Below are positions 1 through 41,696 of a DNA stretch of 41,696 bases, piece by piece; within the stretch, counting starts at the first letter, position 1; every line of letters begins with the position of its first letter. The stretch covers positions 1-41,696 of the forward strand of contig JAQTMQ010000008.1 of the NCBI GenBank assembly GCA_028714235.1. Direction: 5' to 3'. Under the pieces are notes generated by a model. It was not told the origin of the DNA, did not search any database, and saw only the letters and a program-made list of their open reading frames with translations. The position numbers and the translations under genes were made by a program. This DNA comes from Candidatus Iainarchaeum sp. Lineage in GTDB: Archaea > Micrarchaeota > Micrarchaeia > Burarchaeales > Fermentimicrarchaeaceae.

Positions 1-61
1 CGAACCCGAGCCAGTAGACGACGACGCTGGGGGCGAAGAGCTCCACGTACTTCCTTATCTG
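1..61 (-). other. Continuation of the CDIN1-like reading frame beyond the TAG
   Basis: In the same frame as the gene at 62-679, the 61 bases after the TAG stay open to the window edge. They encode the strand-rich FAPSVVVYWLGF, which resembles the FGPGLVIYWYGF segment of CDIN1 proteins. This is why the TAG is read as an interruption. It could be a pseudogene, a sequencing or assembly error (CAG to TAG) or recoding. Confidence 0.6.
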
Positions 62-679
62 CTAGTTGTAGTTGCGCTTCATTTCCCACGAGTCGCCGAA
101 ATAGCCTTTGGACTCGAACCAGTGCACGGTGCGGCCCCGGTACTTCGCGGATTTCTTGAGCAGGAAGTCCGGCGTCTTCTCCTCCCCGGCGCGGTCCTTC
201 TCGGTCCAGAAGTCGTAGCCGTGCGCGGCAAGCCATTTCTCGAGGTTGCGCTCGTGCTTTTCTCCGCGCTCGCGCTGCTCGGCCGCCGCCCAGTCCGAGT
301 ATATGAAGTCCTCGCGGATGGCGTCCGCAAGCTCCTTTTTCAGGCGCGCGTCCTTCAGCGACTCCGGGTTCCTGACCGCTTCGCGGAACATTTTTTTGGA
401 GAACCCCTTTTCGGACAGGATGAACGAGGCGCAAAGCGTGGGCGCAATCCTGCAGTAGCGGGAAACCTCGGTCAGCGACTTGCCCTTCTCCCAGTGCGAG
501 TGCAGCTCCCTGCTCCGCGCCTTCACCTTGTAGAAAAGCGCCATCGTCTCGCGCACCATCTTGTGGGCGAGAAGCGACATGAGCGTGGAATGCGGGATTC
601 CCGTCTCCCTCCCGACCCTTTGCGCGTCCTCCGGCGAATTCAGCCTCCGGAGGAGCGAGTTGTATTCCGCCTGCGTCAT
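62..679 (-). CDS. CDIN1/C15orf41-like TPD-motif nuclease, interrupted by in-frame TAG
   Basis: The N-terminal half is helical and HTH-like; the C-terminal half is a PD-(D/E)XK-type nuclease core with the diagnostic TPDFLLKK followed by WFESKGYFGD, where D of TPD and the E-x-K of ESK are the expected metal and catalytic residues. These motifs define the TPD family (human CDIN1, archaeal homologues). The ATG at 677-679 is chosen over an upstream GTG (683-685); GAGTGAG and a more distant GGTGA precede it. The reading frame meets TAG at 62-64, yet translation beyond it continues as family-like sequence (QIRKYVELFAPSVVVYWLGF), so the gene looks broken by one nonsense codon rather than ended. TAG is an ordinary stop elsewhere in the window. 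The real 3' end lies outside the window. Confidence 0.75.
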   Translation of the reverse strand: MTQAEYNSLLRRLNSPEDAQRVGRETGIPHSTLMSLLAHKMVRETMALFYKVKARSRELHSHWEKGKSLTEVSRYCRIAPTLCASFILSEKGFSKKMFREAVRNPESLKDARLKKELADAIREDFIYSDWAAAEQRERGEKHERNLEKWLAAHGYDFWTEKDRAGEEKTPDFLLKKSAKYRGRTVHWFESKGYFGDSWEMKRNYN

Positions 680-818
680 TCTCACTCAGGTTCACCTTTG
701 CTGCCGTGCCCAGCGTTTTACGAAGGAAAATTCTGCTCGCCCCCGTCTAATAAGCTTTTGCGGGCGGTCCGGGGCAAGGTTAATTAATCGGGGGCAGGCA
801 CATGAATCCGGTGGACGG

Positions 819-1214
819 ATGAAAGCGAAAAAGCAGGCGCCCGGAAAAAAAGCGGTTCACTTCCCCGCTTTCATCGCGGAGAAAGTGGCCCGCGAAATAG
901 AGCGGGCGGACGGGGAAGTCTTCTCCGGCTCGCCGCTGAAAGACAGGGGGATTGAGGGGACCGTGCTCCGCTGCCTCGCGGTCCGCGCGCTCAGGAGCGG
1001 CTCGCGGGTCGAGGAAGTGCGCGTCGCGCCCGAGGACCTCCGCGTGGCGGACGGCTGGAAGGTTTACGTTGAAAGCTATTCGTCGCTCACCGGGAACAAG
1101 GGGATAGCCGACCACCTGCTCGTTGACGAGAGGGGCGCGCTCTTCGCGTCCCCCGCCCTTTCCGGCTTCATCAAGGGAAAAATCGTCGAGTTCGCGGGGC
1201 TCCACAAGCTGTAG
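819..1214 (+). CDS. Hypothetical protein upstream of bud32
   Basis: A 131-residue soluble protein that I do not recognise. The start is the ATG at 819 because a GGTGG site lies 5 nt upstream; longer in-frame extensions run through the divergent promoter region. The N-terminus is strongly basic (KAKKQAPGKKAVHF), and the rest alternates amphipathic helix and strand with no Cys clusters or membrane segments. Its stop is 14 nt before bud32 on the same strand, so the two are probably co-transcribed, but this alone does not tie it to KEOPS. Composition matches its neighbours, so it looks native. Confidence 0.7.
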   Translation: MKAKKQAPGKKAVHFPAFIAEKVAREIERADGEVFSGSPLKDRGIEGTVLRCLAVRALRSGSRVEEVRVAPEDLRVADGWKVYVESYSSLTGNKGIADHLLVDERGALFASPALSGFIKGKIVEFAGLHKL

Positions 1215-1228
1215 GCCGGCTGGTTCCC

Positions 1229-1831
1229 ATGGCTTTGGTTGCGCGCGGCGCGGAAGCGGTCCTTTCGCGGAAAAAGTTCCTCGGCTTCGACGCGGTCGTG
1301 AAAGACCGCGTCCCCAAGGCGTACCGCGAAAAGGAGCTTGACCTGCGCCTCCGGAAAACCAGGACGAGGATTGAGGCGCGCCTACTCCACGAGGCGAAGA
1401 ACGCGGGCGTGCTCTGCCCGGTCGTCTATTCCGTGAGCGGAAGCGAGCTGGTGGTTTCCTTCGTTGAAGGGGAATCGCTCAGGAGCGAGCTTTCGCGGAA
1501 GGCGAAGGAAGCGCCGTCGTTTTTGCGCGGAGCCGGCAAATCGCTCGCAAAACTTCATTCCGCCGGAATCGTCCACGGCGACTTCACGACCGCCAACGTC
1601 ATCGTTTCCGGAAAAAAGGCGTGGGTCATCGACTTCGGGCTCGGCGGCTTCAGCAAAGAGCTTGAGGAGCGGGCGATTGACGTCCTGCTCATGAAGAGGT
1701 CGCTCAAGCCGGCCGAGTTCAGGCATTTCTTGGATGGTTACCGCTCTTTTCCGGGCTCGGCTAAGGTGCTGGGAAAACTGAAAGAAATTGAATCCCGGGG
1801 AAGGTACGTGGTGAACAGGATGGCGGGGTAG
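1229..1831 (+). CDS. bud32: KEOPS complex Ser/Thr kinase/ATPase Bud32
   Basis: A 200-residue minimal kinase of the Bud32/PRPK family, the ATPase subunit of KEOPS, which makes t6A on ANN-decoding tRNAs together with Kae1. Visible features are the ATP-binding lysine in VVKDRVPKAYR (about residue 25) with the family's KxYR signature, the catalytic loop HGDFTTANVIV (116-126) and the metal-binding DFG in VIDFGLGG (D135). The length is that of stand-alone archaeal Bud32, so it is not fused to Kae1. The basic C-terminal tail (RGRYVVNRMAG) is also typical. Kae1 and Pcc1 are not in the window; Cgi121 and Sua5 are. Confidence 0.95.
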   Translation: MALVARGAEAVLSRKKFLGFDAVVKDRVPKAYREKELDLRLRKTRTRIEARLLHEAKNAGVLCPVVYSVSGSELVVSFVEGESLRSELSRKAKEAPSFLRGAGKSLAKLHSAGIVHGDFTTANVIVSGKKAWVIDFGLGGFSKELEERAIDVLLMKRSLKPAEFRHFLDGYRSFPGSAKVLGKLKEIESRGRYVVNRMAG

Positions 1832-1838
1832 GACCGGT

Positions 1839-2738
1839 TCAAGCGAGCATTCCCGCGACTATTGTTGAAACGACTAATCCAATTGGCAGCGCGATTGATG
1901 ACAGGTTAGCCAGATATTTCGAGTCGAGCCCGTGCTCTTTTGCGAAGACGAAGCAGAGGATGCTCGGGGGAAGCTGCGCGCCAACGATTACCGAGGCGCG
2001 CCCGATTCCCGTCAAGCCGAAGAGGGAAGCGACTGCGACGCCGATTGCGAGGCCCGCTCCCGTCTTGAGCGCGATGCTGAGCGCGGGAAGCTTGAGCGCG
2101 CCCAGGTGGGGGTGGAACTCGATTCCGAAGGAAAGCATGACCAGGAAAAGGAGCGGTGCTCCGGCCATTGAGAGGAAGCTTGAGAGGGTCGCGTTCTGGT
2201 AGCCGGAAAGGTTGAGGGCGAAGCCGATTGCGTCCGCCCAAATCAGGGGGTTGAACGCGAGCATGGGCGCGATTTCGCGGGAGTCGAACTTCCCTTTCCC
2301 GCTTATGGTGGAGATTGCGTAGACGGCGGTGAAAAGGTAGAGCGCGTTCCCTATGTCGAAGACCACGAAGCGCGAAAGCCCTTCGGCCCCGAAGACGGCG
2401 AGGATTGCGGGGTAGGCGATGAGCGCGCCTTCAAGCGAAGGGAAGGCCGTGACGAACGAGCCTTTCACCGGGCCTTCAAGCTTGAGGAGGCGCGCGAAAG
2501 CGAAGCCCAGAACCGTCAAGGGGATTACTACTGCGAAAGCGGAAGCGAAAAGGTTTAGGAGGGAGGCCTCGAGCCTCGCGCTCCAGATGGCCTGGATGAT
2601 TACGGCCGGGAGGATCGCGAACAAGAGGATTTTGGAGAGCGGCTTGGAATCCGCTTCGGAAAGCACTCCCGCGCGCTTGAGGATGAAGCCCAGGAAGAAT
2701 ATTGCGAGGCCGAAGAGGGCGGTTTCGTAGGCAGCCAT
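1839..2738 (-). CDS. AEC-family (auxin efflux carrier-like) permease
   Basis: A 299-residue integral membrane protein with about ten hydrophobic segments arranged as two five-helix halves, as in AEC/BASS-fold carriers. The N-terminus (FFLGFILKRAGVLSEADSKPLSKILLFAILP) and the mid-protein break are characteristic of bacterial and archaeal AEC transporters (MleP/MdcF relatives), which move organic acids or other small anions; the substrate cannot be read from sequence. The ATG at 2736-2738 has no SD, but a TATA-like TTATTAAG lies about 25-30 nt upstream (2761-2769), so the mRNA is probably leaderless. The 3' end converges with bud32, 7 nt apart. Confidence 0.85.
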   Translation of the reverse strand: MAAYETALFGLAIFFLGFILKRAGVLSEADSKPLSKILLFAILPAVIIQAIWSARLEASLLNLFASAFAVVIPLTVLGFAFARLLKLEGPVKGSFVTAFPSLEGALIAYPAILAVFGAEGLSRFVVFDIGNALYLFTAVYAISTISGKGKFDSREIAPMLAFNPLIWADAIGFALNLSGYQNATLSSFLSMAGAPLLFLVMLSFGIEFHPHLGALKLPALSIALKTGAGLAIGVAVASLFGLTGIGRASVIVGAQLPPSILCFVFAKEHGLDSKYLANLSSIALPIGLVVSTIVAGMLA

Positions 2739-2760
2739 TGCTGGGGATTAAGCTCGCGGT

Positions 2761-2769
2761 GCTTAATAA
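2761..2769 (-). promoter_or_regulatory. TATA box for the AEC permease
   Basis: Reads TTATTAAG-like on the minus strand, about 25 nt before the ATG at 2738, with no SD between them. The spacing suggests a leaderless transcript. Confidence 0.5.
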
Positions 2770-2809
2770 CCAGCCATTTTCGGGGAAAGGGCGCGGGCGC
2801 GGTTCAGCC

Positions 2810-2884
2810 TTAAAGCTCGCCCACTCTCCTCTTCATCCTGCGCTTCAGGCGCTTGCGCCTTTTCTTCACCCATTTCCAGCGCAT
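2810..2884 (-). CDS. rpl41e: Putative ribosomal protein L41e (eL41), 24 residues
   Basis: A tiny, extremely basic reading frame: [15 protein letters not shown] followed by RMKRRVGEL and TAA. Length (24 residues; eL41 is about 25), the W-K-W and KKRR-x-R-L-K-R pattern and the near absence of acidic residues match eL41, a single helix at the ribosomal subunit interface. The frame stays open upstream ([12 protein letters not shown]), so it may start earlier, at the TTG at 2921-2923 or the GTG at 2930-2932, where a GGTGA site (2929-2933) is found; the ATG at 2884 has only a purine-rich GAAGGGAAG in front. It lies alone in an otherwise gene-free 350-nt gap. Too short for homology to be certain. 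Confidence 0.55.
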
Positions 2885-3091
2885 TCTTCCCTTCTTTTTC
2901 CATTTGCGAGGCCTTGCCCCCAAAAAAATCACCTAAAAGCATTCACTCAAGCGTTAATCGCGGCTACTATTTGGAAGGAAATGTTTATTAAGGAAAAGCC
3001 GGCGGCGGCCGGAGCGGGTGCGGAGGACTGCCGTGCTTTTAAGCGGTTTGTGAGAAAGAATTCAGTTTCGCGGCTTTTTTGGTGGTCGGCA
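2885..3091 (+). other. Intergenic region between L41e-like gene and nadE
   Basis: No further coding frame is convincing. Two TATA-like tracts on the plus strand, TTTATTAAGG near 2985 and CTTTTAAG near 3034, could serve nadE; the second sits about 55 nt before the ATG and leaves room for a short leader with the GGTGG SD at 3081-3085. Confidence 0.4.
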
Positions 3092-3856
3092 ATGGAAGGG
3101 AAAGTGGACAGGATTTGCGCTTTCATAAGGTCGAAGGTGGAGAAGGCGGGCGCGGACGGGGTCGTCGTCGGCGTGAGCGGCGGCGTGGACTCGGCGCTCG
3201 TCGCCGCGCTTTGCTCGAAGGCGCTCGGGAAGGAGAACGTCTACGGGCTCATTCTGCCCGAGCGCCCCACCACGCCTGAAGACGCGCTCGGGGACGCGCG
3301 CGAGGTCGCATCGCTTTTCTGCGGCAAGGTGAGGGAAATAGACTTCACCGGCGTGTACGGGGCTTTCGCCGCCGCGATGCCGGATTACGCGGAAGGCGCG
3401 ATGATTCCGAACGGCAACCTGCGCGCGCGAATCCGGATGTGCGTCCTGTACTATTACGCGAACAAGCTCGGCCTGCTCGTCGCGGGGACGGGCGACAAGT
3501 CGGAAATCGCGCTCGGCTATTTCACGAAGCACGGGGACGGGGCGTGCGACTTCCTGCCGATAGGCGACCTGTACAAGATCGAGGTGAAGGAGATGGCGCG
3601 CTTCCTCGGCGTGCCCGCGCAGGTGGTCGAAAAGAAGCCTTCGCCCGGGCTTTGGGTGGGGCACACCGCGGAGGGGGAGCTCGGCCTCGATTACGGGGCG
3701 ATTGACGCGCTCCTGCGCGCCGTGGACGAGGGGGAGCCGGTTGCCGAAGCGGCGGAGCGCGCCGGCATAAAAAAGGAGTCCGCCCAAAAGGTTTCCAAGA
3801 TGAACGAGGCGTCCGCGCACAAGCGCGCGATGCCGGAAATCTGCTGGCTTGGCTGA
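3092..3856 (+). CDS. nadE: NH3-dependent NAD+ synthetase
   Basis: A 254-residue N-type ATP pyrophosphatase that amidates nicotinic acid adenine dinucleotide to NAD+. The PP-loop GVSGGVDSA lies at residues 27-35. Downstream are the family's GTGDKSEIALGYFTKHGDG and DFLPIGDLYK, and the C-terminal PSPGLWVG with the helix that binds the nicotinate side. There is no N-terminal nitrilase (glutaminase) domain, so free ammonia is the expected donor. The ATG at 3092 is chosen because GGTGG lies 6 nt upstream and the upstream in-frame sequence is not family-like. The next gene, tyrS, begins 12 nt after its stop. Confidence 0.95.
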   Translation: MEGKVDRICAFIRSKVEKAGADGVVVGVSGGVDSALVAALCSKALGKENVYGLILPERPTTPEDALGDAREVASLFCGKVREIDFTGVYGAFAAAMPDYAEGAMIPNGNLRARIRMCVLYYYANKLGLLVAGTGDKSEIALGYFTKHGDGACDFLPIGDLYKIEVKEMARFLGVPAQVVEKKPSPGLWVGHTAEGELGLDYGAIDALLRAVDEGEPVAEAAERAGIKKESAQKVSKMNEASAHKRAMPEICWLG

Positions 3857-3868
3857 GGCGTGGTGCGA

Positions 3869-4951
3869 ATGGATTTGGAGAGGAAAATAGAGCTCGTTTC
3901 AAGGCCGCCCACCGAAGAGGTGCTGACGAAGGACGAGCTGCGCTCGCTTTTCGAGACGAACGACCGCCCGAGGCACTACATCGGCTTCGAGATTTCGGGG
4001 AAGATTCACGTGGGGAGCGGCGTGATGACCGCGCTCAAGATTAAGGACTTCCTGGAGGCGGGCGTGAAGCCGACCATCTTCCTCGCCGACTTCCACACCT
4101 GGATTAACAACAAGCTCGGCGGCGACCTCGAGAAAATCCGCGAGGTCGCGCGCGGCTATTTCACGGCGGGCTTCGTTTCGCTCGGGCTTCCCGAGGACAA
4201 GGTGGACTACGTCCTCGCAAGCGAGCTTTACGACCTCGGCTACTGGAGCGACGTCATCAGGATTTCCAAGGCGACGACGCTCGCGCGCATGCAGCGCTGC
4301 ATGGTAATCATGGGGCGGACGGAGGGCGAGGCGGTGGAAAGCGCGAGCATGCTTTACCCCGCGATGCAGGCGGCGGACGTGTTCAGGCAGGACCTGGACA
4401 TCGTCCACGCCGGGATGGACCAGAGGAAGGTGCACGTCCTCGCCCGCGAAGTCGCCGAAAAGCTCGGGAAGAAGAAGCCGGTCGCAGTCCACGCGCACCT
4501 CCTGCAGGGGCTCCAGCAGGCCTCAAGGATGGGCTACGACGTAGACGCGAGAAAGGACCTCGAGATTTCGGGGAAGATGAGCAAAAGCAAGCCCGGAAGC
4601 TGCATCTACATCCACGACTCGGTTGAAGAAATCAGCGGGAAGCTGAAGGACGCTTACTGCCCCCCGAAAACAATCGAGGGGAACCCGGTGATGGAGCTCT
4701 GCGAATACGTCCTCATGCGCGAGGAAGGGAAACCGCTTGCCGTGGAAAGGCCGGCGAAGTTCGGGGGAAACGCGGAGTTCGGTTCCATAGCCGAATTGAA
4801 GAAGGCCTACTCCGAGGGCGCGCTGCACCCGATGGACCTCAAGGGCGCGGCCGCGCGCGAGCTTTCGGCACTTCTTGCGCCGTGCAGGGAATACTTCGCG
4901 AAGAGGCCCGAACTCATCGCGCAAATCAACGAGGCGTCGGTCACGAGGTGA
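3869..4951 (+). CDS. tyrS: Tyrosyl-tRNA synthetase (archaeal/eukaryal type)
   Basis: A 360-residue class Ic synthetase charging tRNA-Tyr. The HIGH-like motif is HVGSG at 47-51 and the KMSKS loop is present intact at 236-240 (KMSKSKPGS). The YIGFEISGKIH segment and the compact C-terminus are of the archaeal type, lacking the bacterial S4 domain. An in-frame GTG at 3860 would add three residues, but the ATG at 3869 has the SD material (GAGGCGTGGTG) in front and gives the usual N-terminus. The stop overlaps the SD (GAGGTGA) of the following glycosylase gene, so the two are translationally linked. Confidence 0.95.
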   Translation: MDLERKIELVSRPPTEEVLTKDELRSLFETNDRPRHYIGFEISGKIHVGSGVMTALKIKDFLEAGVKPTIFLADFHTWINNKLGGDLEKIREVARGYFTAGFVSLGLPEDKVDYVLASELYDLGYWSDVIRISKATTLARMQRCMVIMGRTEGEAVESASMLYPAMQAADVFRQDLDIVHAGMDQRKVHVLAREVAEKLGKKKPVAVHAHLLQGLQQASRMGYDVDARKDLEISGKMSKSKPGSCIYIHDSVEEISGKLKDAYCPPKTIEGNPVMELCEYVLMREEGKPLAVERPAKFGGNAEFGSIAELKKAYSEGALHPMDLKGAAARELSALLAPCREYFAKRPELIAQINEASVTR

Positions 4952-4955
4952 GCGG

Positions 4956-5633
4956 TTGCCTCACGCGAAGAGGACGCGGCTACTGAAGATATACTTTCTC
5001 CTCTTCAAGCGCTTCGGCCACAGGAAGTGGTGGCCCGGCGAAACCCCTTTCGAGGTCATGGCCGGCGCGATTCTCACGCAGAACACGAATTGGGCGAACG
5101 TGGAGAAGGCAATCGCGGAACTCAAGAAGCGGAAGCTGCTTTCGCCGATTGCGCTGTCCTCCGTCCCCAACGCGGCGGTTGAGAAAGCCATTCGGAGCTC
5201 CGGCTATTACCGGCAGAAGGCGGAGAGGCTGAAGGGATTCTCGCGGTTCCTCTGCGGCCGCTACGGGTGCGACCTGCAAAAAATGTTTTCGCGGCCCGCT
5301 GGCGCGCTGAGGGGGGAGCTGCTTTCCGTGAAGGGAATCGGGCCCGAGACCGCGGACTCCATCCTCCTTTACGCCGCAGGCAAGCCCGTTTTCGTCGTTG
5401 ACGCCTACACGAAAAGGGTTTTTTCGCGCGCCGGGATGATTCGCGGCGACGAGGGATACGACGACGTGCGCGCGTTTTTCGAGAAAAACCTTCCGCGCGA
5501 CAGCGCTCTTTTCAACGACTACCACGCGCAAATCGTGGAGCTTGGGAAAAGGTTTTGCCTGAAGTCTGAGCCGGTCTGCTGGGCTTGCCCCGTCCTCGCG
5601 GAATGCCGTTTCGGGAGAAAGCGGGTTTATTAA
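4956..5633 (+). CDS. HhH-GPD DNA glycosylase, MagIII/endonuclease III-like
   Basis: A 225-residue base-excision repair glycosylase. The helix-hairpin-helix is SVKGIGPETAD (114-124), the catalytic Asp is D139 in VVDAYTKRV, and four Cys (201, 208, 211, 217; C-X6-C-X2-C-X5-C) would bind a [4Fe-4S] cluster. At the position where endonuclease III has its lyase lysine (GVGRKTAN) this protein has Glu (GIGPETAD), as in MagIII-type 3-methyladenine glycosylases, so a monofunctional alkyl-base glycosylase is inferred. The start is TTG at 4956: GAGGTG (4945-4950) ends 5 nt before it, and earlier in-frame sequence lies inside tyrS. Confidence 0.85.
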   Translation: MPHAKRTRLLKIYFLLFKRFGHRKWWPGETPFEVMAGAILTQNTNWANVEKAIAELKKRKLLSPIALSSVPNAAVEKAIRSSGYYRQKAERLKGFSRFLCGRYGCDLQKMFSRPAGALRGELLSVKGIGPETADSILLYAAGKPVFVVDAYTKRVFSRAGMIRGDEGYDDVRAFFEKNLPRDSALFNDYHAQIVELGKRFCLKSEPVCWACPVLAECRFGRKRVY

Positions 5634-5656
5634 TTCGGGGGCGCGCAAGGTTTTCC

Positions 5657-6037
5657 ATGGTCCGCCGCGTCTGGCTTGACGCAAACTTCCTGATGCTTCC
5701 CGCCCAGTTCAAGGTGGACATTTTCGCGGAGCTTGAGCGGGTGATTGAAGAGCCGTTCGAGCTTCTCGCCCCGAGCGGCGTGCTCGGCGAGCTCGGGAAC
5801 GTTTCCGCGGGGAGGGGAATCGATGCCGCGGCCGCGCGCGTCGCCTTGAAGATTGCGGGGAGCGGGAGGGTGAAAATCGTCCAAAGCGAGGGGCCGGTTG
5901 ACGACTGGCTTGCGGAGAAGGCGGGCGAGGGCGACGTAGTGTGCACGAACGACCTCGGGCTCATCAGGAGGCTGCGGGGGAGGAAGGTGCGCCGCGTCCA
6001 GATGGTGGGCAGGAGCCACCTCGGGTTCGCGAGGTGA
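5657..6037 (+). CDS. Fcf1-like PIN-domain protein
   Basis: A 126-residue single-domain PIN protein. The first acidic site is in VRRVWLDANFLMLP (D8), followed by the Fcf1-type FKVDIFAELERVI, and the C-terminal acidic site is in VVCTNDLGLIRRLR. In archaea these small proteins are annotated as Fcf1/Utp23-like rRNA-processing nucleases or generic PIN ribonucleases. No antitoxin gene accompanies it. The ATG at 5657 is chosen for its family-like N-terminus; an SD-like AAGG stands 6 nt before it. The last 17 nt of the gene recur as part of an exact 18-bp direct repeat at 7206-7223. Confidence 0.8.
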   Translation: MVRRVWLDANFLMLPAQFKVDIFAELERVIEEPFELLAPSGVLGELGNVSAGRGIDAAAARVALKIAGSGRVKIVQSEGPVDDWLAEKAGEGDVVCTNDLGLIRRLRGRKVRRVQMVGRSHLGFAR

Positions 6038-6038
6038 G
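6021..6038 (+). repeat. 18-bp direct repeat, copy 1 (end of PIN gene)
   Basis: tcgggttcgcgaggtgag, exact match to 7206-7223. It covers the last codons and stop of the PIN gene and ends about 24 nt after the stop of the leftward repeat-protein gene, the same offset as copy 2 has from the second paralogue. Confidence 0.9.
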
Positions 6039-6061
6039 CCGCCTTCATGCGCTTCCGCTCG

Positions 6062-7132
6062 CTACCACCGGTATTCCTTGTATCGCATTTCCTCAAGGAA
6101 CGATTCCCTGTCTCTTTTGCATCTTTCCAATAGCTCCCCAATATAGAGATTGCCGTATTTTTTGTGTCTTTCCCATAGCTCTCTCGCAACCCCTTCGATT
6201 TCAGGCATATTGCAATTCTTATAAAGGCTACTACCGATATCTACTAGCGTTGTCGACCTCGCCTCGTGCAAGTACCCCAAACCCAATATCCCCAATTCTA
6301 TGGAGTCGGTGCTTAACACGAAATCACGGAGCAGCTCTTCGTAGTGTTTTCTAGCGAAGAAGTCGTCGTCCGGTCCTCCATATTCGCCTTTAATGATGAA
6401 GCTCAATGTCGTGGGCTCGTTGGCCCAGTCTTTAATGTGTCTTTTCGCGACCTTCTGGAGTTCGGGCAGATTGCATTCGTGTTCCCCATCAGCGATACGC
6501 TTTACGGATGTGGGATCTTTGCATATGAGGTGTAGCAATGACGTTATACCCATCCCCTCATCGCTTGTCCATTCCACGGAGAGCTTGGTTGCAGGGAAGT
6601 CACCTTTTTGAAATGATTCAAGTACGCTCCCGGGGTCGTCAGCCCAAGCGCGTAAGGCGCCCTTTGCAGATTCTTGGAGTTCGGGCAGATTGCATTTGTA
6701 CGTGTCTGGGAAGTGGGCATGCGGGGCGTATCTGGCAATACAGTCTGCCTCTGTTGGGAGATGTTTGACCAGGTAATCCAATCCGCGCTCCCCCAACTCC
6801 AGCGAGCTAGTGCTTCTCACGAACTGGCTGATAAGGTAACAGTCGTTTTTACCGATAGCTTTGTCTAATGCTGCGGGGTCGTCGGCCAAGGCCTGAAAAC
6901 CCTTTTTTGCGAGTGTCTTGAGCTCCGGAAGCACGCACTTCTCCTCAACGGCAAGATCGAAAACATACCCAGGGGATTTCTCGGTCAGGTAATCCAATCC
7001 GCGCTTCCCCAACTCCAGCGAGCTTGTTTCCATCAAAAAATCGCGGATTTGTATGGTGTCCCCATGTTTGAACGCCTCTTCCCACTTCTTCGGATTGTTA
7101 GCCGCTTTGAATGCCTTGAAAATCGAGACCAT
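6062..7132 (-). CDS. Repeat protein of unknown function, paralogue A
   Basis: A 356-residue all-helical, soluble protein that I cannot assign to a family. About four degenerate units of 73-85 residues each contain an A-(D/N)-(D/E)-P start, an SxELGxRGLxYL segment, and an (E/K)C(N/V)LPEL-x(3-5)-AK close; a Cys is kept at the same place in each unit. The layout suggests an alpha-solenoid scaffold. It is paralogous to the gene at 7248-8069 over the N-terminus (MVSIFKAFK against MVSILKIFK), promoter and SD. The ATG at 7130-7132 follows GGGTGG. Bases are less GC-rich than in the flanking genes and codon choice is freer, suggesting acquisition. No catalytic motif is seen. Confidence 0.75.
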   Translation of the reverse strand: MVSIFKAFKAANNPKKWEEAFKHGDTIQIRDFLMETSSLELGKRGLDYLTEKSPGYVFDLAVEEKCVLPELKTLAKKGFQALADDPAALDKAIGKNDCYLISQFVRSTSSLELGERGLDYLVKHLPTEADCIARYAPHAHFPDTYKCNLPELQESAKGALRAWADDPGSVLESFQKGDFPATKLSVEWTSDEGMGITSLLHLICKDPTSVKRIADGEHECNLPELQKVAKRHIKDWANEPTTLSFIIKGEYGGPDDDFFARKHYEELLRDFVLSTDSIELGILGLGYLHEARSTTLVDIGSSLYKNCNMPEIEGVARELWERHKKYGNLYIGELLERCKRDRESFLEEMRYKEYRW

Positions 7133-7161
7133 CCGACCACCCGTTCAACACGCGAGGTTTT

Positions 7162-7172
7162 GGTATATAAAT
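7162..7172 (-). promoter_or_regulatory. TATA box of paralogue A
   Basis: Minus-strand ATTTATATACC, about 30 nt before the ATG at 7132, with the SD GGGTGG (7137-7142) between. The arrangement is nearly the same as before paralogue B (8101-8112), so the promoter was copied with the gene. Confidence 0.7.
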
Positions 7173-7205
7173 CTATGGCATGGTCGCGCCCTCCGCGGGG
7201 CCGCA

Positions 7206-7223
7206 TCGGGTTCGCGAGGTGAG
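7206..7223 (+). repeat. 18-bp direct repeat, copy 2
   Basis: Exact copy of 6021-6038. Here it is a non-coding remnant of the PIN gene's 3' end lying between paralogue A's promoter and paralogue B's stop. It marks the junction of a tandem duplication of about 1.2 kb. Confidence 0.9.
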
Positions 7224-7247
7224 GGTCACTTGCCGCCAAGCATCTCG

Positions 7248-8069
7248 TCAGTCCATTTTGTGTAGCGCTTCCGGGCGGCGAGCTCTGGCTCGCAATGATC
7301 GCGCACGGGCCATCGCGTCCACGGCCACGTCCGTATTGGCGAACGCCTCGTTTCCGTGGTATTTAACCACTGCGCCTAACGCAACCCCCTCAAGATGTCC
7401 AACGTTGCACTCAACGTTCCCCATGGCGATATCCACTGCTTTCTTCGGTTCCACCCGTGCCAAGAAATTCAATCCCCGTATCGCCAATTCCAATGAGTTA
7501 GTATTCGCCACCAAATAAAGGGCCTGGTCGGGTCTGTATTCACTGATTATTTTGTCTAATGTTTCGGGGTCGTCGGCCCAAGCCCCAATGACTTTTTTTG
7601 CAACCCCCTGAAGTTCACGCAGATTGCACTTAGTGACTCCATTGGCGATATCCCCTACGAACGAGTAGTAAGTGTATCCACTGGACATAAGGTACTTCAA
7701 CCCGCGCTCCCCCAAATCTTTCGAACTCGTCCTCTTCACCACCTCAAAGACTACGCTGGGTGCATCCTGGACGAAGTTTCTACGGATTAATTTGTCGAAT
7801 GCGGCGGGGTCGTCGGCCCAGGCCTGGAAAGCGTTTTTTGCGAGTGCCCTGAGTTCCGGAAGCTTGCATTCCGTTTCCCCTACCGCAACGTCGTGAACCC
7901 AATCGGGGCGCCGAACAACCAAGTAATCCAATCCGCGCTTCCCCAAATCCACTGAGCCTGTCTTTTGCAAAAGCGTGAGGACTTGTAGGGTCTCCTCTTT
8001 AGTGATTGCCTCATCCCACCTCTTGGGGTCGTCAGCCTTTCCTTTGAATATTTTAAGAATCGAAACCAT
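7248..8069 (-). CDS. Repeat protein of unknown function, paralogue B
   Basis: A 273-residue relative of the 6062-7132 protein with three units (about residues 11-85, 86-160 and 161-235), then a charged Arg/Ala-rich tail (ARARSLRARARRPEALHK) that differs from paralogue A. Each unit has the ADDP start, the LGxRGLxYL core and a C-x-L-x-EL near the end (CKLPEL, CNLREL, CNVGHLEG). No enzyme motif, signal peptide or membrane segment is visible. The ATG at 8067-8069 is chosen because GGGTGAT (8075-8081) precedes it at the same distance as in paralogue A; an upstream TTG at 8075 lies inside that SD. Function unknown. Confidence 0.75.
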   Translation of the reverse strand: MVSILKIFKGKADDPKRWDEAITKEETLQVLTLLQKTGSVDLGKRGLDYLVVRRPDWVHDVAVGETECKLPELRALAKNAFQAWADDPAAFDKLIRRNFVQDAPSVVFEVVKRTSSKDLGERGLKYLMSSGYTYYSFVGDIANGVTKCNLRELQGVAKKVIGAWADDPETLDKIISEYRPDQALYLVANTNSLELAIRGLNFLARVEPKKAVDIAMGNVECNVGHLEGVALGAVVKYHGNEAFANTDVAVDAMARARSLRARARRPEALHKMD

Positions 8070-8100
8070 CCGCAATCACCCGTCTAACCTCCGAAGTTTG

Positions 8101-8112
8101 GATATATAAATC
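8101..8112 (-). promoter_or_regulatory. TATA box of paralogue B
   Basis: Minus-strand ATTTATATATC, 32-43 nt upstream of the ATG at 8069, with a GGGTGAT SD between. It matches the promoter of paralogue A in sequence and spacing. Confidence 0.7.
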
Positions 8113-8154
8113 ATGGCCGGTTGCACCCGAACGGCGGAAAAGAGGCATTCGCGT

Positions 8155-8268
8155 CTTATTTATAAACCTGCTTTCCGCAATTCAACCATTCATCTTTGCT
8201 AGGGTGCAGGAGCCGCCGCGAAAGGTAGTTAAGGGCGGAGCGATAAACTCATCCGAGTCCCGGGGGTA
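8155..8268 (+). promoter_or_regulatory. Promoter and leader of rpoE-spt4
   Basis: CTTATTTATAAACC at 8155-8168 is a good plus-strand TATA element. It leaves a leader of roughly 80 nt before rpoE, ending in the GGGGGT SD at 8262-8267. I see no clear hairpin in the leader. Confidence 0.5.
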
Positions 8269-8274
8269 ATGCTA

Positions 8275-8913
8275 ATGTTCAGGGTTTACACCGTTTCCGA
8301 CACAGTGAGAGTTGACCCGGCCTACTTCAAGATAGACTTGCCGGAATCCATCGCCATGATTTTGCGGGACAAGAACGAGCGCCGCGTGGACCCCGACTTG
8401 GGGATAGTGTTGAGCATCTGGAACCCGCGCGACATAAGCGAGGGGCGCGTGATTCCTGGGGACGGGGCGTCGTACCACAAGGTGGTTTTCGACGTGCTCG
8501 CGTACCTTCCGGAGGTCAACGAGATAGTGGAGGGGGAAGTGAGCGAGGTCGTGGAGTTCGGCGCGTTCGTGAAAATCGGGCCGCTTGACGGCCTCGTCCA
8601 CCTTTCGCAGATTACGAGCGACTTTTTGACGTTTGACAAGAAGCTGCAGGCGTTCGTGGGAAGGGAGAGCCGCAAGACCCTGAAGAAGGGCGACGTGGTG
8701 AAGGCTAAGGTTTCCGTGGTCAGCGTGAAGGGAAACATCGCGGACACGAAAGTCGGCTTGACGATGAGGCCGGACGGCCTGGGCAAGGAGGAATGGCTTT
8801 CCGCGAAGGCCGCGGGCGGCGGGAAGCCGGCGGGCGCGAGGAGCGAGAAGGTTGACACGCGGCAGAGGAGGGAGAAGCCGGACAGGAGGCAGAGGAGGGA
8901 GCGGGGCTCATAG
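8275..8913 (+). CDS. rpo7: RNA polymerase subunit Rpo7 (RpoE)
   Basis: A 212-residue stalk subunit of archaeal RNA polymerase, homologous to RPB7, that pairs with Rpo4. The N-terminal RNP-like domain begins FRVYTVSDTVRVDP, and an S1/OB domain follows (VNEIVEGEVSEVVEFGAFVKIGPLDGLVHLSQI). The C-terminus is extended by about 40 residues of basic, repetitive sequence (RQRREK...RQRRER) beyond the usual length, likely RNA-contacting. ATGs lie at 8269 and 8275; the second has better spacing from GGGGGT. It is followed 9 nt later by spt4, the usual archaeal pair. Confidence 0.95.
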   Translation: MFRVYTVSDTVRVDPAYFKIDLPESIAMILRDKNERRVDPDLGIVLSIWNPRDISEGRVIPGDGASYHKVVFDVLAYLPEVNEIVEGEVSEVVEFGAFVKIGPLDGLVHLSQITSDFLTFDKKLQAFVGRESRKTLKKGDVVKAKVSVVSVKGNIADTKVGLTMRPDGLGKEEWLSAKAAGGGKPAGARSEKVDTRQRREKPDRRQRRERGS

Positions 8914-8922
8914 GTGGTTTTC

Positions 8923-9114
8923 ATGGCTGAAAAGGCTTGCAAGGGATGCAGGTACGTCACGATTGAGGGGACCGCGTGCGTGGCATGCGGCTCCACCGAC
9001 TTGACCGAGAAGTGGAACAACTACGTGTACATCGAGGACCCGGAGAAGTCGGAGATTGCGAAAAGCATCGGCGCGAAGGCGCCGGGCAAGTACGCGCTCA
9101 ACATAAAGATGTAG
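8923..9114 (+). CDS. spt4: Transcription elongation factor Spt4 (RpoE'')
   Basis: A 63-residue zinc-ribbon protein, partner of Spt5 on the RNA polymerase clamp. Cys pairs C6/C9 (CKGC) and C20/C23 (CVAC) bind zinc, followed by WNNYVYIEDPEKSEIAK and the GKYALNI strand. The ATG at 8923 has AGGTGG (8912-8917) 5 nt upstream; an in-frame GTG at 8914 lies inside that SD. Translation is coupled to rpo7, whose stop is immediately before the SD. A run of seven T follows the stop at 9120-9126. Confidence 0.93.
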   Translation: MAEKACKGCRYVTIEGTACVACGSTDLTEKWNNYVYIEDPEKSEIAKSIGAKAPGKYALNIKM

Positions 9115-9117
9115 GAT

Positions 9118-9128
9118 GCTTTTTTTCA
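9118..9128 (+). terminator. T-tract terminator after spt4
   Basis: Seven T at 9120-9126 directly downstream of spt4, of the oligo-T type used by archaeal RNA polymerase. It overlaps the end of the convergent protease gene. Confidence 0.5.
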
Positions 9129-10166
9129 GAGCGCGATTCGCCTTATGTAGAGCAGGCGCTCCACGTCCGAGGCGCGGAGTTCGCCCGCGAGCCTTCCGCC
9201 TTCCAGGACGGGCGCGATTGGCGCGTCCGCGGAGCGCATGCGCTTCCAGGCGTTGAACAGGTCGTCGCCGGGCCCGAATCCGGGCACAGGCACGGCAACG
9301 GAACTGACGGGCGTCCTTGCCCACGCGTTGCGCGGGACGAGGGCGAAGTCGCCGATTCGCGCCATCCTGTAGGCCGCGTTTTTCGGCCCGCCGGACACGA
9401 GCAGGCTTTCGGACCTGTTTTGGAGCGCGAGCTCGAACGCGCGGCGAACGGTTTCGTCCGCGGGAACGGCCGCCGCCTTCTTCCGCATCGCGTCCGCGAC
9501 GCGCAGGCCCCCGGAGGCGGCCTGCAGTTGCGCCATTTCCAGCTCCGCGTCCGCGCCGAAATAGACGAAGAGGGCGATTACGCCGTTCCAGATGAGGAGC
9601 GAGAGGCTGTCCACGAAAACCGAGGCGGCGGCGGTGAGCAGGACGAACAGGAGGACGAGGGTCTTGCTCAGCCGGACGGAGTCGCGCGTCGCGGCGTAAC
9701 GGGATTCGGTGCGCTGCTTGAGCGCCCTCCACGCGCGCCCGCCGTCAAGCGGCAGTGCGGGGACGAGGTTGAACGCGCCGAGGATGAAGTTTATCTGGGC
9801 GACCTGCGCGGCGAAGCCCGCGACGGGCGCGAACGGCGGCAGCAGCGAGACGGCGAGGGCGGCGGAGGCGATGAGGAGCGAGGAAGCGGGCCCGGCGAGG
9901 GATACGCGGAGCTCCGTTTCCGGGGGCATGGAGAAGTCGTCTATGACCGAGATTCCCCCGATCGGGACCAGGATTATCCTGCTCACCGGAACCCTGTAGC
10001 GTTTCGCGAGCAGGGAATGGCACAGCTCGTGGATGACGACCGAGCCGAAGAGGACGACCGCGAAAACGGCCGCATCGAGGCCGCCGAAGACGAGGAAGAG
10101 CGCCAGCAGCGCGGCAAGGGTCCAGTGGATTTCGACGTCCACCCCGGAAACCCTCATTATCCGCAA
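9126..10166 (-). CDS. Site-2 protease (M50) with CBS-like C-terminal domain
   Basis: A 346-residue intramembrane metalloprotease. The zinc motif HELCH is at residues 46-50 and the third-ligand motif NLVPALPLDGGR has D141. About six hydrophobic segments occupy residues 10-215, and a soluble tail (215-346) resembles a CBS pair. It would cut membrane-embedded substrates; the CBS part would sense a nucleotide. TTG at 10164-10166 is chosen: GAGGTG lies about 7 nt upstream, and it gives MRIMRVSGVDVEIHWT, the usual start of this family. A GTG at 10175 and an ATG at 10157 are alternatives. It is last in a leftward run with two glycosyltransferases. Confidence 0.9.
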   Translation of the reverse strand: MRIMRVSGVDVEIHWTLAALLALFLVFGGLDAAVFAVVLFGSVVIHELCHSLLAKRYRVPVSRIILVPIGGISVIDDFSMPPETELRVSLAGPASSLLIASAALAVSLLPPFAPVAGFAAQVAQINFILGAFNLVPALPLDGGRAWRALKQRTESRYAATRDSVRLSKTLVLLFVLLTAAASVFVDSLSLLIWNGVIALFVYFGADAELEMAQLQAASGGLRVADAMRKKAAAVPADETVRRAFELALQNRSESLLVSGGPKNAAYRMARIGDFALVPRNAWARTPVSSVAVPVPGFGPGDDLFNAWKRMRSADAPIAPVLEGGRLAGELRASDVERLLYIRRIAL

Positions 10167-10176
10167 GGACCGCACC

Positions 10177-11682
10177 TCACCTTTTTTCCACCACCGCGTA
10201 ACTTAACCCTTTCGTGAACGCGGGCGCGCCGTACGCGTCGAAGAGCCGTGAATAGTTACGGTAGAGGCCGGAGTCTATCGCGACGTAACGCCATTCCAGG
10301 TCCGGGCCGTCGATGAGGAAGTCGCGCGTCGTGAAGAGGTCGTTGAGCCCCCCCGAGAACGTGAAAGTGGAGTTCGCGGGCGCGCCCGAGTTCGCCATCA
10401 GGGCGCGGACGTCGGGCTCGCCGAGCTTCGCGGAGTCGGTCGCGAAAACCCATTTGGTGGCCGCGCGCTCGCCCGGGGACTCGTCATGCGCCTTGTAGAA
10501 TAGTATGGTCGGGGACCAGTTCGCGATTACGAGGACGTCCTGCTTTCCGCTGAGCATGTAGCCGAGCTCGCGGGCGTCCGTCTCGGCAAACGGGCGGGAA
10601 TACGGGCCGAGGATTATGGAGAATGCGAGCAGGAGCACGAAGAATGCGGCCGTGAGCTTGTCGAGCTTCCCGCCTTCAAGGATTCCTTTAGCCGCGAAGT
10701 AGGCGGTCGGAGGGATGAGGGGGAGGAAATACCAGTACATCGTCGTGCCGACGAGGCCGGGGAGCGCGAAAAGCAGCCAGAACGCCATGAGGACGTCGGG
10801 CCCCTTGAGCGGCCGCGCGCCCATGATGCCTTTGCCGGCGAAGACGAACCACGGGAACGCGTAGAACGCGAGGAGGACGAGCGAGACCAGGATGTCGCCG
10901 CCGAGCTTGTACGTGAACGGCTGTGCCCTTTGCGCGTTGAAAAAGTATTCGACGAGCAGCGGGGCGAGCAGCCCCTGGCTTGCGAACAGCGCGGCGTGCA
11001 GGGCGGCCGCGAGAGCCGGAGCCGCGAAGGTCGCGATGAACGCGGGCCGCGCGAGGAACTTCCTGTCCGAGAAGAAGAAGTGGGCGACCGCGAGCGCGGG
11101 CAGGAGGAGGGCCGCGTAGGTTTTCGTCAGGAACGCCAGGAAGCTTGCGGCGGACGCGGCGGCGAGGAAGAGGCGCATCCTGCCCGAGTCCCGGCTTGAA
11201 TGGGCTTCGCCCGCGCGCACGTAAAAGTAGAGGCCGGACAGCGTGAGGAGCATGAGCGTCGAGTCCGTGAGTAGCGCGGTGTCCGCGAGCGCGGTCACGT
11301 TCGACGCCGCGTAGGCGGCGGCCGCGAGTATGGAGAGGTCCGCGTTGCCGGTCAGGCGCTTGAGCAGGAAGAAGAGGGCGAGCGTGGCCGCGAAGCCGGC
11401 GATTGCGGGGGCGGCCCGGTACTGGTTTTCAATCCCGACGGGGAGGACGTCGCGCGCGGCCAAAACGACGGGCGAGCAGTAATAAAAGAAAAGCATGGGC
11501 TTCCACGTGAAGGTTTCGCCGTTGAAGGCCGGGAGGATTTCCGGCTGTTGCAGGAGCTCGCTTATCGTCTGCGCGTAAAGCGCCTCGTCCTTGAAGAGCG
11601 GGCGCGAGTCGAAAAGCAGCAGGTGGGAGGACGCGAAGACTAGGGCGATGAACGCGATGCCGAGTGCTTCGCGCGAATCCAC
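10177..11682 (-). CDS. GT39/GT-C family membrane glycosyltransferase
   Basis: A 501-residue polytopic protein with about eleven or twelve hydrophobic segments. The acidic pair in the first extracytoplasmic loop (LFKDEALYAQTISELL, near residue 33) is the catalytic feature of PMT/ArnT/GT39 enzymes, which use dolichyl-phosphate sugars. The C-terminal 150 residues form a soluble, outward-facing domain. Start GTG 11680-11682 follows GGGTGA, the end of the upstream GT2 gene, so the pair is translationally coupled. A lipid-linked sugar made by the GT2 enzyme would be a logical donor; the acceptor is unknown. Confidence 0.8.
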   Translation of the reverse strand: MDSREALGIAFIALVFASSHLLLFDSRPLFKDEALYAQTISELLQQPEILPAFNGETFTWKPMLFFYYCSPVVLAARDVLPVGIENQYRAAPAIAGFAATLALFFLLKRLTGNADLSILAAAAYAASNVTALADTALLTDSTLMLLTLSGLYFYVRAGEAHSSRDSGRMRLFLAAASAASFLAFLTKTYAALLLPALAVAHFFFSDRKFLARPAFIATFAAPALAAALHAALFASQGLLAPLLVEYFFNAQRAQPFTYKLGGDILVSLVLLAFYAFPWFVFAGKGIMGARPLKGPDVLMAFWLLFALPGLVGTTMYWYFLPLIPPTAYFAAKGILEGGKLDKLTAAFFVLLLAFSIILGPYSRPFAETDARELGYMLSGKQDVLVIANWSPTILFYKAHDESPGERAATKWVFATDSAKLGEPDVRALMANSGAPANSTFTFSGGLNDLFTTRDFLIDGPDLEWRYVAIDSGLYRNYSRLFDAYGAPAFTKGLSYAVVEKR

Positions 11683-11686
11683 GCGC

Positions 11687-12400
11687 TCACCCGAGCCGCC
11701 CCTTCAGGTAAAGGATTTTTGAGGCCATGTAAGCGACATCCGTTCTCAGGTCGACGGTCGAGCCCCTGCCTTTCTCGGCCCACCTTATCGGGATTTCGTC
11801 AACGCGCATGCCCTTCCTTTGCGCGCGCACGAGCATTTCAGTGTCCCAGAACCAGTGCCTGTCCTCGGTTTCGTCGAGAAGCGGCTGGATTTTTTCCGTG
11901 TCGAACGCCTTGAACCCGCACTGGTGGTCGGCAAGCCGCGAGCCGAGGATGAGCCTCACGAGCATGTTGAAGCCCTTGCTCGCGATGTCGCGCCTCTTGG
12001 AGCGCTTCGCCGAGGAGCCGGGCATGAGGCGCGAGCCCGTCGCGATTGCCGCGCCGTCCCGGATTCTTGACACGAGCTTGTGGAAGTGGCGGAGGTCGGA
12101 GGACAGGTCGGCGTCCATGTAAACCGAAATCCTGCCGTTCGCGTTGCGCAGGGCTTTCGTGAGCGCAGCGCCGCGGCCGAGCCTTTTCGCGGAATGGACG
12201 ACCTTGACGCGCGGGTTCTGCGCCGCGATTCTTTTCGCGACCTCGAAAGTCTTGTCCCTGCTGCCGTCCTCGCTCACCACAATCTCGTACGAGCCGGTTT
12301 CGGCTTCGCACGCCTTCGCCACGTTCTCCACGCATTCGGCGAGCCTTTTCTCCTCGTTATGCACCGGCAGTATCACGGTGAGCATGAGTTTTCTCCGCAT
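11687..12400 (-). CDS. GT2 glycosyltransferase (dolichyl-phosphate sugar synthase type)
   Basis: A 237-residue GT-A fold enzyme. VILPVHNEEKRLAE at the N-terminus, EDGSRDKT, the DxD motif in YMDADLSSDL and the later DHQCGFKAF are the hallmarks of DPM1/ALG5-type synthases that transfer glucose or mannose from a nucleotide sugar to dolichyl phosphate on the cytoplasmic face. There is no C-terminal transmembrane pair. The ATG at 12398-12400 has GAGGGGT 4 nt upstream. It is first in a run GT2-GT39-M50 protease, which suggests an envelope glycosylation unit. Confidence 0.88.
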   Translation of the reverse strand: MRRKLMLTVILPVHNEEKRLAECVENVAKACEAETGSYEIVVSEDGSRDKTFEVAKRIAAQNPRVKVVHSAKRLGRGAALTKALRNANGRISVYMDADLSSDLRHFHKLVSRIRDGAAIATGSRLMPGSSAKRSKRRDIASKGFNMLVRLILGSRLADHQCGFKAFDTEKIQPLLDETEDRHWFWDTEMLVRAQRKGMRVDEIPIRWAEKGRGSTVDLRTDVAYMASKILYLKGRLG

Positions 12401-12411
12401 TGCGACCCCTC

Positions 12412-12425
12412 GCGTTAAATATTCC
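12412..12425 (+). promoter_or_regulatory. TATA-like element for the phosphoesterase gene
   Basis: GCGTTAAATATTCC, about 35-45 nt before the ATG at 12458. It is too close to the divergent GT2 start to serve that gene with normal spacing. Confidence 0.4.
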
Positions 12426-12457
12426 GGACCCGACTTCTTACATCATCGTGTATCGTT

Positions 12458-13228
12458 ATGGGGGACGCAGGTATTAAATTCGTTCACGGGAAGCCCGCCC
12501 TCGTCGCGGGCGGGGTGCTCGCGGTCGCGGACCTCCACCTCGGGATAGAGCGCGAGCTTGACGCGAAAGGTCTCCGCGTCGGCGGCGTGGCCGAGGCGAT
12601 GAAGCGCGGGCTGGTCGAGCTGGTTTGCGCCGAGAAGCCCGAAAAGCTGGTCATCGTCGGCGACGCCAAGCACCACATCCGCGGCGCGCCGAAAATCGAG
12701 TCGCTGGGGGTGAAGGAGCTGCTTGCCGAGCTGGCCGCCCTCGCCGAAGTAATCATAGTCCCCGGAAACCATGACGCGGGCCTCGAGGTCCCGGGCGCGC
12801 GTGTGAGCGTCGCGCGGGGAAGCGGAATCCGGATTGGCGGCGTCGCGTTCGCGCACGGGCACGCGAAGCCGTCCCCGGAAGCAATGGGCGCGGACTGCCT
12901 GGTTGTGGGCCACATGCATCCCTGCGTCGAGGTGGTGGACGAGCGGGGGCAGAAGTCCGTGGAGAGGGCGTGGGCGCTCATGCGCGCCGGGAAGCGCGCG
13001 CTCCTCGGGGAATACCCGGAAGCCAACCCGGGCATCCGGCTGGTCGTGATGCCCGCGTTCAACCCGCTCGTCGGCGGGGTTTTGCTGAACCGGGGGAAGG
13101 AAGGCGCGCTGAAGGGCCCGCTGTTCCGGAGCGGCATATTTAAATTGGCTGCCGGGGAAATTTTCCTGCTTGACGGTTCGGGGCTTTCGGGGCTGGAAAG
13201 CCCTTCAGGGCTTCAGGCCGGCGAATAA
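12458..13228 (+). CDS. Archaeal metallophosphoesterase
   Basis: A 256-residue calcineurin-like phosphoesterase. Metal motifs in order: VADLHLG (D25, H27), VGDAKHH (the usual GDLKH form), VPGNHD, FAHGHAKP and VGHMHP. This is the archaeal YkuE/SbcD-like subgroup often found beside Lhr helicases and thought to act on nucleic acids or nucleotides; no helicase is adjacent here. The last 40 residues after the core are G/L/S-rich and variable. There is no SD before the ATG; with the TATA-like element at 12412-12425 the leader would be short. Confidence 0.88.
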   Translation: MGDAGIKFVHGKPALVAGGVLAVADLHLGIERELDAKGLRVGGVAEAMKRGLVELVCAEKPEKLVIVGDAKHHIRGAPKIESLGVKELLAELAALAEVIIVPGNHDAGLEVPGARVSVARGSGIRIGGVAFAHGHAKPSPEAMGADCLVVGHMHPCVEVVDERGQKSVERAWALMRAGKRALLGEYPEANPGIRLVVMPAFNPLVGGVLLNRGKEGALKGPLFRSGIFKLAAGEIFLLDGSGLSGLESPSGLQAGE

Positions 13229-13247
13229 TCTGGACAGGTGGTTAACT

Positions 13248-13478
13248 GTGAGCACGAAAGGAAGGGAGAAGCTCGTCAATTGCGCTTCTTGCGGGAGAAG
13301 GGTTCCGAGGACGAAGGCCGTCAGCTACCAGCGGGGAGTCGTCTACAGCACGGACCTGAAGACGGCTGACGACATCAAGGTTTTCGAGAGGCGCAAGGAG
13401 TACTACTGCCCCTCGTGCGGCAAGCACCGCAAGATTTACGACAAGAAGAAAAAGATGATGGCGAGGTACAACCAGTAG
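13248..13478 (+). CDS. rps26e: Ribosomal protein S26e (eS26)
   Basis: A 76-residue zinc-ribbon protein of the small subunit, near the mRNA exit. CASCGRRVPRTKAV near the N-terminus and YYCPSCGKHRKIYDKKKK near the C-terminus provide the four Cys and basic segments, and YSTDLKTADDIKVFERR is the archaeal eS26 core. Start GTG at 13248 is chosen because AGGTGG (13236-13241) ends 6 nt upstream. eS26 is patchily distributed in archaea, better known from TACK and Asgard lineages, so its presence is a useful taxonomic marker. Confidence 0.85.
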   Translation: MSTKGREKLVNCASCGRRVPRTKAVSYQRGVVYSTDLKTADDIKVFERRKEYYCPSCGKHRKIYDKKKKMMARYNQ

Positions 13479-13512
13479 GCGGTTAGGGGTTTCAGGCCGG
13501 CAGGTGGCCTCT

Positions 13513-14061
13513 ATGGCTCCATGCAAGGAGCATCCCGACAGGGAAGCGAAGTCAATATGCATGAAATGCGGCGAGCCCTGCTGCGAAAAATGCGTCGAGA
13601 ACTCCCCGGGCCGCGCATACTGCCAGAGTTGCATGAAAAGCATCGCGGCGAGGACGAGGAACTACAGGCGCGGAAGCGTCACCCTCCCAATCGCCCTCGG
13701 CGCGCTCCTGTCGGCGGCGATAGGGCTTGCCACCCTTTTCGCGGCCGTGAACGCGGCGAACGTCCCGCAGCTCGGCTCCGGGCTCGGCGCCATAAGCCAG
13801 CTTCAGGCGTTCGCGGGCTCCGGGGACGGCCAGCGGTTCGGCTTCGCGCTCGCGTCCGCGCTCCTGTACCTCGTCCTCGGCCTCGGCATAATGGCGAACA
13901 GGCGCTGGGCGTTCTACCTCGGCCTCCTGTTGAACGCGGTCATGTTTTACGCGGCATTCAACCCGTCTGAAGGCTACCGGCAGTACTCCTCATACATGCT
14001 GGCCGCCCTTGCGGTGCTTTCCGTTGCGATACTGGCTGCGCGGAGAAACCTGGACATATGA
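13513..14061 (+). CDS. B-box-type zinc finger membrane protein
   Basis: A 182-residue protein. The first 45 residues form a B-box-like zinc finger (C-x2-HP...C-x2-CG-x-PC-C-x2-C...YC-x2-C), followed by a basic linker (ARTRNYRRGS) and four hydrophobic segments (about 53-75, 95-118, 122-140, 150-172). This zinc-finger plus small integral membrane architecture is common in bacteria and archaea without known function. The ATG at 13513 has AGGTGG at 13502-13507; an in-frame GTG at 13504 lies in the SD. It follows S26e by 34 nt and may share its transcript. Confidence 0.75.
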   Translation: MAPCKEHPDREAKSICMKCGEPCCEKCVENSPGRAYCQSCMKSIAARTRNYRRGSVTLPIALGALLSAAIGLATLFAAVNAANVPQLGSGLGAISQLQAFAGSGDGQRFGFALASALLYLVLGLGIMANRRWAFYLGLLLNAVMFYAAFNPSEGYRQYSSYMLAALAVLSVAILAARRNLDI

Positions 14062-14066
14062 GCCCG

Positions 14067-14627
14067 CTAAAGCGAAAGCCAGAACTCGTTTGAATCCGTC
14101 TTCTCGAGGGCTTGCGCAAGCGCCTTCCCGGATTTCGTCTTCAGCGCCTTCTTGGCCCCCGGAATCCATTCCCTCGCGTAGCCGTTCCCGGAGTCCACGT
14201 AGTCGCGCGCCTGCGCAATCATCTCGAGCAAATCCGCGTCCTTCGCGATCGCCGCTTCCCTCGTCTCCTGCGCCGCGAACTCGCGGGCGAGGGACCCGAT
14301 TTCTTTCCCGGAAGCGACGCCTTCCAGCTGCTCGCCGAGCGCCGACTCCGCGTCCTTCCTCACGTAGCGCCTGGAAACGTAGCTCAGGTCGCCGACGCGC
14401 GCCTCGTGGATGTCGTGGAAAAGGCAGAGCTCGAGAACGCGCTTTTCGTCCGCCCCCTCCATCCGCGCGAGCATGAAGCCTATCAGCGCCGTGCGCCACG
14501 AGTGGTCGGCGACGCTTTCCGGGTTTTTAATCCCGATTGAAAGCCAGCCGGAGCGCGGGAGCTTCTTGAGCTGCCCCGCCTCGTGGATGAAGCGCGCCGA
14601 GGCATGAAACCCGTTTTTCCCGCCCAT
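14067..14627 (-). CDS. HD-domain phosphohydrolase (HDDC2/YfbR-like 5'-nucleotidase)
   Basis: A 186-residue metal-dependent phosphohydrolase. H42 (ADHSW), H71-D72 (FHDIHEARVGD) and a downstream Asp in AKDADLLEMIAQ give the H...HD...D set. The N-terminal GQLKKLPRSGWLSIGIKNPESVADHS is typical of HDDC2/YfbR proteins, which dephosphorylate deoxynucleoside 5'-monophosphates. The ATG at 14625-14627 is chosen with GGGGTG 7 nt before it; a GTG at 14636 overlaps that SD. It lies 16 nt downstream of the Orc1/Cdc6 gene on the same strand and may be co-transcribed. Confidence 0.88.
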   Translation of the reverse strand: MGGKNGFHASARFIHEAGQLKKLPRSGWLSIGIKNPESVADHSWRTALIGFMLARMEGADEKRVLELCLFHDIHEARVGDLSYVSRRYVRKDAESALGEQLEGVASGKEIGSLAREFAAQETREAAIAKDADLLEMIAQARDYVDSGNGYAREWIPGAKKALKTKSGKALAQALEKTDSNEFWLSL

Positions 14628-14642
14628 CGCGCGCACCCCAAA

Positions 14643-15836
14643 TCAGCTCAGGACGTGCGCCTCGATGAGCCGCATCGCCTTCTGCGGCGAGCACGCGAGC
14701 TTGATGAAGCGCGTGTGCCCCCGCTGCCCCTTCCCCGAATCCGTGAGCGTGACGAGCCCGAGCATCTCCAGGTCGTTCAGGTATTCGCGGAACCAGCGCG
14801 CCCCCCGCGCCTCGGTCCGGCACCTTTTCGCGAGGGAGGCGTAGCGCTCGTACGCCTCGCCCGAAAGCAGGCCGTTCACGCGGCTGCCGCCGTTGTCGCT
14901 AAGGCTGGAGTATTTCCCGCCCTCGGACTGGAGGGATGCTATCGAGTACAGGACGATTTGCTGGTGCTTGGGAAGCGTGGAGATTGCCTCGACGGAAACG
15001 TCCTCGTCCACGAGGAGGCGCGCGCCTTCCACGTGCGAGTCCGCAATCGCGGTTTCGCCTTTCTCGTCCGCGAGCTCGCCCGCCTTCAGGAGCAGCTTCA
15101 GGGCGTACCTGGCGTCGCCGTTGTCCTGCGCCGCAATCGCGGCGGCGAGATTTATGGCCCCCTCGCCCACCGCGCCTTCCGCGAAGCCCATGCCGGCGCG
15201 CTGCCGCAATATCTCCCTCAGCTGGAAGGACGTGTACGGCGCGAAAACCATTTCGGTTCCCACGAGCGAGGAGCGGCTTCTCGGGTCGAGGCGGTCCTTG
15301 AAGGAAACCTTGTTGGAGATTCCAATCAGCGAAATCGCGCCCCTTTTCAGCTCGTCGTTGCTGCGCGTGAGCGTGTAGACCAGCTCGTCGAGGTCGCGCA
15401 CCACGTCTATCTCGTCCAGGACGCACACGAGGCCCTTGCCGTCGCTTGAGACGTATTCGAGCACTTTCTCGTAAAGGTAGGAAATCCCGTAGCCGGGCTT
15501 GTAGTCCGCGGGCACGAATTCCTTCACGATTTTTTCGAGTATGCTGTACCGCGAGCGGTAAACCTGGCAGTTCAGGTAAGCCATCTTCGACGGGGTGCCC
15601 GCGGCGGCGAACTTTTCCATCACGTACTTGACCGCGCTCGTCTTCCCGGTCCCGGTTTTCCCGTAAATGAGGACGTTCTTCGTCTTGTCGCCTTTCAGGG
15701 CCGGGGACACTGTCTGCATGATTTTGGAGATTTCGGCTTCGCGGTTGGGAAGCGTTTCGGGGATGTAATGGTGCGAAAGGACGTTCCGGTCCCTGAAAAT
15801 CGTGGGCCTGCTCAAGATGTCGTTAAATGAATCCAT
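14643..15836 (-). CDS. cdc6: Orc1/Cdc6 replication initiator
   Basis: A 397-residue AAA+ initiator that binds origin repeats and loads MCM. Walker A GKTGTGKT lies at 59-66, Walker B LVCVLDEIDVV at 136-146, sensor I near LIGISNKVSF, and sensor II and lid regions follow (QLREILRQRAGMGF; GDARYALKLLLKAGELA). A winged-helix DNA-binding domain fills the C-terminal 90 residues. Length and domain order match archaeal Orc1. It is the only initiator gene in the window and is divergent from sepF across 239 nt, the kind of place where archaeal origins are often found. Confidence 0.95.
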   Translation of the reverse strand: MDSFNDILSRPTIFRDRNVLSHHYIPETLPNREAEISKIMQTVSPALKGDKTKNVLIYGKTGTGKTSAVKYVMEKFAAAGTPSKMAYLNCQVYRSRYSILEKIVKEFVPADYKPGYGISYLYEKVLEYVSSDGKGLVCVLDEIDVVRDLDELVYTLTRSNDELKRGAISLIGISNKVSFKDRLDPRSRSSLVGTEMVFAPYTSFQLREILRQRAGMGFAEGAVGEGAINLAAAIAAQDNGDARYALKLLLKAGELADEKGETAIADSHVEGARLLVDEDVSVEAISTLPKHQQIVLYSIASLQSEGGKYSSLSDNGGSRVNGLLSGEAYERYASLAKRCRTEARGARWFREYLNDLEMLGLVTLTDSGKGQRGHTRFIKLACSPQKAMRLIEAHVLS

Positions 15837-16075
15837 CCCTACCCGACCACCGCTTGCGTCGCCTTGTGCCGCCTTTGGGGAGCGCCGCGACCTAAGAAAG
15901 CTGAGGAGTTAAGCCGGGTGGGTTTAATAACCATTTTGATAAAAGCATTAGGTTAGAAAACGCGGGGGTCGGGGTTCGCGAGCGCGCCGCAAGCCGGATG
16001 GAAAAAAGCTTAATAAACCCGTTGCAATAACATAATGCCGGAATAAGCGGTTTAGTTTGACTTTGAGGTGAAGAA
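15837..16075. promoter_or_regulatory. Divergent cdc6/sepF promoter region; candidate replication origin
   Basis: A 239-nt gene-free stretch with AT-rich patches set in GC-rich DNA. TTTAATAA at 15922-15929 and TTAATAAA at 16010-16017 are TATA-like and lie in an imperfect inverted arrangement (GGGTTTAATAA against TTAATAAACCC). GAGGTG at 16065-16070 is the sepF SD. I looked for ORB/mini-ORB-type repeats and saw none that I could support, so origin status rests on position beside cdc6 and base composition only. Confidence 0.35.
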
Positions 16076-16438
16076 ATGGGGATACTTCAAAACTTATCCA
16101 AGGCTCTTGGAATCGCCAAGGACATGGATGTCGAAGAATACATGGACACGGTCGAGCTCGAGAACGTGGACCTCCTCCACGAGCCAGCCGACTTTTACGT
16201 GAAGCCCGTCGCGCTCGAAAGCGAGTCCGACATCAAGGTCATCATGGACGAGCTCAAGCAGAAAAACATAATCCTCCTCAACATAACGCCGATGATGCGC
16301 AACCAGAACAAGCTCAAGCAGCTAATCGGCGAGTTGAAGCTTTACGTCACGAAGCTGAACGGCGACGTGGCGAGGATTGACAACGAAAAGCTCCTCCTCA
16401 CCCCGGCGAAAGTGAAGATCGTCAAGAAGAGGGCTTGA
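16076..16438 (+). CDS. sepF: Archaeal SepF, FtsZ membrane anchor
   Basis: A 120-residue archaeal SepF. An N-terminal amphipathic helix (MGILQNLSKALG) that would insert in the membrane is followed by an acidic linker and the SepF core (YVKPVALESESDIKVIMDELKQKNIILLNITPM), ending in KLLLTPAKVKIVKKR. In archaea SepF dimers tether FtsZ to the membrane at the division site. The ATG at 16076 has GAGGTG 5 nt upstream. FtsZ itself is not in the window. The last 17 nt overlap the 3' end of the convergent trmJ. Confidence 0.92.
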   Translation: MGILQNLSKALGIAKDMDVEEYMDTVELENVDLLHEPADFYVKPVALESESDIKVIMDELKQKNIILLNITPMMRNQNKLKQLIGELKLYVTKLNGDVARIDNEKLLLTPAKVKIVKKRA

Positions 16439-17201
16439 GTCCCCCCTCATCCCCGGTTCTCCCTTCTTGCGCCCCATCCCGGCTCCGCTCCACCCTCCCC
16501 AGCTTTTTTCCGGCCTTAGCGAGCACGCCGATTACGGCGCGCGCCTCCATGTCGGTCACGAGGGCGCGGCCCACGAGCCTCTTGAACGCGAGCTTCGCCT
16601 TCCCCTTGTCCCTCAATTCCGCCCCGAGGCCGTCAACGATTTCGCCGAAAAGCCACAGCAGCAGCCCGAGCTCCTCTTTTGACGCGACCCTCCCGGACAG
16701 CGCCTCCCCGGACGGCCCGGACTCGGAGAGGGCGAGCTCGTAAAGCAGAATCGCGAGGGCGTGCGTTATGTTCAGGATGGGGTACTCCGCGCTCGCCGGG
16801 ATGGTCACCACGAAATCGCATTTCTTCAGCTCTTCCGCGGACAGTCCCGTCCCCTCTCTGCCGACAAGCACCGCGAACCTTCCCTTCGCGCCCCTCGCGC
16901 GCCCGGCGAAGCTGCGGATTGAAATCGGGGCCCTCAGCGTGGACCTGCCCCTGACGAGGACGCCGCTCGTCCCCACGATGAAATCGCAGCCTTCCGCCGC
17001 CTCCTCAATCGACGCGAACCGCTTCGCGGAGAGGAGGAGCTCCCGCCCGTGCTTCGAGTACTTGACCGCCTCGCTGCCCGCTTTCGCCTTCGGGTTCACC
17101 AAAACCATTTCCTTCTGCCCGAAGTTCGAGAGTATGCGCGCCGCGTAGCCCAAATTCACGTCGTACTCCGTTTCCACGAAAATTATCCTGAATTCCGCCA
17201 A
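16422..17201 (-). CDS. trmJ: SPOUT tRNA/rRNA methyltransferase, TrmJ type
   Basis: A 259-residue SpoU/TrmJ-family 2'-O-ribose methyltransferase. FVETEYDVNLGYAARIL (motif 1), FAVLVGREGTGLSAEEL (motif 2) and VTIPASAEYPILNITHALAILLYEL (motif 3) form the trefoil-knot SAM site. Archaeal TrmJ modifies C32 in the tRNA anticodon loop. The C-terminal 90 residues are helical. Start TTG 17199-17201 is preferred: it comes just after the upstream gene's stop, has GTGAT in front and gives MAEFRIIFVE, the usual N-terminus; a GTG at 17216 would overlap the upstream gene. The 3' end overlaps sepF by 17 nt. Confidence 0.88.
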   Translation of the reverse strand: MAEFRIIFVETEYDVNLGYAARILSNFGQKEMVLVNPKAKAGSEAVKYSKHGRELLLSAKRFASIEEAAEGCDFIVGTSGVLVRGRSTLRAPISIRSFAGRARGAKGRFAVLVGREGTGLSAEELKKCDFVVTIPASAEYPILNITHALAILLYELALSESGPSGEALSGRVASKEELGLLLWLFGEIVDGLGAELRDKGKAKLAFKRLVGRALVTDMEARAVIGVLAKAGKKLGRVERSRDGAQEGRTGDEGGLKPSS

Positions 17202-17206
17202 GCGAA

Positions 17207-17833
17207 TCACTTCCACGCCAGCAGCACGGACAGGCGCTCGTTCCCCGCGCGCTTCCTCGCGACCGTCCTGAACCTGAATCCCGACTCCTTGAGCCTCTTC
17301 TTCGTCTCCCGCGTCCCGGAAAGCTGGCAGTCGAGGTAAAGCAGGATTCCGCCCTCCTTCAGGCGCGCGCCGAACCGCCCCAAGAACGGGTCAATCACCC
17401 TCCTGCCGTCCCGCCCCCCGTCCCACGCCGAGTTGATTGCGCCCTTGACCCTCTCGCCGGGCTTCGTCGGAAGGTAAGGCGGGTTGAAGATTATCACGTC
17501 AAACTTTTCCGCTTCCGGAATCGCGTCAAACAGGTCGCTTTCAACGAACCTGCATACGCATCTTTCGGTTGCGCCGTTCATTTCCGCGTTTTTCCTCGCG
17601 CATTCCACGGCTTCCGGGCTGATGTCGGCGAAAAGAACGCTTTTCGCCTTGCCCGCTGCCGCGATGCCCTGGATTCCGCAGCCCGTCCCCATGTCGAGCA
17701 CGTCGCCCCTTGAGCGGCTGGCGACGGCTTGCGCGAGGAGGAAGGAATCGTCGCAGGGAAGGTAGGTCTCGCGGCTACAGCTAAGCTTTTTTCCGCGAAA
17801 CGAAATCCTTGATGAGCTCTTCCGCTTCCGCAT
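17207..17833 (-). CDS. HemK2/PrmC-type protein-glutamine methyltransferase
   Basis: A 208-residue class I SAM methyltransferase of the HemK2/Mtq2 group, which methylates the GGQ glutamine of release factor aRF1. ETYLPCDDSFLLAQAV corresponds to the family's YxPxEDSFLL, SAM motif I is VLDMGTGCGIQG, and the catalytic NPPY is in IIFNPPYLPT. The ATG at 17831-17833 overlaps the upstream sua5 by 53 nt; no ATG/GTG/TTG closer to the core keeps the N-terminal RISFRGKKL strand, so I kept the long start. It belongs to the leftward run PINA-sua5-hemK2-trmJ, a translation-linked set apart from PINA. Confidence 0.87.
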   Translation of the reverse strand: MRKRKSSSRISFRGKKLSCSRETYLPCDDSFLLAQAVASRSRGDVLDMGTGCGIQGIAAAGKAKSVLFADISPEAVECARKNAEMNGATERCVCRFVESDLFDAIPEAEKFDVIIFNPPYLPTKPGERVKGAINSAWDGGRDGRRVIDPFLGRFGARLKEGGILLYLDCQLSGTRETKKRLKESGFRFRTVARKRAGNERLSVLLAWK

Positions 17834-18431
17834 GCCGTGCGCCCCTCCGGATTATCACGGGCTTTCCGCCCGTCAAGTCTATCACCGTTGACGCTTCCGC
17901 GCAGCGCGTCACCCCGGAGTCCACCGCGACCCCGGCCGCCTTGATGATGCTTGGCGGAACGTCGGCGAGCCTTTTCGGCGGCTTCCCTCCGCTCACGTTC
18001 GCGCTCGTGGCGGTCAAGGGAAAGCCGAGCGACCTGACGAGGTTCGTCGTGAAGACAAAGTGCGGGAATCTTACCCCGAGCTTGCCGTCATGGGCGATTC
18101 TTTTCGGGAAAGCGCGCTTGGGCTTGAGCAGTACCGTGAAAGGGCCGGGGAAAAGGCATTGGAGCAGCATCGCCTCGTCTCTCCCGACTTCGGCGAGCCC
18201 GCAAAGCATTTCGAGGCCTGAAACAATTATCGCGACCGGGCGCGAGTCCCGCTTTTTCGCCTCGAAGACTTTTTCCACCGCCTTCTCGTCCATGGCGTTT
18301 CCGCAGAGGCCGTAAAGCGTGTCCGTGGGCAGGACCGCGAGGCCGCCTTCGGAGAGCGTTTTGTGCGCGCCCGCGAATGCCTCGTCGTATCCGCGCCAGG
18401 TGTCAAGCGAGAGCTTTTTTTTCGCTTTCAC
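17781..18431 (-). CDS. sua5: L-threonylcarbamoyladenylate synthase (Sua5/YrdC)
   Basis: A 216-residue YrdC-domain enzyme making threonylcarbamoyl-AMP from Thr, bicarbonate and ATP, the first step of t6A synthesis. GGLAVLPTDTLYGLCGNA, the KKRDSRP loop, CLFPGPFTVLLK, LGVRFP and LTATSANVSGG are the family signatures. The length is that of a bare YrdC domain with a short tail, without the Sua5 C-terminal domain. Start GTG 18429-18431 overlaps the PINA stop (GTGA) and has GAGGGAGAGGGA in front. Bud32 and Cgi121, which act in the next step, lie elsewhere in the window. Confidence 0.93.
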   Translation of the reverse strand: MKAKKKLSLDTWRGYDEAFAGAHKTLSEGGLAVLPTDTLYGLCGNAMDEKAVEKVFEAKKRDSRPVAIIVSGLEMLCGLAEVGRDEAMLLQCLFPGPFTVLLKPKRAFPKRIAHDGKLGVRFPHFVFTTNLVRSLGFPLTATSANVSGGKPPKRLADVPPSIIKAAGVAVDSGVTRCAEASTVIDLTGGKPVIIRRGARHAEAEELIKDFVSRKKA

Positions 18432-20005
18432 TCCCTCTCCCTCACGTCGAAAGCGAAGCCCGTCTTCCGCTCAAGCGCCGCAATCGCCTTGCCGCGCCTG
18501 CCAATGGCCTTAGGGATGTCGCGCGGCGACAGGAACAGGATTGCGCGGTTCCCGTCCAGAATCTCTATCTCGAAGTCCGCGCGGATTGCGCGCGCGACCA
18601 TCGCCCGCAGCCGCGCCTCGTCAATCCTGGTTTCCATGCGCCTTCCCGTGGAAACCGGGAGTATGACCGTTTCCTCGCCGAACTTGTAAATCTCGTACTC
18701 CACGCCGCCCGACTCGAAGTCCTTGACCTCTATCACCGGGCGCGCGAGGTCCTGCTCGCGCATCCCGAACGGCACCTTCACGCGGAACTCGAGCTGGTGG
18801 ACCTTCTGCACCTCGCCGTCCTTGATGAATATGATGGTGTCAACGATTTGCGGTATTACCCCCAAGTCCACCCTTCCCACGAAGCGGTGGACGGCGTCAA
18901 TCGGGCGGTTCGCGTGCACGACGCCCACCATGCCTATCCCGGCAAGCCGCATGTCCGAATAAACGCGGAAGTCGGACGTCTTCCTCATCTCGTCGTAAAT
19001 CGTGTAGTCCGGGCGCACGAGGAGCAGGATGTCGCTCGTTCCCTCGAACGACCCCTCAAGCGGCGCGTACTGCGTGATTTCGTCAACCACTTGCAGGTCG
19101 CGCGGCGACTCCATCGTCTTCACGATTTTTTTCATTGAAAGGTAGAACTCGGCGAGCGCGGCCGTGAAAGTAGACTTGCCGGCCCCCGGGGGCCCGCACA
19201 CGATTACGCCTTCCGCCCTCCGCGAGAGGCGCTCCTTCAGCCGCTTGGAGAGCGGGTAGTCGTCAAGCGTGACCTTCAGGATGGGGTGGACGACCGTGAT
19301 TTCGAGGCCGTCGCTGAAAGGCGGCCTCGCGATTGCGCACCTGAACTCGCGGAGCTGGACGACGGTCGCCCCCTTCCTCTCGATTTCGATGAACGCGTCG
19401 GCGCCCGCGCCCCTTTTCGCGGCCTCAATTATCTCCTTGGCCATCTCCTGCAGCTCTTCCGCCGTTAGCTTCGCCCGGCCTATGGCGCGCAGCTCGATTT
19501 TTCCGGGCGCGCCGACCTTCGCCTGCGGCACGCAGCCCTCCTTGAGGTGGATCGAGAGGGTTTGGGGGGTGAAATACGACTTGAACCCGAGCGCGAGGTC
19601 GCTCACTTTCGGCTCGAAATACCTCGTCTCTATCCCTTCGGCGGAAGCCACCTGGCTTTGCACCTTGTCCGACGTGAGCAGCGTGCCGGAATGCTCTTTC
19701 GCGACCGCCCGAATCAGCGCGTCAATCTCGCCCGTGCGCTTCGCCATGCGCGCCTGCGCCGGCTCCGGGCGCGGCCCCGCGTACTCAAGCGAGATTCTGC
19801 CTTCCTTCGCGAGCCCGACCAGCGCCGTTATCTCGGAGAGGCCCGCGCCCCCGGTTTCCCTTCCCACGTTCGCCTGGTGCTCGAGCTCCGCGATGACCGC
19901 GTTCGGAAGGATTATTTTCGCGCCCTCAAGCTCTCCGCTCGCAATCAGGTGCGTAACGCGCCCGTCAATTATGACGCTCGTGTCAGGGACGAAGACCTTG
20001 TCCAT
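18428..20005 (-). CDS. pina: PIN-domain ATPase with KH domain (PINA type)
   Basis: A 525-residue three-domain protein: an N-terminal PIN domain (VFVPDTSVIIDGR, D8; later TLLTSDK), a central PilT/VirB11-like hexameric ATPase (Walker A GPPGAGKS at 271-278; TMESPRDLQVVDE; Walker B-like DILLLVRPDYTIYDEMRK; VVHANRPIDAVHRF) and a C-terminal KH-like domain (PRDIPKAIGRRGKAIAALER). Crenarchaeal PINA is a Holliday-junction branch-migration ATPase; that function is inferred here. The ATG at 20003-20005 is chosen because the PIN strand begins there; an upstream in-frame start at 20056 lies over the promoter. TTATTAAAG at 20042-20050 is a suitable TATA box. Confidence 0.92.
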   Translation of the reverse strand: MDKVFVPDTSVIIDGRVTHLIASGELEGAKIILPNAVIAELEHQANVGRETGGAGLSEITALVGLAKEGRISLEYAGPRPEPAQARMAKRTGEIDALIRAVAKEHSGTLLTSDKVQSQVASAEGIETRYFEPKVSDLALGFKSYFTPQTLSIHLKEGCVPQAKVGAPGKIELRAIGRAKLTAEELQEMAKEIIEAAKRGAGADAFIEIERKGATVVQLREFRCAIARPPFSDGLEITVVHPILKVTLDDYPLSKRLKERLSRRAEGVIVCGPPGAGKSTFTAALAEFYLSMKKIVKTMESPRDLQVVDEITQYAPLEGSFEGTSDILLLVRPDYTIYDEMRKTSDFRVYSDMRLAGIGMVGVVHANRPIDAVHRFVGRVDLGVIPQIVDTIIFIKDGEVQKVHQLEFRVKVPFGMREQDLARPVIEVKDFESGGVEYEIYKFGEETVILPVSTGRRMETRIDEARLRAMVARAIRADFEIEILDGNRAILFLSPRDIPKAIGRRGKAIAALERKTGFAFDVRERE

Positions 20006-20040
20006 CGAAAAAAGCCTGCCGCTAAGGATACTCAGAAGCG

Positions 20041-20050
20041 CTTTAATAAG
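20041..20050 (-). promoter_or_regulatory. TATA box of PINA gene
   Basis: CTTATTAAAG on the minus strand, 36-45 nt before the ATG at 20005, with no SD. Expected initiation falls about 10-15 nt before the start codon. Confidence 0.5.
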
Positions 20051-20118
20051 TTGCACTCAACGCAGGTTTTGCACCGAAAGGCCGTTTTGCACTTAAACGC
20101 CCGAACACGGACCTAAAG

Positions 20119-20448
20119 TCAGCCTATTACCCCGATTTGGATGAGCGTTAGAACGATTTGTAGCACGACTAATGCGGCCATCACACCTGTAAGCATATTG
20201 GCTGCTTTAGTTTGATTTTCCATACTCTCCTGCAAACGTGCAATTTTACCTAAAAATTCATTGGATTTTGTGGAATTTTCGTTGAATGCCTTCATTTCAG
20301 AATTCAAGTTTGAAAATGCTACTCGCAACTCATTCAAGGTGGCACTAAACGCCTCTATTTTCTTTATGTTTTGTTGTCCTTGGAATAGTTTTATCCAACT
20401 CCGCAACTCACGACTAAAGCGCAAATCCTCCGAACCCGAAAACGTCAT
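20119..20448 (-). CDS. Small coiled-coil, tail-anchored membrane protein
   Basis: A 109-residue protein that I do not recognise. Residues 1-75 are helical with heptad character (IEAFSATLNELRVAFSNLN, then EFLGKIARLQESMENQ), and the last 25 residues form one hydrophobic helix ending at the C-terminus (ANMLTGVMAALVVLQIVLT...), so it should be tail-anchored with the coiled coil in the cytoplasm. The ATG at 20446-20448 is chosen because GAGGTGG lies 6 nt upstream; the track's earlier start lies in the SD. The gene is clearly more AT-rich than its neighbours with Asn/Ser-rich codon use, suggesting recent acquisition. Confidence 0.65.
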   Translation of the reverse strand: MTFSGSEDLRFSRELRSWIKLFQGQQNIKKIEAFSATLNELRVAFSNLNSEMKAFNENSTKSNEFLGKIARLQESMENQTKAANMLTGVMAALVVLQIVLTLIQIGVIG

Positions 20449-20547
20449 GTCCAACCACCTCAAAATAATTTTCTGCTCAGAAAGCCTTAAATCTGCTCAA
20501 AAAGTCGGCTCTTCGGCGGGCTTCTTTAGCAAAGCCGGCTGCCCTGC

Positions 20548-20560
20548 AACCTTTTTAAAT
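20548..20560 (+). promoter_or_regulatory. TATA box of the pyrophosphatase gene
   Basis: CCTTTTTAAATGC, about 65 nt before the GTG start at 20621. The leader carries the AGGTGG SD at 20610-20615. Confidence 0.45.
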
Positions 20561-20620
20561 GCGATGCGCGCAAAAAGGAGAGTCCGTTTTTAGTGGATTT
20601 CACAGGCAAAGGTGGTCGAA

Positions 20621-22708
20621 GTGTTGGAAGGCGGAATGCTTTACCTTGGGCTGACCATAGGCGTCAGCCTCGTTTCGCTTGTCGTCGCGGCTTATTTCGC
20701 GCGCCAGGTGATAAAGTCGGACAAGGGCACGCCCGGGATGCAGGAAATCGCGGCGGCAATCAAGGAGGGCGCCGAGGCGTTCATCAGGAGGCAGTACTCG
20801 ACCATCGCGGTGCTCGCGGTCGTTCTCGCGCTCATAATTTTCGGGGTTTACGCTTACGTCGGGAGGTTTGATGCCGCGTGGCACACGGCGGCAGCGTTCC
20901 TCGCGGGCGCATTCTGCAGCGCGCTCGCGGGCATAATCGGCATGTGGATTTCGGTGCGCTCCAACCTCCGCTCCGCGGCTGCGGCATCCAAGAGCGCGGG
21001 AAGGGCGCTCTTCATCGCGCTCAGGGGCGGGGCGGTTTCGGGCTTGACCATCGTCGCGCTCTCGCTTCTCGGCGTTTCCCTCACCTACCTCGCTTTCGGG
21101 GCCGATCCCCAGGAAACCCCGCTCTTGATTGTGGGCTTCGGCTTCGGCGCGTCGTTCATCGCGCTGTTCGCGCAGCTCGGCGGAGGAATCTACACGAAGG
21201 CGGCCGACGTGGGCGCTGACCTCGTCGGGAAAGTGGAGGCCGGTATTCCGGAGGACGACCCGAGGAACCCCGCGGTGATTGCGGACCTCGTGGGCGACAA
21301 CGTGGGCGACTGCGCGGGAAGGGGCGCGGACCTCTTCGAGTCCACGGCGGCGGAAAACATCGGCGCCATGATTATCGGGGTCGCGCTTTACCCCGTCTTC
21401 GGGGTGAGCGGAGTATTGTTCCCGCTTGTGGCAAGGGCGTTCGGCCTCATCGCGACCATAATCGGAATCCTTTCCGTGCGGGAGCGGGACGGGGACGGGA
21501 AGGACCCGATGGCACCGCTCAACAAGGGGTATTACGTCACCGCGGTCCTCGCGACCATATTCTTCTATTTCGCGGTCATGTGGGGCCTGCAGCCGGTTGG
21601 CGGCGCCGCGGTGGACAAGATTTGGTTCTTCTATTCCGGCGTGATAGGGATAGTGCTCTCAATAGTGTTCATCCACATAACGCTTTATTACACGGGCTAC
21701 GGGCACAGGCCTGTTGAGGACATCGCGCGCGCGTCGCAGACCGGGCCGGCGACCAACATAATCACCGGGCTTTCGGTCGCTTTCGAGAACTGCGCGCTCC
21801 CGGCGATTGCAATCAGCGCGGCATTGATTCTCGCCTACGCGTGCGGCCAGAACAGCGGTGTCGCGAACGGCGGGCTTTACGGGACCGCGATTGCGACCAT
21901 GGGAATGCTCGCCACGTGCGCGTACATCCTCGCGATGGACACGTTCGGCCCGATTGTGGACAACGCGGGCGGAATCGTGGAAATGAGCCGCGCGGGCAAG
22001 GAAACCGAGCACAGGATGGCGAGGCTTGACGCCGCGGGGAACACGACGAAGGCGCTCACGAAGGGCTACGCGGTGGGGAGCGCCGCCCTGTCCGCGTTCC
22101 TGCTTTTCAGCGCGTACATGCAGGAGATATCCAACCTCACGGGCAAGGCGTTCACGGTCGTCAACCTCGCGGACGTGACCGTGTTCTCTGGCGCACTTCT
22201 GGGCGCGATGCTCGTCTTCCTGTTCTCCGCGCTCGCGATTCGCGCGGTGAGCGAGACCGCGCAGTACATCATCGTGGAAGTGCGCAGGCAGTTCAAGAAC
22301 AAGGGCATCCTGAGCGGAAAGGTGAAGCCGGACTACGCGCGCTGCGTTGACATTACGACGCAGGGCGCGCTCCGCAACATGGTGCTTCCCGGCCTGCTTG
22401 CGGTCGCTTTCCCGGTTGCCGTCGGCCTCCTGCTCAAGTACGAGGCGATGGCCGCCTTCCTCATGGTGGCGACGATTGCAGGCGTGCTCCTCGCGCTCGT
22501 GCTGAACAACGGCGGCGGCGCGTGGGACAACGCGAAGAAGTACATAGAGGAAGGGCATTACGGAGGGAAGGGAAGCGAGGCGCACAAGGCGGCGGTTGTC
22601 GGCGACACGGTCGGCGACCCGTTCAAGGACACGGCCGGCCCGTCGCTGCACGTGCTCATAAAGCTGCTCGGGACGCTGACGCTCGTGCTCGCATCGCTGT
22701 TCATCTGA
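20621..22708 (+). CDS. hppA: Membrane-bound proton-translocating pyrophosphatase, K+-independent type
   Basis: A 695-residue integral membrane ion pump with about 16 hydrophobic helices that couples PPi hydrolysis to H+ export. The substrate motif is intact (DVGADLVGKVEAGIPEDDPRN, then DLVGDNVGDCAGRGADLFES), as is the C-terminal DTVGDPFKDTAGPSLH. The K+-dependence motif reads GNTTKA with Lys at residue 477 (codon 22049-22051), where K+-dependent and Na+-pumping enzymes have Ala; established family rules therefore predict a K+-independent H+ pump. The start is GTG 20621 because AGGTGG ends 5 nt before it; GTG 20612 lies in the SD and ATG 20636 is an alternative. Confidence 0.95.
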   Translation: MLEGGMLYLGLTIGVSLVSLVVAAYFARQVIKSDKGTPGMQEIAAAIKEGAEAFIRRQYSTIAVLAVVLALIIFGVYAYVGRFDAAWHTAAAFLAGAFCSALAGIIGMWISVRSNLRSAAAASKSAGRALFIALRGGAVSGLTIVALSLLGVSLTYLAFGADPQETPLLIVGFGFGASFIALFAQLGGGIYTKAADVGADLVGKVEAGIPEDDPRNPAVIADLVGDNVGDCAGRGADLFESTAAENIGAMIIGVALYPVFGVSGVLFPLVARAFGLIATIIGILSVRERDGDGKDPMAPLNKGYYVTAVLATIFFYFAVMWGLQPVGGAAVDKIWFFYSGVIGIVLSIVFIHITLYYTGYGHRPVEDIARASQTGPATNIITGLSVAFENCALPAIAISAALILAYACGQNSGVANGGLYGTAIATMGMLATCAYILAMDTFGPIVDNAGGIVEMSRAGKETEHRMARLDAAGNTTKALTKGYAVGSAALSAFLLFSAYMQEISNLTGKAFTVVNLADVTVFSGALLGAMLVFLFSALAIRAVSETAQYIIVEVRRQFKNKGILSGKVKPDYARCVDITTQGALRNMVLPGLLAVAFPVAVGLLLKYEAMAAFLMVATIAGVLLALVLNNGGGAWDNAKKYIEEGHYGGKGSEAHKAAVVGDTVGDPFKDTAGPSLHVLIKLLGTLTLVLASLFI

Positions 22709-22712
22709 GCCC

Positions 22713-22746
22713 GCCGGAAAAACGCCTCCAGACGCGGTCCGGCTTT
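22713..22746 (+). terminator. Possible hairpin terminator between hppA and rps8e
   Basis: GCCGGA (22713-22718) can pair with TCCGGC (22738-22743), followed by TTT, in the gap between the convergent ends. The stem is short and the T run small. Confidence 0.25.
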
Positions 22747-22762
22747 GATAGAACCAGAGGCC

Positions 22763-23152
22763 TTACTCGCCGACGAGCACGGCGTTCACGAGGCCGCTCT
22801 GCCCGGGCCTGCTCGTGACGCGCGCGTTCCCGATTTCGGTTTCAATCAGGCTGCCCTTGGTTATGACGTTCATCCTCGCGTAGTGCCTGTTGTCCGGGGA
22901 CTCGAGCACGCGCTTGATTGCCGCCTTCCTGAAGCCGTTTTTCGTCAGCACGTTGGCGAACGCCGCCTTCTTCAGCTTCCCTTTCATTCCGCCGCCAAGC
23001 GTCCTCTCCTTCTTGAGCACGGACTGCTTGTCAACCTTGGTCGCGGCGAACGCGCCGCCTATCTCGGCGAGCCTTTTCCCGCGCGCCGCGCGCCTCTTTC
23101 CGCCGGTGCCGCCCCTCTTGGTGCGGCCCCTTCCGTGAAACTCTTCAACCAT
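22763..23152 (-). CDS. rps8e: Ribosomal protein S8e (eS8)
   Basis: A 129-residue archaeal eS8 of the small subunit. The N-terminal GRTKRGGTGGKRR and the C-terminal block NRHYARMNVITKGSLIETEIGNARVTSRPGQ... are family signatures (the conserved RxNxITKGxxIxTExGxAxVTSRPGQ). The ATG at 23150-23152 has GGTGG 5 nt upstream. It is divergent from cgi121 across 96 nt. Confidence 0.93.
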   Translation of the reverse strand: MVEEFHGRGRTKRGGTGGKRRAARGKRLAEIGGAFAATKVDKQSVLKKERTLGGGMKGKLKKAAFANVLTKNGFRKAAIKRVLESPDNRHYARMNVITKGSLIETEIGNARVTSRPGQSGLVNAVLVGE

Positions 23153-23248
23153 TCAAACCACCGCAAAACGAATTTTGCATGAAAACAAAACTGGCACCAT
23201 GTTTTCGCCGTTTCCTATTAAAAGCATTGACCCCGCCAAACAGCCAGC

Positions 23249-23740
23249 ATGAAGGCAGGCGCGCCAAAGCCGTACCTCGTGCGCTCGAGCGAGGCGAGCC
23301 TGAAGGCGCTAGTCGGGAAGCTGAAGGCGGCGTCGGCGCGCCCCCGCGTTTTCGCGCAGGCGTTCGACCCCGGCGCAATCGTCAGCAAGAGGCACCTCGA
23401 GCTCGCCTGGCTTCTCGCGGAATCGGCGTTCAGGAACGGCGGGAACCGCGCGAGGACGCTTGAAAACGAGGCGCTCCTGCGTGCCGCCGCAACCGCGAGA
23501 ATCGGCGAGGCAATCCGGAGGGCGGGCGCAAGAAGCCCGCAAAAATTCGTGTTGCTGACGGACGCGAAGGGCGGCCGGCTGAAGCGGCTGCTGGACGCGA
23601 TTGGCGGCACCGCGGAGAAGCCGGAATTCAAGCCGGACGAAAAGGAGGTTTGCGCGCTTTTCGGGATAAGCGGAAAGCTCCTGGAAAATTATTCCCTTGA
23701 GGAGCTCGTCCTGGAAAAAGTGGCGTTAAGCGGAGCCTGA
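23249..23740 (+). CDS. cgi121: KEOPS subunit Cgi121
   Basis: A 163-residue protein matching the Cgi121/TPRKB family: a mixed alpha/beta N-terminus (FAQAFDPGAIVSKRHLELAWLLAESAF), then NGGNRARTLENEALLRAAATARIGEAIR, the conserved helix pair that binds Bud32, and a C-terminal helix (SLEELVLEKVAL). Cgi121 binds the tRNA 3' CCA end and Bud32. A TATA-like CTATTAAAAG (23214-23223) lies about 30 nt before the ATG with no SD, so the mRNA is probably leaderless. Sequence conservation in this family is low, hence the moderate confidence. Confidence 0.75.
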   Translation: MKAGAPKPYLVRSSEASLKALVGKLKAASARPRVFAQAFDPGAIVSKRHLELAWLLAESAFRNGGNRARTLENEALLRAAATARIGEAIRRAGARSPQKFVLLTDAKGGRLKRLLDAIGGTAEKPEFKPDEKEVCALFGISGKLLENYSLEELVLEKVALSGA

Positions 23741-23778
23741 AGGACGCGCTTCCGCTTCCTCATTTGCGCCGCAAAACC

Positions 23779-24432
23779 TCAGGCTTCCGCGGCCTCCCCG
23801 TCGTCAACGTACTTGGCCTCCAGCGCCTCCCTGATTCTTTTCGCCTTCTCCTCCCCGATTTTCTCGTCCTTCACCAGCTTCTCCTCGCCCGCCGTAATCA
23901 CGCCTTCTACGCTCCCGAACTCCTCGAGGAGGGCGCGCGCGAGCTTGGGCCCCACGCTGGGCAGGGACTCCACGATCATCCTCTGGCGCCGCGGGAGCGA
24001 GAGCGCCTTCCTCTTCGCGGCGACCCTGACGGGCCGCTTGCAGGAAAGCTGCTCCCTTTTCGCGAGGGCGAGGATGAATTCGGCCGTCCCTTCCGCGTCC
24101 CTCGTGAAAAAAATGCTGATGCCGAACTCGAGCATGAGGCACGAAATCGCGCCGAGGACGGCGGGGCGCGAAACCCTTTCCCCGAACCTCTCGCCCTCGA
24201 CCACGAGGACGGGCTTTCCGAAGCTTTCGCAAAGCCTTTGCGCCTGGTCGAAAAGCCGCGCGTCAACGATTGACGCCTCGAAGTCCTCGCGCCTCTTGCG
24301 CTCCACGCAGCACCTGTCCGAGACGACGAAGTCGCCGGTGGAAAGCTGCGCAATCTCCACGTCCGCGCCCTTCCCGCGGAGGATTTCGGCGATCCTGCTC
24401 CTGCCTTCGCGGTGGTCCGCGAAAACCTTCAC
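23779..24432 (-). CDS. XPF/ERCC4-type nuclease with helix-hairpin-helix (Hef C-terminus type)
   Basis: A 217-residue structure-specific nuclease like archaeal XPF or the nuclease half of Hef, without the helicase. The ERCC4 core has D6 (FADHREG), GD at 33-34 (LSTGDFVV) and the signature ERKRREDF (E44, R45, K46, D50). After a basic linker a tandem HhH domain (ESLPSVGPKLARALLEEFG; LVKDEKIGEEKAKRIREAL) fills about 155-210. It would cut flap, fork or 3'-branch substrates. Start GTG 24430-24432 overlaps the stop of the upstream PIN gene (GTGA) and begins the first strand. There is no PCNA-interacting motif at the end (EAAEA). Confidence 0.9.
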   Translation of the reverse strand: MKVFADHREGRSRIAEILRGKGADVEIAQLSTGDFVVSDRCCVERKRREDFEASIVDARLFDQAQRLCESFGKPVLVVEGERFGERVSRPAVLGAISCLMLEFGISIFFTRDAEGTAEFILALAKREQLSCKRPVRVAAKRKALSLPRRQRMIVESLPSVGPKLARALLEEFGSVEGVITAGEEKLVKDEKIGEEKAKRIREALEAKYVDDGEAAEA

Positions 24433-25217
24433 TCGGCCTTCCAAGCCCTGCGCCCCCTTTCCCGCCCGAACCCCTTCGCGTATTCTCCGATTTCCTCGAA
24501 GCTGATGCTGCACCCGGCGAACTTGACGCCGTAAAGCGCGGCCTCGAGGGCCCGGGTCTCGAGCCTCCCGAAGCGCCTGAAATAGCCGCGCTCGAAGGCG
24601 ATTATCACGAGCTCGCTGCTCCTGAACAGGCTCAATCCCGCGCACGTCCTCCTGAACCGGTCCAGGTATTTTTCGTTGACGCGGATGTCGCGGCGGAACT
24701 CGCCCGCCATGTGGCTCCTGAGCGCTTCCGGCTTCTCCACGAGGAACCGGAGGGTCCTCTCGTCAATCATGATGTTCTTCAGGCCGAGCTCGAGCGCGAG
24801 GGCAAGCGTTTCGGCCTCGCCCGCGTGCATTATCGGGACCGGCTTGTCGTTCTCGAAAAAAATGTTGTTCGCCACCCACAGGACCTCCTCCGTCCTCCCC
24901 CCCAGGTTCCTCGCGTCCGCGACGCTGATGAGGCCGTCGTTGAGCGCGAGCTCGAGGCGGACGGCCGGAAGCGTGTGCGACTTCAGCTTGAGCGGCTGGT
25001 CTATGCACTCCCGCTTCACTTCCCTCGAAATCAGGAACTCGCCCCTTGCGCGCCCCCCGCCGTCCCCCTCCTCGGCAAAGCACGGCTTGAGGTGCGCGAG
25101 AATCGGCAGGAGGCAGCAGTCCGCAAGCGAAATCAGGGAGCTGGAATCGCATGCGACGCTTCCGCTTGCAAACTCCCGCCCGGCCGACCCAACCCTGCCT
25201 CCAAACCGGCTCAGCAA
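24429..25217 (-). CDS. PIN-domain protein coupled to XPF-type nuclease
   Basis: A protein of about 262 residues with a PIN-like core: the first acidic strand VACDSSSLISLA, then PIMHAGEAETLALALELG with its acidic pair, and NIMIDERTLRFL. About 90 residues follow the core (FRRDIRVNEKYLDRFRRT...), helical and basic. PIN proteins are Mg-dependent ribonucleases or inactive relatives; acidic residues look retained. The start is uncertain: no ATG/GTG lies between the upstream gene's stop and the PIN strand, so I take the TTG at 25215-25217 (GAGGGT upstream), which overlaps that stop. It forms a translationally coupled trio with the genes on both sides. Confidence 0.75.
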   Translation of the reverse strand: MLSRFGGRVGSAGREFASGSVACDSSSLISLADCCLLPILAHLKPCFAEEGDGGGRARGEFLISREVKRECIDQPLKLKSHTLPAVRLELALNDGLISVADARNLGGRTEEVLWVANNIFFENDKPVPIMHAGEAETLALALELGLKNIMIDERTLRFLVEKPEALRSHMAGEFRRDIRVNEKYLDRFRRTCAGLSLFRSSELVIIAFERGYFRRFGRLETRALEAALYGVKFAGCSISFEEIGEYAKGFGRERGRRAWKAE

Positions 25218-25807
25218 AACCAAATACCCTCGTCTTCGGGGACGCAATGCCCGGGGAAAACCTTCCGCGCGCCCTTGAGCCTCTCCTCGAGCGGCATCGT
25301 CCGCCCGCTCCTGTCCGCCATCAGGGTCCTGCCCGAATACGCGAGGAGGTCGCGCTTGTGCGCCGAAGTCAGGGCGACCGCCTTGGAAAGCGAGAACCCC
25401 TGCGCGTAAAGCCTCGCCGCAAGCTTCGTCCGCCCCTTGGCCTCGAGGCCGTTCACGAACCGCTCGTCGGCAAGCTCAAGCCGCCGCATGTCCTCGATGA
25501 CGCCGTGCATCTTCTTGAGGTACTGGCGCGTCTTCCCGCGCTTCACGAGCTCCTCGCAGGCGGCAATCTTTTCCAGCGCCGCGCGCATGAACCGCCTCTT
25601 CCCCCGCACGTCCCAGTAATGCTGCTTTGAAAGCAGCTTTGAAAGCATGTAGGAAACGAGGGCGACGTTGAACGTTTCCTCCCCGTCGTCGAGCGCCGTC
25701 GCGTCCGCGGCCGCCCGGCTCACCCGCCTCAATCCCGCGACGTCAAGGCCCGAAACGGCGGAGCGGAGGTCGTGCAACAACTCGGACAGCTGCCCCGCGG
25801 TCGCCAT
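25211..25807 (-). CDS. Helical protein of unknown function, first gene of PIN/XPF module
   Basis: A 198-residue, mostly helical, basic protein that I do not recognise. Parts: an N-terminal helical bundle (to about 80), a Lys/Arg-rich stretch (AACEELVKRGKTRQYLKKMH), an HTH-like segment (YAQGFSLSKAVALTSAHKR) and a conserved-looking tail (LLAYSGRTLMADRSG). Start ATG 25805-25807: a TATA-like TTTTATAC at 25833-25841 sits about 30 nt upstream without an SD, so the mRNA is probably leaderless. Its stop lies inside the start region of the PIN gene. Being first in an overlapping run with a PIN protein and an XPF nuclease suggests nucleic-acid binding. Confidence 0.65.
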   Translation of the reverse strand: MATAGQLSELLHDLRSAVSGLDVAGLRRVSRAAADATALDDGEETFNVALVSYMLSKLLSKQHYWDVRGKRRFMRAALEKIAACEELVKRGKTRQYLKKMHGVIEDMRRLELADERFVNGLEAKGRTKLAARLYAQGFSLSKAVALTSAHKRDLLAYSGRTLMADRSGRTMPLEERLKGARKVFPGHCVPEDEGIWFC

Positions 25808-25832
25808 TGCGGAAAAGCTGGGCTGGAGGTCG

Positions 25833-25841
25833 TATAAAAGC
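25833..25841 (-). promoter_or_regulatory. TATA box of the helical/PIN/XPF module
   Basis: CTTTTATAC on the minus strand, 26-34 nt before the ATG at 25807. It is the only promoter-like element seen for the three overlapping genes. Confidence 0.5.
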
Positions 25842-26002
25842 GTTGCCCAGCGCGTTTCCCGCGCGCGGCCCCGCGGCAATCCCCTCGCCTATGGGCCCGA
25901 AAAATTGCCCGTTCCCCAAAACCGGGGCCAAATCCGCCTCATTTCGCGAATCGGGGGAAAAATCGGAAGAATCCAGTTGAACCGGCAGGCCTCACCGCAA
26001 AG

Positions 26003-26012
26003 CTTTTAAATA
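26003..26012 (+). promoter_or_regulatory. TATA box of the winged-helix gene
   Basis: CTTTTAAATA, followed directly by two tandem 11-bp repeats. Initiation is expected near 26035, inside or just after the repeats. Confidence 0.6.
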
Positions 26013-26032
26013 GAATCATGATAGAATCATGA
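26011..26032 (+). repeat. Tandem 11-bp repeat, putative operator
   Basis: tagaatcatga occurs twice in perfect tandem (26011-26021, 26022-26032), each copy with the palindrome TCATGA. One helical turn of spacing and the position between TATA box and start fit a repressor operator. GAATCA recurs with the same 11-bp spacing just after the gene (26607, 26618). Confidence 0.6.
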
Positions 26033-26070
26033 CTGTTCCGTGACAGGTCGTTCAAGCAGCGGGTGCGGGA

Positions 26071-26586
26071 ATGGATGAGCCCAAAGATGTATTTAAGGAT
26101 TCCGCCCGCGGGCGCGACCGTTTCGAGGAGAAGGTCGCGGACCTGAGGAAGGAAATCGACGACAGGAACGCGCGCCTGAAGGCGATGGCGGACAAGCTGA
26201 ACGACCCCGTTTACCTTTCGGGGATGATGCTTTCCGTCCAGTCCGAGCGCGAGAACACGAACAGGATACTGAAGAACATTTACGCCGAACTCGAGCGCGT
26301 CAGGGAGCTCTCCGGGCGCCTGGAGCGCATCGAGGCGGCGCTCGCGGGCGGAGGAAGCGCGCCCGCCCCGGCGATGCCGCGGGGCGAACACATGCTTTCG
26401 GAGATTGACGAGCAGCTCGTCAGGCTCGCGAAGAAGAGGGGGAGAATCTGCGCCGGGGACGCGCAGCGCGCCTTCGGTTACAGGGGGAGGAACGCGGCAA
26501 GCGCGCGGCTGAACCGCATGTACGAGATGGGCGTGCTCGACAAGGCGCAGGCGGGGCGGACCGTGTATTACTTCGCCCGGAAATGA
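26071..26586 (+). CDS. Coiled-coil winged-helix DNA-binding protein
   Basis: A 171-residue protein. Residues 10-95 are a long charged coiled coil (DRFEEKVADLRKEIDDRN; VRELSGRLERIEAAL), then a Gly/Pro/Ala linker, then a winged helix (about 112-171: SEIDEQLVRLAKKRGRICAGDAQRAFGY..., SARLNRMYEMGVLDKAQAGRTVYYFARK) whose final hairpin is typical of MarR/ArsR-like folds. It probably dimerises through the coiled coil and binds DNA. No GGTGG SD is present; a GGTCG/GGGTGCGGGA stretch precedes the ATG. Its 5' region carries tandem repeats that could be its own operator. It is divergent from the helical/PIN/XPF module. Confidence 0.75.
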   Translation: MDEPKDVFKDSARGRDRFEEKVADLRKEIDDRNARLKAMADKLNDPVYLSGMMLSVQSERENTNRILKNIYAELERVRELSGRLERIEAALAGGGSAPAPAMPRGEHMLSEIDEQLVRLAKKRGRICAGDAQRAFGYRGRNAASARLNRMYEMGVLDKAQAGRTVYYFARK

Positions 26587-26606
26587 GCCGCGGGATGCTC
26601 GCGGCG

Positions 26607-26623
26607 GAATCACAACGGAATCA
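26607..26623 (+). repeat. Second pair of GAATCA repeats, after the winged-helix gene
   Basis: CGGAATCA occurs at 26605-26612 and again at 26616-26623, 11 bp apart, repeating the hexamer and the spacing of the 26011-26032 repeats on the other side of the gene. Confidence 0.5.
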
Positions 26624-26625
26624 TG

Positions 26626-26663
26626 CTTGCAGTCGCGGGCGAAAGCCCGCCAAAACGTGCAAG
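26626..26663 (+). ncRNA. Foldable hairpin with GAAA tetraloop and internal loop
   Basis: CTTGCA (26626-26631) pairs with TGCAAG (26658-26663); inside, GCGGGC (26635-26640) pairs with GCCCGC (26645-26650) around a GAAA tetraloop. The asymmetric internal loop is GTC against CAAAACG. It could be a 3'-end structure of the winged-helix mRNA or a small RNA with a guide-like pocket; no ACA or box D element is clear. The strand cannot be fixed from sequence, though GAAA favours the plus strand. Confidence 0.35.
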
Positions 26664-26732
26664 GCGACCAGACGCGAATCCGGAGTCAGTGAAGGCGTGC
26701 CAGCACCGATCCTGTTGGCACGAAAACTAACA

Positions 26733-26836
26733 AGCAGGGGCGGCGGGGATGGAACCCACCTCCCTCCGCCATCCGGCGGAGAAGCATTGGCGCGGACCTC
26801 GACCACCCTGCGCCAAGCCCGCCCGCCGCCCCTGCT
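26733..26836 (-). ncRNA. tRNA-like structured RNA candidate
   Basis: On the minus strand the 104-nt ends form a perfect 14-bp stem (AGCAGGGGCGGCGG with CCGCCGCCCCTGCT). Inside are three hairpins: TTGGCGC/GCGCCAA (7 bp, 16-nt loop), CTCCGCC/GGCGGAG (7 bp, GGAT loop) and a T-arm-like GTGGG-TTCCATC-CCCGC. TGGCGCAGGGTGG matches a tRNA A-box and GGTTCCATCC nearly matches a B-box. I cannot fit a standard cloverleaf: no 7-nt anticodon loop is found and the closing stem is too long. It may be a degenerate or intron-containing tRNA, or another structured RNA. The toxin gene ends only 15 nt upstream. Confidence 0.4.
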
Positions 26837-26851
26837 AACCTACCTTCCGGC

Positions 26852-27121
26852 TCATTTTTCCTTCGCTAGTCTTTTGTATATCCGCTTCCTGTGGTCGATT
26901 AGCGTCACTTCTATCCTTCCCAATTCGTGGTTCACGTCCGCAATAACCCTGTAGTCGCCAACGCGAAGCCGGTAGTCCCGCCGTCCCCCGAGCCGCCCAA
27001 AGAAATGGAGCGGTTCCTCCTTCGCCGCGGTTAGCTTGCCGAATATCCTCCTGCGCGATTCCTTCGGCAGGCCTTCCAGGAATGCAACGGCCTTCTTGTC
27101 GAAAACGAGACCATAGCTCAC
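26852..27121 (-). CDS. RelE/ParE-family toxin
   Basis: An 89-residue RelE-fold protein: YGLVFDKKAVAFLEGLPKE at the N-terminus, FFGRLGGRRDYRLRVGDYRVIADV in the core, and VTLIDHRKRIYKRL at the C-terminus with the basic and aromatic residues used for mRNA cleavage in the ribosomal A site. The ATG at 27119-27121 overlaps the antitoxin stop (ATGA). Antitoxin first and toxin second is the usual order. Activity is inferred from the family. Confidence 0.9.
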   Translation of the reverse strand: MSYGLVFDKKAVAFLEGLPKESRRRIFGKLTAAKEEPLHFFGRLGGRRDYRLRVGDYRVIADVNHELGRIEVTLIDHRKRIYKRLAKEK

Positions 27122-27357
27122 AGGCCCAGCCTCTTTCTTGCCGCATCCTCCGCCACGAATTCGCCGCCCGATATCCTTTGCCGCGCCTTCTCAATCCGCT
27201 CAACGGCTTCCCTTGAAAGCTTTGGCTCCGTCTTGCACGTGTCAGCAATCCCCACCAGCTTCAGCACGACCTCGTCGTAGCTCTCGTTCCGGTACTCCCT
27301 GTACCTGTCAAGATGGGATTTGGTTCGCCTGTGCAGCCTTATACTGCATACCTCCAT
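27118..27357 (-). CDS. Antitoxin paired with RelE-family toxin
   Basis: A 79-residue protein. SIRLHRRTKSHLDRYREYRNESYDEVV is a ribbon-helix-helix-like N-terminus as in archaeal RelB/DUF7557-type antitoxins; the C-terminal half (KLSREAVERIEKARQRISGGEFVAEDAARKRLG) is a charged helical toxin-binding tail. The ATG at 27355-27357 is taken as start with a TATA box about 30 nt upstream and no leader; GGAGGT lies just inside this start, so a start 4-5 codons later is possible though no ATG/GTG/TTG is there. Repeats over the promoter suggest autoregulation. Confidence 0.8.
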   Translation of the reverse strand: MEVCSIRLHRRTKSHLDRYREYRNESYDEVVLKLVGIADTCKTEPKLSREAVERIEKARQRISGGEFVAEDAARKRLGL

Positions 27358-27398
27358 ATACACCACGCATATCCATGTATATACACGTATATTTAAAC
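27356..27398 (-). promoter_or_regulatory. Antitoxin promoter with repeated operator-like motif
   Basis: TTTAAATATA on the minus strand (27387-27396) is a TATA box. ATATACAC occurs at 27356-27363 and 27379-27386 on the plus strand, 23 bp apart, flanking the expected initiation site: a layout for binding by the antitoxin's ribbon-helix-helix. Confidence 0.55.
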
Positions 27399-27437
27399 CC
27401 CGTGCAAGGCGAGCTGGCGAATAAGCCGGGTTCCAAA

Positions 27438-28487
27438 TCAGATTATTTTCGCGCCGCTCTTCGTCACGAGAACGGTTTCCTCGAACCTCGCCCCGAAGTC
27501 CGCGCAGTAGGTTGACGGCTCTATCGCGAGCGTGCAGTTTTCCACGATTTCGTCTGGAGAGTTGTCCGCGAACGACGGGTATTCGTGCACTTCCAGCCCG
27601 ATGCCGTGGCCGAGGCTGTGCGACGGGAAGTCGAGGGCCGAGCAGTGCAGGTATTCGCGGTACGCCGCCGAAATCTCGGAGACCTTCCTTCCCGGCCGGA
27701 TTTCCTTCAGGATTTCCCCGAAGATTGCCTTCAGCTTCTCGTACGCTTCGGCCTGCCTCCGGTCCGGCTCGCCGACGAAAAAGCATCTCGTGTGGTCGGA
27801 GCAGTAGCCCCCGGATTTGGCGCCCCAGTCCACGAGGACGATTTCCCCGGCCTCAAGCTTCCGTTCCCCGCTTTCTGCGTGCGGGAAGCGCGCGTTCCCC
27901 CCGAACGCGGCGATGGGGGGGAAGGACGCCTCGCACCCGGCTTCGAGGACGAGGGCCCAGATTTTCCTTTTCGCCTCAAGCTCGCTGGCGCCGGGCTTGA
28001 GCTCGAGGCCTTCGAACGCCTTGCGCGCGGTTTCGGCCGCGCGCCTCACGGACTCGGTTTCGCGCTCGCTTTTCCTCGCGCGCTGGAGCTGGAAGAGCCG
28101 GGAGGCGTCCGCGATTTCGCCGTCCGCGGCCTTCACGGAGTTCTCGAAAAAGGAGACGGTCGCCGAAGACTTGGAGAACGCGATTTTTTTGCAGCCCGAG
28201 AGCTCGCGGCCGAGGGTCTTCACGTAACCCCCGCGCGAGAACTCGAGTACGTTTCCCGGAAACTTTTCCTTTGCGAGCGTGAGGTTGAGGGGGTTTGCGA
28301 TGAGCGACGGGGTTTCCCCGCGCCTTGCAATCAGGGTGCCGCGGTCCATCGCGATTTCCGAGTAGTAAAAAAAGTTGGCGTCCGGGCTTGCCGACGCGTC
28401 CCAGCTCGCGAGGAGCACCGCGTCAAACCCCGGGTTTGCCTTGAAGAACTCCTCAAGCCTGCCGAATGCCATGGAGAGCTTTTCCAT
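27438..28487 (-). CDS. pepQ: Xaa-Pro aminopeptidase/dipeptidase (M24)
   Basis: A 349-residue creatinase-fold metallopeptidase removing or cleaving before proline. The N-terminal domain (about 1-125) is of the prolidase type; the C-terminal pita-bread domain has metal ligands D in VLVDWGAKSG, D in CSDHTRCFF, H in SLGHGIGLEVHEYP, E in TLAIEPSTY and E in ARFEETVLV, so all five ligands are kept. The ATG at 28485-28487 is 12 nt from the end of smc; there is no clear SD, and a second ATG follows at codon 6. It is probably read on the smc transcript. Confidence 0.92.
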   Translation of the reverse strand: MEKLSMAFGRLEEFFKANPGFDAVLLASWDASASPDANFFYYSEIAMDRGTLIARRGETPSLIANPLNLTLAKEKFPGNVLEFSRGGYVKTLGRELSGCKKIAFSKSSATVSFFENSVKAADGEIADASRLFQLQRARKSERETESVRRAAETARKAFEGLELKPGASELEAKRKIWALVLEAGCEASFPPIAAFGGNARFPHAESGERKLEAGEIVLVDWGAKSGGYCSDHTRCFFVGEPDRRQAEAYEKLKAIFGEILKEIRPGRKVSEISAAYREYLHCSALDFPSHSLGHGIGLEVHEYPSFADNSPDEIVENCTLAIEPSTYCADFGARFEETVLVTKSGAKII

Positions 28488-28499
28488 GGAAAAAATTAA

Positions 28500-31400
28500 T
28501 TAGGCTTGCGAAACGGCAATCGCCGATACCTCGGCCGCCTTTTCCCCGGCTTCGGGCCCCGGCTTCCCGGCTTCGCCTCCCGATTCCTTGCCCGCATTCC
28601 GCTTGAGCTCTATTCCCACGATGCGCGAGGTCCCGTCGCTTTTGGACACTCCGAGCGCGATGTCCGCGTTTGAGAGCACCTGGTCGTTGTGCGTTACGAC
28701 TATGAACTGCGTGGACTTGGAGAGCTCGCCGAGCAGGCGCGCGAGCTTGAGCGAGTTCTCCTTGTCGAGGGCCGCGTCCGCCTCGTCCAGGATGTAGAAC
28801 GGCGCGGGCTTGAACATCTGGATTGAGAACACGAATATTACGGACAGGAGTGCCTTCTCGCCGCCGCTCATGGACTCCAGGTATTTTTCCTTGCGCGACT
28901 CGTCCTTGACGAGGATGCTCATGCCTCCCTCGAACGGGTTCGCCGCGTTCTCGAGGGTGAGCGTCGCCTCCCCGCGCATCGTGTGCGAGTAAAGCCGCTT
29001 GAAGTTGTCGTTGAGCTTGTGGAACGTTTCCGTGAACACCTCCTTCTTGTGCGAATCGATTTCCTCAATCATCCTCATTACCGCGCGCTTCTCCTCGGCG
29101 AGCTTGCCGATGCGCTCCTTCACGTCCCCGATTACCGCCCTCATCTCCTCGTACGTTTCGGGCGCCTTCAGGTTCACGTTCCCCATCGCGGACATGACCG
29201 CCTCGCATTCCCTGATTCTCGCCTCAAGGGACTCCTTGTCGCCCTCGACCGGCGAAACGTCCAGGTAGCCTGCGGCCTCGGCCTTCAGGTCCGCGAGGCG
29301 GGTTTCCAGCGACGCCTTCCTCACCTCGAGCTCGGTTAGCTGCCGCCTCGCCCTCTCGGAGCCGTGCATGCGCTTGCCCCGCTCCTTCGCAAGCTCGCCA
29401 ATCTCGCCGTCAAGCACGTTACGCTTCCCGTAAAGCTCGGAAAGCGCGCTCGAAACGTGTTTCGCCTTCCCCTCCTTTTCCGCAAGCAGCTTCGCCTTCC
29501 CCGCGGCTTCCTTCTCGAGCGCGGCAAGCGCCTTTTCGAGCGCGGCCTCGCCGGCCTCCAGCTCCTTCTCCTCCTCCGCAATCGAGGCGAGCCTCTGCCT
29601 CGCGACGCCCGCCTCCGCGCGCAGGCCGGCAAGCTTCGCCTCGAGCTCGGAGCGCATGCCCGTGAGCTTCGCGAACTCGTCGTCCATCTCGCGCGCCTTG
29701 GACTTGGCGCCGTACCCTTTCGCCGCCTCGATTTCGCCGGCGACGCGCTTCACGCCCGCGTCAACCGCGCCGGCTTCCGCGCGGGCGCGCGCCAAGCGCG
29801 TTTCGGCTTCCGCCTTCGCTTTCGCGTGCCCTTCCGCCTCCGCGCGGAGCCGCGCAATCCTGTCGGAAGCCTCCTTGCGCGCGGCCTTCCCGCGCTCGTC
29901 CGCCTCCTCAAGGTGCTTGAGCTCGATTTCGTTCGCCTTCAGCTTCACCTCGAGCTCGCCGCGCTCGCGCCTCTTCCGGTTCATCTCCTCGCGGATGGAC
30001 TCAAGCGACGAGAACACGCCGTCCTTCTCCGATTTCAGCGCCTCCACTTCAGCGCGCAGCCTCTCGCCTTCCGCCTTGTCGCGCAGTCCCGCCTTCCTTG
30101 AAACCGTGCCGCCCGTGATTACCCCGCTTGCCTCGAACAGGTCGCCTTCGTGCGTGACCATGCGCGCCTTCCCGGGCCCGATTTTTTTCGCCGCGCCGAC
30201 CGAGTCCACAAGCACGGTGTCCCCGAACACGTATTCGAAGGCGGGCGCGTAGGCCGCGTTGAATTCCACGTGCTCGATGATGAACCCGCTGCTTCCCTCC
30301 TTTTTCGCGGCCTCGCGCGCGTCGGCTGAGAAAACGAACGGCTTCTTGTCCAGCGGAATGAACGTGCATCTCCCGAGCTTCCTCTGCTTCAGGTACTCAA
30401 TCGCCTTGGCGGCGACGTCGAAGCTTTCCACGACCAGGAAGTTGAGCCGGTTTCCGGCGCTTGCCTCTACCGCCTGCGAAAGCGGCTCGGGGAACCTGCA
30501 GAGCTCCCCCGCGGTCCCGTGCACGCCTTTAAGCATCCCGCGGTCGCGCAAGTCGAGAATGGAGCCGACCGCCTGCATTTCCGGCGTCTCCTTCATCGCG
30601 GCAAGCTTTGAGGCGACCGTGACGTACCTCTCCTTCGCCTCAAGGAACTTTTTCTCGACTTCGGGAAGCCGCCTGTTGAGCTCCTTTTCCTTCGCGAAAA
30701 GCCGGTCTATGTCGCCCTCCACGGAAGCGAGCTCCTGCTGGAGCGCGCCCGCCTCGGACATGAGTTTCGCGCGCTCCCCGGCCTCGGCCCCGCCTTCCGC
30801 GGAAGCGGTCCTCGAAAGCTCGCCTTCCACGAAAACCGCCTTCGTGGTGGCGGTCGCAAGCTCCACCTCGGCGGCAGAGGCCTCCACGCGCTTCTCCTCA
30901 AGCGCCTTCAGGAGCGCGGCCTGCTCGGACAAAAGCGACCTCACCTTCGCGTCCGCCGCCTCCGCGCCCCTGGACGCATCGCTTCTCGCCTTCTCGTGCG
31001 CGGCCGCCTGCCCCGAGACCTTGGAGAGCCCGCCTTCCGCCTCCTTCGCGTCCGCCGCGAATTTTTTCGCGTCCGCCTCGAGCTTTTTCCTCTGCTCGGA
31101 AACCGACTTCAGGCTTTGCGAGATGCGGGCGAGCTCGCCTTCCTTCGCGGCCTTTGTGGAATCCAGGACCGCGAGGTCGGACTTGAGCGCGCCAATCTCG
31201 CGCGAAAGCCCGGACTGCTCCATTTCCGCGCTCTCGTTAATCTGCTTCACCAAGGCGAACTTCTCGTTTTCCAGGGCCGCAATCCTTGCGTCCAATTCCT
31301 CGGACGCCTTCCTGGCCTCGTCCTCCTTCGCCTTCAGCTCGAAATAGCTTTTCGCGGCCTCGGAATGCTCTCCGTCAACGCGCGCGAGCTCGAGGCCTAT

Positions 31401-32045
31401 GAGCGAGCCCTTGAACGACCTGAGCCCGTCCCGCGCCTCCATGTACTTGAGGGCGTCGTCCTTCTCCTTCTCAAGCTGCGAGAGCACGCCCTCCCTCTCC
31501 CGCAGGACGATGGAGGCGTCGTTGACCTTCATCTCGACGACGTTCAGCTCCTTGAGCGCGTCCTTCTTCTTGTCCTCGAACTCGGCTATCCCGGCCACCT
31601 GGTCGAGGACTTCCCGCCGCTCCTTCGCGTTCATCTCGATGAAGTGCTGCACCTGGCCCTGCGCGATGACGTTGTGCCCGCTCTCGTCGAGGCCGTAGGG
31701 CCGGAGCGCCTCGATGACGGCGCCCCTCGTCACGCGCTTCCCGTTCATCTTGTAAAGCGTCTTCCCGTCCTCCCTGATGGCGCGCTTAATCTCGTACCTC
31801 TTGTCGCCGTCAAGGTAGGCCGTGATTTCCGCCTTGCTGGAGCCGATGGAAATAAGGTCCGGAATCCTGTGCGCGCGCAAGGACTTCAGCGAAAGCTCGC
31901 CGAAGGCGAACCTGAGCCCGTCAATGACGTTGGACTTCCCGGAGCCGTTCGGCCCGGCGAGGCAGACGAAGCCGTTGTTGAGCGGGATGTCCGCGTACCT
32001 GAACGACTTGAACGTCCTGAGCTTGAGCCTGCTAACGTAAAGCAT
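28500..32045 (-). CDS. smc: Chromosome segregation ATPase SMC
   Basis: A 1181-residue SMC with the complete plan: N-terminal ATPase half with Walker A GPNGSGKS (31-38), a long coiled coil, a hinge near residues 490-640 (SILDLRDRGMLKGVHGTAGELC...GGTVSRKAGLRDK), a second coiled coil, and the C-terminal half with signature SMSGGEKALLSVIF and Walker B FYILDEADAALD. SMC forms a ring with ScpA/ScpB kleisin partners to organise chromosomes; neither partner is adjacent. A C-terminal tail of about 45 residues (KESGGEAGKPGPEAGEKA...) is extra. The ATG at 32043-32045 gives the standard N-terminus. Confidence 0.96.
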   Translation of the reverse strand: MLYVSRLKLRTFKSFRYADIPLNNGFVCLAGPNGSGKSNVIDGLRFAFGELSLKSLRAHRIPDLISIGSSKAEITAYLDGDKRYEIKRAIREDGKTLYKMNGKRVTRGAVIEALRPYGLDESGHNVIAQGQVQHFIEMNAKERREVLDQVAGIAEFEDKKKDALKELNVVEMKVNDASIVLREREGVLSQLEKEKDDALKYMEARDGLRSFKGSLIGLELARVDGEHSEAAKSYFELKAKEDEARKASEELDARIAALENEKFALVKQINESAEMEQSGLSREIGALKSDLAVLDSTKAAKEGELARISQSLKSVSEQRKKLEADAKKFAADAKEAEGGLSKVSGQAAAHEKARSDASRGAEAADAKVRSLLSEQAALLKALEEKRVEASAAEVELATATTKAVFVEGELSRTASAEGGAEAGERAKLMSEAGALQQELASVEGDIDRLFAKEKELNRRLPEVEKKFLEAKERYVTVASKLAAMKETPEMQAVGSILDLRDRGMLKGVHGTAGELCRFPEPLSQAVEASAGNRLNFLVVESFDVAAKAIEYLKQRKLGRCTFIPLDKKPFVFSADAREAAKKEGSSGFIIEHVEFNAAYAPAFEYVFGDTVLVDSVGAAKKIGPGKARMVTHEGDLFEASGVITGGTVSRKAGLRDKAEGERLRAEVEALKSEKDGVFSSLESIREEMNRKRRERGELEVKLKANEIELKHLEEADERGKAARKEASDRIARLRAEAEGHAKAKAEAETRLARARAEAGAVDAGVKRVAGEIEAAKGYGAKSKAREMDDEFAKLTGMRSELEAKLAGLRAEAGVARQRLASIAEEEKELEAGEAALEKALAALEKEAAGKAKLLAEKEGKAKHVSSALSELYGKRNVLDGEIGELAKERGKRMHGSERARRQLTELEVRKASLETRLADLKAEAAGYLDVSPVEGDKESLEARIRECEAVMSAMGNVNLKAPETYEEMRAVIGDVKERIGKLAEEKRAVMRMIEEIDSHKKEVFTETFHKLNDNFKRLYSHTMRGEATLTLENAANPFEGGMSILVKDESRKEKYLESMSGGEKALLSVIFVFSIQMFKPAPFYILDEADAALDKENSLKLARLLGELSKSTQFIVVTHNDQVLSNADIALGVSKSDGTSRIVGIELKRNAGKESGGEAGKPGPEAGEKAAEVSAIAVSQA

Positions 32046-32132
32046 GTGCCATGCCCTCTCCCTATCCCGGTCGCTTTCCTTTTTCTTGGGCGCGCACCAA
32101 TATAAATTGTTGGTGCGGGGCGAGCGCGCCGC

Positions 32133-33086
32133 TCACTCGACAGTGAAGCCGATGTCTCCCCTGACCTGGTGCCAAATCCGGGTTTCGCTTTCGGTGTAAT
32201 TTATGACTATCTTGCCGCTGTAATACGTGCCCCGCGTCAGGTTGTACGACCCGTCAGCGGCATAGCACCTGACCGAGTTGTTCGTGGCGTTGATTGTCGC
32301 GTATTTCCCGCTCCTGACGGTCACCGCGTTCCCCAGGCCCTCCGCGTTCGCGGTCGCGTTCGCGGTGCACGACAGGTTGTTCAAGACGATGTCCTGGCCC
32401 AGGCTTTGGCCGAGCAGCAGGGTGAGGTTGCCTCCCGCCTCAATCTTGTACGAATAACAGCTGAAGCCGGCCGGGAGGCTGCACACGTTGGGGGGCTTCG
32501 GGCTGATTACGCCCGTGTAAAGCAGGATGGCGAGCACCGCGAGCATGATGACTATCGCCCACCCGTAAGTCATCAAAAACTCCATCGCGGACTGTCCTTT
32601 CAGGCCGCGAGCTGCCGCCGAAGGCGGCTCAATCGCGGACTGTCCTTTCAGGCCGCGAGCCTTGGGCTTCGTCATCCTTTCGGCGATGGATGAAGGCGAC
32701 TGGCTTTCGTCCACCTCCCTGTTCGAGGGCGCTTCCCTTTTCAGAGCCTCGGCGACCGCGGAAGGCGAGCCCTCCGGGACGGCAGCCGGAGCCTGCCGCG
32801 CTTCGGCCGGGCGCCTGATTCGCTGGTAGGCGACCTCGCGGACGTAGGCCGGATCCGCGCTTCCCGGGTCTAGCACCTCGCCGCCGATGCGTTCAAGCGC
32901 CTCCGGGGGAGGCCTTGCGGCCGCCGTTTCCTTCCGCAACGGCGCGCCAACCAGCCGGCGCGAAACCGCGTCCGGAGACTGCGAGGCGTCGACCGGCTGC
33001 GGCTTTTTCGCCTCCTCGAGCATCGAGCCGTAAACCTGCGAGGGGGGCTTCACGTCGGCCCCGGACTTCCTTGGAAACGCCATCAT
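32133..33086 (-). CDS. Class III signal peptide (pilin-like) protein with long N-terminal extension
   Basis: A 317-residue protein. KGQSAMEFLMTYGWAIVIM (163-181) plus the following hydrophobic stretch to 192 is a class III (type IV pilin-like) signal, cut between G and Q by an EppA-type peptidase. The exposed part (193-317) is Asn/Thr-rich with several N-x-S/T sites and a Cys pair (CSLPAGFSC). Unusually, about 160 residues precede the signal, with repeated S-P-x-(A/S)-(V/I) motifs (37, 107, 130), and ARGLKGQSA occurs twice (143-151 and 159-167). An internal ATG at 32673-32675 (residue 138) would give a more normal leader but lacks an SD. Confidence 0.75.
   Translation of the reverse strand: MMAFPRKSGADVKPPSQVYGSMLEEAKKPQPVDASQSPDAVSRRLVGAPLRKETAAARPPPEALERIGGEVLDPGSADPAYVREVAYQRIRRPAEARQAPAAVPEGSPSAVAEALKREAPSNREVDESQSPSSIAERMTKPKARGLKGQSAIEPPSAAARGLKGQSAMEFLMTYGWAIVIMLAVLAILLYTGVISPKPPNVCSLPAGFSCYSYKIEAGGNLTLLLGQSLGQDIVLNNLSCTANATANAEGLGNAVTVRSGKYATINATNNSVRCYAADGSYNLTRGTYYSGKIVINYTESETRIWHQVRGDIGFTVE
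32584..32660 (-). repeat. Near-tandem 29-bp repeat duplicating the KGQSA cleavage motif
   Basis: atcgcggactgtcctttcag and the next nine bases (32584-32612) recur exactly at 32632-32660, a 48-bp offset, giving 16 extra residues in frame. The upstream copy has the G-Q site but is followed by IEPPSAA instead of a hydrophobic helix. Confidence 0.9.
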
Positions 33087-33300
33087 CCATCAACTCGCGC
33101 AACCCGCGAAACCACTGGTCAAACCAGCATCCCTTGTGGCACGCGGTGTAATTAAAGCGTTTCCCTTGACGGAAACGGGGCGCTTTCCCCGACCGGCAAG
33201 CTTATTATATGGTTTTGCCTAAAACGTTGCGCGCTCATTTTAACAGTTCGTTTAGATGGGCTTGATGAACCCCGAATCGAAAGGGGGAGGGTGAATTCGC
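33087..33300 (+). promoter_or_regulatory. Promoter and leader of the L7Ae-S28e-L24e-ndk cluster
   Basis: CTTATTATAT at 33201-33210 is a plus-strand TATA element, giving a leader of about 65 nt. Near its end TTGATGA (33263-33269, containing a box C-like TGATGA) is followed by CCCC (33270-33273), which can pair with GGGG at 33284-33287 and so partly hide the SD (GGGAGGGTG, 33285-33293). L7Ae is known to repress its own mRNA through kink-turns in some archaea; a full kink-turn is not evident here. Confidence 0.4.
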
Positions 33301-33858
33301 ATGGCCAAGGTTAGTTACGTGGACATTGAGACTCCTAAAGACGTTCAGGAGAAGGCTTTGCAGGCGGTCGAGATGGCCAAGGACACGGGCAGGCTCCGCA
33401 AGGGCATAAACGAGGCGACGAAGGCGGCCGAGAAAGGCGAAGCCGTCCTCATCGTGATTGCGGAAGACGTGGACCCGCCCGAGGTCGTGATGCACCTGCC
33501 GATGATCGCAAGGGAGAAGAAGGTCCCCTACGTTTTCGTTGCCGAGAAAAAGGTTCTCGGGAAGAGCGCGGGCCTCGAAGTCCAGTGCTCGGCAATCGCG
33601 GTCGAGAAGGCCGGGAGCGCGGCGAGCATCGTGGACGAAATCGTTTCCAGGATGGGCGCGAAGAAGCAGAAGGAAGCGAAGGCGGCAAAGGAGGAGGCGC
33701 CCGCCGAAGGGAAGGCCGAGGCCCCGGCCGAGGAGAAGAAGGAGAAGCCGAAGAGGGCTCCTCGCAAGAAAAAGGGCGAGGAGAAGAAGGAAGAGGAAAA
33801 AGTAGAGGAGAAGACGGAAGAGAAGAAGGAGGAGAAGACGGAAGAAACGAAAGAGTAG
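33301..33858 (+). CDS. rpl7ae: Ribosomal protein L7Ae with charged C-terminal tail
   Basis: 185 residues. The first 122 are canonical L7Ae (GRLRKGINEATKAAEKGEAVLIVIAEDVDPPEVVMHLPMIAREKKVPYVFV), the kink-turn binder of the large subunit, box C/D and H/ACA RNPs and RNase P. The remaining 60 or so residues are a low-complexity Lys/Glu/Ala tail (EEKKEKPKRAPRKKKGEEKKEEE...), absent from typical archaeal L7Ae (about 120 residues). The ATG at 33301 has GGGAGGGTG 8 nt upstream. It heads the conserved cluster with S28e, L24e and Ndk, which follow with gaps of 10 nt or less. Confidence 0.95.
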   Translation: MAKVSYVDIETPKDVQEKALQAVEMAKDTGRLRKGINEATKAAEKGEAVLIVIAEDVDPPEVVMHLPMIAREKKVPYVFVAEKKVLGKSAGLEVQCSAIAVEKAGSAASIVDEIVSRMGAKKQKEAKAAKEEAPAEGKAEAPAEEKKEKPKRAPRKKKGEEKKEEEKVEEKTEEKKEEKTEETKE

Positions 33859-33867
33859 GTGTTTTTG

Positions 33868-34170
33868 ATGGCTGGAAAGGGGGGAAAGGCGCCCGCCGGC
33901 GCAAAGGGCCAGAAGGAGCAGGGCGGCGGCGAGGAGAAGAAGGAGCGCCCGCAGCTCAAGGGGGCCGTGCAGGCTTCCACCGCCGAAATCATGCAGGTTC
34001 TCGGGAAGACCGGGATTTACGGCGAGGTTTACCAGGTCATGGCCAAGGTCCTGGACGGCAGGGACGCGGGCAGGGTCATCAGGCGCAACGTGAAGGGGCC
34101 GGTGAAGCGCGGCGACAAGCTGGTGCTTCTTGAGACCGAGCGCGAGGCGAAGTCCATCAAGGCAAGGTGA
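33868..34170 (+). CDS. rps28e: Ribosomal protein S28e (eS28) with N-terminal extension
   Basis: 100 residues. The C-terminal 68 ([65 protein letters not shown], here summarised) have the S1-like fold and the RRNVKGPV and LLETEREA motifs of eS28. The first 32 residues ([19 protein letters not shown]...) are a Gly/Lys-rich extension not seen in the usual protein of about 70 residues. The ATG at 33868 follows GTAGGTG, which overlaps the L7Ae stop; an in-frame GTG at 33859 is inside that SD. Confidence 0.93.
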
Positions 34171-34175
34171 TTGTG

Positions 34176-34343
34176 ATGGCCAAATGCTCGTTTTGCAAGG
34201 AAGAAATCCGGGCGTGCACCGGCATGATTTTCGTGAAGAGGGACGGCTCCATCCTGAGCTTCTGCTCGAACAAGTGCAGGAAGAACCGCCTGAAGCTCAA
34301 GCGCAACCCGCGCAAGCTGAAGTGGGTGGGGAAAGGAATCTGA
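34176..34343 (+). CDS. rpl24e: Ribosomal protein L24e (eL24)
   Basis: A 55-residue zinc-binding protein of the large subunit. CSFCKEEI and FCSNKCRKNRLK carry the four Cys, with the conserved GMIFVKRDGSILSF between and the basic RNPRKLKWVGKGI end. The ATG at 34176 follows GGTGATT, which overlaps the S28e stop. Its stop (34341-34343) overlaps the GAGGTG SD of ndk. Too short for a 60-codon cut-off but clear by sequence. Confidence 0.95.
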   Translation: MAKCSFCKEEIRACTGMIFVKRDGSILSFCSNKCRKNRLKLKRNPRKLKWVGKGI

Positions 34344-34353
34344 GGTGTCGTGG

Positions 34354-34824
34354 ATGGCTCTCGAGAAAACCTTCGTGATGCTGAAGCCGGACGCGCTCCA
34401 GCGCGGGCTTTACGGCGAAATCATTTCCCGCCTCGAGGCCAAGGGGCTCAAGTTCCGCGCGGCGAAGATGTTCCGGTTCACGCCCCAGCTCTGCAGGGAG
34501 CATTACGCGCACCACGCGGGCAAGCCGTTCTTCCCCAAGCTAGTGGAGTTCATGTGCTCCGCGCCAGTGCTCGCGCTCGTCCTCGAGGGAAAGGACGCGG
34601 TGAACCAGGTGCGCGCGATGTGCGGCGCGACGGACTGCGGGAAGGCGGCGCCGGGAACGATTCGCGGCGACTTGGGCTTGAGCGTGCAAAGCAACCTCAT
34701 CCACGCATCCGACTCAAGGGAGACCGCGGAAGCCGAAATCGCGCGCTTCTTCACGAAAGAGGAGGTAACCGGCTACCCGCGGCAGGCCGAGAAGTCGGTG
34801 CACTCGGAGGACGAGCTCAAGTAA
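34354..34824 (+). CDS. ndk: Nucleoside diphosphate kinase
   Basis: 156 residues converting NDPs to NTPs through a phosphohistidine. EKTFVMLKPDALQRGLYGEII at the N-terminus, the GATDCGKAAPGTIRGDLG nucleotide-binding loop and the catalytic His in NLIHASDS are all present. The ATG at 34354 is chosen with GAGGTG (34342-34347) 6 nt upstream; GTG 34345 lies in the SD. It sits in the widely conserved archaeal order L7Ae-S28e-L24e-Ndk-aIF5B, interrupted here by two extra genes before aIF5B. Confidence 0.96.
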   Translation: MALEKTFVMLKPDALQRGLYGEIISRLEAKGLKFRAAKMFRFTPQLCREHYAHHAGKPFFPKLVEFMCSAPVLALVLEGKDAVNQVRAMCGATDCGKAAPGTIRGDLGLSVQSNLIHASDSRETAEAEIARFFTKEEVTGYPRQAEKSVHSEDELK

Positions 34825-34879
34825 GCGGGTTTCGCGCTCACGAAACGTGAGGAACACAAAAAACAAAAGGTGGTTAACC

Positions 34880-35173
34880 ATGGCAGACGAACAGTACGGC
34901 CAGGAAGCGGAGGCCCCGAAGGCGGCCCCGGCGGCCCCCCCGAGGGAGGAATACGAGACCATAAAGCTGGAAACCGTGAACTACGGGACCAACAACTTCA
35001 TCGAGGTCGCGAAGAAGAAGGCGCCCAACGGCAACCTCTTCATCTCCATCTCGAAGGGCTGGTACCCCAAGGGAACGACCGAGAAGCGCTACCGCGCGGG
35101 AATCGGCTTCCCGCTCGAGCAGGAGCTCATAGACAAGATCATGGGCTCGCTGAACTCCGTCCTCACCCAGTAA
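34880..35173 (+). CDS. Small PC4-like protein, possible ssDNA-binding
   Basis: 97 residues. A flexible acidic, Ala/Pro-rich N-terminus (to about 25) is followed by NNFIEVAKKKAPNGNLFISISKGWYP, RYRAGIGFPLEQELIDKIMGSL: four strands with basic residues and a terminal helix, the layout of PC4/transcriptional-coactivator-like ssDNA-binding proteins. I cannot confirm the family by eye. The ATG at 34880 has AGGTGG 6 nt upstream. Strong T-tracts follow its stop, so it probably ends the L7Ae-ndk transcript. Confidence 0.6.
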   Translation: MADEQYGQEAEAPKAAPAAPPREEYETIKLETVNYGTNNFIEVAKKKAPNGNLFISISKGWYPKGTTEKRYRAGIGFPLEQELIDKIMGSLNSVLTQ

Positions 35174-35185
35174 GCCGCGCCCACC

Positions 35186-35207
35186 GTTTTCATTTTTTTC
35201 ATTTTTC
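35186..35207 (+). terminator. Multiple T-tract terminator
   Basis: TTTTCATTTTTTTCATTTTT starting 13 nt after the stop at 35173: three T runs in GC-rich surroundings, the form of intrinsic archaeal terminators. Confidence 0.7.
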
Positions 35208-35239
35208 CCGTTCTTCTGCGCGTCCACGCGCCCAGCGCG

Positions 35240-35252
35240 CGCAATATAAACC
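35240..35252 (+). promoter_or_regulatory. TATA box of the dUTPase gene
   Basis: GCAATATAAACCG about 25-30 nt before the ATG at 35274 with no SD between, pointing to a leaderless mRNA. Confidence 0.55.
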
Positions 35253-35273
35253 GCGGCATGCAAATCACTCCCC

Positions 35274-35765
35274 ATGATTCTCTCAAAGCACGAAATAATC
35301 TCGGCCAAGGCGGTCGCGGGAATTCTCGCCGACTCGCAGTACCAGCCCGCCGGAGCGGACCTCTCGCTGCGCGCCGTCTTCTCGCTCGAGTCCGCGGGCG
35401 CGGTCGATTTCGACAACTCTGAGCGAAAGCTGTCCGAAACAAAGCCAATCGGCTTCGGTTCCTCGGGCTGGCTCCACCTCAAGAAAGGCGCCTACAAAAT
35501 CTCTTTCAACGAGGCGGTCAAGATTCCTTCCGACTGCGTCGGTTTCGGCTTCCCGCGCTCCACCCTCCTCAGGTGCGGCGCGGACATCCGCTGCGCGCTC
35601 TGGGACCCGGGATACGAGGGGAAAAGCGAGTCCCTCCTAATCGTCTCGAACGAGCACGGAATCAGGTTGAAGCGGGGCGCGCGCGTGCTCCAGCTGGTTT
35701 TCGCGAGGATTTCGGGCTCCAAGGGCGACACCTACTCCGGGAGATACCACAAGGAGAACCTTTAG
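35274..35765 (+). CDS. dut: dUTPase (dCTP deaminase/dUTPase superfamily)
   Basis: 163 residues hydrolysing dUTP to dUMP and PPi. QPAGADLSLRAVF (motif 1), PRSTLLRCGADIR (motif 2), ALWDPGYEGKSESLLIV (motif 3, with D of WDPGYEG), LKRGARVLQLVFARI (motif 4) and the terminal YSGRYHKENL are in archaeal dUTPase order. The Glu after motif 3 that marks dCTP deaminases is not seen (LLIVSN), so dUTPase is preferred over deaminase. It stands between ndk and aIF5B, making a small nucleotide-pool group with Ndk; its stop is 53 nt before the aIF5B start. Confidence 0.88.
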   Translation: MILSKHEIISAKAVAGILADSQYQPAGADLSLRAVFSLESAGAVDFDNSERKLSETKPIGFGSSGWLHLKKGAYKISFNEAVKIPSDCVGFGFPRSTLLRCGADIRCALWDPGYEGKSESLLIVSNEHGIRLKRGARVLQLVFARISGSKGDTYSGRYHKENL

Positions 35766-35818
35766 GTTTTAAACCCCGGCTTCGAAACCCTGCCAGCAGC
35801 TTTTTTCGGGTGTCCAGA

Positions 35819-37591
35819 ATGATTCGCCAGCCAATCGTTTGCGTGATGGGCCACGTTGACCACGGCAAGACCTCCCTACTGGACAAAATCAGGGAGACGC
35901 GCGTCGCGAAGCGCGAGGCGGGCGGAATAACGCAGCACATCGGCGCCTCCGAGGTTCCGACCTCGGTGATAAGGGAGCTTTGCTCGCCCACCATGGGCGC
36001 GGCCAAGTGCGGCGCCCTCAAGATTCCCGGCCTGCTTTTCATAGACACGCCGGGCCACGAGGCTTTCACGAACCTCCGCAAGCGCGGGGGAAGCGTCGCC
36101 GACTTCGCCGTCCTGGTTGTCGACGTAATGCAGGGCTTCCAGCCGCAGGCGCTCGAGGCGCTCAAGATACTGCGGGAATACAAGACGCCGTTCATCGTCG
36201 CGGCGAACAAGGTGGACCTGTTCAAGGGCTGGAAGCCGCAGGCGACCAACTCGTTCCTGAAGTCCGACGCGATGCAGCCCGACTGGGTGCAGGCCGGCAT
36301 CGACGAGAAGCTCTACGAGCTCGTCGGCAGGCTTTCGCAGCAGGGCTTCCAGAGCGAGCGCTTCGACCGCGTCACCGACTTCAAGACCCAGGTCGCAATC
36401 GTGCCGGTGAGCGCGAAGACCGGCGAAGGAATCGCGGAGCTTCTCATGACGATTGCGGGCATCTCGCAAAAATTCCTCGAGGAGCAGCTCGACATAGAGG
36501 TCAAGGGGCCCGGAAAGGCGTCCATCCTGGAGGTCAAGGAGGAGAGGGGCCTCGGGAAAACTGTGGACATAATCCTTTACGACGGCTCGCTCAGGAAAAA
36601 CGACGAGATAATCTTCGGGACGCTTGACGGCGCTAGGGAAACCAAGGTGCGCGCGCTGCTGAAGCCCAAGCCGCTGGACGAGATGAGGGACCCGCGCGAG
36701 AAATTCAACAACGTGGACGAAGTTTTCGCGGCGAGCGGGGTCAAGATTTACGCGCCGGGCCTCGAGCACGCGCTCGCGGGCTCCTACCTGTTCGCGGTGA
36801 ACGACGGGAACCGGGAGGCGTGCAGGCGGGAAATCGAAAGCGAGATAGAAGAGGTCCTCGTCAAGGCGTCCGGGCCCGGGCTCACGATAAAGGCGGACAC
36901 GCTCGGCTCGGTGGAAGGCCTTTCGCACCTCCTCGCGGCCTCCGAAATCCCGGTCCGCGCCGCCGGCATCGGCCAGGTGACGAAGAAGGACGTCCTCGAG
37001 GCGAACAACGCGAAGTCCGGCAACCGCTACCACGGCGCGATACTCGCGTTCAACGTTCCCGTCACGGACGAGGCGCGCGCCGAAGCAGAAAAATACGGGG
37101 TGCGCGTCCTCGAGAGCGAAATCATCTATTCGCTGCTCGAGGACTACCGGAAATGGGTGGAAATGGAAAAGGAGGTGGAGCGCGGCGAGGCGTACGGGAG
37201 CATGGTGCTCCCGGCCAAGTTCAGGATACTGCCCGGCTGCTGCTTCCGCGCCAAAAGCCCGCTAATCGTCGGAGTGGAAATACTCGGAGGGACGCTCCGG
37301 CAGGGCTGCCAGCTCATGAACGAAAAAGGCGAGCAAATCGGGGAGCTGAAGTCCATCCAGAAGGACAAGGAGCCCGTTGAGGAGGCGCGCGCAGGCGACC
37401 AGCTCGCAATCTCGGTCGACACGCACATGACTTTCGGGAGGCAGATAAGGGAAGGCGACGTCATCTACAGCCACGTCCCCAAGCAGCACTACGAGCTGCT
37501 GCGCACGAAGTTCAGGCAGCACCTGTCCGAAAAAGACCTCGAGCTCCTCACCGAAATCCGGCGCGTTGCCGGCGACGTGTTCCTCGCCTGA
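35819..37591 (+). CDS. infB: Translation initiation factor aIF5B (archaeal IF2)
   Basis: A 590-residue GTPase that joins the ribosomal subunits and positions initiator tRNA. G1 GHVDHGKTS lies at 11-19, followed by switch I GGITQHIGASEVP, G3 DTPGHEAF, G4 NKVDL and G5 VPVSAKTGEGI, then the domain II barrel, domain III (TIKADTLGSVEGLSHLL) and domain IV (ILPGCCFRAKSPLIVGVEILGG), ending in the usual helix. No intein or long N-terminal extension. The ATG at 35819 has GGGTG at 35808-35812; the in-frame sequence upstream belongs to the dUTPase in another frame. Confidence 0.97.
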   Translation: MIRQPIVCVMGHVDHGKTSLLDKIRETRVAKREAGGITQHIGASEVPTSVIRELCSPTMGAAKCGALKIPGLLFIDTPGHEAFTNLRKRGGSVADFAVLVVDVMQGFQPQALEALKILREYKTPFIVAANKVDLFKGWKPQATNSFLKSDAMQPDWVQAGIDEKLYELVGRLSQQGFQSERFDRVTDFKTQVAIVPVSAKTGEGIAELLMTIAGISQKFLEEQLDIEVKGPGKASILEVKEERGLGKTVDIILYDGSLRKNDEIIFGTLDGARETKVRALLKPKPLDEMRDPREKFNNVDEVFAASGVKIYAPGLEHALAGSYLFAVNDGNREACRREIESEIEEVLVKASGPGLTIKADTLGSVEGLSHLLAASEIPVRAAGIGQVTKKDVLEANNAKSGNRYHGAILAFNVPVTDEARAEAEKYGVRVLESEIIYSLLEDYRKWVEMEKEVERGEAYGSMVLPAKFRILPGCCFRAKSPLIVGVEILGGTLRQGCQLMNEKGEQIGELKSIQKDKEPVEEARAGDQLAISVDTHMTFGRQIREGDVIYSHVPKQHYELLRTKFRQHLSEKDLELLTEIRRVAGDVFLA

Positions 37592-37704
37592 AAAAACGCC
37601 GCGGGAAGGCCCCCCCCGGGCATAGACATTTGACGTAATCGGGTTCGTCAGATAGGAAGCTTTTTAAATTCCGCTTCCGGAATTTTTTCCCGAGGGTTTT
37701 TTGC
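37592..37704 (+). promoter_or_regulatory. Promoter region of the HTH-HMGS-thiolase-DUF35 unit
   Basis: CTTTTTAAATT near 37660-37670 is a TATA box about 40 nt before the TTG start. Just upstream, TGACG (37631-37635) and CGTCA (37646-37650) form an inverted repeat with 10-nt spacing, a possible operator for the HTH protein encoded next. Confidence 0.5.
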
Positions 37705-38385
37705 TTGGACAGGCTTAACGTCAAAATCGCGGGCGAGATCGCGCTATCGGACAAGCCGGGGAGCACGATGAAGAAGTGGCGCGAGATTTTCGGAATCACG
37801 CAGGCCGAGCTCGGCGAGTTCATGGGGATTTCGGCGTCAACCATCAGCGATTACGAGGGGAACAGGCGGAGGTCGCCCGGAATCGTGGTCGTGAAGCGGT
37901 TCGTTGACGCGCTCATCGAGCTCGACATGCGGGAGGGCGGCGCGGTCACGAAGCGGCTTCGCGAGGAGACGAAGGAGGACAAGTTTTTCGAGACGATTGA
38001 CTTCTCGCAGGCACTCTCGGCAACGGATTTCGCCAAGCTCATCGACGCGAAGGTCATAGCGAACGGCGAGCTTCTGGACGCGAAGCGGCTTTACGGCTAC
38101 ACGGTGCTGGACTCAATCAAAATCATACTGGAGATGCCTTACACCGAGTTCCCGAAGCTTTACGGGGCGAGCCCGGAGCGCGCTTTCGTCTTCACCGAGG
38201 TCTCGACCGGGAGGTCGCCCCTCGTCGTCGTGAGGGTGAGCCAGATCAAGCCGAGCGTCATAGTCCTTCACGGGATCGACAAGGTGGACAAGCTTGCGGT
38301 CAAGATTGCGCAGGTCGAGAAGATTCCGCTGCTTTTGACGAAAATCGGGATGGACGAGCTGCGCGAACGGCTGAAAAAAGTTTGA
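37705..38385 (+). CDS. XRE-type HTH transcriptional regulator (archaeal, linked to mevalonate genes)
   Basis: 226 residues. A Cro/CI-type HTH ([31 protein letters not shown], about 25-55) is followed by a large C-terminal domain with alternating strands and helices ([54 protein letters not shown]) that may bind a ligand. This regulator family commonly precedes HMG-CoA synthase in archaea, so control of isoprenoid synthesis is a reasonable inference. Start TTG 37705 has GAGGGT about 8 nt upstream. The next gene begins 34 nt after its stop. Confidence 0.87.
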
Positions 38386-38419
38386 GCCGCGCGCATTTGT
38401 TTGTGCGGTGATGCATTTC

Positions 38420-39481
38420 ATGGATGGCGGGGGAATGTGGATTGCTGGCTACGGCGCCTACGTGCCGAGGTTCCGTATTGCCGCGGAAGAGATTACGAAG
38501 ATTTGGGGCGAGGAGGCGAGCCGCATCAAGGAAGGGCTCGGCATCGCCGAAAAGAGCGTTCCGGACATTGACGAGGATTCGGCAACCATCGCGGTTGAGG
38601 CGGCAAGGAACGCGATGTACCACGCGGGCCTGAAGGACCCGACCGAAATCGGCGCGATTTTCTTCGGCTCCGAGTCCCCGCCCTACGCGGTGAAGCCGGC
38701 CGCGAGCATCGTCGCGGAGGCGATTCAGGCGACTCCCGCGCTGACTGCGGCCGACCTCGAGTTCGCGTGCAAGGCGGGAACGGCCGGAATCCAGTGCGTG
38801 ATGGGCATGTGCGCTTCCGGGATGATACGGTACGGGATGGCCATCGGCTCGGACACATCGCAGGGGAGGCCGGGCGACGCGCTAGAATACTCCGCGGGCG
38901 CAGGTGGCGCGGCGTTCATCCTGGGCGGCGAGAAGGCGGACGCGGTCGCGGACATCAAGCACACCTGCTCGTACACCACGGACACGCCGGACTTCTGGAG
39001 GAGGCCGGGCGCGGACTTCCCGAGCCACGGCGGAAGATTCACGGGCGAGCCCGCGTACTTCAAGCACGTGATTTCGGCAAGCCAGATGCTCATGAAAGAA
39101 ACCGGCGTCAAGGCCGAGGACCTCGATTACGCGGTCTTCCACCAGCCGAACGGCAAGTTCCCCGTGCAGGCGGCGAAGATGCTCGGCATAGAGAAAGGGA
39201 AAATCATGCCTGGCCTGATTACGCCCCTCATCGGGAACACGTATTCGGCCGCGAGCATGCTCGGCCTCGCGGCAACGCTTGACGTAGCCAAGCCGGGCCA
39301 GAGAATCATGGCGACTTCCTTCGGGAGCGGCGCGGGAAGCGACTCGTTCCTCATCGAGGTCCTGGACGGGATTGACGCGAAGCGTGGCCGCGCGCGGGCC
39401 GTGAAGTCGTTCGTTGACGACAAGGAGTACGTTGATTACGGGACTTACGCGAAGTACAGGCGCAAGCTGAAGAGCCTGTGA
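38420..39481 (+). CDS. hmgS: Hydroxymethylglutaryl-CoA synthase (archaeal)
   Basis: 353 residues condensing acetyl-CoA with acetoacetyl-CoA in the mevalonate pathway. The thiolase-fold nucleophile is C117 ([11 protein letters not shown]), with E in [10 protein letters not shown] and H in [10 protein letters not shown] completing the triad; [21 protein letters not shown] is the C-terminal Asn-containing loop. The ATG at 38420 is chosen with GGTGAT at 38407-38412; an ATG at 38435 ([11 protein letters not shown]) also has GGCGGGGGA before it and may be the true start. In archaea HMGS, thiolase and DUF35 protein form one complex that channels acetoacetyl-CoA; the same three genes follow here in order. 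Confidence 0.95.
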
Positions 39482-39500
39482 GCCCGTTTTGGTGGTTTTG

Positions 39501-40667
39501 ATGCGGAAGGTTGCAATCATCGGGGTCGGGATGACGGAGTTCGGAGAGCACTGGGACAAGAGCTTCCGCGACCTCACCGCCGAGGCCGGGGTGCGCGCGA
39601 TGGAGGACGCGAACCTCGCCGGAACGAAGATTGACGCGCTTTACGGCGGCACGATGGCGGCGGGGCGCCTCATCGGCCAGGAGCACATCACCGCGCTCAT
39701 CGCGGACCACATGGGGCTGAACCCGATTCCGGCAACGCGCGTGGAAGCGGCGTGCGCGAGCGGCGGCGTGGCGCTGAGGCAGGGCTACATGGCCGTCGCG
39801 AGCGGCATCCACGACATCGTCGTGGTCGGGGGCGCGGAAAAGATGACCGACGTGCCGGTGAACGACGCCGCGGCGGCGCTCGGCGGCGCGGGCGACCAGG
39901 AGTGGGAGCTGTTCCTCGGCGCCACGTTTCCCGCGCTTTACGCGCTGATGGCGCGCAGGCACATGGTGGAGTACGGGACGACCGAGGAGCAGATGGCGGC
40001 GGTCGCGGTGAAAAACCACCTGAACGCCTCCATGAACAAATACGCCCACTTCCAGTCCAAGGTCTCGATTGAAACCGTGATGAAGTCCAAGGTGGTTTCG
40101 GACCCGCTCAAGCTTTTCGACTGCTCGCCAATCAGCGACGGCGCGGCGGCGGTCATCCTCGCGCCGCTCGAGATGGCGAGGCAGTTCACGGACACGCCGG
40201 TCGAAATCCTCGCGAGCGCGCAGGCGAGCGACACGCTCGCGCTTTCGAGCAGGAAGTCGCTCACCGAGCTTCGCGCGACGAAGGTCGCGGCCAGGAAGGC
40301 GTTCGAGCAGGCGAAGCTCGCCCCGGCGGACATTGACGCGTGCGAGGTGCACGACTGCTTCACGATTGCCGAAATCATGGCGGTCGAGGACATCGGCTTC
40401 TTCCCGAAAGGCGCGGGGGGGAAGGCGACGGCCGAAGGCGAGACCGCAATAGGCGCGAAAATCCCGATCAACACGAGCGGCGGCCTCAAGGGCTGCGGCC
40501 ACCCTGTCGGCGCGACGGGCGTAAAGCAGGCGGTAGAAATCGCGTGGCAGCTGCGCGGCGAGGCCGAGAACGGCCGCCAGGTGAAGGGAGCCGAAATCGG
40601 CATGACCCACAACGTTGGCGGGAGCGGCGCGACCTGCGTCATCCACGTGATGAAGAGGGCGGACTGA
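39501..40667 (+). CDS. Acetyl-CoA C-acetyltransferase (archaeal thiolase)
   Basis: 388 residues making acetoacetyl-CoA for HMGS. The nucleophilic Cys is C85 (RVEAACASGGVAL); the C-terminal motifs are CEVHDCFTIAE and NTSGGLKGCGHPVGATG with the catalytic His. The sequence belongs to the SCP-x/archaeal thiolase group rather than bacterial PhaA. The ATG at 39501 has GGTGG 5 nt upstream and lies 19 nt after hmgS. It is followed 14 nt later by the DUF35 gene. Confidence 0.95.
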   Translation: MRKVAIIGVGMTEFGEHWDKSFRDLTAEAGVRAMEDANLAGTKIDALYGGTMAAGRLIGQEHITALIADHMGLNPIPATRVEAACASGGVALRQGYMAVASGIHDIVVVGGAEKMTDVPVNDAAAALGGAGDQEWELFLGATFPALYALMARRHMVEYGTTEEQMAAVAVKNHLNASMNKYAHFQSKVSIETVMKSKVVSDPLKLFDCSPISDGAAAVILAPLEMARQFTDTPVEILASAQASDTLALSSRKSLTELRATKVAARKAFEQAKLAPADIDACEVHDCFTIAEIMAVEDIGFFPKGAGGKATAEGETAIGAKIPINTSGGLKGCGHPVGATGVKQAVEIAWQLRGEAENGRQVKGAEIGMTHNVGGSGATCVIHVMKRAD

Positions 40668-40681
40668 GGGGGTGGATTGCG

Positions 40682-41095
40682 TTGACTACCGGAACCGGCC
40701 TTGCGCTGACATGGAGAAAGATTCCCGAGAGGTACAACCTAATGGGCTCGAAATGCGACAACTGCGGCGAATCGTTTTTCCCTTCAAGGAAAATCTGCCC
40801 GAACTGCAGGAGGCGCGGCCGCATAAGGAAGGAAAAGTTTTCCGGGAAAGGGAAAATCTATTCCTACACTCTCGTCGCGTCCCCGCCCTCGGGCTTCGAG
40901 CTCGAGGCGCCGTACCCGATGGTAATCGTCCAGCTGGACGAGGGCGCGCGGGTGACCGCGCAGCTCGTGGACACCGCCTACGAAAACGTCAAAATCGGCG
41001 CGCCCGTGCAGGTCGTCTTCAGGAAAATCCAGGAGGAGGGAAAGGAGGGCCTCATCCACTACGGCTTCAAGTTCAAGATGACCCCCGGGAAATAG
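40682..41095 (+). CDS. DUF35 zinc-ribbon/OB-fold protein of the thiolase-HMGS complex
   Basis: 137 residues. A rubredoxin-like zinc ribbon (C25, C28, C39, C42: KCDNCGESFFPSRKICPNC) is followed by an OB fold (GKGKIYSYTLVASPPSGFE, APYPMVIVQLDEGARVTAQLVD, VKIGAPVQVVFRK). In archaea this protein bridges thiolase and HMG-CoA synthase through a shared CoA-binding site. The start is TTG 40682: GGGGGTGG (40668-40675) lies 6 nt upstream, and the frame gives the expected N-terminus (LTWRKIPERYNLMGSKC). It completes the operon begun at 37705. Confidence 0.9.
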   Translation: MTTGTGLALTWRKIPERYNLMGSKCDNCGESFFPSRKICPNCRRRGRIRKEKFSGKGKIYSYTLVASPPSGFELEAPYPMVIVQLDEGARVTAQLVDTAYENVKIGAPVQVVFRKIQEEGKEGLIHYGFKFKMTPGK

Positions 41096-41101
41096 GCTCC
41101 T

Positions 41102-41696
41102 TCATTTGACGAGCCGCAAGTGGTAAAACCTCCTGTCCTCGTTTCCCCCGGTGAAGTCGCGCTGCGGTTCCAGGCACGCCTTCCTGTAGCCGATTTTTCG
41201 CGCGGCATCCACCAAGAACGGGAAGTTCACGAACGCGGTGAGCGCGCCCGGCGTCCTGAAAACTCCGGGCTGCAGGGATAGCAGCCCCTTCACGGAATCG
41301 AAGCCGTAATCGAAAACGTCGTAAATCCCCCCGTCCCCAAGCGCGCGGTGGACGCCTTCAACGCATTTCACCGCGCCGAGCGGCAGGGGGATGACGGTCC
41401 CCCCGGGAATCCCGGGAAGCGAGGCCTCAACCGCCTCTCTTGCGGCCAGGCCGGTTCCCGCCGGCCTCCACGCGACTTCAAGCTCGAGCTTCTCCGCGAG
41501 CGCGCCGTCAATCCCGGCAAGCCGCGCGGCCGAGCCGGACGAGAGCGCGTCCCCGAGCTCCCTGAAGCCGATTCGGCGCCCGCGCTTGTCCCTCGCTTCC
41601 GCGCCTTCGGGCAGGTGAAGCTCGAGCCAGGCTTCCGAAAACCCTTTCGCGGTTTTCGAAACCATTCGCGCGGGCAGGTCGTCCAGCACCTCGTTC
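41102..41696 (-). CDS. MidA/NDUFAF7-like SAM-dependent methyltransferase, 5'-truncated
   Basis: The C-terminal 197 or so residues of a protein whose start lies beyond the window. NEVLDDLPARMV at the edge matches the (A)NELLDALPV motif of the MidA/COG1565 family, DVFDYGFDS corresponds to its (A)IDYG strand, and FRTPGALTAFVNFPFLVDAARKIGY to the DLTAHVDF segment. Family members such as mitochondrial NDUFAF7 methylate an Arg of a complex I subunit; the target here is unknown. The SAM-binding N-terminal half is outside the window, so assignment rests on the C-terminal motifs. It converges with the DUF35 gene, 6 nt apart. Confidence 0.7.
   Translation of the reverse strand, partial: NEVLDDLPARMVSKTAKGFSEAWLELHLPEGAEARDKRGRRIGFRELGDALSSGSAARLAGIDGALAEKLELEVAWRPAGTGLAAREAVEASLPGIPGGTVIPLPLGAVKCVEGVHRALGDGGIYDVFDYGFDSVKGLLSLQPGVFRTPGALTAFVNFPFLVDAARKIGYRKACLEPQRDFTGGNEDRRFYHLRLVK

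Follow-up and report, generated by a model that had tools for sequence, protein, structure and literature searches.

A tandem gene pair in Candidatus Iainarchaeum encoding predicted helical-repeat proteins of an undescribed sequence family

Proteins of the HEAT and ARM type are superhelices of stacked repeats, each with two or three helices and some 40 residues. The HEAT repeat comprises about 40 amino acids folded into two helices (PMC11514114), and HEAT and armadillo (ARM) repeats can resemble each other (PMC2744927). We analyzed a stretch of 41,696 nucleotides from Candidatus Iainarchaeum sp. (contig JAQTMQ010000008.1; hereafter, the window), in which two adjacent genes, P1 and P2, code for repeat proteins whose model shares with ARM/HEAT solenoids a tandem stack of all-helical repeats. 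They differ from those solenoids by a period of approximately 73 to 91 residues instead of about 40 and by a signature of their own, consisting of an invariant Cys and a DDP motif. TPR and Sel1 repeats belong to the same alpha-solenoid class, and a few Sel1 proteins occur among the weak viral matches of a structural search; however, their period is 34 to 44 residues, and their helix pattern is different from that of the P1 and P2 units. The sequence family is undescribed in the libraries searched; the kind of protein is ordinary. The genes and their units are as follows.

6062..7132, minus strand: P1 repeat protein, 356 amino acids, four units and a 28-residue tail (internal homology, third-codon-position excess)
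6884..7132, minus strand: P1 unit 1 with N-terminal leader, MVSIFKAFK... (unit alignment)
6641..6883, minus strand: P1 unit 2 (unit alignment and profile match)
6422..6640, minus strand: P1 unit 3, without P2 counterpart (unit alignment, unit-by-unit comparison)
6149..6421, minus strand: P1 unit 4, counterpart of P2 unit 3 (unit alignment, unit-by-unit comparison)
7248..8069, minus strand: P2 repeat protein, 273 amino acids, three units and a divergent GC-rich tail (internal homology)
7815..8069, minus strand: P2 unit 1 with N-terminal leader, MVSILKIFK... (unit alignment and profile match)
7575..7814, minus strand: P2 unit 2 (unit alignment and profile match)
7350..7574, minus strand: P2 unit 3 (unit alignment and profile match)

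Alignment of the four P1 and three P2 units confirmed that all seven are homologous, as first proposed; of the 73 core positions, six are invariant (P, T, L, L, C and A). P1 unit 1 matched the unit profile with an E value of 5.4e-30, the profile having been built with that unit included. The two proteins matched each other with an E value of 2e-48, and alignments shifted out of register were still significant (3e-35 to 1e-15), a result that nothing other than internal repetition gives. The similarity extends to the DNA of the units, as had also been noted: five to six copies of 55 to 67 nucleotides are repeated at 61 to 82% identity, and ggggtcgtcggccca occurs twice exactly, with near-copies elsewhere. 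The ATG of P2 is at position 8069, and a longer mechanical open reading frame (ORF) begins at a TTG at 8075. The tails of the two proteins are dissimilar, that of P2 being GC-rich. A lost fourth unit in the P2 tail was considered by reading the other frames and was rejected: one frame contains CEPEL, but its DNA shows no similarity to the P1 tail. An alternative frame of this region (7251-7349) reads CEPELAARKRYTKWTDEMLGGK followed by a stop, and it is possibly a frameshifted remnant.

Searches of Pfam, NCBIfam, PADLOC and the PDB sequences returned no match for either protein. HEAT and ARM models of Pfam matched neither the whole proteins at E values up to 1 nor any of the seven units at E values up to 10. 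The Pfam models of TPR, Sel1 and leucine-rich-variant repeats, whose helix pattern differs too, gave no match, nor did those of the DNA-alkylation-repeat families. The units therefore still stand as an unrecognized family by sequence. Nor did any enzyme, defence or viral family fit, in line with the predicted absence of an enzyme motif. A few low-scoring matches were set aside as chance: Uma2 (PF05685; E value 0.016, below its cut-off), a TilS-like match (0.097), PHROG 18696 (0.0022 across 43 residues, no stretch by itself passing the threshold), and RpoN and IFT144 among the PDB sequences (0.04 to 0.65).

A usable AlphaFold2 model was obtained for P2 together with a three-unit stretch of P1, and it rests on a two-sequence alignment. 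In this model, residues 1 to 243 of P2 are all-helical, with a pLDDT of 88 and a pTM of 0.76, consistent with the solenoid-like repeats originally proposed. Prediction of the whole of P1 alone was poor (pLDDT 60), and we treat the Foldseek result from the P1 model as supportive only. Each modeled unit has five helices in identical order, short-short-long and then short-long, three times over. It can be read as three plus two, an ARM-like hairpin set and a HEAT-like one. The DDP motif begins helices at residues 88-96 and 168-176, and the C-x-L-P-E-L motif begins those at 72-85, 152-165 and 226-238. The top Foldseek matches in the PDB were mostly ARM/HEAT scaffolds, namely, APC, HspBP1, designed armadillo proteins, Vac8 and importin alpha. 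All of them were weak, with E values of at least 0.026, none at or below 0.001, and TM scores of at most 0.30 for the listed PDB matches. The likeness to ARM/HEAT proteins is thus one of class and not of membership. The structure prediction and structural search that had been suggested as checks accordingly returned an all-helical model whose nearest class, at a weak level, is ARM/HEAT.

In every unit, the invariant Cys stands just ahead of the final helix. The unit columns contain no conserved His or second Cys beside it, and it shows neither the conservation in homologues nor the pairing with polar or catalytic residues that would mark a thiol enzyme or a metal site. In five relatives from a sister genus, described below, a Leu stands at this position, which suggests that the predicted role of the Cys is structural, as the hydrophobic neighbor of a helix cap, rather than catalytic or that of a functional motif.

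The pair lies between a PIN_9 gene and rpoE', antisense to both, with genes for a base-excision-repair glycosylase (HhH-GPD) and a tyrosyl-tRNA synthetase also in the neighborhood. No toxin, defence nuclease, ATPase, transmembrane effector or partner enzyme is found beside it, nor is there a defence-island context, and no tRNA that might mark an integration site is present in the window. The PIN gene directly precedes rpoE' in the five genomes of the sister genus, as it does in G008 and G013. A gene for a proton-pumping pyrophosphatase is found just upstream of rpoE' in g3, g4 and four other genomes of the order; in the Candidatus Iainarchaeum genome, this gene is located at 20612-22708 instead. 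The repeat genes are absent before rpoE' in all these relatives. The pair is thus peculiar to its lineage within a conserved neighborhood of housekeeping genes and does not belong to an operon. Across the order, the interval before rpoE' varies, containing the PIN gene directly, the pyrophosphatase gene in either orientation, or the repeat pair (window 5657-8910; L061-L064, L066, L071). Directly upstream of the pyrophosphatase gene in the window is a second orphan ORF of low G+C content (20119-20463, minus strand; 41% G+C, codon adaptation index [CAI] 0.22), which by eye looks like a coiled coil with a membrane helix and has no Pfam match.

The expected lower G+C content was borne out, at 0.50 and 0.53 for the two genes compared with 0.60 to 0.68 for correctly read neighbors. 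Their third-position G+C (0.59 and 0.60 versus 0.77 to 0.90) and CAI (0.37 and 0.38 versus 0.60 to 0.80) differ in the same comparison, giving the codon usage a foreign look. The prediction that each gene has a private promoter held as well. Only two TTTATATA boxes occur in the window, each located 32 to 41 bp upstream of the ATG of P1 or P2 and on the matching strand.

7164..7171, minus strand: P1 TATA box, TTTATATA (site scan, shared promoter block D6)
8103..8110, minus strand: P2 TATA box, TTTATATA (site scan, shared promoter block D6)

The block D6, containing the TATA box and the leader, is common to both genes and 78% identical. A ribosome-binding-like site directly precedes each ATG (GGGTGGT in P1, GGGTGAT in P2). 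A TATA box at such a spacing and a site just before the ATG are usual for promoters and ribosome-binding sites in archaea. A sigma-70 promoter scan found none, the sigma-70 model not being applicable to archaea. Between paired P1 and P2 units, third codon positions carry 109 of the 267 differences, an enrichment (p = 0.006), and dN/dS is about 0.45 to 0.8. Judging from these values, constraint on the two genes appears weak but present.

Unit-by-unit comparison paired P1 unit 1 with P2 unit 1 (54% identity, dS 0.62), P1 unit 2 with P2 unit 2 (49%), and P1 unit 4 with P2 unit 3 (33%), leaving P1 unit 3 without a partner. As the units pair off one to one, the repeated structure is older than the separation of the genes. 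With dS between units mostly above 1, most unit duplication appears to predate the gene duplication, and P1 unit 3 is the sole candidate for a recent gain, or else was lost from P2. The DNA between the two copies contains a footprint of their origin.

6012..6038, plus strand: PIN-domain gene, 3' end (final codons with the stop), from which the vestige derives (DNA repeat comparison)
7197..7223, plus strand: 27-bp vestige of the PIN 3' end, tandem-duplication footprint (24/27 identical to 6012..6038)

The PIN 3' end and its vestige are 23 and 24 bp from the respective P1 and P2 stop codons, and the next-best match to the 27 bp in the whole window is 18/27. The presence of this vestige between the copies, at matching spacing, shows that the pair arose by tandem duplication of a whole gene, more recently than most of the unit duplication. 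The proposal that units are being duplicated within genes is therefore correct with regard to unit duplication as such, but that process is mostly old, and the recent event was the duplication of the entire gene.

Full units are restricted to the source genome, as determined with the unit profile in 301 genomes of the phylum and 395 relatives. Viral contigs, phages, plasmids and other genome contigs gave no match in scans seeded with exact peptides, which are blind to distant relatives. In the sister genus (g2), all five genomes searched code for a 118-residue protein with a single unit (loci L029-L033). The profile of this protein aligned with the unit profile with an hhalign score of 33.3, whereas 200 column shuffles reached no more than 17.1, and the protein scored above all 204 other ORFs compared. 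In the reverse search, it matched P2 unit 2 and nothing else in the source genome (E value 0.014). The alignment spans both halves of the unit over its full length and includes TNSxxxGxRGLEYL and the NSP helix cap. The protein is thus a probable distant single-unit relative of the P1 and P2 units; we grade the kinship as probable, not certain, because the candidate tested had been picked as the best scorer. Matches of a combined profile in two g19 genomes were rejected, as they correspond to a conserved protein that lacks any unit motif and looks like a transcription regulator. They indicate that single-profile E values of about 1e-3 are within chance, and the kinship therefore rests on the shuffles, the ORF comparison, the reciprocal match and the alignment.

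Unlike P1 and P2, the g2 protein has one unit and no tandem array, and Leu replaces the Cys (LNSP versus CNLP). Its gene lies away from the PIN-rpoE' site: each of the five g2 genomes has it just upstream of, and overlapping, an Asn_synthase-domain gene (L029:6908-8094, L030:1272-2473, L031:1476-2785, L032:1151-2268, L033:6580-8162). It thus heads an apparent operon, and the two products possibly form a protein pair. A glutaminase-like domain was found in one of the two Asn_synthase gene copies scanned. The homologous Asn_synthase genes found in the source genome, g3 and g4 have no such small gene directly before them.

P1 and P2 are probably a lineage-specific pair of soluble alpha-solenoid adaptors or scaffolds. 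Each unit of about 73 residues would consist of two helical-hairpin (armadillo/HEAT-like) repeats, and the units would stack into a curved rod that serves as a protein-binding adaptor or scaffold. The sequence marks would then be signatures of the fold: DDP and (C)N-x-P-E-L would be helix N-caps, the Cys a hydrophobic residue immediately ahead of the cap, and TSSxELGxRGLxYL the helix that packs the core. The exposed positions that vary between units would form the binding face. After the duplication, the copies would have diverged, as reflected by dN/dS, the different tails and the gain or loss of one unit; such divergence is as expected if each copy binds a partner of its own or its own variant of a shared partner. 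An adaptor role would be the default guess for any alpha-solenoid. In a more far-reaching version, which we regard as rather improbable, the pair represents a new fast-evolving alpha-solenoid family restricted to one archaeal family, in which a stand-alone unit, as in the sister genus, was amplified in tandem in this lineage. The resulting modular binding proteins would diversify through added units and duplicated genes, and the row of Cys residues along the rod, absent from the single-unit form, may then add a function such as redox sensing or metal binding.

Low G+C content, foreign codon usage, the lineage-restricted distribution, the high dN/dS of paired units (0.45 to 0.77) and a P2 tail unlike that of P1 are also what one would see if these were accessory genes in decay, taken up from a mobile element or virus and duplicated a single time, that today have hardly any function, or none, and are drifting. 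We consider this unlikely, since both ORFs are intact with their core residues kept, both genes have retained block D6, third codon positions are enriched in differences between paired units, and the exact-peptide scans of viral contigs, phages and plasmids gave no match. A chance or antisense ORF as the source of the repeat pattern is suggested by overlapping ORFs on the opposite strand, but its probability is negligible: the seven-fold internal homology of the proteins already refutes it, and the confident predicted fold, the codon-position signal, and the promoter and ribosome-binding-like sites argue against it as well.

HEAT-like repeats are found in some defence proteins, and low G+C content, lineage specificity and paralogues that diverge and change in repeat number would suit variable scaffolds for recognizing an invader, whether to sense it or to block it. 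Defence or counter-defence is nevertheless highly unlikely given the lack of a PADLOC match and neighbors (rpoE', PIN_9, the HhH-GPD glycosylase and tyrosyl-tRNA synthetase genes) that include no effector genes and form no defence island. Thus, the interaction half of the original prediction of an accessory interaction or defence role is probable; the defence half finds no support in the PADLOC search or among the housekeeping neighbors. HEAT-like solenoids such as AlkD bind DNA, and the location of the pair exactly between the PIN gene and rpoE' could point to nucleic acid binding, or to a part in regulating transcription or RNA processing alongside the products of these two adjacent genes. 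This is very unlikely, as the pair is antisense to both neighbors with its own promoters, no relative has the pair at this site, and the DNA-alkylation-repeat families do not match.

The view of this probable adaptor or scaffold pair as the best candidate for an undescribed system is not supported: no partner enzyme, nuclease or defence gene accompanies it, and it stands alone, antisense and with its own promoters. P1 and P2 reveal no new system; what they add to the alpha-solenoids is an undescribed repeat sequence family. They also offer a clean small example of how repeat proteins originate in tiny archaeal genomes, with a probable single-unit relative, tandem units, and a gene duplication that left its footprint.
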